In this document: positions 1 to 64,000 of the stretch, piece after piece
Layout: each line of letters starts with the position of its first letter
Numbering within the stretch: position 1 is the first letter of the stretch
NCBI RefSeq assembly: GCF_000718305.1
Contig: NZ_JOFQ01000004.1
Span: forward strand, 124,001-188,000
Length of the DNA: 64,000 nucleotides
Source of the DNA: Streptomyces niger
GTDB taxonomy: Bacteria > Actinomycetota > Actinomycetes > Streptomycetales > Streptomycetaceae
Direction: 5' to 3'
Notes under the pieces: generated by a model
Databases searched by the model: none
The model's input: only the letters and a program-made list of their open reading frames with translations
Told to the model about the DNA's origin: nothing
Program-made: the position numbers and the translations under genes

Positions 1-363
1 TACGGCGTGCCCGGCGACTGGGCCGCGGGCCATCACACGGGCGTGGACTTCGCCGTACCGACCGGCACCCGGGTCCGCTCGGTCGGCTCCGGCACGGTGG
101 TGCTGGCGCGCCGCTCCGGCGCCTACGGCAAGGCGGTCACCGTTCGCATGCGCGACGGTCACTACATCGTGTACGGCCACCTTTCCAAGATCTCGGTCAA
201 ACCCGGCCGCTCGGTGGGCGCCGGCTCGCGGCTGGGCTCCAGCGGCGCCACCGGCCGGGCGAGCGGCCCGCACCTGCACTTCGAGGTGCGCAACGCGCGC
301 GGTTACGGCAGCGATGTCAACCCGCTCCGCTACCTCTCCCGGCGCGGCGTGCACATGAAATAG
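1..363 (+). CDS. M23 family metallopeptidase, C-terminal part (5' end outside window)
   Basis: This is the catalytic end of a LytM/M23 zinc endopeptidase that cleaves peptidoglycan cross-bridges outside the membrane. The frame is open from base 1, so the start lies upstream and the first GTG at position 7 is internal. The visible 120 residues carry the family motifs: HHTGVDF supplies the first zinc ligands, GHL follows, and SGPHLHFEV contains the HxH zinc/catalytic pair. The protein ends shortly after the fold (PLRYLSRRGVHMK), so no C-terminal cell-wall domain follows. A palindrome of 14 bp lies just downstream. Family assignment is firm; the N-terminal architecture cannot be seen. Confidence 0.9.
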   Translation, partial: YGVPGDWAAGHHTGVDFAVPTGTRVRSVGSGTVVLARRSGAYGKAVTVRMRDGHYIVYGHLSKISVKPGRSVGAGSRLGSSGATGRASGPHLHFEVRNARGYGSDVNPLRYLSRRGVHMK

Positions 364-831
364 GCCCGGACGGGCCGCCCTGCCGGCAGGGACAGGTCAC
401 CACTGCGTTATCGGTGGGGAACGAGTGCCGGCCGGGACCGTCGAAATGGCCGGTCCCGGCTGCCGCACGAAAAATAGGCATAACGAGCGGACCCTGCGCC
501 GCACCGCACACTCACACGCATCGCACGTTCATCGCCGCCCCGCCCGGCGGCCGGCGCCCCACGACAGCACCGGCGGGTCGCCGCCGTACCGCGCGGGTCG
601 GCGGCCCGGGTGGGTCGGCGCCTCGGGTGGGCGCTGTGGTGCGGTGCCGCACCGGGCGCCGGGGCCCCGGCCGGCGGCCCGCCGCTCACCAGCGGCCCAC
701 CGAGCATATTTACCCAAGGGCTTTCTATTGCAGAAAAACATCAGCCGGTAGACATTCCCGTCGGCTGTAAAATCAAACTGGAATTACCCGAATGCCACGT
801 TTCTCTGCATCGATTTCTTCGTTGACGAAGT
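364..831. other. Non-coding gap with AT-rich promoter-like segment
   Basis: No convincing gene lies here. Just after the M23 stop is the perfect 14-bp palindrome CCCTGCCGGCAGGG (378-391), a weak terminator candidate. Positions 700-830 are far more AT-rich than the surroundings and look like a promoter and leader region for the plus-strand genes that follow. A small hairpin (CTTCG-4-CGAAG, 817-830) ends one base before the ATG at 832, where a ribosome binding site would be expected. Confidence 0.5.
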
Positions 832-1065
832 ATGCCTGAGACAAGCTTTCCGCGAATGCGGCGACTCGGTGCCTGGCAGCTGAGTTCAGTGATCGCCGGA
901 CCGGTCGGCGGTGGCGAGGACGTGCACCTGGAGCGCGCCGGGCAGCGCGTACGGCTGGAGCACACCGGCGACCTGCTGGAGGTGCTGCTGTCGGCCCTCG
1001 ACGGGATCGAGGCCGCCCTGGGACCGCGGGACCGTGCGGAGCGCCCGCACGGCATCAGACGGTAG
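832..1065 (+). CDS. Small hypothetical protein (77 aa)
   Basis: I do not recognise this family. The second half of the frame has the strong G/C third-position bias of real Streptomyces genes (for example the stretch EVLLSALDGIEAAL), which is the main reason to call it. It has no signal peptide or membrane segment; residues 25-65 look like a short beta/alpha unit. No Shine-Dalgarno sequence precedes the ATG at 832; an in-frame ATG at 856 is an alternative start. It points the same way as the DUF2637 gene 84 bases downstream and may share its AT-rich leader. It could also be a chance open frame. Confidence 0.4.
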   Translation: MPETSFPRMRRLGAWQLSSVIAGPVGGGEDVHLERAGQRVRLEHTGDLLEVLLSALDGIEAALGPRDRAERPHGIRR

Positions 1066-1149
1066 AGGTCTGCGCCGGTCCCGACCGTCCTGCGGTCCGG
1101 GCCGCCCCCGCCTCGGTCCCGGTCCCCATCGAACCCCACGAGAGCCGAC

Positions 1150-2208
1150 GTGTACGACACTCCCCAGGTCCCCTACCCGAGCGGTTCCGGCTACCCGGAC
1201 GGCCCCGGCTTCTCCGGCGGCCCCGGCTATCCCGGCGGTTCCGGCTATCCCGGCGGCCCCGATTTCCCCGGCGCCGGCTATCCCGGGGGCTCCGACTTGC
1301 CCGGCGCCGGCTACCCCGGGGGTTCCGGCTACCCGGACGGTCCCGGTTTCCCCGACGGCGCCGCATTTCCCGACGGCGCCGGATTCACCGACGGCCCCGC
1401 ATTTTCCGACGGCCGGGCCTTCGCGGACGGCACCGGCCATGCGGACGGCCCCGGCCGGCACCGCCTGCCACGCCAGGTCGCCGACGAGCTCGGCACCGCT
1501 CCCAGCCTCGCCGGCATGCCCCTCTTCCGGGACGACCTGTTGCTCGGCAACACGGCCGACGGCTGGGACGCCGCCGTGGTGGAGGAGCTGGAGGGGGAGC
1601 TCGCGCAGCTCCTGGAGACGGCGGAGCAGCCCGTGGTGGCCCCGCAGCCAGTGGTGGCCCCGCAGCCCGTCCCGACCCCCGCGCCGCCCGCCCCGGACGT
1701 ACCGCACACCCGGCACCGCAAGGTGTCGTTCCTCCGCGCCCGCGCGCGCAACTGGACCTGGCAGCGGGCGCTGAGCCTGGCGTCCGTGACGCTGACCGCC
1801 CTGATCGTCATCGCGGTCAGCATCCTGGGCGCACTCGCGTCCTACCCCTCGCTCCGCGCCCTGGCCGCCGGCGTCGCCCCACGCCACATCGCCGACCTGT
1901 GGCCGCTGCTCATCTACGGTCCCTGGATCGCCGCCACCCTCTCCATCCTGCGGGCCCGCGCCTACCGCCGCCGTACCGCGCAGTCCTGGCTCGTCGTCAT
2001 CTTCTTCGCCGCCGTCGCCATGCTGCTGTGCATCGCCCACACCCCGGGGACGCCGGCCGGCATCACCGTGGCCGGGCTGCCGCCGGTGACGGTCCTGCTC
2101 TGCTTCCACCAGCTCGTCCGCCAGCTGGACCTCTCCCCCGCCCCCTCGGTCGTCGCCCGGCACGCCCAGAACACCAAGGGCAACCACCGCCAGCGCGCAG
2201 GGTCCTGA
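1150..2208 (+). CDS. DUF2637 domain membrane protein with Gly/Pro-rich N-terminus
   Basis: Predicted membrane protein of 352 aa. Residues 1-105 are a low-complexity run of YPGG/FPDG/GYPDG-type repeats, residues 110-195 are a charged linker with a duplicated VVAPQPV segment, and the C-terminal 150 residues hold four hydrophobic segments (from ALSLASVTLTALIVIAVSIL to VTVLLCFHQLVRQL). This multi-helix region matches DUF2637, common in actinobacteria near plasmid-transfer or regulatory genes but without a settled function. The start is GTG at 1150. A strong hairpin lies between this gene and the convergent tRNA-Ala. The N-terminal repeats resemble extracellular or scaffold-type disordered tails; their role is unknown. 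Confidence 0.7.
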   Translation: MYDTPQVPYPSGSGYPDGPGFSGGPGYPGGSGYPGGPDFPGAGYPGGSDLPGAGYPGGSGYPDGPGFPDGAAFPDGAGFTDGPAFSDGRAFADGTGHADGPGRHRLPRQVADELGTAPSLAGMPLFRDDLLLGNTADGWDAAVVEELEGELAQLLETAEQPVVAPQPVVAPQPVPTPAPPAPDVPHTRHRKVSFLRARARNWTWQRALSLASVTLTALIVIAVSILGALASYPSLRALAAGVAPRHIADLWPLLIYGPWIAATLSILRARAYRRRTAQSWLVVIFFAAVAMLLCIAHTPGTPAGITVAGLPPVTVLLCFHQLVRQLDLSPAPSVVARHAQNTKGNHRQRAGS

Positions 2209-2304
2209 CCGACCGCACCGGGCCGGCCCGTCCGGCCCGGTGCGCCCGTCCCGACCCTGTGCGTCCGTCCGCATCCGTCGCGGAACGACTGCCTCAAGAA
2301 CGAC

Positions 2305-2339
2305 CAGAGCCCCTGCCGAAGTTCCCGGCAGGGGCTCTG
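2305..2339. terminator. 14-bp stem intrinsic terminator between convergent genes
   Basis: CAGAGCCCCTGCCG pairs perfectly with CGGCAGGGGCTCTG across a 7-base loop. It lies just downstream of tRNA-Ala (minus strand) and of the DUF2637 gene (plus strand), so it can serve both transcripts. Confidence 0.8.
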
Positions 2340-2346
2340 ATGTCGG

Positions 2347-2419
2347 TGGACCTGAGGGGATTCGAACCCCTGACCCCCTCGTTGCGAACGAGGTGCGCTA
2401 CCAGCTGCGCCACAGGCCC
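2347..2419 (-). tRNA. tRNA-Ala (anticodon CGC)
   Basis: On the minus strand the sequence folds as a complete cloverleaf: acceptor GGGCCTG pairs with CAGGTCC, the D-arm is GCGCAGCTGGTAGCGC, the anticodon stem CCTCG/CGAGG encloses TTCGCAA with anticodon CGC, and the T-arm contains GGTTCGAATCC. The anticodon reads GCG, an alanine codon heavily used in this genome. The discriminator base is A and CCA is not encoded. No duplicated tRNA 3' end or integrase gene is nearby. Confidence 0.95.
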
Positions 2420-2494
2420 TTGCGACGAGTGAAACTCTAGCATCCATCCGGCCGTGCTCGGAAATCGCTTCCCGCGCTGGTCAGGGATGGCGGC

Positions 2495-3634
2495 TCACTC
2501 GTTCGCCGCCCGGGGCCGGTCCAGCCCCTCGTCGGCCGGAGCGGCGTACTGATCGAAGAGCGGAGTACGGCCGCGGCGACCGCCCGCCGGGCGGTCCCGG
2601 CCGGGGGCGGGGCGGGACTCCGCGCCGCCCGCGCCCGACGCGCCGGCACCGGACGCCGGTCCCGCCGGGGCACCGGTACCCGCGGCGGGTCCCGCGCCGC
2701 CCGCGGTGCTGGAGCGGGCGGAGCTCCAGGCGTCGTCGGCGCCCAGGTCGACGGAGCCACCGGCGCGCGGCGCCACGGGGGCGGTGACGTACGTGGGCAG
2801 CGGCACCGGGACCGGGTCCCAGCCCGCCCCGTCGCCGCTCGGAGGACGGTGCTGCCGGCCGGGGCGCTCGGCGGGGGCGCGGCGGCCCGCGCCCGCCACG
2901 GACTCGGGGCCGGCCGGCTCAGGTACCGGGGCGGCCGGCGCGGCGGGGCTCTCCTCGGCGGGCGCGCGGGCGCCCGCCCGAGAAGGGCGGGCGCGGCCCT
3001 CCCGAAGGCGCTGCGCGGCGACCTCGGCCTGCCGCTGGTCCATCGTGAAGGCGAACCGGCGCCGCTCCTGTACGCGGAGGTACACGATGTACGCGCTCAG
3101 CAGGACGGCCGGGACGGCGGGCACCCACAGGTAGGTGATGCCGCCCACGCCGGCGACGACCGCGCCGAGCGTGAAGGCGAGGAAGAGCACGGTGATCGTG
3201 CGGCGCCGGCGCGCGAGGACCCGTGCCCGCTTCGTGCGCTCGGCGGACGAGGCGCGGGGGTGCGGGTGGGCCGGGGCCGGGGGCTGGACCGCCGTGGGTG
3301 GGGCCTCGCGCTCCTCGGGGACGCGGGCGTCCGCCGAGTGCGCGCCGGGCGGGCGGCCCTCGTCCGCGGGCGCGCTCGCGGACCGGACGTCGGCCGCTTC
3401 GGCGCGGACGTCCGGGTCCCGTTCCCCGTCTGCATCGTCGGCCGAGCGCCCTTCTTGCCCCTTGGCGTAGCGGCGTTCCATCGCCGCCCGTCCGGACAGG
3501 AGCCGGATGGCGGTGCTGAAGCGCTCTGTAGGACGGGCCTCATTGAGCTCGTCCTGCCTACGGAGCCACATCGGCACCAAGTAGGCGGCCCAGGCCCCGA
3601 CGATGACTGCGTAGATGAGGCCGCTGCTGCTCAC
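2495..3634 (-). CDS. sepX: Divisome membrane protein SepX (GlpR family)
   Basis: Actinobacterial membrane protein required for normal septum formation in Streptomyces; the Mycobacterium relative is Rv0996. The N-terminus (IYAVIVGAWAAYLVPMWLRR, residues 7-26) is the conserved first membrane helix followed by the RRQDE motif; a second pair of helices lies near residues 145-185 (TITVLFLAFTLGAVVAG and VPAVLLSAYIVYL). The rest is a disordered Ala/Pro/Gly-rich cytoplasmic region ending in the conserved TPLFDQYAA. The start is GTG at 3634. It stands downstream of the rimJ-like acetyltransferase in the conserved galU-moeA-rimJ-sepX order but is separated by a 151-bp AT-rich gap, so it probably has its own promoter. 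Assignment rests on the N-terminus plus synteny. Confidence 0.85.
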   Translation of the reverse strand: MSSSGLIYAVIVGAWAAYLVPMWLRRQDELNEARPTERFSTAIRLLSGRAAMERRYAKGQEGRSADDADGERDPDVRAEAADVRSASAPADEGRPPGAHSADARVPEEREAPPTAVQPPAPAHPHPRASSAERTKRARVLARRRRTITVLFLAFTLGAVVAGVGGITYLWVPAVPAVLLSAYIVYLRVQERRRFAFTMDQRQAEVAAQRLREGRARPSRAGARAPAEESPAAPAAPVPEPAGPESVAGAGRRAPAERPGRQHRPPSGDGAGWDPVPVPLPTYVTAPVAPRAGGSVDLGADDAWSSARSSTAGGAGPAAGTGAPAGPASGAGASGAGGAESRPAPGRDRPAGGRRGRTPLFDQYAAPADEGLDRPRAANE

Positions 3635-3785
3635 GCCTCACACGGTAGAGGGGTTTGAGCGGGGCCATCCGCCAATTGAGCCGGTGTGTCGCACGATCTG
3701 GCTGATATCTCGAACTTTTTTTGTGATTGTTGCGATCAACGCACTGCGAATGTGCCGAATTGATGGATTAATTCGAACACACTTT
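3635..3785 (-). promoter_or_regulatory. AT-rich promoter region of sepX
   Basis: About 90 bases (3690-3790) are strikingly AT-rich for this genome, with a seven-T run and ATTGATGGATTAATTCGAA, directly upstream of sepX on the minus strand. The low GC and position fit a developmentally regulated promoter, but no specific consensus can be named with confidence. Confidence 0.5.
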
Positions 3786-4418
3786 TTATTTGTGGGATGT
3801 CCCTGAGGTGCCCGGCTTCTCCCGGTGCCACCGAGCGAGCAGTCCGCCCGGTACTTCATCGGCCGTGAGCGCGAAAACCAGGTGGTCGCGCCAGGCGCCG
3901 TCGATGTGCAGATAGCGGGGCCGCAGCCCCTCCTCGCGAAAGCCGAGCTTTTCCACCACCCGGCGGCTCGGCACGTTCTCGGGGCGAATGCACACCTCGA
4001 TGCGGTGCAGACCGACCGTACGGAAGCAGTGGTCGACGGCGAGCGCGACCGCGGTGGGCATGACGCCGCGCCCCGCGACGGCCTCGTCGACCCAGTACCC
4101 GATATGGCCCGAACACATCGATCCCCACGTGATCCCGGCGACCGTCAACTGCCCGGCGAGCCGGCCCCGGTACTCCACGACGAACGGCAGCATGCGGCCC
4201 GCGTGCGCCTCGGCCCGCAGGTGCCGCACCATCTGACGGTAGGTCGGCCGCTGGACCGGCGGCGCTCCGGGCGGCGCGGGCGGGATGGTGGCCTCCCACG
4301 GGCGCAGCCAGTCGCGGTTGCGCCGGTTGACCTCCCGCCAGGCCCGCTGGTCACGCAGCCTTATGGGGCGGAGGGCCGTGTCGCCGTCCGCCAGCTCCAC
4401 CGGCCAGGGCGCGTTCAG
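3786..4418 (-). CDS. RimJ-like GNAT N-acetyltransferase
   Basis: Acetyl-CoA-dependent N-acetyltransferase of the RimJ/RimL type (210 aa), probably acting on a protein N-terminus. Residues 18-28 (RPIRLRDQRAW) and WLRPWEAT are typical of the actinobacterial RimJ family; IGYWVDEAVAGRGVMPTAV contains the acetyl-CoA binding loop (Q/RxxGxG/A variant GRGVM), and VPSRRVVEKLGFREEG is the usual C-terminal motif. The best start is CTG at 4418: GGGAG lies six bases before it, and CTG overlaps the mogA stop as CTGA, implying translational coupling. An in-frame GTG at 4400 is the fallback. It is the last gene of the galU-moeA-moaC-mogA operon, as in mycobacteria. Confidence 0.85.
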   Translation of the reverse strand: MNAPWPVELADGDTALRPIRLRDQRAWREVNRRNRDWLRPWEATIPPAPPGAPPVQRPTYRQMVRHLRAEAHAGRMLPFVVEYRGRLAGQLTVAGITWGSMCSGHIGYWVDEAVAGRGVMPTAVALAVDHCFRTVGLHRIEVCIRPENVPSRRVVEKLGFREEGLRPRYLHIDGAWRDHLVFALTADEVPGGLLARWHREKPGTSGTSHK

Positions 4419-4945
4419 TGCGTGCTCCCGGCCGGCCTCGGGTGGTCGCCGCCGCGGAGCTGGTCGACGGCGTGCACGAGGAGGCGTTCCAGGACGGCGA
4501 GGCCGTCCCGGACGCCGCCGGTGGAGCCGGGCAGGTTCACGATCAGGGTGCGGCCCGCGACGCCCGCCAGGCCGCGGGAGAGGGCCGCCGTGGGCACCTT
4601 GGCCAGTCCCTCGGCACGGATAGCCTCGGCGATGCCGGGCACCTCGTGGTCGAGCACCCGGCGGGTGGCCTCCGGCGTGGCGTCGGTCGGCGAGAGGCCG
4701 GTACCGCCGGTGGTGACCACCACGTCGTGGCCGCCGGCCACCGCCTCGCGCAGCGCGGCCTCCACGGGGTCGCCGTCCGGGACCACCCGGGGACCCTCGA
4801 CCTCGAAGCCCAGCGCGGTGAGCGCTTCGGCGATCAGCGGGCCGCCCTTGTCGGCGTAGACCCCGGCGGCGGCGCGGTTGGACGCCGTCACGACCATGGC
4901 CCGGTAGGGGCGCGACGGGCCGGCCGGGTCCGTGTGCGCGCTCAT
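4415..4945 (-). CDS. mogA: MogA/MoaB family molybdopterin adenylyltransferase
   Basis: Adenylates molybdopterin before metal insertion in molybdenum-cofactor synthesis. The 176-aa protein is a single MoCF-binding domain: the MPT-binding signature [17 protein letters not shown] (residues 83-99) and the late NLPGSTGG motif are both intact. ATG at 4945 overlaps the moaC stop as ATGA, and its own TGA overlaps the next gene's CTG start, so moaC, mogA and the acetyltransferase form a tightly coupled run. Its partner MoeA is encoded just upstream in the same operon. Confidence 0.92.
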
Positions 4946-5457
4946 GCGCCCGCCTCCGTGCGGCCGGCCGCACCGCCCTCGCGCGTCCAGTCGCCCGACT
5001 TGCCGCCGCTCTTCTCCTCCACCCGTACGTCGGTGATGACGGCACCCTTGTCGACGGCCTTGACCATGTCGATCACGGTCAGCGCGGCGACCGTGACGGC
5101 GGTCAGCGCCTCCATCTCCACACCCGTGCGGTCGGTGGTCTTCACCGTGGCCAGGATCTCCACCGCGTCGTCGGCCACCGAGAGGTCGACCTTCACTCCG
5201 GAGACGGCCAGCGGGTGGCAGAGCGGGATCAGGTCCGGGGTGCGCTTGGCACCCATGATGCCGGCGATGCGCGCGGTGGCCAGGGCGTCGCCCTTCGGGA
5301 CGCCCTCGCCGCGCAGCAGCTCGACGACGCGCGGCGCGACGAGGACCCGGCCGCTGGCGCGGGCGGTGCGCGCCGTGACGTCCTTCTCGGATACGTCGAC
5401 CATGCGGGCCGCGCCCGCCGCGTCGATGTGGGTGAGGTGTTGCTGACCGCTGCTCAT
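4942..5457 (-). CDS. moaC: Cyclic pyranopterin monophosphate synthase MoaC
   Basis: Catalyses the ring rearrangement that forms cyclic pyranopterin monophosphate, the first committed molybdenum-cofactor intermediate, together with MoaA (not in this window). The 171-aa protein shows the family blocks [30 protein letters not shown] and [15 protein letters not shown], which hold the active-site residues including the conserved H-P-L and the D-R-T-G-V-E-M-E stretch. ATG at 5457 is preceded by GGGAGA at good spacing; a longer GTG start at 5499 lacks that support. Some 115 bases separate it from moeA upstream; its stop overlaps mogA. Confidence 0.95.
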
Positions 5458-5572
5458 CGTTCTCCCGGTCCGGACCGTGCCGCGCCTGTGCGACGACACC
5501 GTACCCGCAGGGGGCGGCCGGCACCCCCGGCAGCCGGGCGCTACAGGGGCACGGCCGCTCCGGACCGCCGCG

Positions 5573-6889
5573 CTACCCGAGGAGCAGCACGTCCACCTCG
5601 TCCCCCGCGGCGATGTCGGTGACGTCCTCGGGGACCGCGATCAGGCAGTTGGCGTGCGCGAGCGCCTTCACCAGATGCGAGCCGGCGCCGCCGACCGGGG
5701 TGACCGTGCCGGAGACCGGGTCGTGGCGGCCGCGCAGGAACTGCCGCTTGCCCTTCGGGGAGGAGGTGATGTCCTCGGTGCAGCGGACCCGCTCGGTGAA
5801 GCGGTGCACGTCCTGCAGGCCCATCAGGGTGCGGATGGCGGGGCGTACGAACAGTTCGAACGACACGTAGGAACTCACCGGATTGCCGGGCAGCGCCAGC
5901 AGCGGGGTGCGGTCGGGGCCGATGAGTCCGAACCCCTGCGGCTTGCCCGGCTGCATGGCGAGCCGCCGGAACTCCACGCTGCCCTCCTCGCCGGAGAGGT
6001 CCGCCAGCGCCTCCTTGACCACGTCGTACGCGCCGACGCTGACGCCGCCGCTGGTGACGATGAGGTCGGCCCGGATGAGCTGGTCCTCGATGGTGGCGCG
6101 CAGCGTCTCGGCGTCGTCGGCGACCGCGCCGACCCGGTACGCGATGGCGCCGGCGTCCCGCGCCGCGGCGGTCAGCGCGAAGCTGTTCGAATCGTGGATC
6201 TGGCCGGGGCCGAGCAGCTCGCCGGGCGGGACCAGCTCGCTGCCGGTGCCCATGATCACGACGCGGGGGCGCGGCCGTACGGTGACGGAACCGCGGCCGA
6301 TGGCGGCGAGCAGGGCGATCTGCGGCGGCCCGAGGACCGTGCCGGCGGCGAGCGCGGGCTCGCCCGCGGTGACGTCGCTGCCCCGAGCACGTACGTGGGC
6401 GCGCGCCTCCACGGGGCGGTGCACCCGGACCTCGCCGCTCGCGCCCGCGGGGTCGGCGCTGTGGGCGCGCATCGTGGCGGCGGGCCCGCCGCCCGTACCG
6501 CCGTCGGTCCACTCCACGGGGACGACGGCCTCGGCCCCCGGGGGCAGCGGGGCGCCCGTCATGATGCGGGCCGCCTCGCCGGGCCCGATGGTGGGCAGGT
6601 CGCCGGTGCCGGCCGCGACGTCACCGACCACGGTGAGCGCGGCGGGGTACTCCTCGGTCGCCCCCGCGACGTCGGCGACGCGCACGGCGTAGCCGTCCAT
6701 GGAGCTGTTGTCGAAGGGCGGCAGCGCGATGGGCACGGTGACGTCCTCGACCAGGACGCAACCCTGGGCGTCCAGCAGCTGGAGCTCGATCGGCTCCAGC
6801 GGGCGGATCTTGGCGAGGACGTCGTCCATGTGGTCGGCCACCGACCAGACGCGGTCGGGGTGGCTGGTCCGGTCGGTGGTGCCGCTCAA
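5573..6889 (-). CDS. moeA: Molybdopterin molybdotransferase MoeA
   Basis: Inserts molybdate into adenylated molybdopterin (438 aa). Visible blocks are [14 protein letters not shown] near residue 55, the MoCF-domain signature [15 protein letters not shown], and [18 protein letters not shown], followed by the C-terminal beta-barrel domain. The likely start is TTG at 6889, four bases after the galU stop; the sequence from there ([20 protein letters not shown]) matches the usual Streptomyces MoeA N-terminus. A much longer open frame runs into galU but is overlap only. With galU it forms the promoter-proximal part of the operon. Confidence 0.94.
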
Positions 6890-6893
6890 AGCC

Positions 6894-7796
6894 CTACATC
6901 TCCTCGGTGACGTAACTGCGCAGCCAGGTCCTGAAGTCCGGGCCCAGGTCCTCACGTTCGCATGCCAGTCTGACAATGGCACGCAGGTAGTCGCCACGGT
7001 CACCGGTGTCATAGCGGCGGCCCTTGAAGACGACGCCGTGCACGGGGCCACCGAGCGAGGGGTCGGAGGCCAGCGCCTGGAGGGCGTCGGTGAGCTGGAT
7101 CTCGCCGCCACGGCCCGGCTCGGTCTTGCGCAGCACCTCGAAGACGGCGGGGTCGAGCACGTAGCGGCCGATGATGGCGAGGTTGCTGGGCGCGTCGGCC
7201 GGGTCGGGCTTCTCGACCAGGTCCGAGACGGTCACGACGTCGTCGTCACCCGTGGGCGTCGCGGCCGCGCATCCGTAGAGGCCGATCTGGGCGGGGTCGA
7301 CCTCCATGAGGGCGATGACGGAACCGCCGTGCTCCTCCTGGATCTGGACCATGCGCTGCAGCAGCGGGTCCCGGGGGTCGATCAGGTCGTCGCCCAGGAG
7401 GACGGCGAAGGGCTGGTCGCCCACGTGGGGCTCGGCGCACAGCACGGCGTGGCCGAGACCGCGCGGGTCGCCCTGCCGTACGTAGTGCATCGTGGCGAGG
7501 TCGCTGGACTCCTGTACGCGGGCCAGCCGGGACTGGTCGCCCTTGCGGCTCAGCGCCTCTTCCAGCTCGTAGTTGCGGTCGAAGTGGTCCTCCAGCGGGC
7601 GCTTGTTGCGGCCGGTGACCATCAGGACGTCGGAGAGCCCCGCGGTGACGGCCTCCTCCACCACGTACTGGATGGCTGGCTTGTCGACGACCGGCAGCAT
7701 TTCCTTCGGGGTCGCCTTGGTGGCGGGCAGGAAGCGGGTGCCGAGACCGGCCGCCGGGATGACAGCCTTACGGATCCGAGTACGCGATTCAGTCAT
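6894..7796 (-). CDS. galU: UTP-glucose-1-phosphate uridylyltransferase GalU
   Basis: Makes UDP-glucose from UTP and glucose-1-phosphate for cell-envelope glycans and trehalose. The 300-aa length is standard. The nucleotide-binding signature AAGLGTRFLPATKATPKEM lies at residues 13-31, with DKPAIQYVVEEA and the catalytic LLGDDLID later. ATG at 7796 is chosen because it places the signature where the family has it; upstream in-frame codons would add 12 unconserved residues. It is the first gene of the minus-strand operon and is divergent from 5-formyl-THF cyclo-ligase across an 80-base promoter gap. Confidence 0.94.
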   Translation of the reverse strand: MTESRTRIRKAVIPAAGLGTRFLPATKATPKEMLPVVDKPAIQYVVEEAVTAGLSDVLMVTGRNKRPLEDHFDRNYELEEALSRKGDQSRLARVQESSDLATMHYVRQGDPRGLGHAVLCAEPHVGDQPFAVLLGDDLIDPRDPLLQRMVQIQEEHGGSVIALMEVDPAQIGLYGCAAATPTGDDDVVTVSDLVEKPDPADAPSNLAIIGRYVLDPAVFEVLRKTEPGRGGEIQLTDALQALASDPSLGGPVHGVVFKGRRYDTGDRGDYLRAIVRLACEREDLGPDFRTWLRSYVTEEM

Positions 7797-7876
7797 GCGC
7801 CACACGATAACCGGAGTTATGTGGCGCTTCATGATGGTCCGGTGAAAAGCGCATCAGAGCGGAGCAAGGGCGCACA

Positions 7877-8485
7877 GTGACCAGAAACGACGCTAGAAAG
7901 CGCGCGTTGCGACAAGACCTCATCGAGGTGAGGAACTCGTTGCCTAGGGATGACGTGTCGGCGACGGGATCGGTTCTGTCCGAGCGGGCTTTTCAGCTCG
8001 CCGAGTTGGCGACGGCCCGGACGGTGGCCGCTTACGTGTCGGTCGGCCGAGAACCGTCCACCCGCGCCCTGCTGGACCGGCTGCACGCGGCCGGCATCCG
8101 CGTGCTGCTGCCGGTCCTGCTGCCCGACAACGATCTGGACTGGGCGGCGTACGAGGGCCCTGAGCGGCTCGTGAAGGCCGGACGGGGGCTGCTGGAGCCC
8201 GCGGGGCCCCGGCTCGGCCCGGAGGCCGTCACGGGCGCGGGAGTGGTGTTTCTGCCGGGTCTGGCGGTGGACCGGCGGGGGCTGCGTCTCGGCCGCGGGG
8301 GCGGCAGTTACGACCGGGTGCTGGCGCGGCTGGAACGCGCCGGCGCCACGCCCGCGCTGGTGGTGCTGCTGTACGACGGCGAGGTGCTGGCGGAGGTGCC
8401 GGCCGAGGCGCACGACCGGCCGGTGCAGGCGGCGGTGACGCCGTCGGGGGTGCACCGCTTCGCGGCGGCGCCCGCGGAGGGGTAG
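7877..8485 (+). CDS. 5-formyltetrahydrofolate cyclo-ligase
   Basis: ATP-dependent enzyme that recycles 5-formyl-THF to methenyl-THF. The 202-aa protein has the basic N-terminus KRALRQDLIEVRNSL, the folate-binding AYVSVGREP, and the C-terminal ATP-site motif RLGRGGGSYDRVL. GTG at 7877 follows AGCAAGGGCG. It is divergent from galU, the same arrangement as Rv0992c/galU in Mycobacterium. A strong terminator follows at 8489-8537. Confidence 0.92.
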   Translation: MTRNDARKRALRQDLIEVRNSLPRDDVSATGSVLSERAFQLAELATARTVAAYVSVGREPSTRALLDRLHAAGIRVLLPVLLPDNDLDWAAYEGPERLVKAGRGLLEPAGPRLGPEAVTGAGVVFLPGLAVDRRGLRLGRGGGSYDRVLARLERAGATPALVVLLYDGEVLAEVPAEAHDRPVQAAVTPSGVHRFAAAPAEG

Positions 8486-8488
8486 CAC

Positions 8489-8537
8489 AACGGCCGCCGG
8501 GCCGCCCCGATGGTCTCGGGACGGCCCGGCGGCCGTT
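8489..8537. terminator. 16-bp stem bidirectional terminator
   Basis: AACGGCCGCCGGGCCG pairs with CGGCCCGGCGGCCGTT around a 17-base loop, followed by CTTCCG. It sits exactly between the convergent cyclo-ligase and penicillin acylase genes and can end both transcripts. Confidence 0.85.
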
Positions 8538-8558
8538 CTTCCGTGCCGGCCGGCGGCG

Positions 8559-11273
8559 TCACGGGGACAGCGTCAGCGTGTCCTTCGTCGCGGCCTTGAC
8601 GGCCTTCTCGGAGAAGGCCCACGGCAGCAGTTCGCCCTTGACCCACTTGCCGGTCTGGTCGTCGTAGTGGGCGTCGTACGCGTGCCCCGAGGCGCCGGTG
8701 AGGTTGATCCAGCGCGACTTGTCGAGGTCGTCGAGGTTGACCACCATCCGCATCGAGGGCACCCAGACGACCTGGTAGCCGCCGGCCGCGTTCCAGCCGG
8801 TGGCGTCCACGGCCGCCTCGCCGCCGCCGAGGTTCCAGGGACCGCGGTTGAACAGGCCCTGCAGCATGCCGGGGCCGTCCGTGCCGAGGGTCTGGTTCCT
8901 CAGCGTCAGCTGGTGCAGGCGGCCCCAGCTCCAGGTGTTGATGTTCTTGCCGAGCTTGGCGGTCAGCTCGTAGCGCGCGTCCTTCATGGCGTGCGCGAGG
9001 AGCTGGTCGCGGTTCTTGTCACCGGGGCGGCCGGGCCGGTCCTCGGTCTTCCACCAGTCGTTCTCCGGGTCGTTCAGGATCTTCCGCACGACCTCGAACC
9101 AGCGGTCGCCGCCGTCGGGCTGGGCGGAGTCCTTGGCGCGCTCACCGCACTCGCGGACCCACTTCTGCAGGTCGTCGGCCGGACCGGTGGAGTCGGCCGG
9201 GTGGACCGTCAGGCACTGGCCCTCGACGCGCAGCTCCTTGGGCATCTTGTCGCCGAAGGCCAGCTTGAGGGTGTTGCGCCAGACCGCGTTGAAGTACGCG
9301 GCCGCCGCCGAGTCGGACTCCTGCGTGTAGTTCCAGCCCTCGAGGAGCTGCTGCGCCTCGCGGACGTACTTGTCCTTGATGTCGAGCTTCAGCAGGTACG
9401 GCGTGAGCAGTTCGGCGATCTCGCTGCTGTTGTCCAGCTGCATCGTCTGCATGTCGTGCGTGGAGATCTTGCCGCCGTCCTTGATCTTCGACTTGATCAG
9501 GTCGTCGATCCGCTGGCTGCGCGCTCCGTAGCCCCAGTCCCGGGTGAGCAGGTACGGGTACTTGTCCTGGTCGATCACGGCCTGGTTGGCGGTCACGATG
9601 TAGCCGCTCTTGGGGTTGAGCTCCCAGGGCAGCGCGGACTGCGGGACGTATCCGGTCCACTTGTAGGCGGGGTCCCAGCCCGGCGCCGGCAGCGAGCCGT
9701 CGCCCTTGCCGCGTACGGGGATCTTGCCGGGCGCCTGGTAACCGATGTTGCCCTTGGTGTCGGCGTAGATCAGGTTCTGCGACGGCACCTCGAAGTTGCG
9801 CGCCGCCTTGCGGAACCCGTCCCAGTCCGACGCCCGGTTCAGCTCGAACACGGCATCCATGGAGCGGCCGGGGCTGAGCGCGGTCCACTTCAGGGAGATG
9901 GCGTAGCCGTCACCGCGGTCGGGCGCGGAGTTGCCCACGGGGGCGTCCTTGCCGACCTTGGTCAGCTCGCTGTCACGGTCGGAGACCACGGGGCCGTTGT
10001 TGGTGGACCGCACGGTGATCGTGCGGCTGGCACCGCCGGCGACCTTGATGGTCTCCTTGCGGGTCGTGAAGGGCACCTCACGGTCGTCGTAGAGGTAGCC
10101 GTTCTCGCTGACCTTCTCCAGGTACAGGTCGGAGACGTCGGCCCCGAGGTTGGTCATGCCCCAGGAGATGTTCTGGTTGTGGCCGATGACCACGCCCGGC
10201 ATACCGGAGAACGTGAAGCCGGAGACGTTGTAGTGGCACTGCGGGCTCTGTGATCGGCAGTGCAGGCCCATCTGGTACCAGAGCGAGGGCATCTGGGGCG
10301 CCAGGTGCGGGTCGTTGGCCAGCAGCGGCTTGCCGGTGGTGGTGTGCTTGCCGGAGACCACCCAGGAGTTGGAGCCGATGCCGTTGCCGTTCGGGCCGAG
10401 CAGCGCGGGCACCTTGTCGAGGGTGTTCGAGAGCGAGGAGAGCTGGCCCTGAAGGTTCTGCGCGGCGCCGGCCGGACTGCCGGACTGCGTACTGCTCGGG
10501 GTGGCCTCGGGGTCGAACTCCTTGGTCCCCGGGTCGACGGCGCCGTTCTGCACGATCGGCTTGTTGCGGTCGTACGGGTACGACGGGTACAGCTCGGCGA
10601 TCTGCTTCTGGGAGAAGCGGCTCGTCATCAGGGACCGGTCGATCTCCTCCTTCATGTTGCCGCGCAGGTCCCAGGCCATGGCCTTGAGCCAGGCCACGGA
10701 GTCGGCCGGCTTCCACTTGCCGGGCTTGTAGTCGTTCTGCAGGCCGAGCGCCGCGTATTCGAGGGACAGCGCCGAGCCTTCGTGGTCCTCCAGGTAGGCG
10801 TTGACCCCGGCGGAGTAGGCGTCGAGGTACTTCTTGGTGCTGTCCGACAGCTTGGTGTCGTACTCCTTCTGCGCGGTCTCGTGCCAGCCGAGGGTGCGCA
10901 GGAACGAGTCGGTCTTCACCTGGCTCTTGCCGAACATCTCGGAGAGGCGCCCGGCCGTCATGTGGCGGCGGACGTCCATCTCCCAGAAGCGGTCCTGGGC
11001 CTGGACGTAGCCCTGGGCGCGGAAGAGGTCCTCATCGGAGTCGGCATAGATCTGCGGGATGCCGTTGCCGTCCCGCATGACGTCGACGGGGCTGGACAGG
11101 CCCGGCATCTTCAGGGACCCGGTGGTCTCCGGGTAGGAAGCGCGGACGGTGCTGACGCCCCAGAACGTCCCGTAGCCGACGCCCGCCACGAGCAGAAGCA
11201 CGACCAAGATGACGACGAGGCGGGCGCGCCGCCCCTTTTTCTTCGGAGCGGGGCCGGACTTGTTGGCGGGCAT
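8559..11273 (-). CDS. Penicillin acylase family protein (Ntn hydrolase), membrane-anchored
   Basis: Extracytoplasmic amidase of the penicillin/acyl-homoserine-lactone acylase superfamily (904 aa); such proteins are made as a precursor that self-cleaves to expose a catalytic serine. After a Lys/Arg-rich N-terminus comes one membrane segment (residues 19-37, LVVILVVLLLVAGVGYGTF). The alpha chain contains RDGNGIPQIYADSDEDLF; self-cleavage is expected at IG|SNSWVVSG, making Ser301 the nucleophile, followed by GKPLLANDPHL. ATG at 11273 has AAGGA six bases upstream. Members cleave acyl amides including beta-lactam side chains and quorum-sensing lactones; the substrate here cannot be told. It is divergent from the K+/H+ antiporter. 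Confidence 0.9.
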   Translation of the reverse strand: MPANKSGPAPKKKGRRARLVVILVVLLLVAGVGYGTFWGVSTVRASYPETTGSLKMPGLSSPVDVMRDGNGIPQIYADSDEDLFRAQGYVQAQDRFWEMDVRRHMTAGRLSEMFGKSQVKTDSFLRTLGWHETAQKEYDTKLSDSTKKYLDAYSAGVNAYLEDHEGSALSLEYAALGLQNDYKPGKWKPADSVAWLKAMAWDLRGNMKEEIDRSLMTSRFSQKQIAELYPSYPYDRNKPIVQNGAVDPGTKEFDPEATPSSTQSGSPAGAAQNLQGQLSSLSNTLDKVPALLGPNGNGIGSNSWVVSGKHTTTGKPLLANDPHLAPQMPSLWYQMGLHCRSQSPQCHYNVSGFTFSGMPGVVIGHNQNISWGMTNLGADVSDLYLEKVSENGYLYDDREVPFTTRKETIKVAGGASRTITVRSTNNGPVVSDRDSELTKVGKDAPVGNSAPDRGDGYAISLKWTALSPGRSMDAVFELNRASDWDGFRKAARNFEVPSQNLIYADTKGNIGYQAPGKIPVRGKGDGSLPAPGWDPAYKWTGYVPQSALPWELNPKSGYIVTANQAVIDQDKYPYLLTRDWGYGARSQRIDDLIKSKIKDGGKISTHDMQTMQLDNSSEIAELLTPYLLKLDIKDKYVREAQQLLEGWNYTQESDSAAAAYFNAVWRNTLKLAFGDKMPKELRVEGQCLTVHPADSTGPADDLQKWVRECGERAKDSAQPDGGDRWFEVVRKILNDPENDWWKTEDRPGRPGDKNRDQLLAHAMKDARYELTAKLGKNINTWSWGRLHQLTLRNQTLGTDGPGMLQGLFNRGPWNLGGGEAAVDATGWNAAGGYQVVWVPSMRMVVNLDDLDKSRWINLTGASGHAYDAHYDDQTGKWVKGELLPWAFSEKAVKAATKDTLTLSP

Positions 11274-11466
11274 CTCTGTCCTTCGAGGGGCAGGGTGGGA
11301 GTGCTGGAGCAACCATAGGCGCACCGGATCGGTGACCCCTACGCGGAGTCACCACCAACGGTCCCGATGTTCAAGCAATGGTAAATTGTTAGGGTCAGTA
11401 ACTAGATATAGTAAGTAAAATTCCGGGAGTGCTTCGCCCGGAAAACCACCAGGAAGGACCCGGCCC
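11274..11466. promoter_or_regulatory. Divergent promoter region, with leader hairpin before the antiporter
   Basis: The segment 11380-11425 is AT-rich (TAAATTGTTAGGGTCAG and TAGATATAGTAAG) and must hold promoters for the two divergent genes. A hairpin, TTCCGGG-9-CCCGGAA (11421-11443), lies in the presumed leader of the antiporter, 23 bases before its CTG start. I do not see a recognisable riboswitch fold. Confidence 0.5.
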
Positions 11467-12972
11467 CTGACTGTCGACCGCCTCAACGAACTCCTGCTGA
11501 TCTGCTCCTTCGTACTGCTCATCGCCGTGGCGGCCGTACGGATCTCCTCGCGCAGCGGGCTCCCCAGCCTGCTCGTCTACCTGGGGATCGGGGTCGCCAT
11601 AGGGTCGGACGGCATCGGAGTCCGGTTCAACAATGCCGAACTGACCCAGATCCTCGGCTATGCCGCACTTGTGGTGATCCTGGCCGAAGGCGGTCTGGGC
11701 ACGAAGTGGAAAGAGATCAGACCGGCCCTGCCCCAGGCCGCGTTGCTCTCCACCCTCGGAGTCGCGGTGAGCGTGGGGGTCACCGCGGCCGGTGCGCACT
11801 ATCTGGTCGGGCTGGAGTGGCGGCAGGCGCTCCTCATCGGCGCGGTGGTCTCCTCCACCGATGCCGCGGCGGTCTTCTCGGTGCTGCGCAGCGTGCCGCT
11901 GCCGGCCCGCCTCACCGGCGTCCTGGAGGCCGAATCCGGCTTCAACGACGCCCCGGTGGTCATCCTGGTCGTCGCGTTCTCCACCGCGGGCCCGGTCGAG
12001 CACTGGTACATCCTCATCGGCGAGATCGCCCTGGAGCTGGCCATCGGGGCCGCGATCGGCCTGGCGATCGGCTGGCTCGGCGCGTACGGCATGCGGCACG
12101 TGGCGCTGCCGGCCTCCGGGCTGTACCCGATCGCCGTCATGGCCATCGCCGTCTCCGCGTACGCCGCGGGCGCCCTCGCGCACGGCTCCGGCTTCCTCGC
12201 GGTCTACCTGGCGTCGATGGTGCTCGGGAACTCCAAGCTGCCGCACTCGGCGGCCACTCGCGGCTTCGCCGAGGGGCTGGGCTGGCTCGGCCAGATCGGC
12301 ATGTTCATCCTGCTCGGCCTGCTCGTCACGCCGCACAACCTGGGCGACGACATCCTGCCCGCCATCGTCATCGGGCTGATACTGACGTGTATCGCCCGCC
12401 CGCTGTCCGTGCTGTTCACCCTGCGGCCCTTCCATATGCCGTGGCGCGAGCAGGCGCTGCTCTCGTGGGCGGGACTGCGCGGCGCCGTGCCCATCGTGCT
12501 GGCGACGATCCCGATGGTCGGCAAGGTCCCCGAGAGCGAACGCGTCTTCAACATCGTGTTCGTCCTCGTGGTCGTCTACACCCTCGTGCAGGGCCCGACG
12601 CTGCCCTGGCTGGCCCGGCGGCTGCACATCGGCGACAAGGAGGAGGCCGCCGACCTCGGTATCGAGTCCGCGCCCCTGGAGCGGCTGCGCGGCCATCTCC
12701 TGTCGACCGCGATCGGCCCCCATTCGCGGATGCACGGCGTGGAGATCGCCGAGCTGCGGATGCCGACCGGCGCGGCGGTCACCCTCGTCGTCCGGGACGG
12801 CAAGAGCTTCGTACCGTCCCCCACGACCGTTCTGCGACGCGGTGACGAGCTCCTGGTCGTCGCCACCGACCCGGTGCGGGACGCCGCCGAGCGGCGCCTC
12901 CAGGCGGTCTCCCAGGGCGGCAAGCTGGCGGGCTGGCTCGGTACGAGCGGGGCGTCGGCGCCCCGGAGATGA
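11467..12972 (+). CDS. Potassium/proton antiporter (CPA1 type) with TrkA-C domain
   Basis: Membrane antiporter of 501 aa that exchanges K+ (or Na+) for protons. About twelve hydrophobic segments fill residues 1-390; the ion-site region STDAAAVFSVLR followed by AESGFNDAPVV carries the conserved acidic residues of CPA-type exchangers. Residues ~410-490 form a TrkA-C regulatory domain (PHSRMHGVEIAELRMPTGAA ... LRRGDELLVVATD), a known ligand-sensing module. The start is CTG at 11467: AGGAAGGA precedes it by eight bases and the resulting LTVDRLNELLLIC matches family N-termini; the first ATG-like codon would remove half of helix 1. A GC-rich hairpin follows the stop. Confidence 0.88.
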   Translation: MTVDRLNELLLICSFVLLIAVAAVRISSRSGLPSLLVYLGIGVAIGSDGIGVRFNNAELTQILGYAALVVILAEGGLGTKWKEIRPALPQAALLSTLGVAVSVGVTAAGAHYLVGLEWRQALLIGAVVSSTDAAAVFSVLRSVPLPARLTGVLEAESGFNDAPVVILVVAFSTAGPVEHWYILIGEIALELAIGAAIGLAIGWLGAYGMRHVALPASGLYPIAVMAIAVSAYAAGALAHGSGFLAVYLASMVLGNSKLPHSAATRGFAEGLGWLGQIGMFILLGLLVTPHNLGDDILPAIVIGLILTCIARPLSVLFTLRPFHMPWREQALLSWAGLRGAVPIVLATIPMVGKVPESERVFNIVFVLVVVYTLVQGPTLPWLARRLHIGDKEEAADLGIESAPLERLRGHLLSTAIGPHSRMHGVEIAELRMPTGAAVTLVVRDGKSFVPSPTTVLRRGDELLVVATDPVRDAAERRLQAVSQGGKLAGWLGTSGASAPRR

Positions 12973-13017
12973 GGGGCGGGCGCGGCTCTCCCGTAGTGGA
13001 CGGAGCCCCGCCCCTCA
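12971..13017 (+). terminator. Terminator hairpin, and contents of the 330-bp gap
   Basis: GAGGGGCGGG...CTC pairs with GAGCCCCGCCCCTC (a small bulge in the left arm) directly after the antiporter stop. The rest of the gap to 13302 contains a lower-GC stretch with TAGCATGGAAATGCAATGC (13100-13118), probably the promoter of the MFS gene, and no further gene that I can support. Confidence 0.7.
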
Positions 13018-13302
13018 AGGCGCGGTCGCCGCCCCGCCGTTCCCAGGTGTGGGACGCATCTCACCACGTGGATCGCAGGCCGCGGCGCCCTTTCGCCTGT
13101 AGCATGGAAATGCAATGCACGACACCCACTCTGCCTGATGCAGAGCTGGCGCGACCGCTCGGCGGCCGCGGTCCCCTGCGTGACGCAGCCACCTCTCAGG
13201 TGCGGACCCGGTATCACTCGGTCCAGCGCGAGAGGACAGCTCTCGGCGCGTTCTCCGTGACCACCTCACGGGCGCGTCACCAGGCGGCAGAAAGGCTTGG
13301 CC

Positions 13303-14631
13303 GTGGCATCCACGGTCCAGAACGCATCACCGGTCCAGGACGAGTCGGCGACCGCTGGCAGCACTCCTACCGGCAACTCCTCCGGCAAGCGCCCCGGATA
13401 CGGGCAACTGCTGCGCACTCCGGGAGCGTGGACGTTCGTCCTGCCCGGCTTCCTGGCCCGGCAGCCCTTCGCGATGCTCACCATCGGCATCGTCCTGCTC
13501 GTCCAGCACACCACCGGCTCCTTCGGCACCGCGGGCGCGGTGTCCGCCGCCACCGGCATCTCCATGGCGCTGTTCGCCCCGCAGAGCGGCAAGCTCGCCG
13601 ACCGCTTCGGGCAGCGCGCCGTGCTGCTCCCCGGGGTGGCCGTGCACACCGCCTCCGTGGCGGCACTGATCACCCTGGCACTGCTGCACGCGCCGCTGTG
13701 GGCGCTGTTGGCCGTCGCGGTCCCCACGGGCGCCTCGACGCCTCAGGTGGGGCCGATGGTGCGCGCACGATGGGCGGCGCGGCTGAGCGACAGCCCGCTG
13801 ATGTCCACCGCGGCCGCGTTCGAGTCCGTGACCGACGAGTTCACCTTCGTCGTGGGCCCGGTGCTGGCCACCGCCCTGTGCACGAGCGTCCACCCGGCGG
13901 CCGGGCTGGTCGCCGAGGCCGTACTGACGCTGGCCGGCGGCCTGCTCTTCGCGTCGCAGCACCGCAGCCAGCCGACCGCGCACCGCACGAAGCAGACCGG
14001 CGAGAAGCGCGTCTCGGCCCTCTCCGTGCCCGGCGTACGGGTGCTCATCGCCGTCTTCCTCGGCATCGGCTCGGTCTTCGGCGGCATGCAGGTCTCGTTG
14101 ACGGCCTTCACGGAGTCCATCGGGCAGCCGGGCATCAACGGCGTGCTCTACGGCATCTTCGCGGCGGGCAACATGACCGCGGGCATCGTCTGCGGCGCGA
14201 TCGCATGGAAGACCGGCCCGCGCCGCCGACTGCTCGTCGCCTACGGGCTGCTGGCGCTGGCCACCACCCCGCTCTGGGCGCTCACCGCGGTTCCGCTGCT
14301 GGGCGCCACCGGCCTGGTGGTCGGCCTGTGCATCGCGCCGGCCCTGATCACCGGCTACACGCTGGTCGAGTCCCTGGTGCCGGCCTCGGCCCGTACGGAG
14401 GCGTTCACGTGGCTCACGGGTGCGGTGGCGCTGGGCCAGGCCGCGGCCGCCACGACCGCGGGGCAGCTCGCGGACCGCTTCGGGCCCAGCGCCGGTTTCC
14501 TCGTGCCGCTGGCCGGTACGGCGCTGGCCTTCCTGGTGCTCGCGAGCCTGCGCGGACGCCTGATTTCGCCCGGTAAGGGACGGGTCGCGGCGCGTGGAGT
14601 CGGTCACCGTACGCCGGTCACAGTGGACTGA
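13303..14631 (+). CDS. MFS transporter
   Basis: Major-facilitator transporter of 442 aa with about twelve hydrophobic segments. The inter-helix 2-3 motif is GKLADRFGQRAVLLPG; a related GQLADRFGP occurs late in the second half, reflecting the internal duplication. MFS members of this type export small molecules; the substrate is not evident. GTG at 13303 is preferred because AGAAAGG lies seven bases before it; TTG at 13297 is possible. It is followed by the CIRCE-like element and fmdB, but nothing suggests joint control. Confidence 0.82.
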   Translation: MASTVQNASPVQDESATAGSTPTGNSSGKRPGYGQLLRTPGAWTFVLPGFLARQPFAMLTIGIVLLVQHTTGSFGTAGAVSAATGISMALFAPQSGKLADRFGQRAVLLPGVAVHTASVAALITLALLHAPLWALLAVAVPTGASTPQVGPMVRARWAARLSDSPLMSTAAAFESVTDEFTFVVGPVLATALCTSVHPAAGLVAEAVLTLAGGLLFASQHRSQPTAHRTKQTGEKRVSALSVPGVRVLIAVFLGIGSVFGGMQVSLTAFTESIGQPGINGVLYGIFAAGNMTAGIVCGAIAWKTGPRRRLLVAYGLLALATTPLWALTAVPLLGATGLVVGLCIAPALITGYTLVESLVPASARTEAFTWLTGAVALGQAAAATTAGQLADRFGPSAGFLVPLAGTALAFLVLASLRGRLISPGKGRVAARGVGHRTPVTVD

Positions 14632-14661
14632 CGCGCCGGAATACTGCACTATGGATCGTCG

Positions 14662-14688
14662 TTAGCACTCAATGAGTGAGAGTGCCAG
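14662..14688 (+). promoter_or_regulatory. CIRCE-like inverted repeat (HrcA operator candidate)
   Basis: TTAGCACTC-N9-GAGTGCCAG: the left arm is a perfect match and the right arm matches 7 of 9 positions of the CIRCE consensus TTAGCACTC-N9-GAGTGCTAA, with exactly nine spacer bases. It ends 11 bases before the GTG of fmdB and runs into its AGGAGG ribosome site. This is the classic position of HrcA-bound repeats in heat-shock gene leaders. Confidence 0.75.
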
Positions 14689-14699
14689 GAGGAAGACAA

Positions 14700-15029
14700 G
14701 TGCCGACCTACCAGTACCAGTGCACCGAGTGCGGCGAGGGCCTCGAGGCCGTCCAGAAGTTCACCGATGACGCACTCACCGAGTGCCCGAACTGCCAGGG
14801 CCGTCTGAAGAAGGTCTTCTCGGCGGTCGGCATCGTCTTCAAGGGCTCCGGCTTCTACCGGAACGACAGCCGCGGTTCCTCGTCGAGCAGCAGCCCGGCG
14901 TCGACCTCTTCGTCGAGCTCGTCCTCCTCGTCGAGCGGCTCCGACAGCAAGTCGTCGAGCTCCTCCTCGACCACCTCCGGCAGCAGCTCCGCCTCGACCA
15001 CGTCGAGCACCAGCAGCTCCGCCGCCTGA
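14700..15029 (+). CDS. FmdB family zinc-ribbon protein with serine-rich tail
   Basis: Small putative regulatory or chaperone-like protein (109 aa). Residues 1-40 are the FmdB zinc ribbon: YQYQCTECGEGLE and ECPNCQGRLKKV supply two CxxC knuckles, followed by FSAVGIVFKGSGFYRND. The last ~55 residues are almost pure Ser/Thr, typical of Streptomyces members. GTG at 14700 follows AGGAGG. The leader contains a CIRCE-type repeat, so expression is probably repressed by HrcA and induced by heat or protein damage. A perfect terminator hairpin lies just downstream, so the gene is monocistronic. Confidence 0.9.
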   Translation: MPTYQYQCTECGEGLEAVQKFTDDALTECPNCQGRLKKVFSAVGIVFKGSGFYRNDSRGSSSSSSPASTSSSSSSSSSSGSDSKSSSSSSTTSGSSSASTTSSTSSSAA

Positions 15030-15037
15030 CAACGCTC

Positions 15038-15076
15038 CCCGAGGACCCCGCCGTCGCCCGACGGCGGGGTCCTCGG
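15038..15076 (+). terminator. Strong terminator after fmdB
   Basis: CCGAGGACCCCGCCGTC pairs with GACGGCGGGGTCCTCGG around a loop of about five bases, nine bases after the fmdB stop. Confidence 0.85.
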
Positions 15077-15128
15077 CATTCCGTCGTACGCGGCCGATTC
15101 GGGGCCATGGGCCGGTAGTCTGCCGGGC

Positions 15129-15962
15129 ATGGCGGACGCGGAGATCGGCGTGATCGGCGGTTCGGGCTTCTACTCCTTCCTCGACGAGGTGACCGAGGTC
15201 ACGGTCGAAACCCCGTACGGGCCGCCCAGCGACTCGCTCTTCCTCGGGCAGGTCGCCGGCCGGCAGGTCGCCTTCCTGCCCCGGCACGGCCGCGGCCACC
15301 ACCTCCCGCCGCACCGCATCAACTACCGCGCCAACCTGTGGGCGCTGCGCGCGGCCGGCGTCCGCCAGGTCCTGGGCCCGTGCGCCGTCGGCGGCCTGCG
15401 TCCGGAGTTCGGGCCGGGCACGCTCCTCGTGCCGGACCAGATCGTGGACCGCACGAAAACCCGCACGCAGACGTACTTCGACGGGGTGCCGCTCCCGGAC
15501 GGGAGCATGCCGAACGTCGTGCACACCGCCTTCGCCGACCCGTACTGCCCGGTCGGCCGCCGGGCGGCCGTCGACGCGGCACGCGGGCGCGACTGGGAAC
15601 CGGTCGACGGCGGCACGCTCGTGGTCGTCGAGGGCCCTCGCTTCTCCACCCGCGCGGAGTCCCGCTGGCACGCCGCGCAGGGCTGGTCGGTGGTCGGCAT
15701 GACGGGCCACCCCGAAGCCGTCCTGGCCCGCGAACTGGGCCTCTGCTACACCTCACTGACCCTGGTCACGGACCTGGACGCGGGCGCCGAGGCCGGTACC
15801 GGCGTCTCCCACGACGAGGTGCTGCGGGTCTTCGCCGAGAACATCGGCCGGCTGCGCGAGGTCCTCTTCGACGCGGTGGCCGCCCTGCCGGCGACTGCGG
15901 GGCGCGACTGCGCATGCGCCGCCGGCCACGGCGACCGCGAGTTGGGGATCGAGCTGCCCTGA
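15129..15962 (+). CDS. mtnP: S-methyl-5'-thioadenosine phosphorylase
   Basis: Phosphorolytically cleaves methylthioadenosine to adenine and methylthioribose-1-phosphate, in polyamine by-product salvage. The 277-aa protein shows IGVIGGSGFYSFL at the N-terminus, RHGRGHHLPPHRINYRANL for phosphate and ribose contacts, EGPRFSTRAESR, and SVVGMTGHPEAVLARE, where the MTAP family has its purine-site methionine and specificity residues. ATG at 15129. The tail is slightly longer than usual. It stands alone between fmdB and mscL. Confidence 0.92.
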   Translation: MADAEIGVIGGSGFYSFLDEVTEVTVETPYGPPSDSLFLGQVAGRQVAFLPRHGRGHHLPPHRINYRANLWALRAAGVRQVLGPCAVGGLRPEFGPGTLLVPDQIVDRTKTRTQTYFDGVPLPDGSMPNVVHTAFADPYCPVGRRAAVDAARGRDWEPVDGGTLVVVEGPRFSTRAESRWHAAQGWSVVGMTGHPEAVLARELGLCYTSLTLVTDLDAGAEAGTGVSHDEVLRVFAENIGRLREVLFDAVAALPATAGRDCACAAGHGDRELGIELP

Positions 15963-16132
15963 CGGCGGGCCGCCCACCCTCGCGGGTGACGGGGATGTAC
16001 ACAACCAGCGGGTAGCCGCTCCACCCGTCCACAGGCCCCGCGGTCTTCGCCGAATTCGGTCAGGGTGGTCACGACCGACGGCCCGGCGCACCGACGCCGG
16101 GCGCGTGCCCCCCTGCTCCGGCGGTGACCGTC

Positions 16133-16465
16133 ATGACACCTTCCCCCTACACCAACCCTCCGCTCCCCGCACCCCCGTTGTGTGAGGTTCCACACTTCGA
16201 GCCATTCCGCATCCGCGGTGCGCGACGCCGATGCACACCCCTGCCGAGAACCCGGTGGTACGCCGTTTTCGCTGGCCTGGCAGCCATGGCGGCCGCGCTG
16301 GCCATCGCCGCACCGGCCGACGAATCCCGCGCCGAGGGCGGTTTCGACCATTCCGTTCTACTGGCCGATACGCACGCGGCAAGCAAAACTGGTGCGAACG
16401 GTGGGACGGCCACGCGATGTCGCAATGTGGCGATTTCGCCCCGTACGGCGGTAACGCCATGCTGA
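16133..16465 (+). pseudogene. Possible decayed SAF/CpaB-type secreted protein, or small one-TM protein
   Basis: An open frame of 110 aa has a Pro-rich start, FEPFRIRGARRRC and one membrane segment (YAVFAGLAAMAAALAIAA). In other streptomycetes, from memory, the slot beside mscL holds a SAF/CpaB-like protein with this kind of N-terminus (proline-rich, PFxPxRxRG, Arg-rich, one helix). Here the SAF domain is missing: after residue ~60 the codon bias collapses and GC drops. I infer a remnant, but an authentic small membrane protein is not excluded. The remainder of the 15963-16597 gap shows no gene; 16480-16590 probably holds the mscL promoter. Confidence 0.35.
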
Positions 16466-16597
16466 TCCGTACTCACACTCCGTTCACACCTCGGTCCCTT
16501 TTGACCGTTTGGGCGGCTGCGTTCCACCGTTTCGTAAGTTGTGCCGATGCTCCGGGCGGGCGCGGCATCCGTAGTGCGTGTGAGAAGAGGCTGTCAG

Positions 16598-17125
16598 GTG
16601 AGCGACGAGAAGAACGGCGTCCTGCAGGGATTCAAGGAATTCCTGCTGCGCGGCAACGTGATCGAGCTTGCGGTTGCCGTCGTGGTCGGAGCCGCGTTCA
16701 CCAACATCGTGAACGCTGTGGTGAAGGGCGTCATCAACCCGATCGTCGGCGCACTCGGGTCGCAGAACCTCGACCATTACAAGTCGTGCCTGAGCGCCTC
16801 GTGCCACCCGGACCCGAAGACCGGCGAATTCACCGACGGCATCTACATCCTCTGGGGCTCGGTGCTCAGCGCCGCGCTGACGTTCCTGATCACCGCCGCG
16901 GTCGTCTACTTCCTCATGATCCTTCCGATGAACAAGTGGAAGGCACGCCAGGAGGCCAAGAAGCCGGTCGAGGAGGAGCCGGTGGACCCGACCGAGGTCG
17001 AGCTGCTGATGCAGATCCGCGATGCGCTGGTCAGCCAGCGGAACGGCGCGGAGCCCGGCACGGGCGCGAACGCGATTCCCGGCCCCGCCGCCGGCCCCGT
17101 CTCCACGGACAAGTCGCAGAACTGA
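16598..17125 (+). CDS. mscL: Large-conductance mechanosensitive channel MscL
   Basis: Homopentameric channel that opens under membrane tension to release solutes after osmotic downshock. The 175-aa protein begins with GFKEFLLRGNVIELAVAVVV (amphipathic S1 plus TM1) and AAFTNIVNAVVKGVINP, then a periplasmic loop with two cysteines (SCLSASCHPDPKTGE), and TM2 (VLSAALTFLITAAVVYFLMI). The cytoplasmic C-terminal bundle is followed by ~25 disordered residues. GTG at 17-aa after a spurious longer frame, at 16598, has GAAGAGG upstream and gives the canonical N-terminus. The cysteine pair in the loop is not general for MscL. Confidence 0.93.
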   Translation: MSDEKNGVLQGFKEFLLRGNVIELAVAVVVGAAFTNIVNAVVKGVINPIVGALGSQNLDHYKSCLSASCHPDPKTGEFTDGIYILWGSVLSAALTFLITAAVVYFLMILPMNKWKARQEAKKPVEEEPVDPTEVELLMQIRDALVSQRNGAEPGTGANAIPGPAAGPVSTDKSQN

Positions 17126-17208
17126 CGCGGACGGCCGCCCCACGCCACAGCCACGGCTCTCCGGACAGCAGCGCGAACAGCTCTCCGGAGAGCCACAGCG
17201 GAGGCCCT

Positions 17209-17300
17209 GCGGGAAGCCGCGGAAGAGATCTCGCGGCAAGCCGTGGAAGAGGTCCCGCGGGAAGCCGCGGAGGAGGCCTCGCCGGGAGCCTCGGAGACGG
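17209..17300 (+). repeat. 24-bp tandem repeat, about 3.8 copies
   Basis: Units start at 17209, 17233, 17257 and 17281 (a partial copy) with the pattern GCGGGAAGCCGCGGAAGAGG plus four bases; copies differ at a few positions. It lies between the mscL stop and the convergent small gene, outside both coding regions. Confidence 0.85.
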
Positions 17301-17338
17301 CGTTTCCGGAGGGCTGTCGGCGCGGCTCCACGGAGCCG

Positions 17339-17554
17339 TCAGAGGTGGTGGGGCGGCTTCTCGTCCAGGAAGCGTGCCAGGTCGGCGGCGCTTCCGCCGC
17401 CCGGACCGGGACGCTCGCCCCAGCCCCGGTCCGTGTCATCGGACGACTGCTGGTCCAGCGGATCATCGAAGATCAACGCGGCAGCCCCCGGTCGGCTCTC
17501 GCCCGCGCTCGGGCGGTCCTCGTTCTCAGTTGCGGCGTCCGCTGTCTCACTCAC
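17339..17554 (-). CDS. Small acidic hypothetical protein (71 aa)
   Basis: I cannot name a family. It is acidic and mostly disordered, and ends with GGSAADLARFLDEKPPHHL, which looks like a conserved C-terminal helix and tail; codon bias supports coding. GTG at 17554 is the start that fits, with GGAGG almost touching it, which is unusually close. Its start is 20 bases after the stop of the synthetase-like fragment upstream, so the two are probably co-transcribed and functionally linked. Confidence 0.6.
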   Translation of the reverse strand: MSETADAATENEDRPSAGESRPGAAALIFDDPLDQQSSDDTDRGWGERPGPGGGSAADLARFLDEKPPHHL

Positions 17555-17574
17555 CCCTCCAGGGTACGACCGGT

Positions 17575-18087
17575 TCAGTCGACCGAGAGGGCCTCGTGCC
17601 ACCAGTGGTCGCGGCCCGACTCCCAGGCGACGGGGCGCGGGCAGCGGTTCACGACGAGCACCGTCCGTACGTCCGTGCCGCCACGCGCCAGCGCCCGGTC
17701 GAGCACCGACTTCACCGGGCGCACCGCACCCTCCCAGAAGCCGGCGTCGGCGGTGATCACGACGTTCGCCCCCGCGCTCCTGAGCCGGTCGGCGAGCTCC
17801 GGGGCCCGCAACGACACGGGCAGGGTGCTGCGCACGGCGTCGATCCGGCCGCACGCCAGCGTGGCGATCACCGACTCGGGGACCAGCGGCAGGTGGACGG
17901 CCACCCGGTCGCCGGCGCGGACGCCGGCGCGGGTCAGGGCGGCGGCGGCCCGTACCGACTGGTCGATGAGTTGCTCGTGGGTCAGTTCTTCGAAGCGGCC
18001 CGGCTCACCGGTCCAGCTCAGGGCGACCTTCATCGCTTGCGGAACGAGGCCCGGACCATCGGGCTCGGAGGGTACGCGGCGCAACAT
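17575..18087 (-). CDS. Stand-alone fragment of an acetyl-CoA-synthetase-like fold
   Basis: The 170-aa protein aligns by eye to only one segment of AMP-forming acetyl-CoA synthetases: LTHEQLIDQSVRAAAALTRA, GDRVAVHLPLVPESVIATLA, VVITADAGFWEGAVRPVKS and the ending GRDHWWHEALS match the region that precedes the ATP-binding loop. The Thr/Ser-Gly-rich P-loop, the acyl-adenylate site and the mobile C-terminal domain are absent, so catalysis is not expected. Reading frame and codon bias are intact, with no decay visible inside the fragment, and a second small gene follows closely. It may be a conserved regulatory or binding protein rather than debris. ATG at 18087 is chosen; ATG at 18033 is possible. 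Confidence 0.6.
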   Translation of the reverse strand: MLRRVPSEPDGPGLVPQAMKVALSWTGEPGRFEELTHEQLIDQSVRAAAALTRAGVRAGDRVAVHLPLVPESVIATLACGRIDAVRSTLPVSLRAPELADRLRSAGANVVITADAGFWEGAVRPVKSVLDRALARGGTDVRTVLVVNRCPRPVAWESGRDHWWHEALSVD

Positions 18088-18113
18088 GCGGCCAGCGTGG
18101 CGCCCGCGGATCA

Positions 18114-18128
18114 ACGTTCATTGAACGT
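18114..18128. promoter_or_regulatory. Perfect 7-bp inverted repeat with 1-bp centre
   Basis: ACGTTCA-T-TGAACGT lies 27 bases upstream of the minus-strand synthetase-like gene and in the gap shared with the divergent sulfide:quinone reductase gene. Size and symmetry suit a dimeric repressor operator (TetR-like), but no regulator gene is adjacent. Confidence 0.5.
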
Positions 18129-18324
18129 GCGATGGATGCCCCCGCCATCGACTGCGGGAAGGACCCCCGGGAGCCCGGCGACACCGTCGCCACGGACCGC
18201 CGTGGAGCGTCCTGGTGTGCCCTCGCCTCCGCCCCGTGCCCCTGAGAGTCTGTGGACAACCCGCCGGGCGGGCTTTCGGTCCCGGGCCGGCGGTGCTCAC
18301 CGCTCACCGCATCAGGAGGCGTAC

Positions 18325-19572
18325 ATGTCCACCTCACCTCACCCGCACGGAACGCCGTCCTCGGCAGAGGACCGCTCCCGGGTCCATCACGGCATCGTCA
18401 TCGTCGGCGGCGGCACCGCCGGCATCACCGTGGCCGCACGGCTGCGGCGGGCCGGAGCGCCGGACGTGGCGGTGCTGGAGCCTTCCGGCACGCACTGGTA
18501 TCAGCCGCTGTGGACGCTGGTCGGAGGCGGCCAGGCGCCGCTGCGGGCGTCGTTACGCACCGAGGCCGAGGTCATGCCGGACGGCGTGCACTGGCTGCGG
18601 GAGTCGGCGGTGTCCGTCGACGCGGCCACGCGCACGGTCGGCACGGCGTCGGGCCGGACCGTCTCGTACGACCGGCTGGTGCTCGCGCCGGGGCTGCGGC
18701 TGGACCCCGACGGGGTACCCGGCCTCGCGCAGGCCCTCGGCCACGACGGCGTGACCAGCAACTACCTGCCCGAGCTGGCACCGCTCACGTGGGAGCTGAT
18801 CCGCGACATGAAGAGCGGCACGGCGGTGTTCACGATGCCGGCCGGGCCGGTGAAGTGCGGCGGCGCACCGCAGAAGATCGCGTACTTGGCGGCCGACCAC
18901 TGGCGCAAGCGCGGTGTGCTGGACCGCATCCGGGTCGTCCTCGTGCTGCCCGACACGGCGATGTTCAAGGTGCCGGAGTTCGGCCGGGTGCTGGAGGACG
19001 TGGCCCTGCGGTACGGCATCGACGTACGGCTGCGGTCGGAGATGGTGTCCGTGGACGGCACGGCGCGCGAGGCCGTGATCGTGAACCACGCGACCGGCGA
19101 CAAGGAGACGATCTCCTACGACCTGTTGCACGCCGTGCCGCCGCAGGCGGCCCCCGAGTGGATAGCCGGCGGACCGCTGGCCGACCCGGACTCGCCCTTC
19201 GGCTACGTGAAGGCCGACCCGGCGACGTTGCAGCACCCCGACCATCCCGAGGTGTTCGCGCTCGGGGACGTGGCGAACCTCCCGACGTCCAAGACCGGCG
19301 CGGCGGTCCGCAAGCAGGCCCCGGTGGTGGTCGCCAACCTCCGGGACTCGCTGCGTGGCCGGCCGCTCCGGGCCCGGTACGACGGGTACACGTCCTGTCC
19401 GCTGGTCACCGCGCGCCACAAGATGCTGCTGGCGGAGTTCGACTACGAGCTGAAGCCCGCTCCTTCGGTGCCGTTCGTGGACACGGCGAAGGAGCGGACG
19501 GACATGTGGTTCCTCAAGCGGTACGGGCTGCCGCAGTTCTACTGGCACGGGATGCTCAAGGGCCTGGCCTGA
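18325..19572 (+). CDS. Sulfide:quinone oxidoreductase-like flavoprotein
   Basis: FAD-dependent, membrane-associated oxidoreductase (415 aa) that in its family oxidises sulfide to polysulfide and passes electrons to quinone. The FAD Rossmann motif is IVIVGGGTAGITVAARL (residues 24-40); the second dinucleotide region is RIRVVLVLPD, and HPEVFALGDVANLPTSKTG is the C-terminal FAD contact. Two cysteines match the family's redox pair: VKCGGAP (Cys178) and TSCPLVTA near residue 357; the third cysteine of type I enzymes is not evident, pointing to the type II group. ATG at 18325 follows AGGAGG. No persulfide dioxygenase or rhodanese gene is adjacent, unlike many SQR operons. Confidence 0.85.
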   Translation: MSTSPHPHGTPSSAEDRSRVHHGIVIVGGGTAGITVAARLRRAGAPDVAVLEPSGTHWYQPLWTLVGGGQAPLRASLRTEAEVMPDGVHWLRESAVSVDAATRTVGTASGRTVSYDRLVLAPGLRLDPDGVPGLAQALGHDGVTSNYLPELAPLTWELIRDMKSGTAVFTMPAGPVKCGGAPQKIAYLAADHWRKRGVLDRIRVVLVLPDTAMFKVPEFGRVLEDVALRYGIDVRLRSEMVSVDGTAREAVIVNHATGDKETISYDLLHAVPPQAAPEWIAGGPLADPDSPFGYVKADPATLQHPDHPEVFALGDVANLPTSKTGAAVRKQAPVVVANLRDSLRGRPLRARYDGYTSCPLVTARHKMLLAEFDYELKPAPSVPFVDTAKERTDMWFLKRYGLPQFYWHGMLKGLA

Positions 19573-19573
19573 C

Positions 19574-19612
19574 TCCGCAGCGGACTCGGCAGCGGACACC
19601 GCAGCGGACACC
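19574..19612 (+). repeat. Short GCAGCGGAC tandem repeat
   Basis: Three to four copies of a 12-15-bp unit (CGCAGCGGACACC) begin two bases after the SQR stop, in the gap to the convergent MerR-PP2C gene. Confidence 0.7.
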
Positions 19613-19651
19613 GCCGCCGGCCCTGCCGCGCCCTCTGCCGCGCCCCGTCCG

Positions 19652-20740
19652 CTACGCCGCGGCCGGAAGCGTGTCCGCGACGACGCAGCTGACGTTGTCC
19701 GGGGCCCCGGCCGCGCGGGCCAGCTCGATCAGGTCGCGGACGGCCTGTTCGGGCGTGCCGCCGGAAGCCAGGACGCCGCGCAGGTCGGCGTCGCGGACCA
19801 CGCCGTACAGGCCGTCGGAGCAGAGGAGGTAGCGGTCGCCGGGCCGGGCGTCGGGCAGCTTCACGTCCGGCACGGAGCGCTCGCCGTCCCGGCCGTCCAG
19901 CGCCCGCAGCAGCAGGGACCGCTGCGGGTGCGCGGCCGCCTCCTCCAGGGTGAGCCGGCCCTCGTCGACGAGGGACTGGACGAGGGTGTGGTCGTGCGTG
20001 ATGCGGAAGAAGCAGCCGTCGCGGAGCAGGTAGGCGCGGGAGTCGCCGACGTGCACCAGCGCCAGCCGGGAGCCGGTCCACAGCATCGCGGTGAGGGTGG
20101 TGCCGCTGTCCTCGCCCGCGCCCCGCTCCGCGACGGCGCGGTTGGCACGCCCGACCGCCTCGCTGAGGGTGTTCAGGATGTCGCCGGGCAGCGGGTCCGG
20201 CCCGTCCCCCAGTCCGCGCAGCGCTTCGATGGCGGCGGTGCCGGCCGCCGCGCCGTCCGCGCCGAAGCCGTCGGCGACCGCGAGCAGGCGGCTGTCCGCG
20301 TACGCCGTGTCCTGGTTGCCCTCGCGTACCAGTCCGGTGTCCGACAGGGCCGCGTAGCGGATGCCGGTGATCGTCCCGTGGGTCATGGCAGGGTCCCTTC
20401 CTCGCAGCTGGTCGATGAGGAAGGCGGCCAGGTCACGGCGGGCCACGGTGTCCGCCTCGACGCCCGCCCAGTACGCCGCGATGTCCGCGGCGGCCTCGGC
20501 GGGGGTCAGGTCGCACACCGTCCTGATGCGGGCCAGCGGCATGCCCAGGCGGCGCAGCCACGCCACCAGGCGGGCCCGTTCGAGCTGGTCCTCGGCGTAG
20601 AAGCGGTAGCCGCTCAACGGGTCGACGCGGGCGGGGCGGAGCAGGCCCAGGTCGTCGTAGAGCCGCAGCGCCTTCGGGGACAGCCGGGATGCCCGTGCGA
20701 ACGCCCCGATCGTCAGCAGATCGCCGTCCACCGCCGTCAC
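19652..20740 (-). CDS. MerR-type DNA-binding domain fused to PP2C protein phosphatase
   Basis: Two-domain protein of about 360 aa. Residues ~8-78 are a MerR winged-helix domain (TIGAFARASRLSPKALRLYD, GYRFYAEDQLERARLVAWL). After a short helical linker, residues ~125-355 are a PP2C Ser/Thr phosphatase: the metal-binding motifs DTGLVREGNQD, VADGFGADGAA, VHVGDSRAYLLRDG, LCSDGLYGVV and APDNVSC are all intact, so an active Mn/Mg phosphatase is expected. It could tie dephosphorylation of a Ser/Thr-kinase target to transcription. The start is uncertain: GTG at 20740 has GGGGAGG close upstream; ATG at 20770 is an alternative. Confidence 0.82.
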   Translation of the reverse strand: MTAVDGDLLTIGAFARASRLSPKALRLYDDLGLLRPARVDPLSGYRFYAEDQLERARLVAWLRRLGMPLARIRTVCDLTPAEAAADIAAYWAGVEADTVARRDLAAFLIDQLRGRDPAMTHGTITGIRYAALSDTGLVREGNQDTAYADSRLLAVADGFGADGAAAGTAAIEALRGLGDGPDPLPGDILNTLSEAVGRANRAVAERGAGEDSGTTLTAMLWTGSRLALVHVGDSRAYLLRDGCFFRITHDHTLVQSLVDEGRLTLEEAAAHPQRSLLLRALDGRDGERSVPDVKLPDARPGDRYLLCSDGLYGVVRDADLRGVLASGGTPEQAVRDLIELARAAGAPDNVSCVVADTLPAAA

Positions 20741-20871
20741 CGCCTCCCCGTACGCGACCACCGCCGGCATGCCGCAGCCCAACACCCAACTCCCTGAGCC
20801 GGGCCGGGCTCCGGCCGCCTTCCACGACCGAGGCTGGGGCTTGCCCCAAGGACAAGGTCAACACCACGACC

Positions 20872-21003
20872 GGAACACCGACCGGAACACCGGCCGGAGC
20901 ACCGGCAGCCGGAACGCTGACCCGAACACCGGCGGGAACACCGGCGAGGACACCGGCAGGGACACCGATGGAGACACCGGCCCGGACTTCGGCCGGGACG
21001 CCG
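20872..21003 (-). repeat. 12-bp degenerate tandem repeat, about 11 copies
   Basis: Consensus GGAACACCGGCV, phase kept as multiples of 12 bp. It fills the space between the stop of the M20 amidohydrolase and the start of the MerR-PP2C gene, both on the minus strand, so a read-through transcript would contain it just before the merR-PP2C leader. Confidence 0.85.
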
Positions 21004-21006
21004 TTC

Positions 21007-22257
21007 TCAGGCCTCCGCCCCCTCCTTCCCCAGGCCCGTGAGGGCCGCCGCCACCAGGGCCCGGGTACCCATCGTGAGGGTGGGCTGCTGGACGGGGGCG
21101 AAGCGTGCGGAGTGGTTGGAGGGGATGTCCTGGGAGATCCGGCCGGCCTCCAGCGCCTTGCGGAAGGCGGCGGGGTCCCAGCCGCCGAGCCACCAGTAGT
21201 ACAGCGGCGCCTCCGCAGCGGTCGCGAGCAGGCCCGCGTCCTCGCTGCCGGAGGCCGGGTCGTACGGGAACAGCGCCTGCTCGCCGAAGAGCCCGGCGAA
21301 GGAGGCGTTGACCTCGCGCAGCGCGTCCGAGTCGTTGCGGGTGACGGGGAAGTCGGCGATGGTCTCCGTCTCCGGGGCGCGCGCCGCACCGGACGCCGCG
21401 GCCTCGGCGCGGGCGATGCGGTCCACGGCGGCCAGCACGCGAGCGCGCACCTCCTCGTCGAAGGTGCGGATGCTGAGCTGGACGGTGGCGTGGTCGGGAA
21501 TGACGTTCGGGGCGTCGCCCGCGTGGAAGGAGCCGACGGTGACGACGACCTGTTCCCTCGACGCGGTCTCGCGGGCGACGACGGACTGCACGCGCTGCAC
21601 AAAGGAGGCGGCCATCAGGATCGGGTCGACGGTGGTCTCGGGGCGCGAGCCGTGGCCGCCGGTGCCGTGGAAGGTGATCCGCAGGCTGTCGGCGGCGGCC
21701 ATGCAGGCGCCGTCGTGGTACGCGATCAGGCCGGCGCCCAGCGGCGCGACGTGCTGGGCGTAGACCACGTCCGGCACCGGGACCTTCTCGTAGAGGCCGT
21801 CGTCGATCATCTTCTGGGCTCCGCCGCCGTCCTCCTCGGCGGGCTGGAAGAGCGCGACGAGGGTGCCGGACCAGTGGTCACGGCCGGCGGCCAGCAGCCC
21901 GGCGGCGCCGATCAGGCAGGTGACGTGGACGTCATGGCCGCAGGCGTGCATGACGCCCTCGTGGGTGGAGGCGTAGGGCAGTCCGGTCTGTTCGGTCACG
22001 GGCAGCGCGTCCATGTCGGCACGGAGCAGGACCGTCGGTCCGTCACCGTTGCGCAGCACGCCCACCACACCGGTACGGCCGATGCCGGTGAGCACGTCGA
22101 AGCCGTCGGCTTTCAGGCGCCGGGCGACCTCGGCGGCGGTGCGGGTCTCCTGGAAAGAGAGTTCGGGGTTCCGGTGGAGATCTTCGTAGAGGGCTTCGAG
22201 GTCCGCCATGCGGGCGTCGAGCGGGGCCAGGACCATCTCACGCGCACGATCGCTCAT
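21007..22257 (-). CDS. M20 family amidohydrolase (hippurate hydrolase-like)
   Basis: Metal-dependent amidase (416 aa) of the M20D/amidohydrolase group that removes acyl groups from amino acids or related amides. Features in order: HRNPELSFQETRTA, TVLLRADMDALPV (metal ligand Asp), HEGVMHACGHDVHV (His ligands), LFQPAEEDGGGAQKMI (catalytic Glu pair), then the dimerisation domain with GTGGHGSRPETTVDPI, and the C-terminal region with SGSEDAG and IPSNHSARFAP carrying the last ligand. ATG at 22257. It is transcribed away from the O-methyltransferase across a gap full of short repeats. Confidence 0.9.
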   Translation of the reverse strand: MSDRAREMVLAPLDARMADLEALYEDLHRNPELSFQETRTAAEVARRLKADGFDVLTGIGRTGVVGVLRNGDGPTVLLRADMDALPVTEQTGLPYASTHEGVMHACGHDVHVTCLIGAAGLLAAGRDHWSGTLVALFQPAEEDGGGAQKMIDDGLYEKVPVPDVVYAQHVAPLGAGLIAYHDGACMAAADSLRITFHGTGGHGSRPETTVDPILMAASFVQRVQSVVARETASREQVVVTVGSFHAGDAPNVIPDHATVQLSIRTFDEEVRARVLAAVDRIARAEAAASGAARAPETETIADFPVTRNDSDALREVNASFAGLFGEQALFPYDPASGSEDAGLLATAAEAPLYYWWLGGWDPAAFRKALEAGRISQDIPSNHSARFAPVQQPTLTMGTRALVAAALTGLGKEGAEA

Positions 22258-22599
22258 GTGCCGTATTCGATCACGGAAATCCCGTACCGGGACAGAGGAC
22301 GCGGCGCGTCGGCGAGTGCCACCGGACACCCGCCACGACCGGGCGGTAACAGGGCCGTACGCCCCTCGGCAACAGGATCGAACGCCCTCGGTAACACGAC
22401 CGTACGCCCCGCGGTAACAGGGCCGTAGCCCCTCGGTGGCAAGGCCGACAGGAGGTCTCAGGTGGCCGGAGTTCGCAGGGTGTTCGGGAGGCGACGGTGA
22501 CAGGCGGGCCCCGCGCTGCCACGGTGGACCCTCGATACGGGACGACTCAGCTCGGCGCATGTGAGTGACCCGGTTCATGTGAGTGACGGGAGGCGGACG
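22258..22599. other. Divergent gap with two repeat sets
   Basis: The 342-bp gap between the divergent amidohydrolase and methyltransferase holds no gene. It contains the 23-bp tandem array at 22344-22450 and, just before the methyltransferase, two exact copies of CATGTGAGTGAC (22558-22569 and 22576-22587, 18 bp apart). The second copy abuts the GGGAGG ribosome site. Confidence 0.7.
22344..22450. repeat. 23-bp tandem repeat, about 4.5 copies
   Basis: The unit is CGGTAACAGGGCCGTACGCC plus CCT; copies 2-4 differ by one to four bases (for example CGGCAACAGGATCGAACGCC). The unit holds an imperfect internal GGCCGTACG symmetry. Spacing is constant, near two helical turns, which also fits an array of protein-binding sites. 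Confidence 0.85.
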
Positions 22600-23757
22600 T
22601 TGACCACATCATCAGCCGGCCGGTCCACGGAGCGGCCCACGAACCCGCCCACGGCCCCGCTCGCCGGCCGTCCGGCGAACCCCGCCGACGGCCGGGTGCC
22701 GGAGGACCCGGTCGCGTTTCTGATCGAGCATGCGCTGGGGCACCTGTTCTCCGCCGCGCTGCGCACCGCCGTGCAGTACCGCATCGCGGACCACCTCGCG
22801 GAGGGGCCGCGTACGGTCGAGCAGCTCGCCGCCGCCACCGGCACACACGCTCCCCACCTGCGGCGCCTGCTGCGCTACCTCGCCACCCGGGACATCTTCC
22901 GCGAAGACGCGACCGGCGCTTTCCATCTGACGCCGGGCGCGCGGCCGCTCCGTTCCGATGAGCCGCACTCGCTGCGGGACGCGGTGCTGATGATGACCGA
23001 CGAGACGTTCCGGCGGTCCTCGGCGGCGCTCGCGGAGACGGTACGGACCGCCGGACCCTCCTTCGACCGGATCTTCGGGGCGCCGCTCTTCGAGTTCCTG
23101 GCCGCCGACCCCGGTACGCGGGAGCTGTTCGACACGGGCATGGCGTCCCTGTCCGGGCCGGTGGACGGGCTGGTCGCGGAGAGCTACCCGTTCCCCGAGG
23201 GCAGCACGGTGGTCGACGTCGGAGGCGGGCGGGGCGGGCTGCTGCGCGCCGTCCTGGAGCTGCACCCCTCGGTCACCGGGGTGCTCCACGACCAGGAGCC
23301 GGCGATCGCCCGGCACGTGCTGGACGTGCCGGATCTGGCGGGCCGCTGGTGCGCCGAGACGGGGGATTTCTTCGCATCCGTACCGGAGGGCGGCGACGTG
23401 TACGTGCTCAAGCACGTGCTGCACGACTGGCCGGACTCCGCGTGCGTGGACATCCTGCGGCGGGTGCGGGACGTGGTCCCGGCGCAGGGCCGGCTGCTGA
23501 TCGTGGACGCCGTGCTGCCGCCGGGCAACGCGCCGCACTACGGGAAGGCGATGGACGTGGCGATGATGGCGGTCGTCGACGGCCGGGAGCGAACCGCCGA
23601 GGAGTACGCCACGCTGCTGTCGGCGGCGGACTTCCGGCTGACGCGCGTCCTGTCCACGCCCGCCTTCCCCTCGATCGTGGAGTCGGTGCCGGCGGCGCGG
23701 ACGACACCCCGGACGGCGGGCGGAACGGACCACACAGCTGGAGCCCGGCTGCCCTGA
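22600..23757 (+). CDS. SAM-dependent O-methyltransferase (acetylserotonin-MT type)
   Basis: Class I methyltransferase of the plant/polyketide O-methyltransferase type (385 aa). An N-terminal winged-helix dimerisation domain (YRIADHLAEGPRTVEQLAAA, HLRRLLRYLATRDIF) precedes the SAM domain with VVDVGGGRGGLLRAV, and the catalytic segment YVLKHVLHDWPDSACVDIL contains the conserved His-Asp pair. Such enzymes methylate hydroxyls of aromatic secondary metabolites, but no biosynthetic cluster is next to it. TTG at 22600 is preferred because GGGAGG lies six bases upstream; GTG codons at 22561 and 22579 lie within a direct repeat. The last codons overlap a 24-bp repeat array. Confidence 0.88.
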   Translation: MTTSSAGRSTERPTNPPTAPLAGRPANPADGRVPEDPVAFLIEHALGHLFSAALRTAVQYRIADHLAEGPRTVEQLAAATGTHAPHLRRLLRYLATRDIFREDATGAFHLTPGARPLRSDEPHSLRDAVLMMTDETFRRSSAALAETVRTAGPSFDRIFGAPLFEFLAADPGTRELFDTGMASLSGPVDGLVAESYPFPEGSTVVDVGGGRGGLLRAVLELHPSVTGVLHDQEPAIARHVLDVPDLAGRWCAETGDFFASVPEGGDVYVLKHVLHDWPDSACVDILRRVRDVVPAQGRLLIVDAVLPPGNAPHYGKAMDVAMMAVVDGRERTAEEYATLLSAADFRLTRVLSTPAFPSIVESVPAARTTPRTAGGTDHTAGARLP

Positions 23758-23872
23758 CCTACCGGAGCCCGGCTGCCCTGATCTACCGGAGCCCGGCTGC
23801 CCCGACCGACCGGAGTCCGGCTGCCCTGACCTACCGGAGCTCGCCTCCTCGGCCTATCGGAGCTCGCCTCCC
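23742..23872 (+). repeat. 24-bp tandem repeat spanning the methyltransferase stop codon
   Basis: AGCCCGGCTGCCCTGACCTA plus CCGG repeats from 23742 in four near-identical copies and two decayed ones. The first copy supplies the last residues and stop codon of the methyltransferase. Confidence 0.85.
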
Positions 23873-23922
23873 CCCGGCGCCTCCCCCCCCGGCCGACCGG
23901 AGTCCCGCTCCCTTGCTCCGGC

Positions 23923-23975
23923 AGGGCCTGGCGCCTACCCCGGCAAGGCCTGGCGCCTACCCCGGTAGGGCCTGG
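23923..23975. repeat. 22-bp tandem repeat, 2.4 copies
   Basis: Copies of RGGCCTGGCGCCTACCCCGG start at 23923, 23945 and 23967. They run over the stop codon of the minus-strand haemoglobin gene and encode its final residues (APGQALPG). Confidence 0.75.
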
Positions 23976-24529
23976 CCCGGTGCTCGTAGGCGCAGGGCGG
24001 CCAGCGGTATGAAGCCGCCCGGGCCGCCGCCGGTGTCCGCGGCCCGCCCGTACAGGCGGCGCAGCATCGACACCGCTACCCGCTCGCCCTGGTTCTTGGC
24101 GCGCTCGGCGCGCGGCCCGGCGTGCAGTCCGTCCACGGTGGCGTGCCACAGCTGGACCCAGCGCCCGAAGTGCGCGGCGGTCAGCGGGCGGGCACGGTGC
24201 AGTCCGGCGTGCACACCGAAGGCGTCGCGGCGGTAGTCGGCGGTGCGGAACAGCGCCCGCTCCCAGAAGTCGGTGATCGCCGGCAGGTGGGCGTCCAGGT
24301 CGGTGCCCGCGACGTCGGTGAAGAACGGGCCGATCAGCGGGTCGGCGAAGGCGGCGGTGTAGAAGCGGCGCAGCAGCCGGTCGAGGTCCGGGCGACCCGC
24401 GATGTCCGAGCGGCCAGCGGTGCCCGAGCGGCCAGCGGTGTCTGAGCGGCCAGCGGTGTTCGCACGCCCCTCCTGGGGGGCGCCTGCCGGCCCCTCGGGC
24501 CGCGGTGCTGCTGTGGGTATGTCGGTCAC
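23957..24529 (-). CDS. Group III truncated haemoglobin
   Basis: Small haem protein (190 aa) of the 2-on-2 globin superfamily. The globin core runs from residue ~48 to ~165: LLRRFYTAAFADPLIGPFFTD, AHLPAITDFWERALF and AHFGRWVQLWHATVDGL, with the last His in the proximal haem-ligand position; DPLIGP and FW patterns are characteristic of group III. The first 48 residues are disordered and contain three to four hexapeptide repeats of the type TAGRSD encoded by an 18-bp repeat. GTG at 24529 follows AGGAGCGAGGAC. Group III globins are linked to oxygen, NO or peroxide chemistry; the role here is unknown. Confidence 0.85.
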   Translation of the reverse strand: MTDIPTAAPRPEGPAGAPQEGRANTAGRSDTAGRSGTAGRSDIAGRPDLDRLLRRFYTAAFADPLIGPFFTDVAGTDLDAHLPAITDFWERALFRTADYRRDAFGVHAGLHRARPLTAAHFGRWVQLWHATVDGLHAGPRAERAKNQGERVAVSMLRRLYGRAADTGGGPGGFIPLAALRLRAPGQALPG

Positions 24530-24876
24530 GTCCTCGCTCCTGCCGCTTCTCCGCGCTCCCCCTGTCCATGGTGCCCCACCCGCAGCCGCGGCTCACCCTC
24601 AGCGGGAAACACAGGGGCCGCCCGGGGGGCTGGATCCGGTCATCCCCGGGGTCCGGGCGGCACCGGCCGCCGGGGCCGCCGTACAGTACGCGCGCCAACT
24701 GTCCGCCGCGCGCCCGGGGATGCCCGCGTCCCGTGGGGACCGAGCGCCTCAGGGCATGATGTGCGGAACAGGCGGAAGCAAGGGCCCGGGAGACTGAACT
24801 CGTCCCGGGAAGGGTAGGGTACGTATTGCCCCCTTTTATGCCCAGCAAGCGCCGTCGCGCGAGGAGTTGTCACACC
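24530..24876. other. 347-bp divergent gap
   Basis: No gene is seen between the divergent haemoglobin and L,D-transpeptidase genes. GGGTAGGGTACGTATTG (24811-24827) with TTTTATG after it resembles a -10 region for the plus-strand gene. GAGGAG at 24861-24866 is its likely ribosome site. Confidence 0.5.
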
Positions 24877-25698
24877 ATGGCAGGCCGGCACGCCCAGCCC
24901 AGTGAGCGAATACGCCTGTCCCGACGCGGCAAGGCCGCCGGGGGTGCGGCCGTGGTGGTGCTGGTGGGCGCCGCGCTGTGCGCCTGGCCCGCCTCGGGGG
25001 ACGATCACCGCGCCGACGGCACCTCTGTCACGGCGCAGGACCGCCCCGCCGCCGCGTCGTCCAAGCAGCGGCCGACCGGCCTCAAGCAGGGCTCGCCCGT
25101 CCGGTCCGAGCCGGGCAACATCCCCGGGCTCGACACGTCGATGCGGGACCGCATTCCGGCCAAGTCCCGGCAGGTCCTGGTCGTCACGGGCGAGGACACC
25201 GACTCCCACGACTCCACCGTCACGCTCTACACCCGCGCCAAGGGCTCCGAGAAGTGGCACGCGGGCGACGCCTGGCCGGCACACAATGCCGCCAAGGGCT
25301 GGACGAAGGATCACCATTACGGCGACCTGCGTTCCCCGGAGGGGGTGTTCACGCTGAGCGACGCGGGCGGCAAGCTGGCCGCGCCGCGCGGTACGAAGCT
25401 GCCGTACGACCACGACTCCTCCTTCGTGGCCAACGGGTCCGGCGTGGAGGGCGAGCCGCTGGCCGGCGCCTTCGACTACGTGATCGCGATCGACTACAAC
25501 CGCGTGCCGGGCTCCTCGCCGCTGGACGGGCGGCGCCCCGAAGGCGCGGACAAGGGTGGCGGCGTCTGGCTGCACGTCGACCACGACGGCCCGACCCAGG
25601 GGTGCGTCAGCCTCAAGGCCGACAAGATGCGCGAGCTGCTGCGCACCCTGGACCCGGCCCAGCACCCGGTCATCGTGATGGGCCCCTCGGGCCCTTGA
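24877..25698 (+). CDS. L,D-transpeptidase (YkuD fold), membrane-anchored or secreted
   Basis: Peptidoglycan L,D-transpeptidase or related hydrolase of 273 aa. The N-terminus has RLSRRGKAAGGAAVVVLVGAALC, a signal/anchor segment (residues 13-36). The C-terminal half is the YkuD-like domain, ending in WLHVDHDGPTQGCVSLKAD, which holds the catalytic His and the Cys of the (S/T)xGC motif. A mid-region HHYGDLRSPEGVFTL fits the substrate-loop position in YkuD-like proteins. ATG at 24877 is preferred, ten bases after GAGGAG; ATG at 24838 is possible. It forms 3-3 cross-links in the family model; a second such enzyme lies at 30.1 kb. Confidence 0.83.
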   Translation: MAGRHAQPSERIRLSRRGKAAGGAAVVVLVGAALCAWPASGDDHRADGTSVTAQDRPAAASSKQRPTGLKQGSPVRSEPGNIPGLDTSMRDRIPAKSRQVLVVTGEDTDSHDSTVTLYTRAKGSEKWHAGDAWPAHNAAKGWTKDHHYGDLRSPEGVFTLSDAGGKLAAPRGTKLPYDHDSSFVANGSGVEGEPLAGAFDYVIAIDYNRVPGSSPLDGRRPEGADKGGGVWLHVDHDGPTQGCVSLKADKMRELLRTLDPAQHPVIVMGPSGP

Positions 25699-25815
25699 GC
25701 CCAGGCCCCTGAGCCCGGGTGACCGAGCCGGGGCCTCTGAGCACGGGCCTCTGAGCACGGGCCTCTGAGCCGGGGTGTCCGAGTCGGGGTCTCTGAACCG
25801 GGGGTGTACGAGTCC
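25695..25815 (+). repeat. 15-bp tandem repeat at the L,D-transpeptidase stop
   Basis: GGGCCTCTGAGCACG recurs with 15-bp spacing (25731, 25746, 25761), flanked by more decayed copies on both sides. The array starts on the stop codon. Confidence 0.8.
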
Positions 25816-25946
25816 TGACCGGCGGGACCGGACCGGCGCAACCGGATCGGCGCAACCGGATCTCCGCGACCGCCCAGCCCCGCCCCGCCCCGAGGCCAGG
25901 CGGCGCGGCCTGCCCGGCGCCGTATGCCGCGTGGTACGCATGACGC

Positions 25947-27140
25947 ATGGCTGACGTACCGGGCACCCCGTCCCGCATTCCGCACGGCCCCCGTGAGCAC
26001 GAGCTCCGTGAGCACGACATCCGTGAGCACAGCCCCCGTGAGCACGGTCCCCGTGACGCGCTGACGGACGTACCGGGCCTCCGGGTCGGGCACGCGCAGC
26101 GCATCGACAGCGGGCACCTCACCGGCACGACCGTCGTCCTCGCCCCCGAAGGCGGCGCGGTCGCCGCCGTCGATGTCCGCGGCGGCGGACCCGGCACCCG
26201 CGAGACGGACGCGTTGGACCCGCGCAATCTGGTGCAGCGCGTGGACGCCGTCGTCCTGACCGGTGGCAGCGCCTTCGGGCTGGACGCGGCATCGGGCGTG
26301 GCGGCCTGGCTGGAGGACCACGGGCGGGGCTTCCAGGTGGGGCCGGAGCCGACCCAGGTGGTGCCGATCGTGCCGGCCGCCGCGCTCTTCGACCTCGGGC
26401 GGGGCGGCGACTGGCGGGCCCGCCCGGACGCGGCGCTCGGCCGGACGGCCGTGGAGGCGGCGCACCGCACCGCTCCGGGCGCGGCGGTACCGCAGGGCAA
26501 CGTGGGCGCGGGGACGGGCGCGGTGGCCGGCGGACTGAAGGGGGGCGTCGGCACGGCGAGCGTCGTGCTGGCCTCGGGAGTGACGGTGTCGGTGCTGGCG
26601 GTGGTCAACGCCGCCGGTTCGCCGGTCGACCCGGCGACCGGACTGCTCTACGGGCGGCTGTACCAGGGCGAGACGCAGCCGCCGGCGCCCGAGGCGCACG
26701 CGGCGGCGGTGCGGCGGCTGGCCGCGGCCCGCGCGGAGTCGGCCGCCCGCTCGGCGGAGTCGGCACGCCCACCGCTGAACACCACCCTCGCCGTCGTGGC
26801 CACGGACGCCGCCCTCACCCGCGCTCAGGCGCAGAAGTTGGCGGGTACGGCGCACGACGGGCTGGCCCGCGCGATACGCCCGGTGCATCTGCTCTCGGAC
26901 GGCGACACGGTCTTCACGCTGGCCACCGGGGACCGGCCGGTGGCGCCGGAGAGCGCGACGGCCGATCCGGCGTTCGCCGTACACGCGGAGGCCGGCGCGG
27001 TCAACGAGATCCTGGCCGCCGGCGCCGATGTGCTGACCCGCGCCGTCGTGAAGGCCGTACTGGCCGCGGAGAGCGTGGCGGGGCCGGGCGGCGTCTTCCC
27101 CTCGTACAGCGACCTGTACGAGGAGCCCGGAAGCGGCTGA
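25947..27140 (+). CDS. P1 family (DmpA-type) self-processing aminopeptidase
   Basis: Ntn-like peptidase of 397 aa that cleaves itself to expose an N-terminal nucleophile; family members remove D- or beta-amino acids. Residues 40-60 (TDVPGLRVGHAQ) open the fold; VVLTGGSAFGLDAASGV and GNVGAGTGAVAGGLKGG are signature stretches, and the autocleavage site is PPLN|TTLAVVATDA, where Thr becomes the catalytic residue. The first 36 residues are an unusual insertion of four (R)EH repeats (REHELREHDIREHSPREH) coded by a 15-bp repeat. ATG at 25947. Downstream is a Yip1-like membrane gene, 150 bases away. Confidence 0.88.
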   Translation: MADVPGTPSRIPHGPREHELREHDIREHSPREHGPRDALTDVPGLRVGHAQRIDSGHLTGTTVVLAPEGGAVAAVDVRGGGPGTRETDALDPRNLVQRVDAVVLTGGSAFGLDAASGVAAWLEDHGRGFQVGPEPTQVVPIVPAAALFDLGRGGDWRARPDAALGRTAVEAAHRTAPGAAVPQGNVGAGTGAVAGGLKGGVGTASVVLASGVTVSVLAVVNAAGSPVDPATGLLYGRLYQGETQPPAPEAHAAAVRRLAAARAESAARSAESARPPLNTTLAVVATDAALTRAQAQKLAGTAHDGLARAIRPVHLLSDGDTVFTLATGDRPVAPESATADPAFAVHAEAGAVNEILAAGADVLTRAVVKAVLAAESVAGPGGVFPSYSDLYEEPGSG

Positions 27141-27290
27141 GCGCCCTGAGAGCCCTGAGGGCGCTGAGAGCACTGGCGGGACTGCGGGCGTTGAAGGCCC
27201 TGGTCCTCACACTCCTGCCGCGCCCCGGCACACCGCACCGCACCGCTCCCGCCCGATCACCGTACGAATCCCGGTGGTAGAAACGGCCTT

Positions 27291-27893
27291 ATGTCCATAC
27301 CGCCGCCCACACTTGTCCAGCCCGCCCCCGCGACGCAGTCCGCCCCACGGCGCCGGTTGTGGTGGCACCGGCTGGTTCTGGGGCTCTGGTACCGCCCCGT
27401 GGAGGTGCTGGACGAGGCGCGTGACCGCGGTGCGTGCAGCGCCGCGGTGCTGCTGACGCTGCTCAGCGGCGCGCTGGGACTGCTGGCTTCGGGGACGTTC
27501 CGGTCCCAGTGGCGGACCGGGCCGCGCGAGGTGGCGTGGCAGCTCGCCGGCATCACAGAGGCGGGGGTGCTGGTCGCCAGCCTCGGACTGGGGCTGGTCA
27601 CGCACGCCATGGCCCGCACGCTCGGTGGCAACGGCCGCCTCCGCCCGACGGCCAGCCTGTTCGTCGTGGTGTTCTGGGTGACGGACCTGCCGCGGCTGCT
27701 GCTGGCCTTCGTCCTCCCCGAGCAGCATCCCGTCGCCCAGGCGGTGGCGCTGACGACCTGGGGTTTCGGCTGCGCGCTGGCGGTGCTGCTGATCCGGGGT
27801 CAGCACCATCTGCCGACGCTGCGGGCGGTGGGCGCGGTGGCGGTCCAGATGCTGGCGTCACTGGCGCTGCTCAAACTCGGCTCGGTCGGCTGA
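27291..27893 (+). CDS. Yip1-like membrane protein
   Basis: Integral membrane protein of 200 aa with about five hydrophobic segments (for example SAAVLLTLLSGALGLLAS, ITEAGVLVASLGLGLVTHAM, AVALTTWGFGCALAVLLI). The N-terminal LVLGLWYRPVEVLDEARDRG and a membrane core with a mid-protein charge break resemble the Yip1/YIF1 fold, but the assignment is tentative. ATG at 27291. Its stop codon is inside the first unit of a tandem repeat. No clear functional partner adjoins it. Confidence 0.55.
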   Translation: MSIPPPTLVQPAPATQSAPRRRLWWHRLVLGLWYRPVEVLDEARDRGACSAAVLLTLLSGALGLLASGTFRSQWRTGPREVAWQLAGITEAGVLVASLGLGLVTHAMARTLGGNGRLRPTASLFVVVFWVTDLPRLLLAFVLPEQHPVAQAVALTTWGFGCALAVLLIRGQHHLPTLRAVGAVAVQMLASLALLKLGSVG

Positions 27894-28010
27894 CACCCAC
27901 TCACCGGCCACCCACAGCCACCGCCCCGCAGCCTGACGCCCACTCATCGGCCACCGGCAGCCACCCCCCACAACCTGACGCCCACTCACCGGCCACCGGC
28001 CACAGACCAC
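27891..28010 (+). repeat. About 42-bp tandem repeat, 3 copies
   Basis: The core CTGACRCCCACTCAYCGGCC occurs three times at ~42-bp spacing (near 27890, 27933, 27975) with CCACCGGCAGCC-like sequence between. The first copy contains the stop codon of the upstream membrane gene. Confidence 0.75.
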
Positions 28011-28085
28011 CGGCCCCAGCCCGTCGGCTGACACCCGCTCACCCGCTGACCCACCGACTGTCGGGGGGCCGGCGGTGCTGCCGTC

Positions 28086-28337
28086 TCAGTGACGCCTGGT
28101 CAGTTCGCGAACCAGTCCGGCGAACGCCTCGCGCTCGGCCGCGGTCAGCTCGACGCTCTCCGACGGCGGGACGACCTGCCGCGGTACGGCCTTCAGCAGC
28201 CGCGGTGCCGTACCCGGCGGCTGGGGCGCGGGGCGGTCCCTGCGGACGGTTCTGATCAGCCCGACGGCCCAGGCGAGGGTCGCGAGCAGCAGGACGGCCA
28301 GGCCGATCTGCTGCAGGGTCGAGACGGAGGGGAGCAT
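28086..28337 (-). CDS. Small single-pass membrane protein (83 aa)
   Basis: Unrecognised family. One membrane helix (LQQIGLAVLLLATLAWAVGLI, residues 8-28) is followed by a basic stretch and a C-terminal helix with SVELTAAEREAFAGLVRELTRR, a shape seen in many small actinobacterial membrane proteins. ATG at 28337 is preferred because GGAGG lies five bases before it; ATG at 28349 would have no ribosome site. Codon bias supports coding. It is divergent from the CaiB gene over a long repeat-containing gap. Confidence 0.6.
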   Translation of the reverse strand: MLPSVSTLQQIGLAVLLLATLAWAVGLIRTVRRDRPAPQPPGTAPRLLKAVPRQVVPPSESVELTAAEREAFAGLVRELTRRH

Positions 28338-28874
28338 CCGGTCCTCCATGGCGTACGGGCGCGGCGCCGGCGCGCTCGGCACCGTCGACTGACGCGGATC
28401 AGTAGACACCACGCCTCGGCACTTATGACAGGTTTTTATAGGACTTAGGCCCCGAAGTGATGCATCTCCCATCACTACCGGACCTTCCCGCATCACTCAG
28501 GGTCCTTCCCGCATCACGCCACAACCATCCCTCATCCCACCGCATCAGGTGCGCCCCCCTCAAGAAACGCCGGTACGACCGCATGAATCCGGCCACGATT
28601 CCGCTCCGCCCTCGCAATAATCCGGCGGTCCGCGGCGCGGTGTACCGAATTCCGCCCGTTTCACCGGTACGTCCGCACCACTCCTACGCGGTGGGGTCCG
28701 GCGGGGCACGTTGGACGCATCGGCGGGTTCCGCCCGGCCAAGATCGTCCGCCAGCATGGCGGCGCACCACTCACTCGATACGACAACCGGCCCAGCCGTA
28801 CGGAAAAGCCGGACAACCGGCCCACCCGACCACTGGACCACCGGACAAGCCGAATACCCGACGGAGGAGTGCGC
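28338..28874. other. 537-bp divergent gap with a 21-bp phased array
   Basis: No gene is supported. Near 28430-28445 is an AT-rich block (GGTTTTTATAGGACTTAGG), a promoter candidate for the small minus-strand gene. The phased repeat at 28457-28538 lies behind it. Further on, 28790-28860 has two copies of ACAACCGGCCCA and several CCGGACAA variants leading to the GGAGGA before the CaiB start. Confidence 0.6.
28457..28538. repeat. Direct repeats with exact 21-bp period plus an inverted repeat
   Basis: TCCC(G)CATCAC-like elements place their ATC at 28471, 28492, 28513 and 28534, exactly 21 bp apart; the two middle copies share CCTTCCCGCATCAC. The first element also forms an inverted repeat GTGATG-7-CATCAC (28457-28475). 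Two-turn spacing on one DNA face suggests regulator binding. Confidence 0.7.
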
Positions 28875-30056
28875 GTGGATCGTACGGACCTGCCGAAGCC
28901 GCTCGACGGGGTGCTCGTCGCCGACTTCAGCCGGGTGCTGGCGGGGCCGCTGGCCGCCGCGACCCTGGCCGACCTGGGCGCCCGGGTGGTGAAGGTCGAG
29001 CGGCCCGGGGCCGGCGACGACACCCGGTCCTGGGGCCCGCCGTTCGCGGCCGACGGCACCGCCGCGTACTTCGATGCCGCGAACCGCTCCAAGTACGGCC
29101 TCGCCCTGGACCTCTCGGCACCGGACGACGCCGAGGCCGCCCGCGAGCTGGCGACCAGGGCCGACGTCCTGATCGAGAACTTCCGGCCCGGCGCGCTGGC
29201 CAAGTACGGCCTGGACCCGGCGTCCTCGCTCGCCGCCAACCCGGGCCTGGTGCACTGCTCGATCACCGGCTTCGGCTCGGGCGAGGGCGCCCACCTGCCC
29301 GGCTACGACTTCGTGGTGCAGGCGGTCGGCGGGCTGATGAGCATCACCGGCGAGCCCGGCGGGCCGCCCCTGAAGGCGGGCGTGGCGCTGGTGGACGTCC
29401 TCACCGCGAAGGACGCGACGACCGCGATCCTGGCGGCGCTGCGCCACCGGGACCGTACGGGCGAGGGCCAGCACGTCGAGGTGAACCTGCTGTCCTCGCT
29501 ACTGGGTTCGCTGGTCAACCAGGCCTCCGGCCATCTGGCCACCGGCCGCGACCCGGGCCCGATGGGCAACCGGCACCCGAGCATCGCGCCGTACGAGACG
29601 CTGGCCTGCCGCGACGGGCTGCTGGCGGTCGCGGTGGGCAACGACCGGCAGTTCCGCGCGCTGGCCACGGCGCTGGGCGCCCCGGAACTGGCGGACGACC
29701 CGCGGTTCGCGACCAATCCGGACCGGGTGGCGCACCGTACGGAGCTGGTCAAGGAGCTGGAGGCGCGGCTGGCCGGGGACACCCCGCGCGGCTGGACCGA
29801 GCGGCTGAGCGCGGTATCGGTGCCGTGCGGCCCCGTCAACACCCTCAGCGAAGCCATCGAATTCGCGTCCGAACTAGGGCTGGATCCGATCGTTCCGGTC
29901 GGCGCGGATCGGGTACCGCAGGTACGCAGCCCGCTGCGGCTCTCGCGTACGCCGGTGGCCGAACCCACCGCGCCGCCGCGGCTGGACGAACACGGTGCGC
30001 AGCTCCGGGAGTGGTTGGCCGGCCCATCCGACCAGCCACTTCACCCACACGTGTGA
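28875..30056 (+). CDS. CaiB/BaiF CoA-transferase family protein
   Basis: Family III CoA-transferase (393 aa) that moves CoA between carboxylic acids. The N-terminus LDGVLVADFSRVLAGPLAAA and DLGARVVKVERPGAGDDTR are classic; the catalytic Asp is in VALVDVLTAKDA; HVEVNLLSSLLGSL and the C-terminal PCGPVNTLSEAIEF also fit. The substrate acid cannot be inferred. GTG at 28875 follows GGAGGA by six bases. Its stop codon lies inside the CRP-type palindrome that precedes the next gene. Confidence 0.88.
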   Translation: MDRTDLPKPLDGVLVADFSRVLAGPLAAATLADLGARVVKVERPGAGDDTRSWGPPFAADGTAAYFDAANRSKYGLALDLSAPDDAEAARELATRADVLIENFRPGALAKYGLDPASSLAANPGLVHCSITGFGSGEGAHLPGYDFVVQAVGGLMSITGEPGGPPLKAGVALVDVLTAKDATTAILAALRHRDRTGEGQHVEVNLLSSLLGSLVNQASGHLATGRDPGPMGNRHPSIAPYETLACRDGLLAVAVGNDRQFRALATALGAPELADDPRFATNPDRVAHRTELVKELEARLAGDTPRGWTERLSAVSVPCGPVNTLSEAIEFASELGLDPIVPVGADRVPQVRSPLRLSRTPVAEPTAPPRLDEHGAQLREWLAGPSDQPLHPHV

Positions 30057-30067
30057 CATCTGTCACA
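30052..30067. promoter_or_regulatory. Perfect CRP-type palindrome
   Basis: TGTGACATCTGTCACA matches TGTGA-N6-TCACA at every defined position and also the GTGnC-N4-GnCAC pattern reported for Streptomyces Crp. It overlaps the stop codon of the CaiB gene and lies 82 bp upstream of the L,D-transpeptidase start, a reasonable distance for promoter control of that gene. Confidence 0.75.
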
Positions 30068-30104
30068 ACATATGGAGAGCTGCAACCAAAACGGCTCACA
30101 GTCG

Positions 30105-30119
30105 CTGTTTAAGAAACAG
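30105..30119. promoter_or_regulatory. Inverted repeat CTGTTT-AAG-AAACAG
   Basis: Perfect 6-bp arms with a 3-bp centre, 30 bp before the L,D-transpeptidase start, probably near its -10 region or transcript start. It could be an operator or a leader hairpin; AT content is high for this genome. Confidence 0.5.
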
Positions 30120-30148
30120 TGGACCAACACTCTTGCCAGGAGCAGCTC

Positions 30149-31432
30149 GTGACAACGCCGGACAACGCCGCGCCCGCACAGCCCCGCAATTCGCGCCCCG
30201 CGCGCTCGCTGCGGCGTCGCGGCCTCGCGGCGGCCGCACTGCTCGCGGCCGGCGCACTGGCCCTGACCGCCTGTGGTGGTGACGCCACGGGAGCCGGGAA
30301 CAAGGACGGCCAGGCCGGGGCCGACGCCGCGGCCGCCAAGGACGCCTCGGACGCAAAGATCAAGGTTTCGGCGAAGGACGGCTCCAACGGCGCCAGCATC
30401 AACGGCACGAACGTCAAGGTCAGTGGCGGCAAGCTGACGCAGGTGACGCTCACCAGGGCCGACACCGGTGAGAAGATCGCCGGTTCGATATCCGGCGACG
30501 GCGCCAGCTGGAAGCCGGACGTACAGCTGGAGCGTGGCACCAAGTACCAGCTCGCCGCGAAGGCCAAGGACTCCGACGGCCGGGCCGCGACCGAGAACTC
30601 CACGTTCACCACGGTCTCGCCCGCCAACAGCTTCATCGGCACCTTCACCCCGGACGACGGCAAGACCGTCGGCGTGGGCATGCCGGTGTCCTTCAACTTC
30701 GACAAGGCCATCACCGACCAGAAGGCCGTGCAGTCGCACATCACGGTGACGTCCAGCAGCGGCCAGGAGGTCGTCGGCCACTGGTTCGGCAACCAGCGCC
30801 TGGACTTCCGTCCGCAGGACTACTGGAAGGCCGGCTCCAAGGTCACGATGAAGATAGACCTGGACGGCGTGGAGGGCGCCAACGGCGTCACCGGCGTCCA
30901 GGACAAGACGGTCACCTTCACCGTCGGCCGCTCCCAGGTCTCCACCGTCGACATGAACACCCAGACCATGACGGTCGAGCGGGACGGCAAGACCCTCAAG
31001 AAGATCCCGATCTCCGGCGGCAGCCCCGAGAACCCGACCTACAACGGTCAGATGGTGATCTCGGAGAAGTTCAAGGAGACCCGGATGGACGGCTCCACGG
31101 TCGGCTTCACCGGCAAGGACGGCAAGGGCGAGTACGACATCAAGGACGTGCCGCACGCCATGCGGCTGTCCTCGTCCGGCACGTTCATCCACGGCAACTA
31201 CTGGGGCTCGCCCTCGATCTTCGGCCAGGCGGGCACCAGCCACGGCTGCGTGGGCCTGCGCGACGTCAAGGGCGCCAACGGCGACACCCCCGGCAAGTGG
31301 TTCTTCGACAACTCGCTCATCGGTGACGTGGTCGTCGTGAAGAACTCCAAGGACGAGACGGTCAAGCCCGACAACGGCCTCAACGGCTGGAACATGTCGT
31401 GGGACCAGTGGAAGGCCGGCAGCGCCGCCTGA
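30149..31432 (+). CDS. Lipoprotein L,D-transpeptidase with Ig-like domains (LdtMt2 type)
   Basis: Cell-wall enzyme of 427 aa that makes 3-3 peptidoglycan cross-links. The lipobox ALALTAC puts the lipidated cysteine at residue 42. Two Ig-like domains follow (roughly 60-160 and 160-265), then the YkuD domain: GTFIHGNYWGSPSIFGQ contains the conserved His and SHGCVGLRD the catalytic Cys. The C-terminal extension NGLNGWNMSWDQW resembles the mycobacterial LdtMt2 tail. GTG at 30149 follows AGGAG. A perfect CRP-type site and a second palindrome precede it, suggesting control linked to cAMP. A strong terminator follows. Confidence 0.92.
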   Translation: MTTPDNAAPAQPRNSRPARSLRRRGLAAAALLAAGALALTACGGDATGAGNKDGQAGADAAAAKDASDAKIKVSAKDGSNGASINGTNVKVSGGKLTQVTLTRADTGEKIAGSISGDGASWKPDVQLERGTKYQLAAKAKDSDGRAATENSTFTTVSPANSFIGTFTPDDGKTVGVGMPVSFNFDKAITDQKAVQSHITVTSSSGQEVVGHWFGNQRLDFRPQDYWKAGSKVTMKIDLDGVEGANGVTGVQDKTVTFTVGRSQVSTVDMNTQTMTVERDGKTLKKIPISGGSPENPTYNGQMVISEKFKETRMDGSTVGFTGKDGKGEYDIKDVPHAMRLSSSGTFIHGNYWGSPSIFGQAGTSHGCVGLRDVKGANGDTPGKWFFDNSLIGDVVVVKNSKDETVKPDNGLNGWNMSWDQWKAGSAA

Positions 31433-31466
31433 CCACTCACTCCACTCACTCGCTACGCGAAGACAG

Positions 31467-31505
31467 ACACCACCCCGCTGCCGGGCACTGGCAGCGGGGT
31501 GGTGT
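31467..31505 (+). terminator. 16-bp stem terminator after the L,D-transpeptidase
   Basis: ACACCACCCCGCTGCC pairs perfectly with GGCAGCGGGGTGGTGT around a seven-base loop, followed by GCTTT. Confidence 0.9.
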
Positions 31506-31540
31506 GCTTTCGGGGGCGGTCCGCCCGTACGGGAGCACCG

Positions 31541-31605
31541 GACCGCTCGTACAGGAGCGCCGAACCGCTCGTACAGGGGCGGACCGCTCGTACAGGAGCG
31601 CCGGA
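31541..31605. repeat. About 20-bp tandem repeat, 3 copies
   Basis: ACCGCTCGTACAGGRGCG begins at 31542, 31564 and 31583, in the gap between the transpeptidase terminator and the end of fruA. Confidence 0.75.
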
Positions 31606-31627
31606 CCGTCCGCGGTGGCGGGGCGCG

Positions 31628-33799
31628 TCAGACCGCGACCGGCTCCTGCCAGCTCTCGGCGGCCGGTTGCTCCGCGTCCTCGGCGGCTGCCGGAGCGCCC
31701 TGCTCCGTACCGGACTTCCGCAGCCCCTTGAGGACGACCACCAGGGCGGTGCTGACGGCCACGCCGGCCACGATCGCCACCAGGTACAGCAGCGGCTGAC
31801 CGATCAGCGGGACCACGAAGATGCCGCCGTGCGGGGCGCGCAGGGTGCAGCCGAAGGCCATCGACAGCGCGCCGGTGACCGCGCCGCCCGCCATCGAGGC
31901 GGGGATGACGCGCAGCGGGTCGCCCGCGGCGAACGGGATAGCGCCCTCGGTGATGAACGAAGCACCCAGCACCCAGGCGGCCTTGCCGTTCTCCCGCTCG
32001 GCCTTGGTGAACAGCTTGCCGCGCACGGTCGTCGCCAGCGCCATGGCCAGCGGCGGGACCATGCCGGCCGCCATCGCCGCCGCCATCACCTTCAGGCTGC
32101 CGTCGTTGGGGTTGGCCAGGCCGCCGACCGCGAAGGCGTACGCGACCTTGTTCAGCGGACCGCCGAGGTCGAAGCACATCATCAGGCCGAGGATCACGCC
32201 CAGGATGACGGCGTTGGCGCCGGTGAGGCCGGACAGCCAGTCGGTCAGCGCCTTCTGCAGCGCGGCGATCGGCTTGCCGATGACCAGGAACATCAGGAAC
32301 CCGACCACCGCCGAGGAGATCAGCGGGATCACCACCACCGGCATGATGCCGCGCAGCGGCGCGGGCACACGCACCCGCTGGATCGCCATCACCACCGCGC
32401 CCGCGAGCAGACCGGCGATCAGACCGCCGAGGAAGCCCGCGTTGACGGTCAGCGCGATCGAGCCACCCACGAAGCCGGGTACCAACCCCGGCCGGTCGGC
32501 CATGCCGTACGCGATGAAGCCGGCCAGTACGGGCACGAGGAAGGTGAAGGCGACGTTGCCGACCTGGAAGAGCAGCGCGGCCCAGCTGCTGGTGTCCGTC
32601 CAGATGAAGTGCTCGGCGACGGACGGGGCCTTGTCGATCCGGTAACCGCCGATGGCGAACGCCAGGGCCATCAGCAGGCCGCCCGCCGCGACGAACGGCA
32701 CCATGTAACTGACACCGGTCATCAGCCACTTGCGCAGCCGGGTGCCGAAGCCGTCCTGTTCCTCGGCGCCGCGGTCCATCGGTGCGTCGGAGCGCGTGGT
32801 CGGCGTACCGACCTCGCCGCGCGCGGCCTTCTCCCGTACCTCGGCGATCAGTTCGGCGGGGCGGTTGATGCCGGCCTTCACGCCGACGTCGACGACCGGC
32901 TTGCCGGCGAACCGGTCCCGGTCCCGCACCTCCACGTCGTGCGCGAAGATCACGCCGTCCGCCGCCGCGATCACCGCGGGGTCGAGGCGGGTGAACCCGG
33001 CCGAGCCCTGCGTCTCCACGACCAGCTCCACGCCGGCCGTCTCGCCCGCCTTCGTCAGCGACTCGGCGGCCATGTAGGTGTGCGCGATGCCGGTCGGGCA
33101 GGAGGTGACGGCGACGATCCGGAACGGGGCCCCGGCGGGAGCCGTTGCGCCCGTGGCGGTCTCGTTCCCAGCGGCGGGCGCGCCGGCTTCGGCAGCCACG
33201 GGCTCGTCCGTTTGGGCGGCGGCATGAGGAGCAGGGGCAGCAGGCTTGTCGGTCGCCGAGGTGGCAGGTGTGCTGGCATCCGCGGTGGCAGGCTTGCCGG
33301 CATCCGAGGTGGCGGGTTCGCCGGTCGTCGGAGCGGCGGGCTCGTCGGCTTCCGCCGGCTCGTCGCCCCGTACGAGCGCGGCCGCCCGCTCCGGGTCGTC
33401 CGCCGACCGCAGCGCCCCGGTGAACTCCGCGTCCATCAGGTGCCGGGCCAGCGTCGAGAGGATCGACAGGTGGTCGGCGTCGCCGCCGGCCGGGGCGGCT
33501 ATCAGGAAGATCAGGTCGGCCGGGCCGTCCGCCGCGCCGAAGTCGATGCCGGCCGCGCTGCGCCCGAAGGCCAGCGTCGGCTCGGTGACATGGGCGCTGC
33601 GGCAGTGCGGGATGCCGATGCCGCCGTCCAGCCCGGTGGGCATCTGGGCCTCGCGCGCGGCGACGTCCGCGAGGAACCCGTCCAGGTCGGTGACGCGACC
33701 GGCCGCCACCATCCGTTCGGCCAGCGACCTGGCGGCCGCTTCCTTGGTGTCGGCGGACAGGTCGAGGTCGACCAGGTCCGCGGTGATCAGCTCACTCAT
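31628..33799 (-). CDS. fruA: PTS fructose transporter, fused EIIA-EIIB-EIIC
   Basis: Imports fructose and phosphorylates it to fructose-1-phosphate using PEP, EI and HPr. The 723-aa protein has EIIA at 1-150 (phospho-His65 in GIGIPHCRSAH), a Thr/Ala/Pro linker of ~70 residues with degenerate repeats, EIIB at ~225-325 (phospho-Cys234 in VTSCPTGIAHT), and an EIIC membrane domain from ~350 with about nine helices (AGGLLMALAFAIGG, FDLGGPLNKVAYAF, GASFITEGAIPFA). ATG at 33799. It is the last gene of fruR-fruK-fruA, matching the Streptomyces fructose operon. Confidence 0.95.
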   Translation of the reverse strand: MSELITADLVDLDLSADTKEAAARSLAERMVAAGRVTDLDGFLADVAAREAQMPTGLDGGIGIPHCRSAHVTEPTLAFGRSAAGIDFGAADGPADLIFLIAAPAGGDADHLSILSTLARHLMDAEFTGALRSADDPERAAALVRGDEPAEADEPAAPTTGEPATSDAGKPATADASTPATSATDKPAAPAPHAAAQTDEPVAAEAGAPAAGNETATGATAPAGAPFRIVAVTSCPTGIAHTYMAAESLTKAGETAGVELVVETQGSAGFTRLDPAVIAAADGVIFAHDVEVRDRDRFAGKPVVDVGVKAGINRPAELIAEVREKAARGEVGTPTTRSDAPMDRGAEEQDGFGTRLRKWLMTGVSYMVPFVAAGGLLMALAFAIGGYRIDKAPSVAEHFIWTDTSSWAALLFQVGNVAFTFLVPVLAGFIAYGMADRPGLVPGFVGGSIALTVNAGFLGGLIAGLLAGAVVMAIQRVRVPAPLRGIMPVVVIPLISSAVVGFLMFLVIGKPIAALQKALTDWLSGLTGANAVILGVILGLMMCFDLGGPLNKVAYAFAVGGLANPNDGSLKVMAAAMAAGMVPPLAMALATTVRGKLFTKAERENGKAAWVLGASFITEGAIPFAAGDPLRVIPASMAGGAVTGALSMAFGCTLRAPHGGIFVVPLIGQPLLYLVAIVAGVAVSTALVVVLKGLRKSGTEQGAPAAAEDAEQPAAESWQEPVAV

Positions 33800-33896
33800 C
33801 GCGGGCTCCCTCTGTATTCCCGGCCCGTCCGGGCGACCAGCCCGGCCGGTGCTTGAGGACGAACGTCTGCCGGGCGATCCCGGCGTACAGAACCGT

Positions 33897-34844
33897 TCAT
33901 GACACGGCCTCCGTCAGGGGGCGGTCCATCGGGACCACGTCGGTCACCGTCACGTCCGACGGCCGCAGGTCGCCGGGGGTCGGCATCACACTGCCCGGCA
34001 GCTGCACCGCAGCCGCGCCGTGCGCCACCGCTTCGGCGAGCGCACGCGTACCCGTACCGCCGGCCGCGAGGAACCCGGCCAGCGAGGCGTCCCCGGCGCC
34101 GACGTTGCTCCGTACGGCGTCCACCTCGGCGGTGCCGTAGTACGTGCCGGTGGCGTCGACCAGCAGCTGCCCGTCGGCGCCGAGCGACGCGAGCACCGCC
34201 TCGGCGCCCATCGCGCGCAGCTCCTCCGCCGCCTTGACCGCGTCGCCGATGGTGGCGAGCGGGCGGCCGACGGCCTGCGCCAGTTCCTCGGCGTTGGGCT
34301 TGACCACGTCGGGGCGGGCACGCAGAGCGGCCGTCAACGACGGCCCTGAGGTGTCCAGGGCGATCCGGGCCCCGGCCCGGTGCGCGCGGGCGACCAGGTC
34401 GGCGTACCACTCGGGGGCCAGGCCGCGCGGCAGGCTGCCGCAGCAGGCGATCCAGGCGGCGCCCGTCGAGCGCTCCCGTACGGTCTCCAGCAGCGCTTCG
34501 GACTCGGCCGGCGACAGCTCGGGCCCGGCTGCGTTGATCTTGGTGAGGGTGCCGTCGGGCTCGGCGACCGCGATGTTGGAGCGGGTGGCCCCGGCCACCG
34601 GCACCGGCGCGACCTCTATCCCCTCGGCCACCAGCAGGTCGGCCAGCGCCTGCCCGGCCGGCCCGCCGACCGGCAGCACGGCGAGCGTCTCGTGCCCGGC
34701 GGCCGCGACCGCACGGGAGACGTTGACGCCCTTGCCGCCGGGATCGACCCGGTCGGCGCCGGCCCGCAGCACGGCGCCGCGCTCCAGGCCGGGCACCTCG
34801 TACGTGCGGTCCAGGCTGGGGTTGGGGGTGACGGTGAGGATCAT
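33897..34844 (-). CDS. fruK: 1-phosphofructokinase
   Basis: Phosphorylates fructose-1-phosphate to fructose-1,6-bisphosphate for glycolysis. The 315-aa PfkB-family protein starts ILTVTPNPSLDRTYEV; the substrate motif VDPGGKGVNVSRAVAAAGH and the C-terminal catalytic signature SNVGAGDASLAGFLAAGG (with the GAGD Asp base) are intact. ATG at 34844 overlaps the fruR stop as ATGA. A gap of 97 bases precedes fruA. Confidence 0.95.
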   Translation of the reverse strand: MILTVTPNPSLDRTYEVPGLERGAVLRAGADRVDPGGKGVNVSRAVAAAGHETLAVLPVGGPAGQALADLLVAEGIEVAPVPVAGATRSNIAVAEPDGTLTKINAAGPELSPAESEALLETVRERSTGAAWIACCGSLPRGLAPEWYADLVARAHRAGARIALDTSGPSLTAALRARPDVVKPNAEELAQAVGRPLATIGDAVKAAEELRAMGAEAVLASLGADGQLLVDATGTYYGTAEVDAVRSNVGAGDASLAGFLAAGGTGTRALAEAVAHGAAAVQLPGSVMPTPGDLRPSDVTVTDVVPMDRPLTEAVS

Positions 34845-35602
34845 GCGCGTACTACTTCCGTGCCCGCGCGCTCGATGGCGAGGGCGTTCTCGGGGCTGAG
34901 CCCGGTGTCGGTGATCAGGAGGTCGACGTCGGAGAGGTCGCCGAAGCGAGCGAAGTGTTGCTGCCCGAACTTGGCGGAGTCGGCGATCAGCACGACCCGG
35001 CGCGCCGCGGCGATGATCGCGCGCTTGACGGCGGCCTCGGCGAGGTCGGGCGTGGTCAGGCCGCCTTCCAGCGAAAAGCCGTTGGTCGCGAGGAAGAGCA
35101 CGTCGGCGTTGATCTCGCGGTAGGCGCGCAGCGCCCAGTCGTCTACGGCGGCCCGCGTACGGTGCCGGATGCGGCCGCCGACGAGGTGCAGGGTGAGGCC
35201 GGGGTGGTCGGCGAGGCGGGCGGCGACCGGCAGGCCGTGGGTGACCACGGTGACGTCGGACTCCAGGGGAAACTCCGCGGCCAGCCGGGCGGCGGTGGTG
35301 CCGGCGTCCAGGATCACGCTGCCGTCGTCGGGCAGCTCGGCGAGGGCGGCCCGCGCGATGCGGTCCTTCTCGTCGGCGGCGACGGTGTCCCGCTCGGCGA
35401 GGTCGGGCTCGAAGTCCAGCCGGCCCGCCGGTATGGCCCCGCCGTGCACCCGGCGGACCAGTCCGGCGCGGTCCAGCGCCTTCAGGTCACGCCGTACGGT
35501 CTCGGCGGTGACCTGGAATTCCTCGGCGAGGGAGAGGACGTCGACCCGCCCGCTGTCCCGGGCGAGGCGCAGGATCTCCTGCTGTCGTTCCGCTGCGTAC
35601 AT
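34841..35602 (-). CDS. fruR: DeoR/GlpR family regulator of the fructose operon
   Basis: Transcription factor of 253 aa. The N-terminal DeoR winged helix is complete (RQQEILRLARDSGRVDVLSL, VTAETVRRDLKALDRAGLVR, RVHGGAIP), followed by the sugar-phosphate sensing domain with ILDAGTTAARLA and TNGFSLEGGLTT. DeoR-type regulators of fruKA typically respond to fructose-1-phosphate. It is co-transcribed with and overlaps fruK, so autoregulation is expected; the 11-bp phased repeats just upstream (35617-35682) are the natural operator candidate. ATG at 35602. Confidence 0.93.
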   Translation of the reverse strand: MYAAERQQEILRLARDSGRVDVLSLAEEFQVTAETVRRDLKALDRAGLVRRVHGGAIPAGRLDFEPDLAERDTVAADEKDRIARAALAELPDDGSVILDAGTTAARLAAEFPLESDVTVVTHGLPVAARLADHPGLTLHLVGGRIRHRTRAAVDDWALRAYREINADVLFLATNGFSLEGGLTTPDLAEAAVKRAIIAAARRVVLIADSAKFGQQHFARFGDLSDVDLLITDTGLSPENALAIERAGTEVVRA

Positions 35603-35616
35603 GCGACCTGGGTCCG

Positions 35617-35682
35617 TTCCGTTCCTGTCCGATTTCTGCCCAGTTCCTGCCTGAACCCTGTCCGGTTCCTGTCCGGTTCCTA
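35617..35682 (-). repeat. Six direct repeats with exact 11-bp phase upstream of fruR
   Basis: Read on the minus strand the consensus is CAGGAACCGGA. On the plus strand units end at 35627, 35638, 35649, 35660, 35671 and 35682: TTCCGTTCCTG, TCCGATTTCTG, CCCAGTTCCTG, CCTGAACCCTG, TCCGGTTCCTG, TCCGGTTCCTA. The array lies 15-80 bp before the fruR start. One-turn phasing is unusual for neutral repeats and suits cooperative binding of a DeoR-type regulator along one DNA face. Confidence 0.8.
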
Positions 35683-35842
35683 CCCGTGCGATGCCCGAAC
35701 GTGTGGTTTCACCAGCAGGCTACGCCCGGATTTCTGCAAAGTAAACAGACTCGGGCACGAGACAGACACAAACGGGCATGACGGAGCTGACGGGTCGGCT
35801 CGCCGACGATGGTGCGGCCCCTGGCCGGCCGCGGACAGGAAA

Positions 35843-35876
35843 GAGCCCCGGCGCACGGGGGAGGGCGCCGGGGCTC
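35843..35876 (-). terminator. 12-bp stem terminator downstream of hrdD
   Basis: GAGCCCCGGCGC pairs perfectly with GCGCCGGGGCTC around a ten-base loop, 70 bases after the hrdD stop. The gap also holds imperfect GCGGTTGCAGCAGTTGCAG repeats (35896-35945). Confidence 0.85.
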
Positions 35877-35945
35877 GTACAGGGGGTGGTGCCGAAGCGG
35901 TTGCAGCAGTTGCAGTCGCTGCCGTCGTTGAAGCCGTTGAAGCGA

Positions 35946-36947
35946 TTACGCCGCGGCGTCGAAGCCGGTGTCGTGCGCCATCCGCTTCAGCTCCAGCAGC
36001 GCGTGCTTCTCTATCTGGCGGATCCGCTCACGGGTCAGACCGTGCTGCTTGCCGACCTCGGTCAGGGTCCGCTCGCGGCCGTCCTCTATGCCGTACCGCG
36101 CCTTGATGATCGAGGCGGTGCGGCCGTCGAGGCGGTCGATCAGGTCCTCCAGCTCCTCACTGCGCAGCAGCGTGAGCACGGACTGCTCGGGCGAGGCGGC
36201 CGAGGTGTCCTCCAGCAGGTCGCCGAACTGCGTCTCGCCCTCGTCGTCCACGGACATGTTCAGGCTGACGGGGTCGCGGGCCCAGTCCAGCACGTCGCTG
36301 ATCCGCTCGGGCTTGGCGCCCAGCTCGGCAGCGATCTCCGCGTGCTCCGGGTCGCGGCCGTGCTCGCGGTTGAACTCGCGCTGCACGCGTCGGATCCGGC
36401 CCAGCTCCTCGACCAGGTGGACGGGCAGCCGGATGGTGCGGGACTGGTCGGCGATGGACCGCGTGATCGCCTGGCGGATCCACCACGTCGCATACGTGGA
36501 GAACTTGAAGCCCTTGGCGTAGTCGAACTTCTCAACCGCGCGGACCAGGCCGGCGTTGCCCTCCTGGATGAGGTCGAGCAGCGGCAGGCCGCTGCGCGGG
36601 TAGCGGCGGGCGACCGCTACGACCAGGCGGAGGTTGGACCGGATGAAGACGTCCTTGGCCTTCTCGGCCTCGTCGACCAGGACCTGCAGCTCCTCCGGCG
36701 TCGCCCCGGCAGCGTTCCCGTCGGTCACCTCGCCGTCCAAGATCTGCCGGGCATAGACACCCGCCTCGATGGTCTGCGACAGCTCGACCTCTCTGGCAGC
36801 GTCGAGCAGGGGGGTACGCGCGATCTCGTCGAGGTACATGCCGACCAGGTCGCGGTCGGCGATCTCCCCGCCTACGGCGCGAACACTGTTGGCCCCGTCA
36901 GCACCGCTCGTGGTGGGCTGACGACGGGCGACGGCACGGGTTGCCAT
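35946..36947 (-). CDS. hrdD: RNA polymerase sigma factor HrdD (principal-like, group 2)
   Basis: Non-essential group 2 sigma-70 factor (333 aa) resembling HrdB but without the long N-terminal region 1.1. Region 1.2 is LVGMYLDEIARTPLLDA; region 2 includes NLRLVVAVARRYPRSGLPLL, DLIQEGNAGLVRAVEKFDY and FSTYATWWIRQAITRSIAD; region 4 ends with LTEVGKQHGLTRERIRQIE. The length and N-terminus (ATRAVARRQPTTSGADG) fit HrdD rather than HrdA or HrdC. In S. coelicolor hrdD is transcribed by SigR and SigE; a perfect SigR-type promoter lies upstream at 37047-37072. ATG at 36947. Confidence 0.92.
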   Translation of the reverse strand: MATRAVARRQPTTSGADGANSVRAVGGEIADRDLVGMYLDEIARTPLLDAAREVELSQTIEAGVYARQILDGEVTDGNAAGATPEELQVLVDEAEKAKDVFIRSNLRLVVAVARRYPRSGLPLLDLIQEGNAGLVRAVEKFDYAKGFKFSTYATWWIRQAITRSIADQSRTIRLPVHLVEELGRIRRVQREFNREHGRDPEHAEIAAELGAKPERISDVLDWARDPVSLNMSVDDEGETQFGDLLEDTSAASPEQSVLTLLRSEELEDLIDRLDGRTASIIKARYGIEDGRERTLTEVGKQHGLTRERIRQIEKHALLELKRMAHDTGFDAAA

Positions 36948-37046
36948 GCGTGTGCTCCCTTAGCGATGAGTCGGTCGCGGGATGGTGGCGGCCGGGACAC
37001 CTGATCCCTGCTGTCTGCGGGCCGGGTGCCCCCGTCTGATGGAAAC

Positions 37047-37072
37047 AACGGCTGGAAACCGGACAGAATTCC
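37047..37072 (-). promoter_or_regulatory. SigR-type promoter of hrdD
   Basis: On the minus strand GGAAT (37072-37068) is followed by exactly 18 bases and GTT (37049-37047), the GGAAT-N18-GTT consensus of the disulfide-stress sigma factor SigR. The predicted transcript start is near 37040, about 90 bp before the hrdD ATG. This agrees with the known SigR dependence of hrdD in S. coelicolor. Confidence 0.85.
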
Positions 37073-37098
37073 CTCGGCGACCCCTCGTTTTTCTGATC

Positions 37099-37114
37099 AT
37101 GCAGTACCCTGCAT
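37099..37114. promoter_or_regulatory. Inverted repeat ATGCAG-TACC-CTGCAT
   Basis: Perfect 6-bp arms with a four-base centre, 23 bp before the start of the plus-strand acetyltransferase and 27 bp upstream of the hrdD SigR -35 element. It is placed to affect either divergent gene, or to form a leader hairpin of the acetyltransferase mRNA. Confidence 0.5.
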
Positions 37115-37136
37115 CCCCACCGAGGGAGGCCACGGC

Positions 37137-37670
37137 ATGTCGGGGTGCGGGGAAGTGCAGGTCAGACCGGGCGTCGAGGCCGACCTGGCGGCCCTCACGG
37201 ATATCTACAACCACTACATCCGTGAGACGGCGATCACATTCGACACCGAGCCGTTCACCCCCGAAGAGCGCCGTCCTTGGCTGCTCTCCCACCCCCAAGA
37301 CGGTCCTCACCGCCTTCTGGTTGCCCGGGAGGGCGTGGACGACGGGTCCGGCCGGCTCCTCGGCTACGCGACCACCAGCCCCTTCCGCCCGAAGCCCGCG
37401 TACCGCACCTCCGTCGAGGTCACGGTCTACCTCTCCCCCGAGGCGACCGGCCGGGGCGCCGGCACGCTGCTCTACAAGGCGCTCTTCGAGGCCCTGGAGG
37501 GCGAGGACGTGCACCGCGCGTACGCGGGCATCGCGCTCCCCAATCCCGGCTCCACCGCCCTGCACACCCGTTTCGGCTTCCGCCACGTCGGTACGTACGG
37601 CGAGGTGGGCTTCAAATTCGGCCGCTATTGGGACGTCGCCTGGTACGAGAAGAGACTCGACGAGCACTGA
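37137..37670 (+). CDS. GNAT acetyltransferase, phosphinothricin acetyltransferase family
   Basis: Acetyl-CoA-dependent acetyltransferase of 177 aa. VRPGVEADLAALTDIYNHYI and ETAITFDTEPFTPEERRPWL are the hallmark N-terminal stretches of the PAT/YncA family; the acetyl-CoA loop is LSPEATGRGAGTLLYKALFE, and LHTRFGFRHVGTYGEVGFKF the C-terminal motif. PAT-family members acetylate phosphinothricin, methionine sulfoximine or related amines; housekeeping members act on methionine derivatives. ATG at 37137 follows GAGGGAGG. It is divergent from hrdD. Confidence 0.9.
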   Translation: MSGCGEVQVRPGVEADLAALTDIYNHYIRETAITFDTEPFTPEERRPWLLSHPQDGPHRLLVAREGVDDGSGRLLGYATTSPFRPKPAYRTSVEVTVYLSPEATGRGAGTLLYKALFEALEGEDVHRAYAGIALPNPGSTALHTRFGFRHVGTYGEVGFKFGRYWDVAWYEKRLDEH

Positions 37671-37706
37671 GGGGCGGCGGCTCCGGCCCCCCGTAGGCCC
37701 GTAGGA

Positions 37707-37800
37707 CAGGAGACCCGTAGGCGCGGAGGCCAGGAGGCCCCTGGGCGCGGAGCCAGGAGACCCGTAGGCGCGGAGGCCAGGAGGCCCCTGGGCGCGGAGG
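37707..37800 (+). repeat. 47-bp exact-phase tandem duplication
   Basis: Copies at 37707-37753 and 37754-37800 are nearly identical; each contains two related half-units (AGGAGACCCGTAGGCGCGG and AGGAGGCCCCTGGGCGCGG). It lies after the acetyltransferase stop in a 220-bp gap. Confidence 0.85.
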
Positions 37801-37892
37801 CCCGCTACCGGCTGCCCACTGCCCGGGCTGCTCCAGTTGACGGGGACCACAGCGGGGTGCCTCCTGGAAGGAGGCGAGAGAGAGGAGCCGTC

Positions 37893-38309
37893 ATGCAGAC
37901 GCACGCTCGCACCCGCACCACCGCGGCCGCCGCCCCCCGCCGGCACACCGTGGCGGTCACCACCGGCGTCCCCGTCGTCGGCGGCGTCGCCTATGGCATC
38001 TACGCCGGGCTGCTCGACCACAGCACCGGGTCCTCCAGCGTCCACGCGTTCCTGCTGGGCCTGATCGCCACCGTGGTGACCGTGGTCCTCGGGCTGGCCC
38101 TGATGCGCGTCCAGGACCGGATGATCATCGAGATCCGGGCGCTGGCCTACGGCGTGCTCTTCGGGGCCACGATGGGCTTCCTGTACAGCCTCGCGGGAAC
38201 GTCCACGGCACTGAAGGCGACGGGTTACGGCGCGCTCTTCGGCGCGATCATGCTGGCGGTCTCCCTGTACCTCTTCCGGAACCACGACTCCCCGGGCGCA
38301 CGGCGGTAG
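37893..38309 (+). CDS. Small four-helix membrane protein (138 aa)
   Basis: Unrecognised family. Four hydrophobic segments are visible: VTTGVPVVGGVAYGIYAGLL, HAFLLGLIATVVTVVLGLAL, GVLFGATMGFLYSLAG and GYGALFGAIMLAVSLYLF, with a basic His/Arg N-terminus and C-terminus, suggesting both ends face the cytoplasm. ATG at 37893 follows GAGGAG by five bases. It stands alone between the acetyltransferase and the convergent PPOX gene. Confidence 0.75.
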   Translation: MQTHARTRTTAAAAPRRHTVAVTTGVPVVGGVAYGIYAGLLDHSTGSSSVHAFLLGLIATVVTVVLGLALMRVQDRMIIEIRALAYGVLFGATMGFLYSLAGTSTALKATGYGALFGAIMLAVSLYLFRNHDSPGARR

Positions 38310-38388
38310 CCCCGGCCCTGGAGAAGCCCTGGAGAAACCAGGAGAAACCGTGAGACCTCCACCCCGGCCCTGGAGAACTCCCACTCCC

Positions 38389-38982
38389 CTAGGAATCGGT
38401 GGTGGGGGCGTCCTCGACGGCCGGGGCGCCCCCGACCGCCGAGGCTTCCTCGACCGCCGGGGCGTCGTCGTTGCCGCGCCGGATGGTGCGCAGCGACGCG
38501 CCCGGGCACCAGGCTTCCAGCACGATGTGCGGGTCCTGCACACGGGTGCGCACCACCTCGGTGAGCTCCACCCGGAAGAGATGGAACGGCAGCGGCGTCG
38601 CCGCCTCCGCCGAGTACCGGGCGAGCACCTCGGCGTCGGCGACCTCCACGGCCCGCCCCGCGATCCGCACGTCCCCGTCCACCACGTCCGATCCCCCGCC
38701 CGGGTTGGCGTACAGCGCGAACCGCGGGTCGCGCCGCAGGTCCCTCGCCTTCCGTGAGCCCGACATCATGCCGAGCCACAGCTCGCCGCCGCGGAAGTCG
38801 GCCTCCAGGCCGGTCAGCCTCGGGGAGCCGTCCGCCCGCAGTGTCGCGAGTACGTGGTGCGGGTAGGCGCCGAACCGCCGCTCGGCCCACTCCGCGAGCG
38901 CGGGTTCCGCCGCCGCGAACTCCGACCAGCCGGCCGCCTTCTTGTCCTGCGTGCGCCGCGCCTCATGCGCCGTGTTCGTCAT
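38389..38982 (-). CDS. Pyridoxamine 5'-phosphate oxidase family (PPOX) protein
   Basis: Flavin- or F420-binding split-barrel protein of 197 aa. HHVLATLRADGSPRLTGLEADF is the typical first beta-hairpin, GELWLGMMSGSRKARDLRRDPRFALY the cofactor-phosphate region, and VRIAGRAVEVADAE the third part. In actinobacteria many such proteins bind F420 or haem rather than FMN; that choice cannot be made here. The last 25 residues are an acidic Ala/Pro repeat tail (DDAPAVEEASAVGGAPAVED) made from a ~30-bp repeat. ATG at 38982. Confidence 0.82.
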   Translation of the reverse strand: MTNTAHEARRTQDKKAAGWSEFAAAEPALAEWAERRFGAYPHHVLATLRADGSPRLTGLEADFRGGELWLGMMSGSRKARDLRRDPRFALYANPGGGSDVVDGDVRIAGRAVEVADAEVLARYSAEAATPLPFHLFRVELTEVVRTRVQDPHIVLEAWCPGASLRTIRRGNDDAPAVEEASAVGGAPAVEDAPTTDS

Positions 38983-39204
38983 GTCTTCACCCTGAGGGCC
39001 ATACCGGACGCCTCCTGTCGGGTATGACGGCCGACTTCGTTGCGGTCCCGTCCGAGCGCCGGGCGATCCCTCTTGCTGCGTCCTCCCGGCCCCCTATGGG
39101 GCGTACGCCCGGCGGCATAGGACGGACGGCGTAGGGCGGCCGTTCGAGGGGCATCGGGACCACAGTCCGTTACGCGCCCTCCCCCGCCTCCCTAGCCTCG
39201 GCAC

Positions 39205-40314
39205 ATGGACACCACAGACGCTTCCGCGCACTCCACCGACGGCACTCTCGACGAGGCGTTGCAGCGGCTGCACACACACGGCCCGGAGTTCCACGGGTAC
39301 CTCAGCAACCACGGCCCGATGGCGGTCGAGGCGCTGGTCCGGCACGGCCGGGCCGACTCCGTGCACCGCTGGCTCGACGCCTACGAGACGCAGCTGGAGG
39401 ACCGCCCGCGCGCCGACAGCGCCGTCACCGACGCCAACTGGCGGGAGGCCCTGGGCGACCCCCGCCGGGTCACCGACTGGACCGCGTACATGGGCCGGCA
39501 GCTCGACGACCGCCCGTGGCGCGAGGTGCTCGCCGAGTGGTGGCCGCGGCTGCTCCCCGGGATCGCGGGCGCCGCCACGCACCCGGTCATCCGGGTCGGG
39601 CACGCCGTCCGCACGCTCACGGAGGACGGCGAGGAGGAGCCTCGCGTGGCGGAGCTGGCCCACGCACTCGGCTACTGGGCGGCGCGCCACCTTCCCCTCG
39701 GGGACGTACCGGCCCCTGCGGGCCAGGACGGCCCGGAAACCGCGCTGTGGGAGGTGCCGCCGGTACCGGAGCAGGAGGGCGGCATCCGGGAGCGGCTGGC
39801 CCAGCTGGCGGCGACGCCGGGCTGGCCCGCCGCGGCGGCGGCGCTGCGTCCCGCGGCCGGGCCGGCGGACGCGCGGGCGCTGCTCGCCGAGGTCGTCGCG
39901 GCGGCCACCGCCCGGTACGCGGTGGACGCGGCCGCCGCGCCGGTGATGCTGGTGCACGCGGCGACGGCCCCGAATGCCGTCCTGCGGACGCTCCCGGCGC
40001 TCCCCGAGCACCTGTGGGTGTCGAGCCTGCACGCCGCCTGGGCCGCGAGCGCGGCGGTGACGGCGGCCTACGCGCCCCGCCGCACCGGCCGCCCGCAGGG
40101 CCCGCGGAACGCCGCACACAGCGCCTCGGCCGAGACGCCGGACCGTCCCCGCCCCGATGCGTTGGCCGACGCTTTCGAGCGGGCGGCGGCGCACGGAGAC
40201 GCGCACGCGATCAAGCTGACGGACACCGCGCTGGACGTGGCCGCCACGACCGGCCGCCCTGAAGCCCTGCGGGCAGCGCACCAGGCCGTCACGCTGATCC
40301 CCCGAGAGCGCTGA
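39205..40314 (+). CDS. Questin oxidase family protein (DUF4243)
   Basis: The family is named for the fungal enzyme that opens the anthraquinone questin by Baeyer-Villiger-like oxidation. The 369-aa protein starts with the family block LDEALQRLHTHGPEFHGYLSNHGPMAVEAL and continues with RRVTDWTAYMGRQLDDRPWREVL, LLPGIAGAATHPVIRVGHA (conserved His residues) and APVMLVHAATAPNAVL. It carries no cofactor-binding Rossmann motif. No polyketide genes are near, so a fungal-like substrate is unlikely; its real substrate is unknown. ATG at 39205. Confidence 0.8.
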   Translation: MDTTDASAHSTDGTLDEALQRLHTHGPEFHGYLSNHGPMAVEALVRHGRADSVHRWLDAYETQLEDRPRADSAVTDANWREALGDPRRVTDWTAYMGRQLDDRPWREVLAEWWPRLLPGIAGAATHPVIRVGHAVRTLTEDGEEEPRVAELAHALGYWAARHLPLGDVPAPAGQDGPETALWEVPPVPEQEGGIRERLAQLAATPGWPAAAAALRPAAGPADARALLAEVVAAATARYAVDAAAAPVMLVHAATAPNAVLRTLPALPEHLWVSSLHAAWAASAAVTAAYAPRRTGRPQGPRNAAHSASAETPDRPRPDALADAFERAAAHGDAHAIKLTDTALDVAATTGRPEALRAAHQAVTLIPRER

Positions 40315-40375
40315 GCCTCCGGGCCACCCTTGTTAAATATTCAAGAGGTGCGAGACCAATGAGACAGTGGATGGT

Positions 40376-40873
40376 ATGAGCAACGACATGGCCGGTGAGC
40401 CGCGCTGGCTCAATGACGAGGAGCAGTACGCCTGGCAGTCGTACCTGCACGCCACCACCCTGCTGGAAGATCACCTCGACCGTCAGCTGCAGCGTGACGC
40501 CGGCATGCCGCACATCTACTACGGCCTGCTCGTCCAGCTCTCCCAGGCGCCGCGCAGACGGCTTCGGATGACGGAGCTGGCCCAGAACGCCAAGATCACC
40601 CGGTCCCGGCTCTCGCACGCCATCGCCCGCCTGGAGAAGAACGGCTGGGTCCGGCGGGAGAACTGCCCGTCGGACAAGCGCGGCCAGAACGCCGTCCTCA
40701 CGGACGAGGGTCTGAAGATCCTCCAGGAGGCGGCCCCCGGCCACGTCGCGACCGTACGGGCCGCGGTCTTCGACCGGCTCTCCCCCGAGCAGGTACGGCA
40801 ACTCGCCGACATCTGCCGGACCGTGGCGGACGGGCTGCAGCCGAACGGCGCCGACCTCCCCTGGCTGCGCTGA
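40376..40873 (+). CDS. MarR family transcriptional regulator
   Basis: Dimeric winged-helix repressor of 165 aa. QSYLHATTLLEDHLDRQLQR is the N-terminal dimer helix; RRRLRMTELAQNAKITRSRL is the helix-turn-helix, SHAIARLEKNGWVRRENCPSDKRGQNA the recognition helix and wing (with the DxR motif). ATG at 40376; GTG at 40367 is possible. Just upstream, TTGTTAAATATTCAA (40330-40344) is an AT-rich site with TTG/CAA ends like MarR operators, suggesting autoregulation. It is convergent with an MFS exporter that has its own TetR gene. Confidence 0.88.
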   Translation: MSNDMAGEPRWLNDEEQYAWQSYLHATTLLEDHLDRQLQRDAGMPHIYYGLLVQLSQAPRRRLRMTELAQNAKITRSRLSHAIARLEKNGWVRRENCPSDKRGQNAVLTDEGLKILQEAAPGHVATVRAAVFDRLSPEQVRQLADICRTVADGLQPNGADLPWLR

Positions 40874-40978
40874 CCGCAGCCCCCGAGGACGCGGTGCCCG
40901 CCGGCTACGAGAAGCACAGCGCACCGCGCACCGCAGACCGCGCACCTGAAGCGACGTATCGCGCACAAGTAGCAGCGC

Positions 40979-41076
40979 CACACGTAGGGAAACAGCGCCA
41001 CCCGTAGGGAAGCAGCGCCTCACGTACACGAAAAGGGCGCCCTTCACGTACACGGAAGGGGCGCCTCACATACACG
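40979..41076. repeat. Two successive tandem repeats, 20 bp and about 23 bp
   Basis: Two 20-bp units (CACGTAGGGAAACAGCGCCA and a variant) at 40981-41020 pass into three ~23-bp units starting CACRTACACG (41021, 41045, 41067), which end on the terminator hairpin. The whole array lies between convergent genes. Confidence 0.8.
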
Positions 41077-41077
41077 A

Positions 41078-41103
41078 AAGGGGCGCCCCGAGGGGCGCCC
41101 CTT
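41078..41103 (-). terminator. Palindromic terminator of the MFS exporter
   Basis: AAGGGGCGCCCC pairs with GGGGCGCCCCTT around a two-base centre (the tip will open), 14 bases after the MFS stop on the minus strand, and can also stop the convergent MarR transcript. Confidence 0.75.
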
Positions 41104-41117
41104 CCTCCTGTTCGGCG

Positions 41118-42635
41118 TCAGTGCGCCATCACGGGCACCGGCACTTCCTCGGCGGCGTCCGCGCCGTCCGCCGAGCTCGCGACCGGCGTACCGGCCCCGG
41201 GCCGCCCGGTGTTGACGAAGACGAACGCGATGGCCGAGGCGAGGGCCAGGATGCCCGCCGCCCACCAGATGGCGGTCGTGTAGCCGTGCACCATCGACTG
41301 CAGCTGGAGGACGTCGGCAGAGCGCGCACCGGCCGCGTGTGACCTCGCGTACGCCGTGGTGGCGCCGGCCGCGATGGTGTTCAGCAGGGCCGTACCGATC
41401 GCGCCGCCCACCTGCTGCGAGGTGTTGACCATCGCCGAGGCCACACCGGCGTCCTGCGCCCGCACACCGTGCGTGGCCAGCGACATGGCCGGCATGAAGG
41501 CGGTGCCCATACCGAGGCCCAGCAGCAGGAACGCGGGGAGGATCAGCGCCGGGTACGACGTGTCCAGGTCGATCCGGGTCAGCGTCAGCATGCCCAGCGC
41601 GGCGAACAGGAAGCCGGGGGCCATCAGGAGCCGCGGCCGGACCCGGGTCATCAGCCGGGCGCCGATCTGCGTCGACCCGGTGATCATGCCCGCGATCATC
41701 GGAAGGAAGGCCAGACCGGTCGTGACCGGCGTGTACCCCTTCACGACCTGCAGGTAGTAGGTCAGGAACAGGAAGAGACCGAACATGCCGATCACGGCGA
41801 GGCCGAGCGAGGCGTAGACGCCCCCGCGGTTGCGGTCGGTGACCACCCGCAGCGGCAGCAGCGGCGTCCGCACCCGGGACTCCACGACCGCGAAGGCCAC
41901 CAGCAGCACGCCGGCCGCCACGAAGAGGCCGATGGTCGCGCCGGCGCTCCAGCCGTCGGACTCGGCGCGCGTGAACCCGTAGACCAGCGAGACGAGTCCG
42001 GCCGTGGCCAGGACGACGCCGGGGACGTCGAGCCGGGAACGGTTGCGGCCCGCCGCGGGCTCCCGGATGACCAGCAGCGCGCCGGCCGCCGCGACCACGG
42101 CGAACGGGATGTTCACGAAGAAGGTCCAGCGCCAGTCCAGGTACTCGGTCAGCACGCCGCCGAGGATGAGGCCGACGGCGCCGCCGCCACCCGCGATGGC
42201 ACCGAAGATGCCGAACGCCTTGGCCCGCTCGCGCGCCTCGGTGAAGGTCACCGCGAGCAGCGACAGCGCGGCCGGCGCCAGCAGCGCGCCGAACACGCCC
42301 TGCAGCGCGCGGGCACCGAGCAGCATCCCGGTGCTGCCCGCCGCGCCGCCGAGCGCGGAGGCGAGCGCGAAACCGGTCAGGCCGATGACGAAGGTGCGCC
42401 GGCGACCCCACAGGTCGGCGACGCGGCCCCCGAAGAGCAGCAGTCCGCCGAAGGCGAGGGCGTACGCGGTGATGACCCACTGCCGGTTGCCGTCGGAGAT
42501 CCCGAGGTCCGCCTGAGCGGAGGGCAGCGCGATGTTCACGATCGTCGCGTCGAGCACGACCATGAGCTGGGCGAGGGCGATGAATATGAGCGCTTTCCAG
42601 CGCCTGGGGTCCACGGTCTGGACGGTTTTGGACAT
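41118..42635 (-). CDS. MFS drug exporter, DHA2 (EmrB/QacA) family
   Basis: Proton-coupled exporter with 14 predicted helices (505 aa). IALAQLMVVLDATIVNIALP (helix 1 with motif D1, including LDATIVNIALP) and GGRVADLWGRRRTFVIGL (motif A) are diagnostic for DHA2; GGVLTEYLDWRWTFFVNIPF is motif C and the following turn. Family members export antibiotics and dyes. ATG at 42635 has AGGTGG eight bases upstream. It lies 254 bases after a TetR gene on the same strand, so it is probably the regulated target. Confidence 0.9.
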   Translation of the reverse strand: MSKTVQTVDPRRWKALIFIALAQLMVVLDATIVNIALPSAQADLGISDGNRQWVITAYALAFGGLLLFGGRVADLWGRRRTFVIGLTGFALASALGGAAGSTGMLLGARALQGVFGALLAPAALSLLAVTFTEARERAKAFGIFGAIAGGGGAVGLILGGVLTEYLDWRWTFFVNIPFAVVAAAGALLVIREPAAGRNRSRLDVPGVVLATAGLVSLVYGFTRAESDGWSAGATIGLFVAAGVLLVAFAVVESRVRTPLLPLRVVTDRNRGGVYASLGLAVIGMFGLFLFLTYYLQVVKGYTPVTTGLAFLPMIAGMITGSTQIGARLMTRVRPRLLMAPGFLFAALGMLTLTRIDLDTSYPALILPAFLLLGLGMGTAFMPAMSLATHGVRAQDAGVASAMVNTSQQVGGAIGTALLNTIAAGATTAYARSHAAGARSADVLQLQSMVHGYTTAIWWAAGILALASAIAFVFVNTGRPGAGTPVASSADGADAAEEVPVPVMAH

Positions 42636-42714
42636 GGGTGGATCCACCTAGGGTGCGAAGAAGAAAGAAAAAGGTCGTGTGAGGCGAGGCGTAAAGGCGT
42701 GGCGTGCGCCGGGC

Positions 42715-42790
42715 GTTCGTGCGTGGTGTGCGGCGCGAGCCAGACGTTCGTGCGCGGTGTGCGGCGCGAGCCGGGTGTTCGTGAGCAGTG
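42715..42790. repeat. 31-bp tandem repeat, 2.3 copies
   Basis: GTTCGTGCGYGGTGTGCGGC plus 11 bases repeats at 42715 and 42746, and a partial third copy starts at 42777. The array lies between tetR and the MFS gene on the minus strand, upstream of the latter. Confidence 0.85.
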
Positions 42791-42889
42791 GACGGTGGGC
42801 GGCGTGGACCGGTTGTGGGAAGGAGTGCCGGCTACCGGTGACGGATCACCGGTGACCGGCCGTACGAAGCGGGGAGCGGGCGGCCTCCG

Positions 42890-43552
42890 TCACCGCCGGC
42901 ATTGCTGCCGGAGGTCGTCCAAGGTGGCTGCCGAGCCGGGCAGTTCGGACCTCGCCGGAGCCATCAGACCGTCCAGGAACAGCTGGAGGTGGCGGTGCAC
43001 GAACCTGTCGAAGTCGGTGCAGCGGTTGCCCGGCAACGGCCGCGTGAGCTGGGTGATCGCGACCATCAGGTCGCCGACGGCGATGTCGGCGCGCAGTCGG
43101 CCGCTCTCGCGCGCGGCGCCCATGAGGGACTCGACGGCCCGCTCCAGACGGTCCCGCGCGGCGAGCAGGTCGGGGTGGTCCTTGTCGACGCCATCGGAGA
43201 GGAGCGGACAGAGCGCTCCGATGCGCTCCTCGACGGCGGCGTGCACGAAGGCCCGGAGTGCCTGGAACGCGTCGTCGCCCTCCGCCGCGAGCGCGCGCTC
43301 CGCACGGTCCGCCGTGCGGTCCAGAACGGAGAGCATGACGTGGCGGAGCAGGTCGGCACGGTCCGGGAAGTGCCGGTAGAGGGTGGCGTTGCCGACGCCG
43401 GCCCGGCGCGCGACCTCGTCGAGCGGGACCTCGGCCCCGTGCTCGACCATGATCTCGCGAGCGGCCGCCACGATCCGCTCCCGGTTGCGCTGCGCATCGG
43501 CCCGCAGTCGGGGCTGGGACGTCTTCGTGGCGGCGGTGGAAGCGGTGTTCAC
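42890..43552 (-). CDS. TetR family repressor, likely regulator of the adjacent MFS exporter
   Basis: 220-aa repressor. The DNA-binding domain is RNRERIVAAAREIMVEHGAE, LDEVARRAGVGNATLYRHFP with the canonical TLYRHF recognition helix; the C-terminal domain is of the SbtR/TetR_C type (RAFVHAAVEERIGALCPLL ... LTRPLPGNRC). ATG or GTG start at 43552 (MNTASTAAT). Two near-identical palindromes 43 and 83 bp upstream are candidate operators. The DHA2 exporter downstream on the same strand is the obvious target, with an exported compound as inducer. Confidence 0.9.
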   Translation of the reverse strand: MNTASTAATKTSQPRLRADAQRNRERIVAAAREIMVEHGAEVPLDEVARRAGVGNATLYRHFPDRADLLRHVMLSVLDRTADRAERALAAEGDDAFQALRAFVHAAVEERIGALCPLLSDGVDKDHPDLLAARDRLERAVESLMGAARESGRLRADIAVGDLMVAITQLTRPLPGNRCTDFDRFVHRHLQLFLDGLMAPARSELPGSAATLDDLRQQCRR

Positions 43553-43594
43553 GTCGGCTCACTCCTTTCGGGTACGGCGTACGATTCCGGAAAC

Positions 43595-43649
43595 GGGGAG
43601 CAGCTCCCCGCTTCGCGCGGACGACTGGTTGAACGGGGACGCACTCCCC
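43595..43649. promoter_or_regulatory. Twin palindromes upstream of tetR
   Basis: GGGGAGCAGCTCCCC (43595-43609) and GGGGACGCACTCCCC (43635-43649) share GGGGA-N5-TCCCC, both preceded by AAC, with starts exactly 40 bp apart (about four helical turns). They lie in the tetR promoter region, as expected for operators bound by two dimers. Confidence 0.65.
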
Positions 43650-43775
43650 GGTTATTTCCCGCTTCGAATGTGACCTGCCACACACCCGAGTGTCACGCCG
43701 GCGCCCCAGGGGCGCCCGCCACCGGATGACGTAACCCGGCGGGCAGGCGCGCGCTCGCCGCCCCAGGGTGAGCAC

Positions 43776-45251
43776 ATGAGGCAGATACCGTCCGCCCTGC
43801 TCGTCACCACGGCCCTCGCGGTCGCGCTGGTCGTACCGGCCTTCGAAACGACGGGGTCCCGCTTCGGCGGCGACCGGCACGGCGACAGCAGGCCGGCCAC
43901 CTCACCGCCCTCGGATGCGCGGCGCGGCGCGGCCCTACGGGGGCGGGGCGACGCGCCACACGAGGACGGCGACGGGCGCGGCCACGAGGACGGAGACGGG
44001 GACGGTATACGAAGAGCCCCTGGAGCGGCGGCCAGACACCTCCCGGCGTCCTCCTCGTCCCCTCCCCCGGGTACACGTGGCGCCGTCCCGGCCCTGCCCG
44101 CCGGCCCCTGCGCCCTCCCCGGCTCCGTGACCGGCGTGTCCGAGGCGGCGGCCACCCCGCCCGGCTTCGTCCGCCCCACCGGCCGCGTACGGGCCCTCAC
44201 GGTGCTCATCGACTTCCCTGACGTACGCGCCGGGATCAGCCCCCGCGAGCGCTACGGCGAGTTCTTCCCCGCCGCCACCCGCTTCTTCCGCGGCAGCTCC
44301 TACGGCATGCTCGACTACCGCTCGACGCCCGTCCTGAAGTGGTTCCGGATGTCCCGCCCCCTGGCCTCGTACCGCGTCGGGCGCGGCACCTCCTTCAGCC
44401 CCGCTTCCAAGAACGGCTACTACGCGCTGGCCAAGGAGATCGTGCACGCCGTCGACCGCACGGTGGACTTCCGCGCCTACGACCTGGTGAACGTGCTGGT
44501 CACGCCGCAGGCAGGCCCGCCGGCGACCGAGAACGTCTGGTCCGTCACCTTCAGCGGCGGACCGCTGGGCCTGAAGACGGGCGACGGGACGCATCTGAAG
44601 AACGTGTCGTTCATCTGGAGCCGGCAGACCGGCCCGAGCGCGTACCGGGTCCTCAACCACGAGAACGCGCACTCCTTCGGCCTGCCCGACCTGTACTTCA
44701 CGGACGGGCGCGCCGACCCGCACCCGGTGGGCCACTGGGACCCGATGGACGTGGACTGGGGACCCGAGAACGACTTCCTGGGCTGGCACAAGTGGAAGCT
44801 GGGGTGGCTGGCCCCGGACCAGGTGGACTGCGTGCACCTGCCCGGCTCGGTCACCACCCACCGACTCACCGCGGCCACCGTACCCGGCGGGACGAAGATC
44901 ACCGTCGTCCCGGTCTCGAAGCACCGCGCCTACGTCGTCGAGGCGCGCCGGGCCGGTCCGCTCGACCCGACGGCCTGCCGACCCGGCGTCCTGGTCTACC
45001 GCGTCGCCACCGATGTCCCGTCGGGCAAGGGCCCGGTCCGGGTGTTCGATGCCACCCCGAAGAGCGCCGGCTGCTTCCAAGAGGACCCGAACGTCCGCGC
45101 GGACCTGACGGACGCCACGTACCGCCCCGGCCAGACCTTCCGCGCCGACGGCGTATCGGTCCGGGTCCTCGAGGACCACCCGGCGGCCGGCAGTACCGGC
45201 AGCACGGCGGACACCTTCCGCGTACGGATCACCACGCTCCGACAGCACTGA
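43776..45251 (+). CDS. Secreted M6-type metalloprotease
   Basis: Extracellular zinc protease of 491 aa, related to immune inhibitor A. It has a signal peptide (PSALLVTTALAVALVVPA, residues 5-22), a disordered Arg/Asp-rich propeptide-like stretch to ~95 containing two HEDGDG repeats, then the catalytic domain beginning RALTVLIDFPDVRA. The zinc motif is YRVLNHENAHSFGLPDLYF (HExxH as HENAH), and DPMDVDWG is the Met-turn region. The C-terminal 130 residues are beta-rich with two cysteines. ATG at 43776. No inhibitor gene adjoins it; it may act on host or environmental protein, or in development. Confidence 0.87.
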   Translation: MRQIPSALLVTTALAVALVVPAFETTGSRFGGDRHGDSRPATSPPSDARRGAALRGRGDAPHEDGDGRGHEDGDGDGIRRAPGAAARHLPASSSSPPPGTRGAVPALPAGPCALPGSVTGVSEAAATPPGFVRPTGRVRALTVLIDFPDVRAGISPRERYGEFFPAATRFFRGSSYGMLDYRSTPVLKWFRMSRPLASYRVGRGTSFSPASKNGYYALAKEIVHAVDRTVDFRAYDLVNVLVTPQAGPPATENVWSVTFSGGPLGLKTGDGTHLKNVSFIWSRQTGPSAYRVLNHENAHSFGLPDLYFTDGRADPHPVGHWDPMDVDWGPENDFLGWHKWKLGWLAPDQVDCVHLPGSVTTHRLTAATVPGGTKITVVPVSKHRAYVVEARRAGPLDPTACRPGVLVYRVATDVPSGKGPVRVFDATPKSAGCFQEDPNVRADLTDATYRPGQTFRADGVSVRVLEDHPAAGSTGSTADTFRVRITTLRQH

Positions 45252-45359
45252 TCACCGAGGGCGGCGGGCCCCGACCCCACTGACGACCCCGGGAGTTCGC
45301 AGGGCGCACGCCAACCGAGCGACCCCCCGGAGCAGGGCCTCCATGCACAGTAGTTCCCG

Positions 45360-45480
45360 AACCCAATCCCGATCCCGAGCCCGAGCCCGATGCCCGAGAC
45401 CGGCTCCCGAGTCAGCTACCGGAGGCCGGCCCTTGAGCCAGCTTCCCGAGTCCGGCTCCCGAGCCAGCTTCCCGAGTCCG
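45360..45480 (+). repeat. Degenerate CCCGAG-based tandem repeat
   Basis: First CCCGAGC hexamer-like units (45370-45400), then CTTCCCGAGTCCGGCTCCCGAGCCAG-type units of about 26 bp, one and a half copies, up to the stop of the convergent TetR gene. Confidence 0.7.
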
Positions 45481-45501
45481 CCGCCCTCCGGCGCTCAGCG
45501 C

Positions 45502-46131
45502 TCAGTCCTTCCAGTGCCGCCGCCCCAGGCTGATGAGCCGCAGCTGCCTGCGCGCCCGTTCGGCGAGCCGGTCGCGGGCGGCAGTGTCGCCGTCGTCCGC
45601 GGCGTCCAGGAGGGCCGACGCGGTCATCACGAGGTGGTCGACGTACATCTCGGCGAGCATCAGCAGGTCGTCGTCGCTCCAGCCGTCCGACACCGGCTGC
45701 TCCCGCAGCGCCGCCGCGACCTCGTCGGCGAACCGCGCCAGTTCGGCGGCTATCGCCCTGCGCACCGCCCGTACGCCACCGTGCCGCTCGCGCGCGATGA
45801 AGCGGATGTGCGCCGGGTTCTCGCGCACGAAATGCTCGACGACCGCGACCGTACGATCGATCCGCTCCTCGGCGTCCGGCTGCTCGGCGAGGATCGCGCG
45901 AACCACCCCGTGCAGGCTGCCGAGCGATTCCTCGACCAGCGCGACGCCGAGGTCGGGGATGTCCCTGAAATGCCGGTAGAACGCCGCGGGGGCCACCCCC
46001 ACCAGCCGCGTCACCTCCCGCAGCCCGATGCTGCTGAGGCTCTGCTCCGCCAGCAGCCGCAGCCCGGCGTCGAGGAGCGCCTGTCGGGTCTTCTGCTTCT
46101 GCGCCTGCCGGACGCCGGTGGTGTGACTCAT
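45502..46131 (-). CDS. TetR family transcriptional regulator
   Basis: 209-aa repressor. QAQKQKTRQALLDAGLRLLA and LREVTRLVGVAPAAFYRHFRD form the DNA-binding domain with an AFYRHF recognition helix; the ligand domain (VVEHFVRENPAHIRFIARER) is of the kind seen in fatty-acid or attachment-related TetR regulators, and its length fits. ATG at 46131 gives the standard N-terminus. It is divergent from a two-gene operon of small membrane proteins, with an extended inverted repeat in the shared gap, so it probably represses that operon and itself. Confidence 0.87.
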   Translation of the reverse strand: MSHTTGVRQAQKQKTRQALLDAGLRLLAEQSLSSIGLREVTRLVGVAPAAFYRHFRDIPDLGVALVEESLGSLHGVVRAILAEQPDAEERIDRTVAVVEHFVRENPAHIRFIARERHGGVRAVRRAIAAELARFADEVAAALREQPVSDGWSDDDLLMLAEMYVDHLVMTASALLDAADDGDTAARDRLAERARRQLRLISLGRRHWKD

Positions 46132-46196
46132 GCCATTCAGTAAACATCCGTTCTCCGACGCGATCCACCCCGGGGGCGCGCTAGACTCATAAGTCA

Positions 46197-46224
46197 GTGA
46201 ACAAGTGTGACACCAACTGTTCAC
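46197..46224. promoter_or_regulatory. Inverted repeat GTGAACA-N14-TGTTCAC
   Basis: Perfect 7-bp arms (46197-46203 and 46218-46224) flank a spacer that contains a second small palindrome, GTGTGACAC. It lies in the divergent promoter gap between tetR and the small membrane protein genes, 47 bp before the latter's start, and is the probable TetR operator. Confidence 0.65.
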
Positions 46225-46270
46225 CCAACCGAACGATCAAGGCCACTCACCTCACCTGGAAGGGCCAGAA

Positions 46271-46429
46271 ATGATCTTCCTCGTCGCAGCCTTGCTCCTC
46301 CTGGGAGTGCTCGTGGGCACCGCGGCACACCTTCCGCTCGCCGCGACGCTCACCGCGGCCGCCGCGATCGCCGCCTGGCTGCTGATCTTCGCTGTCCGCG
46401 AATACCGCGCGAAGGAGGCCCGTCGATGA
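46271..46429 (+). CDS. Small two-helix membrane protein (52 aa)
   Basis: ATG at 46271 opens a 52-codon frame coding for two hydrophobic helices (FLVAALLLLGVLVGTAAHL and AATLTAAAAIAAWLLIFAV) and a short basic tail REYRAKEARR. The stop TGA (46427-46429) overlaps the ATG of the DUF4190 gene, so the two are translationally coupled, which strongly supports that it is real. The family is not known to me. Expression is probably controlled by the divergent TetR. Confidence 0.75.
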   Translation: MIFLVAALLLLGVLVGTAAHLPLAATLTAAAAIAAWLLIFAVREYRAKEARR

Positions 46430-46854
46430 CCACCCTCATCCACCGCCGCCCCGACACCGAGTCCGACGAGACCCGTACCGCCGCCGACACGCCCCGTACC
46501 GGCGCCGACGACACCCGTACCGGCGCGACCGAGGTGCAGGCCGAGTCCGGCACCGAGTCCGGCACCGGGTCCAGCACCGAGTCCGGCTCCGGCGCCGCGA
46601 CCGGCGCCCGCCGCAAGGGGACCCAGGCCGACGGCATGGCCGTGGCCTCCTTCATCCTCGGACTCGTGGGCCTGCTGGTCATGAACCTCGTCCTGGGTCC
46701 GCTCTCCCTGGTCCTGGGCGCCATCGCCCTCCACCGGGGCACCACCCGGCGCGGCCGCGCCCTCCTCGGCATGACCCTCGGCGCCGCGGACCTCATCGTC
46801 CTGGCCGCCATCGTCACCGCCGACGGCACGGTCAGCTGGCACTTCCCCGCGTGA
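46426..46854 (+). CDS. DUF4190 domain membrane protein
   Basis: 142-aa protein with a disordered Thr/Ser/Glu-rich N-terminal half carrying SGTESGTGSSTESGSG repeats, then two membrane helices (MAVASFILGLVGLLVMNLVL and ALLGMTLGAADLIVLAAIV) with ALHRGTTRRGRALLG between them, the typical DUF4190 hairpin. The function is unknown; such proteins are common small envelope components. ATG at 46426 overlaps the preceding stop (ATGA). Confidence 0.8.
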   Translation: MTTLIHRRPDTESDETRTAADTPRTGADDTRTGATEVQAESGTESGTGSSTESGSGAATGARRKGTQADGMAVASFILGLVGLLVMNLVLGPLSLVLGAIALHRGTTRRGRALLGMTLGAADLIVLAAIVTADGTVSWHFPA

Positions 46855-47031
46855 CCCGGGCCGCCCACGGGGCCGCGCCACGCCACCACCGGGGCGTCGG
46901 AACCGTCTGACCACCCAGCGGCGAGACCGGGCGCGACCCCATCCGCTACCCTGTTCACGGCCAGCCGATGGTGCGTACACCGCCCGCCGTGACCCTTCAC
47001 CCAGGGCGCACCGCACCACCACTGACCGCCC

Positions 47032-47107
47032 GCCTCCGTAGCTCAGGGGATAGAGCACCGCTCTCCTAAAGCGGGTGTCGCAGGTTCGAATCCTGCCGGG
47101 GGCACCA
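47032..47107 (+). tRNA. tRNA-Arg (anticodon CCT)
   Basis: Complete cloverleaf: acceptor GCCTCCG pairs with CGGGGGC (one G-T pair), D-arm GCTCAGGGGATAGAGC, anticodon stem CCGCT/AGCGG enclosing CTCCTAA with anticodon CCT (reads AGG), T-arm CAGGTTCGAATCCTG, discriminator A, and encoded CCA (47105-47107). AGG is a rare codon in this genome. A perfect terminator follows at once. The 3' end of such tRNAs is a common integration site, and a disrupted locus lies just beyond. Confidence 0.96.
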
Positions 47108-47110
47108 GGA

Positions 47111-47143
47111 CGAAGGCCCCGACCGAATCGGTCGGGGCCTTCG
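47111..47143 (+). terminator. 15-bp stem terminator of tRNA-Arg
   Basis: CGAAGGCCCCGACCG pairs perfectly with CGGTCGGGGCCTTCG around a three-base loop, three bases after the CCA end. Confidence 0.9.
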
Positions 47144-47489
47144 GCGTGTGTGGCGACGGAACGTTGTGGCAACCGCACTGGAAGCTATGGGTGGTTGAGG
47201 CGCGGGGCCGGCGTATCCGCACTATGGAACGGGAGTTCTTACGCCGCTTCAGTGATCTTGTCGGGTGCGGGCAAGCCGCGGGCGACTACCCCGGGCCGGC
47301 ACGGTTAGGTGAGAGCGTGGCAAGTGAACTCTTCACGCACCCGCGGGCCTTCGCGGGTGCGCGTACGACGTCGTGGTCGGTGATGTAGGTGGGGCACGAG
47401 GTCTCCCTGCACCGATACGGGACCGGCTGTCCGCGCCGCCGGGTGGTGGAAGGACGGCGTCGGCGGGGACCGGCGGTCGGGGGGTGCGG
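47144..47489. other. Gap between tRNA-Arg and the truncated polyprenyl synthase
   Basis: The 346-bp stretch has mixed codon bias and no convincing complete gene. One plus frame encodes MEREFLRRFSDLVGCGQA (from 47224) and a minus frame encodes PTYITDHDVVRAP (around 47385-47347); both look like scraps rather than intact genes. Lower GC than the neighbours and the position at a tRNA suit a former insertion boundary. I find no copy of the tRNA 3' end elsewhere in the window and no integrase. Confidence 0.45.
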
Positions 47490-48149
47490 ATGTCCGCGCT
47501 GAGCAGCATGGCGGCGGCCGTGCCCGCCGCGGGCGAGGCCCCCGGGCGTGGCGCAGGGGCGGGAGGTGACGGAGCGGAGCTCTTCGCGTGGGCGCGGGAG
47601 CTCGTCACGCCCGCGCTGCGCCGGGCGGTCGAGGACCTGCCCGCGCCGCAGCGGGAGATCGTCGGGTATCACCGCGGCTGGCACGGAGTGGCGGGGCCCG
47701 CCGCGCAGGGCGGTGGGAAGGCCGTACGCCCGGCCCTCGCCTTCCTGTCGGCGATGGCGGTCGACACGCCGCCCGGGAGCGTGGTCCCCGGAGTGGTCGC
47801 CGTCGAGCTGGTGCACGACTTCTCCCTCCTGCACGACGACGTCATCGACGCGGACCCGCTGCGTCGCCACCGGCCCGCCGTGTGGGCGCGGTACGGGAGC
47901 CCTGCGGCGGTGCTGACCGGCGACGCCCTGCTGGTCAGGGCGCTCGCCGTACTCGCCGCTGACGCTCGGCCGTACAGCGCGCCGGCCACCGGGGAACTGT
48001 CCCGCATGCTGGCGGACTTGCTGCGCGGCCAGAGCCAGGACGTGGCCTTCGAGAGCACCGCCCGGGTGCGCCCCGAGGAGTACTTGGAGATGGCCGCCGG
48101 GAAGACGGGGGCCCTGATGGCGTGCGCGTGCGCGCTGGGAGCGCTGCAC
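47490..48149 (+). pseudogene. Polyprenyl (isoprenyl) diphosphate synthase, 3' part missing
   Basis: The first ~220 residues of a trans-isoprenyl diphosphate synthase: GGGKAVRPALAFL (residues 74-86, IPP-binding Lys/Arg), HDFSLLHDDVIDADPLRRHR with the first Asp-rich motif DDVID (116-120), and MAAGKTGALMACACALGAL (201-219). The match stops at about residue 220, before the second Asp-rich motif, so the enzyme cannot be functional. The frame stays open to 48491 but that tail is only the antisense of the facing terpene synthase gene. ATG at 47490. In streptomycetes close relatives sit in terpene or encapsulin loci. Confidence 0.75.
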
Positions 48150-48476
48150 GCGGCCGGCCAGGGCGGCGAACGCGGCGGGCCGCGCGCTGAGCGGGCCCTT
48201 GTCGCACCGGCTGTCGTCGAAGGCGAAGCCCCAGTACACCCACAGCGACGTCCACAACAGTCGGTCGTCGGTGGCGGCATCGGGGGCGAACCGGGCGAAG
48301 AAGTCGGTGCTGCAGGTGGCAACGGTCCAGGCCCGCTCCTCGTCGGTCGCGCACATCGGGCTGCGCCGGATCCACTCCTTGGCCCGTTCGTCGACGAGGT
48401 GAGCACGCGGGTGCCGGGCCGACTCCAGGGGGCAGAAGTGTGGCGGGAGATCGATCTCGTTGACGGTCACTGCCAT
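48141..48476 (-). pseudogene. Class I terpene synthase, N-terminal fragment
   Basis: About 112 residues of a bacterial sesqui/diterpene cyclase: the start VNEIDLPPHFCPLESARHP, DEERAWTVATCSTDFFARF, then LLWTSLWVYWGFAFDDSRCD, where FDDSRCD is the metal-binding Asp-rich motif, and PAAFAALAGRVQR. Homology ends where the facing polyprenyl synthase fragment begins, so the NSE motif and the rest of the active site are gone. ATG at 48476 with AGAGG upstream. The overlap of the two fragments (48141-48149) marks the join. Confidence 0.72.
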
Positions 48477-48612
48477 GAACGGCACCTCTAGCCATGGACG
48501 ACGGCGGCTCGGACGCCCTCATCCTGCACGGGACCACGCGGGGCGATCGTGATCTACATGCATCTGCCAGGCATCCCCCTCTAACAGGGCAGGAGGCGCG
48601 TGATGTTGACGG

Positions 48613-49269
48613 TCAGCTGCCGGGCGTCTCTTCCACCGCACCGCTCCCCTTCGTGGCGCCGCCGTCCTCCGCCGAACCGTCTCCCCCCGAAGTCCCGGTC
48701 TCCCGCGCGCCTTCGTGGCCGGCGTCCTCGCCCGTCTGATTGTCGATCTGGGTGATGGCCCACTGGGCCCAGTCGCGGGACGCGGGGAGCATGTGCAGGC
48801 CGAAGCCTGCGGCGAGGTGCCCGAAGGCGAGCGGATCGGGCAGGACGCCGTCGTGCGGATCGAAGTTCGCGGACTCGACCAGCGCGGTCAGGGCATCGAG
48901 GTCCCGCTGGACCGCCGCCGCGTAGTCCGCGAGCACGCTGCGCGCCTCCTTCGGGTCGAGCGCGAAGAGGAGGAACAGCCGCAGCACGAATTCGTTGCGG
49001 ACCACGGGGGTGCGGGGCGGGTTCAGCAGCCAGTGCCGCAGGTCCGCACGGCCCGCCTCGGTGATCGCGTAGGTCTTGCGGCCACGCGCTCCCTCCTCGA
49101 CGACCTCGGCGAGTCCGTCGGCGGCCAGCCTGTTGAGCTCTTGGTAGACCTGGTTGTGCTTGGCATGCCAGGCGTAGCGGTCCAGGCTCCGCTCGAACCT
49201 CTTGGTCAGCTCGTACCCGCTGCCCGCCTCGTCGGCAAGCAGCCCCAGCAGTGCGTACCGCAGCGACAT
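48613..49269 (-). CDS. PadR family transcriptional regulator
   Basis: Winged-helix repressor of 218 aa of the PadR/Vir group. LRYALLGLLADEAGSGYELT, AKHNQVYQELNRLAADGLAE and ARGRKTYAITEAGRADLRHW are the classic PadR DNA-binding elements; the C-terminal half (NEFVLRLFLLFALDPKEARS) is the dimerisation domain. The last ~35 residues are a disordered Gly/Ser/Glu tail. ATG at 49269. It is divergent from a carotenoid oxygenase operon across a 143-bp gap containing a 63-bp imperfect palindrome, so it most likely represses both directions; PadR proteins usually respond to small aromatic or lipophilic ligands. Confidence 0.9.
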   Translation of the reverse strand: MSLRYALLGLLADEAGSGYELTKRFERSLDRYAWHAKHNQVYQELNRLAADGLAEVVEEGARGRKTYAITEAGRADLRHWLLNPPRTPVVRNEFVLRLFLLFALDPKEARSVLADYAAAVQRDLDALTALVESANFDPHDGVLPDPLAFGHLAAGFGLHMLPASRDWAQWAITQIDNQTGEDAGHEGARETGTSGGDGSAEDGGATKGSGAVEETPGS

Positions 49270-49310
49270 CGCTCTTCTCCGCCCTTCTTCTTGCCACCAC
49301 CGATACTAAC

Positions 49311-49373
49311 TCAACGACATGTAGAAGTTGACACGTGACGGCCAACGTGTCACTTTCTACCTGTCGAAGTTGA
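49311..49373. promoter_or_regulatory. 63-bp imperfect palindrome, PadR operator candidate
   Basis: The left arm TCAACGACATGTAGAAGTTG (continuing ACACGT to 49336) pairs with a right arm that reads TCAACTTCGACAGGTAGAAA (continuing GTGACACGTT) on the minus strand, 49373-49344. Only a 4-base insertion and a few mismatches break the symmetry over some 26 bp per arm, centred near 49340. It fills the divergent padR/carotenoid oxygenase promoter gap. Confidence 0.75.
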
Positions 49374-49412
49374 GCGCAGGCAGCGCCATCCGATGCCACA
49401 CGCCAGAAGGCG

Positions 49413-50972
49413 GTGACCACGGATGGCACGCGCACGGAGGGACTGCCCACGGGGATGGACGACGCGATGACCGACAGGACGACACGCATACCCGGCACTG
49501 CCGGACACGGCGCGGACAGCGCGCCCTCGGGCACCGAGCCCCGCCCACTTGCCCTGTCGGGCCACCTCGCACCCGTACCGACCGAGATCGACGCGTACGA
49601 CCTCCCGGTCAGCGGCACGCTGCCTCCGGAACTGCGCGGCCGCTACCTCCGTAACGGCCCGAACCCGCTGCCCGGTAGGGGAGGCGGCGCACACTGGTTC
49701 CTCGGGCACGGCATGCTGCACGGCATACGGATCGCGGACGGCCGCGCCAAGTGGTACCGGAACCGCTGGGTGCGCACCACCCGCCTCGCCGGCATCCCGT
49801 CCACCCGCCCCGACGGCACTCGCGACCTGGCGAACAACCCGGCCAACACGCACGTCATCGAGCACGGCGGCCGGCTGCTCGCCCTGTGTGAGAGCGGCCT
49901 GCCGCACCGGGTGACGCCCGACCTCGACACGCTCGGGCCGGAGGACTTCGGGGGCCGGCTGCACACCGCCATGACGGCGCACCCCAAGGAGGACCCGGTC
50001 ACCGGGGAGCTGCACTTCTTCGGATACGCGCCGACGCCGCCGTATGTCACGTACCACCGGATGTCGGCCTCCGGGGAGCTGGAGCACAGCCGCGTGGTCG
50101 ACGTTCCGGCGCCGACGATGATGCACGACTTCGCGATCACCGAGCGGTACGTGGTCTGGCTCGACCTGCCGGTCACCTTCGATGCCGCCTTGCGCGGCAC
50201 GGGCAGCATGCCGATGCGCTGGAACGACGCGTACGGCGCCCGGCTGGGCGTGATGGAGCGGGCCGGCGACGGACCGGTGCGGTGGTTCGACATCCAACCC
50301 TGCTACGTGTTCCACGTCGGCAACGCCCGGGAGGACACGGCGGGGCGGATCGTGCTGGACGCCGTCCGGTACGGCCGCGACACCTTCAACGGCCTGTGGG
50401 AGGCGATCGGCGGCGCGAGCGCCGGCCAGGCGGCTCCGGCCCCCGGGACGGCCCCGCCGGGCGTCTCCGGGGCGAGGGCCGCGGCTCCTGCCGCCCCGGG
50501 GCCGGTGCTGTACCGCTGGACGCTCGACCCGGCGGCCGGAGCCGTGAGTGAAGCGCCGCTGGACGATCTCCCGGTCGAGTTCCCGACGCTGCACGCCGGG
50601 CACGTGGGCCGCGCCCACCGGTACCTGTACCTGGTCTCGGACGCACCGAGCGGCGCGGTGGTGCGGTACGACGTGACCACCGGCGAGCGGCAGACGCACG
50701 ACGTCGGACCGGACCGGGCGGTCGGCGAGGCGGTGCTCGTACCGGCACAGGACGCGCACGCCGAGGACGAGGGCTGGCTCCTGTCGATCGTCACCGACCG
50801 CTCCGGAGCCGGCTCGGAGCTGCTCGTCCTGGACGCCACCGACGTCACCGCGGCCCCGGTCGCCACGGTCCGGCTGCCGCGTGCGGTCCCCGCGGGCTTC
50901 CACGGCTCGTGGATCGCCGACGGAGACGGCGGCGCGGACGCGGCCGCACTCGGGAACGAGACCGGGCGATGA
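49413..50972 (+). CDS. Carotenoid oxygenase (apocarotenoid/lignostilbene-type dioxygenase)
   Basis: Non-haem Fe(II) dioxygenase that splits a C=C bond of a carotenoid, apocarotenoid or stilbene (519 aa). The N-terminus PELRGRYLRNGPNPLPGRGG and HWFLGHGMLHGIRIADGRAK are strongly conserved. The four iron-binding histidines are visible in MTAHPKEDP, MMHDFAITE, YVFHVGNARED and PAGFHGSW (the last near the C-terminus). A 25-residue Ala/Pro insertion (SAGQAAPAPGTAPPG) lies in the second half. GTG at 49413 follows AGAAGGCG. It overlaps the next gene by ATGA. No carotenoid synthesis genes are in the window, so the substrate must come from elsewhere. Confidence 0.92.
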   Translation: MTTDGTRTEGLPTGMDDAMTDRTTRIPGTAGHGADSAPSGTEPRPLALSGHLAPVPTEIDAYDLPVSGTLPPELRGRYLRNGPNPLPGRGGGAHWFLGHGMLHGIRIADGRAKWYRNRWVRTTRLAGIPSTRPDGTRDLANNPANTHVIEHGGRLLALCESGLPHRVTPDLDTLGPEDFGGRLHTAMTAHPKEDPVTGELHFFGYAPTPPYVTYHRMSASGELEHSRVVDVPAPTMMHDFAITERYVVWLDLPVTFDAALRGTGSMPMRWNDAYGARLGVMERAGDGPVRWFDIQPCYVFHVGNAREDTAGRIVLDAVRYGRDTFNGLWEAIGGASAGQAAPAPGTAPPGVSGARAAAPAAPGPVLYRWTLDPAAGAVSEAPLDDLPVEFPTLHAGHVGRAHRYLYLVSDAPSGAVVRYDVTTGERQTHDVGPDRAVGEAVLVPAQDAHAEDEGWLLSIVTDRSGAGSELLVLDATDVTAAPVATVRLPRAVPAGFHGSWIADGDGGADAAALGNETGR

Positions 50973-51793
50973 ACGCATCCCTCTACAACGACAAGCAGCA
51001 AGGAGTCGGAACCGTGCACACGGGGGCGAGGATCATGGAGCCGAACACGGCAGCGGAACGGCCTGAGGGGCCCGGCGAACAGCCGGTCACGGGCGCAGCG
51101 GAAGTCACCGCCACGGGGGCGGCGACGAGTGCGCACACGGAGGAGACCGCAACCGCCGCACGTGGGGGCGAGCGGTGGTGGAACGGCCTCGGGGAGATGT
51201 TCTCGACGCTCTTCTGGGACATCGGCCTGTCGATCGCCGTCTACTACGTCCTGCGGGCGTGCGGCGTGGACGTGTACCCCTCGATGCTCGGCGCCACGGT
51301 CGCCGCCGCGCTCCGCGTGGTCTACGTGGCGGTCCTCCCCCGCCGCTTCGATGTCTTCGCGGCGTTCATGCTCTCCGTGTGGGGCGTCGGCCTGCTGCTG
51401 TCCTTCGTGAGCGGCGACGCGCGGTTCGTCCTGGCCAAGGACTCGGTGCCGACGGGCCTGGCCGGTCTGATCTTCCTGGGTACGGCGGTCGCCGGGCGGC
51501 CGATGATCTACGCGGTCGTACGGCGCACCCAGGGACGCACGCCGCGCGCGCTCGCCGAGTTGGAACAGCGCTGGGCCACCGAACCGGCGTTCCGGCGCAC
51601 GCTCACGGTCATGACCTGCGTATGGGGCGTCGGCATGCTGGCCGAGGCCGTCGTCAGGCTCCCGATGATCTACCTGCTTCCCGTCGATGCCGCCACCGGC
51701 CTCTCGGGCCTGATGCAGCTGGCGACCTTCGGTCTGCTGACCGTCTACACGGTGGTGCACCGTAAGTGGGCCACCCGCCACCTGCGGCGCTGA
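50969..51793 (+). CDS. VC0807 family membrane protein coupled to the carotenoid oxygenase
   Basis: Membrane protein with about six helices; the core FWDIGLSIAVYYVLRACGVD, YVAVLPRRFDVFAAFMLSVW, DSVPTGLAGLIFLGTAVAGR, PMIYAVVRRTQGR and WGVGMLAEAVVRLPMIYLLP resembles the VC0807/DUF3159-like family, whose function is unknown. ATG at 50969 overlaps the oxygenase stop as ATGA; GTG at 51014 with AAGGAG upstream is an alternative start that removes a poorly conserved leader. Tight coupling to the oxygenase and the shared PadR-type operator imply a joint role, perhaps substrate or product handling in the membrane. Confidence 0.7.
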   Translation: MNASLYNDKQQGVGTVHTGARIMEPNTAAERPEGPGEQPVTGAAEVTATGAATSAHTEETATAARGGERWWNGLGEMFSTLFWDIGLSIAVYYVLRACGVDVYPSMLGATVAAALRVVYVAVLPRRFDVFAAFMLSVWGVGLLLSFVSGDARFVLAKDSVPTGLAGLIFLGTAVAGRPMIYAVVRRTQGRTPRALAELEQRWATEPAFRRTLTVMTCVWGVGMLAEAVVRLPMIYLLPVDAATGLSGLMQLATFGLLTVYTVVHRKWATRHLRR

Positions 51794-51808
51794 CGCCGCG
51801 GGGCACAC

Positions 51809-51851
51809 GGGGCGGCGGGGTACGGCGCGGGGGGCCGTACCGCGCCGCCCC
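51809..51851 (+). terminator. 18-bp stem terminator of the carotenoid oxygenase operon
   Basis: GGGGCGGCGGGGTACGGC pairs with GCCGTACCGCGCCGCCCC with one mismatch around a seven-base loop, 15 bases after the operon end. Confidence 0.85.
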
Positions 51852-52116
51852 ACGTGCATGCGGCACGGGTGGCGCCGCAGGGACGCCCGACGCAGAATCC
51901 GGGTGCGCGCCGAAGGGCGGCGGGACCGTCACGACGACCGTGACGGGGACGGTATCGCGTGCGAGCCGTACGAAAGCTCTCCGTGACCGGACGCTCGCGC
52001 ACCACGGCTCCGCGGCGAGCCCCGACGGGGTCCGGTTATGACCTCGCTCACGAGGCCTTGGCCAACACCCGGCTGGGTCGGCGGTAGTTATCCACAGGCT
52101 CAGCGGCGAGGTGGCC

Positions 52117-54408
52117 ATGGCTCGTAAGCTGCCAGACATGAACGACGTGGACGGTGGGCTGGACGAGGCTCCGGGCGGCGTAGGCGCAGGCGCCGGCCCG
52201 AGCACAGGCGAGCATGCGCGGACCGGCGGGGCACCGGGCGGTGAGGCGCAGGAGGTCCTGCACCGGGTCTTCGGCTACGACGCGTTCCGCGGCAGCCAGC
52301 AGGAGATCGTCGAGCACGTCATCGGCGGCGGCGACGCCGTCGTGCTCATGCCGACCGGCGGCGGCAAGTCGCTCTGCTACCAGATCCCCTCGCTCGTGCG
52401 CCCCGGCACGGGCGTCGTCGTCTCCCCCCTGATCGCGCTGATGCAGGACCAGGTCGACGCGCTGCGGGCGGTCGGCGTCCGCGCGGGCTTCCTCAATTCC
52501 ACCCAGGACCTGGAGGAGCGCCGCCTGGTGGAGGCGGAGTTCCTCGCCGGCGAGCTGGACCTCCTCTACCTCGCGCCGGAGCGGCTGCGCGTGGAGCAGA
52601 CCCTCGGCCTGCTGGACCGCGGCAAGATCTCCCTCTTCGCCATCGACGAGGCGCACTGCGTCGCCCAGTGGGGCCACGACTTCCGCCCCGACTACCTCGC
52701 GCTGTCGATGCTGCACGAGCGCTGGCCCGAGGTGCCGCGGATCGCGCTCACCGCCACGGCCACCGAGGCCACCCACACCGAGATCACCTCGCGGCTGCAC
52801 ATGGAGCAGGCGCGGCACTTCGTGGCCAGCTTCGACCGGCCCAACATCCAGTACCGCATCGCGGCCAAGAGTGAACCGAAGAGGCAGCTGCTGGAGCTGT
52901 TGCGCACGGAGCACGCCGGGGACGCCGGCATCGTGTACTGCCTCTCCCGCGCCTCGGTGGAGAAGACCGCCCAGTTCCTGGTGCAGAACGGCATCGACGC
53001 GGTGCCGTACCACGCCGGGCTGGACGCGCAGGTCCGCGCGCGCCACCAGTCGCGCTTCCTCCGCGAGGACGGCCTCGTGGTCGTCGCCACCATCGCGTTC
53101 GGCATGGGCATCGACAAGCCGGACGTGCGTTTCGTGGCACACCTGGACCTGCCCAAGTCGGTGGAGGGGTACTACCAGGAGACCGGCCGCGCCGGGCGGG
53201 ACGGCCTGCCGTCCACCGCCTGGCTGGCGTACGGGCTGCAGGACGTCGTCCAGCAGCGGAAGATGATCGACGGCTCGGAGGGCGACGAGGCGCACCGGCG
53301 TAGGTTGGCCGCGCACCTCGACGCGATGCTCGCGCTGTGCGAGACGGTGGAGTGCCGGCGGGTACGGCTGCTCGCCTACTTCGGCCAGGAGAGCACGCCG
53401 TGCGGCAACTGCGACACCTGCCTGGCGCCGCCGCAGTCGTGGGACGGCACGGTGCCGGCCCAGAAGCTGCTCTCCACGGTCGTCCGGTTGCAGCGCGAGC
53501 GCGGGCAGAAGTTCGGCACGGGGCAGATCGTCGACATCCTGATGGGCCGGAAGACCGCCAAGGTCATTCAGTTCGACCACGACGCGCTGAGCGTGTTCGG
53601 GATCGGCGCGGACCTGCGGGAGGCGGACTGGCGGGGCGTCGTACGGCAGTTGCTGGCGCAGCGACTGCTGGCGGTCGAGGGCGACTACGGCACGCTGGTG
53701 CTGACCGAGGCGAGCGGCGAGGTGCTGCGCGGCGGGCGCCAGGTCCTCATGCGGCGGGAGCCGGAGAAGCCCGCGCGCGCGGCCAGGGCGAAGGCCGCGA
53801 AGGGCAAGCGCGCGCCGGTGGACCTGCCGGCGGAGGCGATGCCGGTCTTCGAGGCGCTGCGGGCCTGGCGCGGGCAGACCGCGAAGGAACAGGGCGTCCC
53901 GGCGTACGTGATCTTCCACGACGCCACACTGCGCGAGATCGCCACCGCCCGGCCGGCCGGCATCGCCGAGCTGGGCGCGGTCAACGGCGTCGGCGAGAAC
54001 AAGCTCGCCAAGTACGGCGAGGCCATCCTGGAGGTACTGGCCGACGGGCCGAGCGCCGCGGAGGCGAGCACCGAGGGGGCGAGCACCAAGGGGGCGAGCA
54101 CCGGAAGGGCGAGCGCCGAGACGGCCAGCGCCGAGGGACCCGCCGGCAACGGCCGGGCGGTCGGTAACCGGACGGGCGGTACCCAGGCGGGCGGTAGCCA
54201 GGCGAGCGGTAGCCGGACGAACAGTGGACGGACGGACGGTGGACGGACGGACGGTGGACGGCCGGGCAGCGGCTCGGGGGCAGCCGCCTCCGGCAGGGCT
54301 GCCACGGGCGCCGCCGGTCGGCCCGCCGCTCCGGAGCCCGACGCCGACTGGGACTGGGACATGGAGGAGCCGCCGGCGGAGGAGGACCGGGAGGGCGCCT
54401 ATGGGTGA
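52117..54408 (+). CDS. recQ: ATP-dependent DNA helicase RecQ
   Basis: 3'-5' helicase for replication-fork repair and recombination (763 aa). Motif 0 is [12 protein letters not shown]; motif [13 protein letters not shown]; motif II IDEAHC; then ALTATAT, and motif [16 protein letters not shown]. The RQC zinc site follows ([23 protein letters not shown]), and an HRDC domain lies near 580-650 ([19 protein letters not shown]). The C-terminal ~115 residues are disordered with AST and SGRTDGG repeats, ending in an acidic [14 protein letters not shown] tail that could bind SSB or the polymerase. ATG at 52117 has GAGG five bases upstream; GTG at 52111 is possible. Confidence 0.94.
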
Positions 54409-54548
54409 GCCGCTCGCGTAGGGACGGCGCCAGGAGGGGCCGCCTTGCGCCGGGTGGCGCTGGGCTCCGCGGTAACGCGCTGAGCTGCTTCGGAGCATCG
54501 CGTCGGCTCCGGGGATTGCGCTGAGCTTCCGGGGGGCGGGCGTGAGCG

Positions 54549-56282
54549 TCAGTCGTTGCAGTGGCCCGGGCGGGCATAGACGGAGACGCGGGCGCCGGTG
54601 ACGTCCCGGACGGCGCAGCGCTCGAAGGAGTCGCGGAGGACCGTGCGCTTGGCAGCCTCCCGAGAGGTCTCGTCCTCCGGTTCGCCATGGGGGTCGCCGA
54701 GCACCACGATGCGCTCAGCAGCGTACATCCGGGCTTCGATGCGGTCGGCGGACACCTCCGTGCCGTACAGCGTGCCGGAGGACGCCGGGGACCGGGACAG
54801 TGCCAGGTCGGTCAGGCCGCGGAACTGCTCCGGCTCGGACAGCGTCCACACCCGCCGCCTGGCCGGCGTGAAGAGCAGCCCGTCGCCGGGCTCCGCCAGG
54901 TCCCGCACGGCCTGGACGACGGCGGTGGCGTCGTCCTTGCGGCTCTCCGGGCCGCGCAGGTGGACGGACAGGGGCAGCAGTCCGACCAGTACGGCCGCCA
55001 GCGCCCATGCCGTCCGCCGGCGCACGCGTACCGCCCGAGGGTCGCCCGGGCCGTCGCCCGTCAGCGGCCGGAACACCCGGTCCAGGGCGGCGCCCGCCAG
55101 GAGGGCGAAGCCGACGACGTAGTAGAGGACGTAGCGGTCGACGTACACCGGCTTGAGCTGCGAGAGCAGCATCAGGGTGACCTGCGGGGCGATCAGCAGC
55201 GGGAGGGCTAGCGGCCGCATCCCCACCGGGTCCTGGGGCGGTACCGGTACGCGGACCGACACCGCTTCGCGGGCCGGTGTCGGTAGGCGGGCCGGTACCG
55301 GTACCCGGGCCCGTGCCGGTACGCGGGCACAGAGCACACCCACGACGGCCAGCAGCGCGAAGGTCGCCAGCTGCACGGGGTCGGGCCACAGGATCCAGCT
55401 GAGCTGGGCCGACTGCCCCGCGCTGAACAGGGCCTGCGGTGCGAGCCCGACGACCACCACGACGGCGGCGACGAGCCAGGTACGGCGGACCGCGCCGCGC
55501 ACGGCGCTCGGTACGCCCGCCAGTACGACCGTCACGGCGTGTGCCGTCAGCACCAGCACCGCGAACTCGTGCAGCAGGCAGGCGACCAGCGTCACCAGCG
55601 CGTACCCCGCCCACCGGCGCCGCGCGGCCCCGGGCACGCGGAACAACCCCAACCACGAGACCGCCGCAGACCCCACCTCGGATCCCACGGCGAACTTCGC
55701 CGCAGACCCCACCTCGGGCCCCACAGCGGACTTCGCCACAGGCCCCGCCTCGGGCCCCGGCGGGGATGCCGGCCCGGCCTCCAGCGCAGCGCTCGCGTCG
55801 AGCGCGCGGACGAGGAGGTACGTGGACCACGTGACCAGCGCGCAGACGAGCGCGTACGACCGGCCCTCCTGCGCGTACTCCTGGACCGGTGGCAGGAGCG
55901 GGAAGATCAGGCCCGCCGCGATCCCCGCGCGCCGCCCGGCCACCCGCGTCCCCAGGAGCGCAACCCCGGCCGCCGCCGCCGTCATCGCCAGCGCGGACGG
56001 CAGCCGCAGGGTCGTCACGCCGCCGCCGACCACGGCGAACAGGCCGTGCATGAAGAGGTAGTAGAGGCCGTGTACGGCATCGACGTGCTGCAGCGTGTGC
56101 CACAGGTCGGGGAGGCTGCGGTGGGCCATGTCGTACGTGACGACCTCGTCGCGCCAGATGCTGCCGCCGCGGCGGATGCCCCACAGCCCCAGCACGAGCG
56201 CCAACGCGCACGGAGCCGCCACGATCCGCACCCAGGGCGCCACTCCGGCACGCGGGAGGTCCGCAGCCGGTCGGACGTTCAA
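54549..56282 (-). CDS. GT39-family membrane glycosyltransferase
   Basis: Polytopic glycosyltransferase (577 aa) of the PMT/ArnT-like GT-C fold that uses polyprenyl-phosphate sugars on the outer membrane face. About eleven helices; the catalytic first loop is SIWRDEVVTYDMAHRS with the conserved DE, and VHGLYYLFMH follows. Two low-complexity insertions look recent: residues ~180-215 are a 12-aa repeat (GPEVGSAAKFAV type, 36-bp DNA repeat), and ~345-375 hold VPxPAR/VPVP repeats. The first in-frame start is TTG at 56282 with weak ribosome site; a GTG slightly downstream is possible. The acceptor is unknown. Confidence 0.8.
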   Translation of the reverse strand: MNVRPAADLPRAGVAPWVRIVAAPCALALVLGLWGIRRGGSIWRDEVVTYDMAHRSLPDLWHTLQHVDAVHGLYYLFMHGLFAVVGGGVTTLRLPSALAMTAAAAGVALLGTRVAGRRAGIAAGLIFPLLPPVQEYAQEGRSYALVCALVTWSTYLLVRALDASAALEAGPASPPGPEAGPVAKSAVGPEVGSAAKFAVGSEVGSAAVSWLGLFRVPGAARRRWAGYALVTLVACLLHEFAVLVLTAHAVTVVLAGVPSAVRGAVRRTWLVAAVVVVVGLAPQALFSAGQSAQLSWILWPDPVQLATFALLAVVGVLCARVPARARVPVPARLPTPAREAVSVRVPVPPQDPVGMRPLALPLLIAPQVTLMLLSQLKPVYVDRYVLYYVVGFALLAGAALDRVFRPLTGDGPGDPRAVRVRRRTAWALAAVLVGLLPLSVHLRGPESRKDDATAVVQAVRDLAEPGDGLLFTPARRRVWTLSEPEQFRGLTDLALSRSPASSGTLYGTEVSADRIEARMYAAERIVVLGDPHGEPEDETSREAAKRTVLRDSFERCAVRDVTGARVSVYARPGHCND

Positions 56283-56513
56283 CGCGGTACCGATGACGGA
56301 CTCCTGAGCACGGGGAGCGGGGGGACGGGAGGGGACGGGGGTGAGGAACGGGGAATGGGGAATGGGGGACGGGGACTGAGGGGGCGGGGAACGGGTTACC
56401 GGGACTCGCGTCCGGGCCAGCGCTGGGACAACCGTCGGGCCCGGTGGCGCCGCTTCACATTACCGGCCGCCGTACCGGGACGAATCGCCTGTTCCGCGAA
56501 CGTACCCGAACGC

Positions 56514-56552
56514 GGGAGGGGCCGCCCGCACCTGGTGCGAGCGGCCCCTCCC
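56514..56552 (-). terminator. Terminator of the D-Ala-D-Ala carboxypeptidase gene
   Basis: GGGAGGGGCCGC-cGCACC pairs with GGTGCGaGCGGCCCCTCCC (one bulge per arm), 17 bases after the stop codon on the minus strand. Confidence 0.85.
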
Positions 56553-56568
56553 GGCCGGTTCCGACCCG

Positions 56569-59500
56569 TCAGCTCACGCGGGTGAGCTTGGCGCCGAACG
56601 ACGGTTCTGCCAGGTCCTTCTGGAGTTCCACGGGTACCTTCACCTGGCCGGGCCCGCTGCCCGCCGTCAGGACGCCGACCTTCGTGCCCGCCTTCGCCTC
56701 GTGCGGGATGGTCTTGCCGTTGCCCGACAGTCCGAGCTTCACCGTCAGGCCGCTCCAGCCGACCGCCTTGACGTCCTTGGTCAGCACGACCGGCGTGGTA
56801 CCGCCGAGCCCGTCGTCGACCACGCCGACGACGTCGCCCTTCTTCAGGACCGTACGGTCCTCCAGCGCGCCCTGCGTCGTGGTGAGCAGGTCCTTGCTGA
56901 CGGCGTTGGCGGTGTCGATGATCGGCGTTCGGTGCTGGCCGAGCACCGCGCCGACGATCAGCTGCGTGGTGCCGCCGACCCGCTGCAGACCGGCGAAGAG
57001 CAGGTTGCCGCCCGCCTTCGAGGTGGAGCCGGTCTTGAGGCCGATCGCGTTGTTGTACGGCGGCAGGGTGTTGTAGTTGCGCCACTGCTTGCCGGACGGG
57101 TCCGTCCACGAGGGCAGCTTGGTGATGTCGACGAGCGCCGGCATCTCCATCGCCTTCTTGCCCAGCTTCACCTGGTCCTCGGCGGTGCTGACGGTGGTCT
57201 CGATCAGACCGCTGGGGTCGGTGTAGGTGGTGTTCTTCATGCCCAGCTCCTTGGCGGTGGCGTTCATCTTCTTGACGAACGCCTCCTGGGAACCGGCGTC
57301 CCAACGGGCCAGCAGGCGGGCGATGTTGTTCGCGGACGGGATCATGACAGCGGACAGTGCGTCCTTCTGCGAGATCGTGTCGCCTTCCTTGACCGTGTCG
57401 AGCACCGACTCGTCACCGTGCCCGGCGCCCTTCTTGCCGTCCTCCTCGGCCTGCTTGTCGATCCGGATCTTCTTCCCCGGCTTGCCGGGCTTCAGCGGGT
57501 GGTCGCGCATGATGATGTACGCGGTCATCGTCTTCGCGACGCTGCCGATCGGCACCGGCTTCTGCTCGCCGTACGAACCGATCGGGCCGAGCCCGGAGAC
57601 GTCGACGTACGCCTGGCCCTCGGACGGCCAGGGCATCGACGGCTTGCTGCCGTCGAAGGAGTACGTGGCGTCCGAGGTCAGGGTGAGGCCCGGATCCGGG
57701 AGCGGGCGCACGGCCTGCACGATCACGAAGACCAGCAGGAGCAGCAGGGCCAGCGGGGTCCAGATCTTGAACCGGCGCACGATCGTGCGGATCGGAGTCT
57801 CGGGCGGCGGCGGGGTGTTGGTGAGCTGCGCCAGAAGGTCGAGCGGGGGCAGCGGCTGCTGCTTCGTACGCTCGGACTCGGGCAGCGCGCCCGGCCCCGC
57901 CCCGGGGGCAGCGGTCGACGACTCGGCAGCCGTCGGCTGGGGGCCGGCCGGCGGTACGGCGGCCGGGAGCGCGGCGGTCGCGGCCGGGTCGCCCGGGGCC
58001 GCCTTGGCGGCGTCCGCAGCGGTCTTGGGGGCGTCGCTCGGGGTCTTGGCGGCGTCCGCCGGGGCCTTGGTGGTGTCGCTCGGCGCCTTGGCGGCGTCCG
58101 CCGCGTCCTTGCCGGTGCCCGCGGCGGTGCCGGGCTTGCCGAGGGGCTCCCCGGCCGGCTTGCCCACGGGTTTCGGCGGCTTGGCCGGCCGCTCGTCCGC
58201 CGACTTCAGCGCGACGAACTGGCTGGTCCGCTCCGAGTCCCGCTCGAGGGCCTTCTTGGCGTCCTGCTTACCGTCCTGCTTGGCACCCTGCTTGGTGCCC
58301 TTGTCGGCCTGGCCGTCCTCGCCGTCCTTGCCGTCCTCGCCCCCCTTGGCAGTGGTCGGCTTCTTGTCGGCTTCGGCCGCCTTCTTGTCGTCGGCCGTCT
58401 TCTCGGGAGAGGCGGTGGACTTTTCGGGAGAGGGGGTGGGCTTGCTGTCGAGCTCGGCGTCGGCCTTCTTGCCCTCGGCCTCGGCCTCGGCCTTCTTGGC
58501 ACCCTCGGCCGCGTCCTTGTCCGCGTCCGGGGTGCCGGCCGCGGCCTTCTTGGCGGCCTCGGAGCGCTTCGGGATGGCCGCGGCTGTCGCCTTACGGGCC
58601 TCGGCTTCCTTCGTGGCGTCCTTCGCGTCCTTCGCGCCCTTGCCGCCCTTGGCGCGCTTGGCGCTGTCCGCGTTATCCGCAGCGCCCTCGGAAGCCTCGG
58701 GGCCCTTGGAGCCCTCGGGGCCCTTCGTGGCGTCGGCGCCGGCCTCGGCACCCGCGTCGGTGTCCTTCTTCGTGCCCTTCTTCGCACCCTTCGGATTCAC
58801 GGCAGCAAACACTCGGGTCGCCTCGTCGACCGGGGTCGACCCGGAGGTCGACTTCGGAGCCAGCGTGCCGAAAACCGCCGTCGGCTGATCCACCTGCCCG
58901 GCGCCCTGCTTGCCCTTGGCACCCGGCTCCCGTACGGGCAGCCCAGGCCCGGCGTCGTCGCCCCCCTCGGCGGCGTCGCCCGCAGGGGCCTTCGCGGCAC
59001 CGGAGGAGCCGTCAGAGGCGTCACCGGAGGCGCCGTCGCGCGTCTCCGCCTCCTCCGCGCCCGCGGCGCCCTCCGGGGCGCCCTTGCCCGCCACCCAAGC
59101 GGCCACCGCCGCCTTGAGCCGGTCATCGCCCTTCTCGGGCGCGCCCTGCTCGGCGTCCGCCTCCTCCGGGGCCGACTTCTCCGCGTCCGACTTCCCCTCA
59201 GCGGCGTTCTCCGCGTCCGGCTCCCCAGAACCGGTCACGTCCGCGTCCCGCTTCGCACTGCCAACCTTCTTACCGCCGGCCTTCGCGTCCCCGGCCTTCG
59301 CGTCCCCGGCCTTCCCGCCGCCGGCCTTCCCGCCGGCAGCCTTCCCGCCGCCGGCCTTCTTGCCGTCCGGCGCCGCATCGTCCGAGGCCGCATCGTCCGA
59401 CGCCGCATCGTCCGCCTTCGGGGCGGCCGTCTTCGACGCGGCCGGCTCCGAGGCGGCCGGCTTCGCGGTGTCCGTCTTCGGGGTGCTCGTCTCCGGGGCG

Positions 59501-59673
59501 GCCGGCTCCGCGCCGCCCCGCTCCGTGTCCGCTGCAACCGAATCCGGCTCCGCGGACGTCTCCGTATCCGTCGGTGCATCGCGGAAGACCGCGAGCCGCG
59601 GATCGCGTTCGCTCCCCGCCGTCTCCCCCGACGACTGCTTCTGCTCCGACCTGTCGGGGGACTCGCCCGCCAC
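56569..59673 (-). CDS. D-alanyl-D-alanine carboxypeptidase (S11 PBP) with a ~600-residue disordered N-terminal tail
   Basis: Low-molecular-weight penicillin-binding protein that trims peptidoglycan pentapeptides, here 1034 aa. The S11 domain is complete: PVPIGSVAKTMTA (Ser711, SxxK), PSANNIAR (SxN) and AIGLKTGSTSKAGG (KTG), followed by a C-terminal beta domain. One membrane helix (WTPLALLLLLVFVIVQAV, ~638-655) puts the catalytic part outside and residues 1-635 in the cytoplasm. That tail is Ala/Lys/Asp/Gly-rich and contains DPRLAVF (24), DQPTAVF (262), DEATRVF (283) and SERTSQF (480), a repeated short motif. GTG at 59673 with AAGGAG six bases upstream is chosen over longer frames. A typical DacA has ~400 residues. 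Confidence 0.88.
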   Translation of the reverse strand: MAGESPDRSEQKQSSGETAGSERDPRLAVFRDAPTDTETSAEPDSVAADTERGGAEPAAPETSTPKTDTAKPAASEPAASKTAAPKADDAASDDAASDDAAPDGKKAGGGKAAGGKAGGGKAGDAKAGDAKAGGKKVGSAKRDADVTGSGEPDAENAAEGKSDAEKSAPEEADAEQGAPEKGDDRLKAAVAAWVAGKGAPEGAAGAEEAETRDGASGDASDGSSGAAKAPAGDAAEGGDDAGPGLPVREPGAKGKQGAGQVDQPTAVFGTLAPKSTSGSTPVDEATRVFAAVNPKGAKKGTKKDTDAGAEAGADATKGPEGSKGPEASEGAADNADSAKRAKGGKGAKDAKDATKEAEARKATAAAIPKRSEAAKKAAAGTPDADKDAAEGAKKAEAEAEGKKADAELDSKPTPSPEKSTASPEKTADDKKAAEADKKPTTAKGGEDGKDGEDGQADKGTKQGAKQDGKQDAKKALERDSERTSQFVALKSADERPAKPPKPVGKPAGEPLGKPGTAAGTGKDAADAAKAPSDTTKAPADAAKTPSDAPKTAADAAKAAPGDPAATAALPAAVPPAGPQPTAAESSTAAPGAGPGALPESERTKQQPLPPLDLLAQLTNTPPPPETPIRTIVRRFKIWTPLALLLLLVFVIVQAVRPLPDPGLTLTSDATYSFDGSKPSMPWPSEGQAYVDVSGLGPIGSYGEQKPVPIGSVAKTMTAYIIMRDHPLKPGKPGKKIRIDKQAEEDGKKGAGHGDESVLDTVKEGDTISQKDALSAVMIPSANNIARLLARWDAGSQEAFVKKMNATAKELGMKNTTYTDPSGLIETTVSTAEDQVKLGKKAMEMPALVDITKLPSWTDPSGKQWRNYNTLPPYNNAIGLKTGSTSKAGGNLLFAGLQRVGGTTQLIVGAVLGQHRTPIIDTANAVSKDLLTTTQGALEDRTVLKKGDVVGVVDDGLGGTTPVVLTKDVKAVGWSGLTVKLGLSGNGKTIPHEAKAGTKVGVLTAGSGPGQVKVPVELQKDLAEPSFGAKLTRVS

Positions 59674-59912
59674 CGGTGTCTCCTTCGTATGTCGCGCTGC
59701 TGCTGTGCCCAGTGTTGCCAAGTGTCCTGTGTGCGAGAAGCGCGGCTGCGCTGCCGCGCGGTCCCGGGCCCGCGTCCTGGTCTCGGAGGCTGTCACCCAC
59801 GCAGTAGACGAGAACGACATACCTACCGGTTCCCTACCGAAACACCCACGCACTCTCGACAGATGAATGTGAGAGGGGTCACCCTGTCATTCATCCACGC
59901 GGGGAGGCATGG

Positions 59913-60677
59913 ATGGGCAGGAGCCGCAGAACAATTCCGGAGGAGCTTCTGCTGCTCGCTTTGGACCCGGCCACGGGAACCACAGCGCAGCCGCAGTCGC
60001 TCGACCTCGGTCTGGCCGGGGCCCAGCTAGTGGAGCTGGCTCTGGCGGGACGGATAGCCCCTGACGGGGATCGTATCGCCGTGGTGCTGCCACGGCCGAC
60101 TGGAGATCCGACACTGGACTCGGCACTCGAGTTGCTGCGACGTCGCGGCAGCCCGGTGCGCGCGGTCCACTGGATCGGCGGGCCCCGGCTGGGGCTGCGC
60201 CAGACCTACCTCACGCATCTGGAGCGGTGCGGCATGGTGCATGCCGTGGCGGGTCAGATGTGCGGGGTGCTGCCGACGACTCGCTACCAGGCGACGGACA
60301 CGGCCATCAGCCGGGAAATCAGGGCCCGGCTGGACAACGCGATCCGCACCGGCGTACCCCCGGACCCGCGGACCGCGGCGCTCGCCGCGCTGGCCCATGC
60401 GGTCGGCCTCGGCAAGCACCTGTACCCCGGGAACGAAGGGCGCTCCTCGCGCTCCCGCCTCCGGGACCTCATCCGGCACGACCCCATGGGCGGGCTGGTC
60501 GCGCACGCCGTCATGGACGTGCAGAACGGCGTCGCGGCGCAGCCGAGGCGCGCACCGGCAGCGGGACCGCCGGGACCCGGAGCCGGCCGGCAGCCGGCGG
60601 CCCGGGCGACGGACGGAACGCCTGGCGTTCCGGCACAGCCGCGGCGGGGCAGCATGGCCCGCGTCGGCGCCCGTTAG
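59913..60677 (+). CDS. GPP34 (GOLPH3-like) family protein
   Basis: Actinobacterial relative of the eukaryotic Golgi phosphoprotein 3 (254 aa). TIPEELLLLALDPATGTTAQ is the conserved N-terminal helix, LDLGLAGAQLVELALAGRIA the typical second block, and RRRGSPVRAVHWIGG and GMVHAVAGQMCGVLPTTRY follow. In eukaryotes GOLPH3 binds PI4P; in Streptomyces several paralogues exist, apparently as membrane-peripheral proteins without known role. The C-terminal 40 residues are disordered. ATG at 59913 follows GGGGAGG. It is divergent from the carboxypeptidase. Confidence 0.9.
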   Translation: MGRSRRTIPEELLLLALDPATGTTAQPQSLDLGLAGAQLVELALAGRIAPDGDRIAVVLPRPTGDPTLDSALELLRRRGSPVRAVHWIGGPRLGLRQTYLTHLERCGMVHAVAGQMCGVLPTTRYQATDTAISREIRARLDNAIRTGVPPDPRTAALAALAHAVGLGKHLYPGNEGRSSRSRLRDLIRHDPMGGLVAHAVMDVQNGVAAQPRRAPAAGPPGPGAGRQPAARATDGTPGVPAQPRRGSMARVGAR

Positions 60678-61218
60678 CAGGACGAGCAGGACCAGGACGG
60701 ACAGACCGCTCCAGGACGGTCGGGCAGTTCCAGACGGTCGGGCAGTTCCAGGACGAGCAGGGCCGGACGGGCAGGACTCGGCAGCGCAGGACTCGGAAGA
60801 CGGGCTCCGGACGGAAGGGTCGGCCGGACGAGTTCACGCGCACGCCGCAGGCCGCACAACAGCAGACCGGACAGCAGCAGGACGCCGTCGTCCCCAGGGC
60901 GGCACCTGCACGAGCGGTGATCGCGCGGCAGCAGCGCGCGACGACCGCCCGAGCGGGAATCCCGTCCGTGGCAGTAGCTACGCACCACCCTCGCCAGCAC
61001 CGACACCATCGGCACATCGGCACATCGGCAACGCAGTGACCGGTGACGAGCCACCGCCGACGCGGAGCATCGCGGCCGCGGAACGGCCGGCGGCGGAACG
61101 GCCGGCGACGCAGTACCGGGCGCCACACCGCAGCACCTACCGCAGCGCCCGCATCGCAGCACCCATATCGCAGTACCAACCGCACCGTCCCCAGGTCCCG
61201 TTCGGGAGCCGCAGAAAG

Positions 61219-61269
61219 CGCGGGGTGGTGGGCCTACCGTTCGGACGGCGGCAGGCCCACCACCCCGCG
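61219..61269. terminator. Long near-perfect hairpin (terminator-like)
   Basis: CGCGGGGTGGTGGGCCTACC pairs with GGCAGGCCCACCACCCCGCG with one mismatch and a loop of about ten bases. It stands 540 bp beyond the GPP34 stop, too far for a simple terminator of that gene, so an unannotated transcript or a bidirectional insulator is possible. Confidence 0.65.
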
Positions 61270-61369
61270 TGCGCGTTCCGGGGAAGCCGGACCGTACGGC
61301 GAGCGGGCCATGCGGCCCAGGCCGGCCCCGAGGGACCGCATGGCCCCGAAGAGCGGCCGCACACCCCGC

Positions 61370-61510
61370 AGCCGGCACCGGCACTCGCCAACAGGCCCGC
61401 ACGCCCTGTCCGGTCCGCACGCCCCTGGTTGCCTCGCACGCCCGCGTAGAAGGGCCGCACGCCCCTGGCTGCACCGCACGCCCCGCAGAAGGGCCGCACG
61501 CCGCGTACAG
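61370..61510. repeat. Degenerate GCCGCACGCCCC repeat
   Basis: Units of roughly 36 bp with GAAGGGCCGCACGCC (61447-61461 and 61488-61502) and intervening CCGCACGCCCC variants, at least four recognisable copies. Confidence 0.7.
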
Positions 61511-61724
61511 GCCCGCGTACCGCTCCACCGGGCGCCGTGACGTCCGTACGCGCTCCCGGTAACCGCTTGTACGTCCCAGTGCCGGGGCCCGGCCCGCCGC
61601 ATCCCGTAGCGGCTCTCGTACCCGCACCTACCTTGTCCGGCCATTTCCCAGCGCGGCGCCGACCAGTGGTGGCAATCTGCTGAACAGGAAAAAACAGCAG
61701 TCCGGAGCCGGAGGTGCACGTCCC

Positions 61725-62591
61725 GTGGCGTCCAATGTGAATCCGACCGTCAGGCGTCGCCGGTTGGGCCAGGAGCTGCGCAGGCTCCGGGAGCTCAAGG
61801 GCATGACCGCGGAGGAGGTCGCGGAGCGGCTGCTGGTCTCGCAATCGAAGATCAGCAGGTTGGAGAACGGCCGTCGCAGCATCAGTCAGCGCGACGTCCG
61901 CGATCTCTGCGGCGTGTACGAAGTCGAGGACCACCGCATCGTCGATTCGCTGATGCAGATGGCGAAGGACTCCCGGCAGCAGGGTTGGTGGCACGCCTTC
62001 GGCGACATTCCGTACAGCGTCTACATCGGCCTGGAGACGGAGGCGGCGTCGCTACGCGTGTACGAGTCGCTGCTCGTGCCCGGCCTGCTGCAGACGCCCG
62101 GTTACGCGGAGGCCGTGATCCCCGGCACCGTCCCCGAACTGGCACCGGACCAGCTGGAGAAGCGCATCCAGGTGCGCATGCGGCGCCAGGAGCGGGTCAG
62201 CGATCCGCACACCCCGCTGCGGCTGTGGGTCGTGCTGGACGAGAGCGCGCTGCGCCGCGTCGTCGGCAGCCACCTCATCATGCGCGAGCAGCTGGAACAC
62301 CTCGTGGAGATCAGCAAGCTGCCCCATGTGACGGTGCAGGTGCTGCCGTACGACACCGGGGCGCACGCCGGGATGTCCGGCACGTTCTCGATCCTGGAGT
62401 TCGACGACGCGGCCGACTCCAGCGTGGTCTACATCGAGGGCGTCACGAGTGACCTGTACCTGGAGAAGACCAACGACGTGCACAAGTACACGATCATGTA
62501 CGAGCACCTGCGGGCCCAGGCGCTCAACGCCGACCAGAGCCGGGAGTTCATCGCCGAGGCCGCCAAGCAGCACGCCGACAGCAGGGGTTGA
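61725..62591 (+). CDS. Helix-turn-helix regulator with DUF5753
   Basis: Streptomyces-type XRE regulator of 288 aa. RRLGQELRRLRELKGMTAEE and RLLVSQSKISRLENGRRSIS form the helix-turn-helix (residues 12-60); the rest is DUF5753 (GLLQTPGYAEAVIPG, RMRRQERVSDPHTPLRLWVV, LPHVTVQVLPYDTGAHAGM). Such proteins are encoded beside a small DUF397 protein, the AbaA/WhiJ-BldB type of paired loci, where the DUF397 protein modulates the regulator's DNA binding in development or antibiotic control. GTG at 61725. The DUF397 gene follows after 332 bases rather than directly. Confidence 0.92.
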   Translation: MASNVNPTVRRRRLGQELRRLRELKGMTAEEVAERLLVSQSKISRLENGRRSISQRDVRDLCGVYEVEDHRIVDSLMQMAKDSRQQGWWHAFGDIPYSVYIGLETEAASLRVYESLLVPGLLQTPGYAEAVIPGTVPELAPDQLEKRIQVRMRRQERVSDPHTPLRLWVVLDESALRRVVGSHLIMREQLEHLVEISKLPHVTVQVLPYDTGAHAGMSGTFSILEFDDAADSSVVYIEGVTSDLYLEKTNDVHKYTIMYEHLRAQALNADQSREFIAEAAKQHADSRG

Positions 62592-62923
62592 GGAGCGGGC
62601 GAGCCGTCACCGGGCGCCCCTGACCAGGGTGCCGCAGGCGCGTCGCAGGGACTTCGCCGGGGCGTCGCAGGGGCGGCGCAGGGGGCATCGCCGGGCGTCA
62701 CTGGGGGCATCGCCGGCAGGAAAGAGCTCGTCGGAAGGGCGGGCGACCGGCTCCGGTGCGGGAGTGGGGCAAGGTACACCCGGCCCACTTTTCTTGAAAA
62801 GAGATCAAGGAATATGCCATACGGATGGGTGACACCCCTCTGGCATCGGTGATGTTGGCGCGTAGCGTCATGCATACCGAATCCGCGCCAAGTCGCGGCA
62901 ACCCAGAGTGAGTCGGAGTGAAC
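62592..62923 (+). other. 332-bp gap between the XRE regulator and DUF397 gene
   Basis: The first half holds short GC repeats (two copies of GGGGGCATCGCCGG at 62686 and 62703, several GTCGCAGGG units). The second half, 62780-62870, is AT-richer with the nested inverted repeats described separately, and must contain the DUF397 promoter. No extra gene is supported. Confidence 0.6.
62793..62846. promoter_or_regulatory. Inverted repeats in the DUF397 promoter
   Basis: CTTGA-7-TCAAG (62793-62809) is followed by a nested palindrome: outer arms ATGCCA (62814-62819) and TGGCAT (62841-62846) enclose GGGTGACACCC (62827-62837). They precede the DUF397 start by 78-131 bp and are the best candidates for the DUF5753 regulator's operator. 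Confidence 0.6.
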
Positions 62924-63133
62924 ATGGTCATCCAGCCGAATTCCGCATTTTCCTGGAAGAAGTCCTCGTACTCCGGTGGCAACGGAGCCTGTGTCGAGAT
63001 CGCCGTGCCGGCCACCGAGGCCATCGCGGTGCGCGACTCCAAGGACCCCGACGGCCCCCGTCTGACGTTCGACAACGCCGCCTGGAGCACGTTCGTGGCG
63101 GAGGTCGGCGCCGGTACGTACGACCTGGCCTGA
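62924..63133 (+). CDS. DUF397 domain protein (BldB-like partner)
   Basis: Small 69-aa protein with the DUF397 core: FSWKKSSYSGGNGACVEIAV, AIAVRDSKDPDGPRLTFDNA and WSTFVAEVG. DUF397 proteins pair with an adjacent DUF5753 helix-turn-helix protein; genetic work on WhiJ-type loci suggests they relieve or adjust repression. ATG at 62924 is preferred because GGAG lies five bases before it; GTG at 62918 is also possible. It follows the XRE gene on the same strand but has its own AT-rich promoter region. Confidence 0.92.
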   Translation: MVIQPNSAFSWKKSSYSGGNGACVEIAVPATEAIAVRDSKDPDGPRLTFDNAAWSTFVAEVGAGTYDLA

Positions 63134-63189
63134 GCGGGTCGGCGTCCCACCCTTCAGAGGTGCGCGTGCCACACACGCGTACTGCCCCT

Positions 63190-63330
63190 CAGCACCAACC
63201 CGAACAATTCCGCAAATCCACAACTCAATAACTGCATCACAGCACCATGCACCACTGCACCACGCAACACAGCACCACACACAATTTCATCGCTTCACCG
63301 CACCACACCGCACCACCGCAACGAGCCCTC
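63190..63330. repeat. CAC-rich low-complexity tract
   Basis: About 140 bases dominated by GCACCAC/CACAGC units on the plus strand and low in GC for this genome, between the DUF397 stop and the end of the minus-strand gene. No regular period or spacer structure is seen. Confidence 0.7.
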
Positions 63331-63369
63331 TCGACTGGATCGCCGTCCCGGCCGAGGGGGCTCGGCCCA

Positions 63370-64000
63370 TCAGCGCAGCTGATCCACGTAGCGGTCCGTG
63401 CCCGGTACGGTCGGGATGAAGGGCGCGACCAGCTCCACCCTCCCCAGTCCGGACGCCGCCACTTCGGCGTCCAGCCCTTCGAAGGTGTCCGCCCAGCAGT
63501 CGCGCGGGTCCGCCTCCAGGAACCACAGCAGCGTCAGTCGGGTGTCCACGCCGGCCACTTGCTTCACGTACGCCATCCGGTCGGCCGGCAGCGGCGTCGG
63601 CCGGAAGACCGTGACGAGTGCCGCCCGTGAACCCGCGAGCCGGGCCGGCAGCTGCCGCGTACGCAACCACTCCAACAGTTCGGCCCGTTGTTCCGGACCC
63701 GCCGCGTCGACCACCTGGAGGACCAGCCCGGCGTACGGGTGGTCCAGGGCGTGATAGTCGCGCGGCCCGGCGTCACCGTCCCGGTACACGGTCGCCTCAT
63801 GGTCCTGGAAGGCCGTGAAGACATGGGTGCGGGCCTGGTGGACCCGGCCGTCGCGGTTGAGGCGGCGGTTGATGGCCACCGTCCAGCGCATGTGGTCGTC
63901 GTAGCGGCCCTCGGTGATCCAGTACGTGGTCAGGTAGCAGCCGGCCGTGACGGGGCCGGCCACTGCCGACGGGTCCGGGTAGCGCAGGAGCTGCAGATCG
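63370..64000 (-). CDS. Hypothetical protein, 5' end outside window
   Basis: The frame runs without a stop to the window end, so at least 209 residues are visible and the start is beyond 64000. I cannot assign a family. Notable stretches are GCYLTTYWITEGRYDDHMRW, RTHVFTAFQDHEATVYRDGD, VLQVVDAAGPEQRAELLEWL and VTVFRPTPLPADRMAYVKQV; the visible part looks like a soluble alpha/beta protein with no signal peptide or helix for the membrane. Codon bias is strong. It is convergent with the DUF397 gene across a CAC-rich gap. Confidence 0.75.
   Translation of the reverse strand, partial: DLQLLRYPDPSAVAGPVTAGCYLTTYWITEGRYDDHMRWTVAINRRLNRDGRVHQARTHVFTAFQDHEATVYRDGDAGPRDYHALDHPYAGLVLQVVDAAGPEQRAELLEWLRTRQLPARLAGSRAALVTVFRPTPLPADRMAYVKQVAGVDTRLTLLWFLEADPRDCWADTFEGLDAEVAASGLGRVELVAPFIPTVPGTDRYVDQLR

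Follow-up and report, generated by a model that had tools for sequence, protein, structure and literature searches.

A candidate PadR-controlled module joining a carotenoid oxygenase to a VC0807-family membrane protein in Streptomyces niger

Repressors of the PadR, LmrR, LadR and LftR type act locally on efflux pumps and detoxifying enzymes, and excerpts of three papers describe for them genes adjacent to the promoters they act on, inverted ATGT/ACAT-like sites and membrane-protein targets (PMC3506622, PMC6457526, PMC6624303). The locus treated here, in the window (the whole 64,000-nucleotide stretch of Streptomyces niger DNA that was analysed), shares these traits, the sites only as a loose match, but differs in its targets, a carotenoid cleavage dioxygenase (CCD) and a VC0807-like protein. 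We consider it a ligand-inducible PadR module controlling CCD and VC0807, with a lipophilic compound as inducer, at a probability of about 0.55; observed at the locus are the gene order, conserved catalytic residues and an operator-like site, and the trio recurs in other lineages. The features are as follows.

48613-49269, minus strand: padR, a PadR-s1-type repressor of 218 aa with a winged helix and a Vir_act_alpha_C domain.
49467-50972, plus strand: CCD gene (RPE65 family), with 501 aa when read from its likely ATG; as listed, the ORF begins at GTG 49413.
51014-51793, plus strand: gene for a VC0807-family multi-helix membrane protein; the ORF is also open from ATG 50969.
49310-49374, no strand: probable operator, an imperfect palindrome, from its arms, fold and conservation in 3/3 clade members.
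47490-48147 (start approximate), plus strand: polyprenyl diphosphate synthase remnant, 3'-truncated, from PF00348 and NF041169 scores and a Ru73 alignment that stops at the junction.
48141-48147, no strand: deletion junction with 6-7 bp shared (GCGCTGC), from blastn.
48141-48476, minus strand: terpene synthase remnant, 3'-truncated, about the first 110 residues, from NF041565 and identity to Ru73.

The padR, CCD and VC0807 genes are all intact, and padR is divergent from the other two; profile matches and open reading frames agree with the initial annotation on the layout. The likely CCD start, common to the window and Streptomyces sp. Ru73, is ATG 49467, preceded by GGGATGGA / GGGGGAAGGA, and not GTG 49413; counted from there, the padR-CCD gap is 197 bp. 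The ATGA overlap proposed earlier between CCD and the membrane-protein gene is present in both the window and Ru73, where the ORF's ATG 50969 overlaps the CCD stop (50969-50972), but GTG 51014, behind AAGGAG, looks the likelier VC0807 start because residues 1-15 agree with Ru73 at only 8/15 positions and residues 76-272 at 191/197.

In profile searches PadR matched PF03551 with 43.8 bits (cut-off 27) and PF10400 with 41.4 bits (cut-off 22.4). A winged helix with a large C-terminal domain is the PadR-s1 domain make-up; excerpts give a size of ~180-200 aa for this subfamily (PMC3506622, PMC6457526) and two signature tyrosines in its winged helix (PMC6457526). The corresponding residues are Tyr19 and Tyr42, positioned by motif, not by structural alignment. 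Among 64 PadR relatives the first tyrosine motif occurs in all 64 and the second, by one search pattern, in 35. The nearest solved chains are AphA (1yg2) and PadR (5x11). On the tree the window PadR falls outside a 56-row clade of common-module PadRs (support 100/99), and its role is therefore carried over, by analogy, from relatives. A tree joining the MFS-type and 'other' PadRs, apart from the window and canonical PadRs, was not rejected (p-AU 0.40), so that the trees do not prove that the window PadR was recruited separately. Locus L133, which has short CCD matches, was placed in the group without CCD on this tree and counted among the 14 loci with CCD in the padR-anchored tally below. PadR relatives at two loci (L141, L148), with inverted boxes, face MFS exporters, which fits a toxic-compound theme.

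The CCD is the sole PF03055 match in the genome (413.8 bits, cut-off 27; 1.5e-123). All four iron-binding histidines named in the initial annotation are there: His172, His220, His283 and His479, numbered from ATG 49467, are each found in 120/120 of the homologues listed. In this family these four histidines bind the iron. By fold-family profile and these histidines the protein resembles RPE65 and the carotenoid cleavage oxygenases. Against NF052295 (8'-apo-carotenoid 13,14-cleaving dioxygenase) it scores 392.5 bits, below the equivalog cut-off of 675 that would assign the exact reaction; against NF053778 (lignostilbene dioxygenase) it reaches 192.4 bits, below the equivalog cut-off of 800. The stilbene class, one of two ligand options offered at first, is on these scores the less likely, and a polyene or stilbene as ligand was in any case a guess.

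The membrane protein matches NF041646 'VC0807_fam' with 149.7 bits (subfamily cut-off 65) over residues 77-262. Its match to PF11361 is weak (18.8 bits, below cut-off), and it is below cut-off as an IspA/IspZ septation protein (PF04279, 14.8/28.7 bits; TIGR00997, 15.4/165.2). Its likeness to the VC0807 family, DUF3159 and IspA-like septation proteins thus lies in the NF041646 match and the weak PF11361 and PF04279 scores, and it differs from them by a long N-terminal extension and by having padR and CCD alongside. An hhalign comparison with a ~190-aa membrane family of other actinobacteria (95.8%, E 7.4e-9, 177 columns) makes the two look like remote relatives. The VC0807 structure model is helical, with mean pLDDT 79.5; Foldseek at E<=0.001 gave no match for it or for the c12 model (pLDDT 92.1), and the VC0807 alignment had no match to PDB sequences at E<=1. 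A VIA search of the c12 model against 186 chains gave middling Z scores to unrelated helical proteins (best 8.3), which excludes nothing. By tblastn, no padR or CCD was found in the 8-kb flanks of four distant VC0807 relatives (4/4). Their neighbours vary (TetR, SDR, HAD, ADP-ribosylglycohydrolase, F420 enzyme; 10 scanned, three without a match), so a link to CCDs is not a general trait of the family. No paper on 'VC0807' was found among open-licence papers.

The palindrome has arms of 22 nt at 49315-49336 and 49345-49366, 86% complementary; the helix 49310-49374 folds with a bulge at z -4.98, with 0/200 shuffles as good; and no other non-coding stretch is as well conserved when the window, Ru73 and S. 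ochraceiscleroticus are aligned as three sequences. The earlier call of a palindrome is thereby upheld, but it takes up only part of the promoter gap that it was said to fill. Within it lie two inverted PadR-like sites, ATGT-AGAAGTTG-ACAC (49319-49334) and GTGT-CACTTTCT-ACCT (49347-49362). PadR sites of the kind ATGT-N8-10-ACAT are described in an excerpted source (PMC3506622). The window's ATGT-N8-ACAC is one letter off this pattern and the inverted GTGT-N8-ACCT two off, a loose match that is no evidence alone, and the conserved palindrome is the stronger sign of an operator. A -35 box may be present as TTGACA (49328-49333); the promoter scan did not find a complete sigma-70-like promoter.

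Inverted TTGACATGTC-like boxes (<=2 mismatches each) lie beside padR at 20/22, 27/29 and 14/15 loci in three sets that overlap in part, with mononucleotide shuffles at 0.00-0.01. A stricter core box is found at 13/22, 11/29 and 8/15 of these loci and in 3/3 members of the window clade (shuffles 0.00). All three clade members have an inverted TGAC[AC][TC]GT pair at offset 16, and the 10-base box gives inverted pairs in 0/3 of them; the window holds a diverged version of the boxes at 49315-49366. From boxes beside padR across loci, with this diverged form in the window, PadR control of the module appears very likely. The exact double box occurs in 13/22 module genomes, every time at this promoter only, and a reversed control pattern was matched in 3/22. 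The full window site (<=3 mismatches) is found in 2/392 same-genus genomes, the genome itself included, namely that genome and one other (G263), at one place each.

Streptomyces sp. Ru73 carries the same trio. In S. ochraceiscleroticus padR and VC0807 are present, with no CCD within the 16.7 kb fetched. Elsewhere in actinobacteria the trio is frequent in a re-ordered form, with padR facing a membrane-protein gene that is followed by CCD. The ~190-aa remote VC0807 relative has a divergent padR at 22/25 loci (none at the other 3/25) and also a CCD at 16/25, in 150 genomes of another family. Outside the window clade, a divergent padR stands at 21/29 CCD loci; tblastn found a VC0807-subfamily gene at 0/29, the membrane partner there, if any, being a remote relative. 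Anchored instead on padR, 29 loci have an adjacent membrane protein in 21 cases, CCD in 14, both in 11 and neither in five. Close to other padR starts the L089 protein gave weak matches, which come from an over-long ORF read in antisense to padR and were left out of the membrane-gene count. The three-gene unit of the initial annotation accordingly stands as PadR, CCD and membrane protein, adjacent in Ru73 and frequent in re-ordered form, but CCD is not a constant member (none within the stretch fetched in S. ochraceiscleroticus and at 6/22 pairs), and tblastn did not find the VC0807 subfamily at the 29 outside CCD loci. The window's arrangement is, judged by gene content, one version of a three-part unit found elsewhere in another gene order, in which the PadR-membrane pair would be at least as central as CCD. 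Among open-licence papers that combine a CCD term with PadR, none, judged from listings, is on such a gene pair.

In the favoured mechanism PadR would bind the two inverted sites of the palindrome between padR and CCD, over the presumed -35 region, and would thereby repress both the CCD-VC0807 operon and its own gene. The inducer would be a lipophilic compound that binds PadR and releases it; an apocarotenoid, a retinoid or a polyene of that kind is the most likely candidate, and some hosts may take it up from outside. The VC0807 protein would then be made as a membrane effector, and CCD would cleave the conjugated chain of the compound. The main competitor, which we regard as unlikely though the best of the alternatives, is turnover of the host's own carotenoids, a tuning of their pool in which PadR responds to a carotenoid or to what its cleavage yields, while CCD cuts back surplus pigment and the membrane protein maintains the membrane. 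It is possible because crtI is above cut-off in 16/22 module genomes, including the window's own, Ru73 and S. ochraceiscleroticus, and the carotenoid-type over stilbene-type scoring of CCD agrees with it; yet four genomes (G762, G696, G780, G685) carry CCD with crtI matches only below cut-off, and shared regulation with crt genes was not seen, the exact double operator being at a single place in 13/13 genomes. A retinal or rhodopsin connection was set aside: PF01036 is above cut-off in 0/22 module genomes (weak matches, E 2e-4 to 9e-4, in three), and the 14 control genomes also had none and so gave no positive control.

Isoprenoid genes do lie 0.1-1.1 kb downstream of padR. No crt gene proper is among the padR-flanking ORFs scanned, as the initial annotation had it, but it overlooked two genes, one for a prenyl synthase and one for a terpene synthase, that are each 3'-truncated and are fused by a deletion of ~4.3 kb relative to Ru73, where the blastn alignment jumps from L002:955 to L002:5243; L003 places the junction likewise, within some bases. 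The prenyl synthase remnant scores 112.9 bits against PF00348 and 233 bits against NF041169 (below the cut-off of 450). NF041169, a family-2 encapsulin cargo profile, was its best match, and the encapsulin idea was rejected: whole prenyl synthase genes are also below cut-off (395.3 bits in L002, 397.6 in L003), and ABC-exporter genes stand beside the whole Ru73 gene. The terpene synthase remnant (NF041565, 37.2 bits on the containing ORF) shares 87.5% identity with the whole Ru73 gene across 112 residues. The trio might then belong to a cluster of prenyl synthase, ABC exporter and terpene synthase, with CCD or the exporter acting on its product, and the complete cassette does adjoin padR in Ru73 and S. 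ochraceiscleroticus, with the terpene synthase following padR in the same orientation. We find this improbable: the cassette has been lost from the window genome, yet its trio ORFs stay open; the operator half-site (<=2 mismatches) is confined to the padR gap of the window, L002 and L003; and the window's prenyl and terpene fragments match at 0/29 CCD loci outside the clade and in 0/20 longer stretches of ~15 kb around loci of that kind. Hardly more credible is that PadR regulates the membrane protein alone, with CCD carried along as a passenger that does something else. Pairs of padR and membrane protein without CCD (6/22 and 10/21, although 1.5-kb flanks can miss a CCD) and the operator directly before VC0807 in S. 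ochraceiscleroticus speak for such independence, but CCD is at 16/22 padR-membrane loci, in two gene orders, and padR faces CCD directly, with no c12 gene between, in 15/21 padR-bearing CCD loci.

Beyond the ligand-inducible module itself, we tentatively suggest, as something we would not yet bet on, that PadR, a VC0807-superfamily protein and CCD form a dedicated unit by which actinobacteria defend themselves against lipophilic polyenes or signal in response to them. It would have been assembled at least two times, with different PadR lineages, membrane subfamilies and opposite gene orders but one operator code; the membrane protein would be its central effector, and cleavage by the oxygenase a further step that some versions do without. 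The module links an orphan membrane family, for which no solved fold was matched, with an enzyme class already known and with a local repressor whose operator can be read. The roles of such bacterial carotenoid oxygenases and VC0807-like proteins thus become directly testable, and the operator could be used as a reporter for inducer screening.

The initial annotation described a padR gene divergent from a carotenoid cleavage oxygenase (CCD; RPE65-type, PF03055) gene followed by a VC0807-family membrane protein gene. That arrangement stands, with each gene over the curated cut-off of its profile:

48613-49269, minus strand: padR, over the curated PadR profile cut-off
likely start ATG 49467, plus strand: CCD gene, over the curated RPE65/CCD profile cut-off
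likelier start GTG 51014, plus strand, downstream of CCD: VC0807-family gene, over the curated VC0807 profile cut-off

The observation was largely right as to genes and palindrome; start codons and neighbourhood are corrected here. GTG 51014, preceded by AAGGAG, is a likelier membrane protein start than the ATG within the overlapping ATGA. The CCD is the sole PF03055 match across the 8.49-Mb genome, and the four histidines reported for it are identical in 120/120 homologues (the best 120 of 5400). Elsewhere in the genome (G000:C6:185914-186450) there is one more VC0807-family gene, a distant one at 31% identity.

Gene order is conserved in Streptomyces sp. Ru73, which has padR / CCD-VC0807 as in the window, with recQ downstream. 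S. ochraceiscleroticus has VC0807 directly beyond the operator and no CCD match within its 16.7-kb locus. Among listed homologues, a 98%-identical CCD comes from S. olivaceiscleroticus, and unclassified Streptomyces supply others of 87% and 80% identity. Both Ru73 (L002:8956-9765) and S. ochraceiscleroticus (L003:8864-9601) have a small extra gene, one homologous cluster, between VC0807 and recQ; ORF calling found no counterpart in the window.

Searching 296 genomes of the class gave 36 with a CCD match at E<=1e-60, and the best 29 loci besides our own were taken. A divergent padR (38-47% identity) is present at 21 of these and absent from eight; the VC0807 subfamily gene is at none of the 29, and c12, a ~190-aa membrane protein, sits between padR and CCD in six. 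The VC0807 model matches c12 weakly (E 7.8e-4, one of three members scanned) and profile-profile comparison gives 95.8% (E 7.4e-9, 177 columns), values that membrane proteins can inflate; the aligned GRP...R...F.R...T.VW pattern, judged from the alignment, exceeds mere hydrophobicity. Within one other family, 150 genomes were searched for c12, and 24 of them yielded 25 loci; a divergent padR accompanies c12 at 22, both padR and CCD are present at 16, and three have neither gene. The window padR search (248 relatives, 33 genomes) gave 29 fetched loci besides our own, with c12 beside padR in 21, CCD in 14, both in 11 and neither in five; the 1.5-kb flanks can miss a CCD, and the locus sets overlap partly (L135/L064 share a genome, as do L157/L054). 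The VC0807-relative profile, run against ORFs of the fetched loci only, matches the c12 gene in 13 of 21 padR loci (E<=1e-3). MFS exporters face padR in three of the five loci with neither gene (L141, L148, L151); operator boxes at offset 16 occur in L141 and L148.

The palindrome reported in the shared promoter gap is an inverted repeat (49315-49336 / 49345-49366) conserved in Ru73 and S. ochraceiscleroticus, and we predict that PadR very likely represses there (probability about 0.85). The full operator occurs in 2/392 same-genus genomes, our own and G263, at one place each (second-strand matches are the same place). A TTGACATGTC box plus inverted copy, at <=2 mismatches per box, lies upstream of padR in 20/22, 27/29 and 14/15 loci, mainly at offset 31 or 16; these counts omit L107, L108 (no located padR) and L114. 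Mononucleotide shuffles gave 0.00-0.01. The strict core TGAC[AC][TC]GT is found in 13/22, 11/29 and 8/15 loci. The window, Ru73 and S. ochraceiscleroticus all have a strict core pair at offset 16, and none of the three has an inverted pair of the 10-base box. Among 22 module genomes the exact double box occurs in 13, exclusively at the padR promoter of the module, and a reversed control pattern matched in three. The window site holds ATGT-N8-ACAC plus an inverted partner, which differ by one letter and by two, respectively, from the ATGT/ACAT motif that PMC3506622 describes for PadR proteins. No complete sigma-70-like promoter came out of a promoter scan; the TTGACA at 49328 is a possible -35 box, and if so the operator would be a repressor site. 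In L107:1380-1520 and L108 (reversed) 1380-1520 a TTGACGTGTC or TTGACATGTC box lies upstream of c12 although the fetched sequence contains no padR; these genes may therefore be under the control of a PadR encoded elsewhere.

In the CCD tree the window protein falls in a 25-row group (92/86): 21 rows beside padR, two without, and two the window's and Ru73's. The 56-row clade of canonical module PadRs (100/99) does not include the window PadR, which may be either their sister or a separate recruit (p-AU 0.40). The window unit departs from the canonical module in membrane subfamily, gene order and PadR branch, which suggests that the same parts may have been re-assembled.

The neighbourhood account also needed amending, since prenyl synthase and terpene synthase remnants lie beside padR. 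In Ru73 and S. ochraceiscleroticus the adjoining cassette comprises a prenyl synthase, a DrrAB-like ABC exporter pair (family matches below their equivalog cut-offs) and a terpene synthase. At 47490-48476 of the window the prenyl synthase and convergent terpene synthase are both 3'-truncated and joined at 48141-48147, with ~4.3 kb absent relative to Ru73 and 6-7 bases of shared sequence at the junction, which is clean and interior to a 453,743-base contig. This scar is an apparent deletion, or possibly an assembly fault; a deletion would have removed the exporter kept in both relatives. The trio's reading frames are still open in the absence of the cassette. A tRNA-Arg(CCT) gene (47032-47107; L003:1197-1270 in S. 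ochraceiscleroticus) lies just ahead of the cassette and recQ (52111-54408) just past the trio, and the stretch between them could be a hotspot for insertions. A long minus-strand ORF (46252-47178) overlapping the tRNA is probably not a gene.

The proposed polyene- or stilbene-sensing unit is partly supported, and also broadened. By profile score the CCD is closer to the carotenoid type than to the stilbene type, with both scores below cut-off. Our carotenoid desaturase survey covered the crtI type (TIGR02734), which is over cut-off in 16/22 module genomes, including our own, Ru73 and S. ochraceiscleroticus; the other six have weaker matches only. Four of these (G762, G696, G780, G685) carry CCD, so in some carriers the substrate may be of external origin, or a different compound may be used. 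A rhodopsin search of the 22 genomes, run without positive control, gave no match over cut-off. It is plausible, at roughly even odds, that a lipophilic compound would induce the operon and that the CCD would then cleave the same compound.
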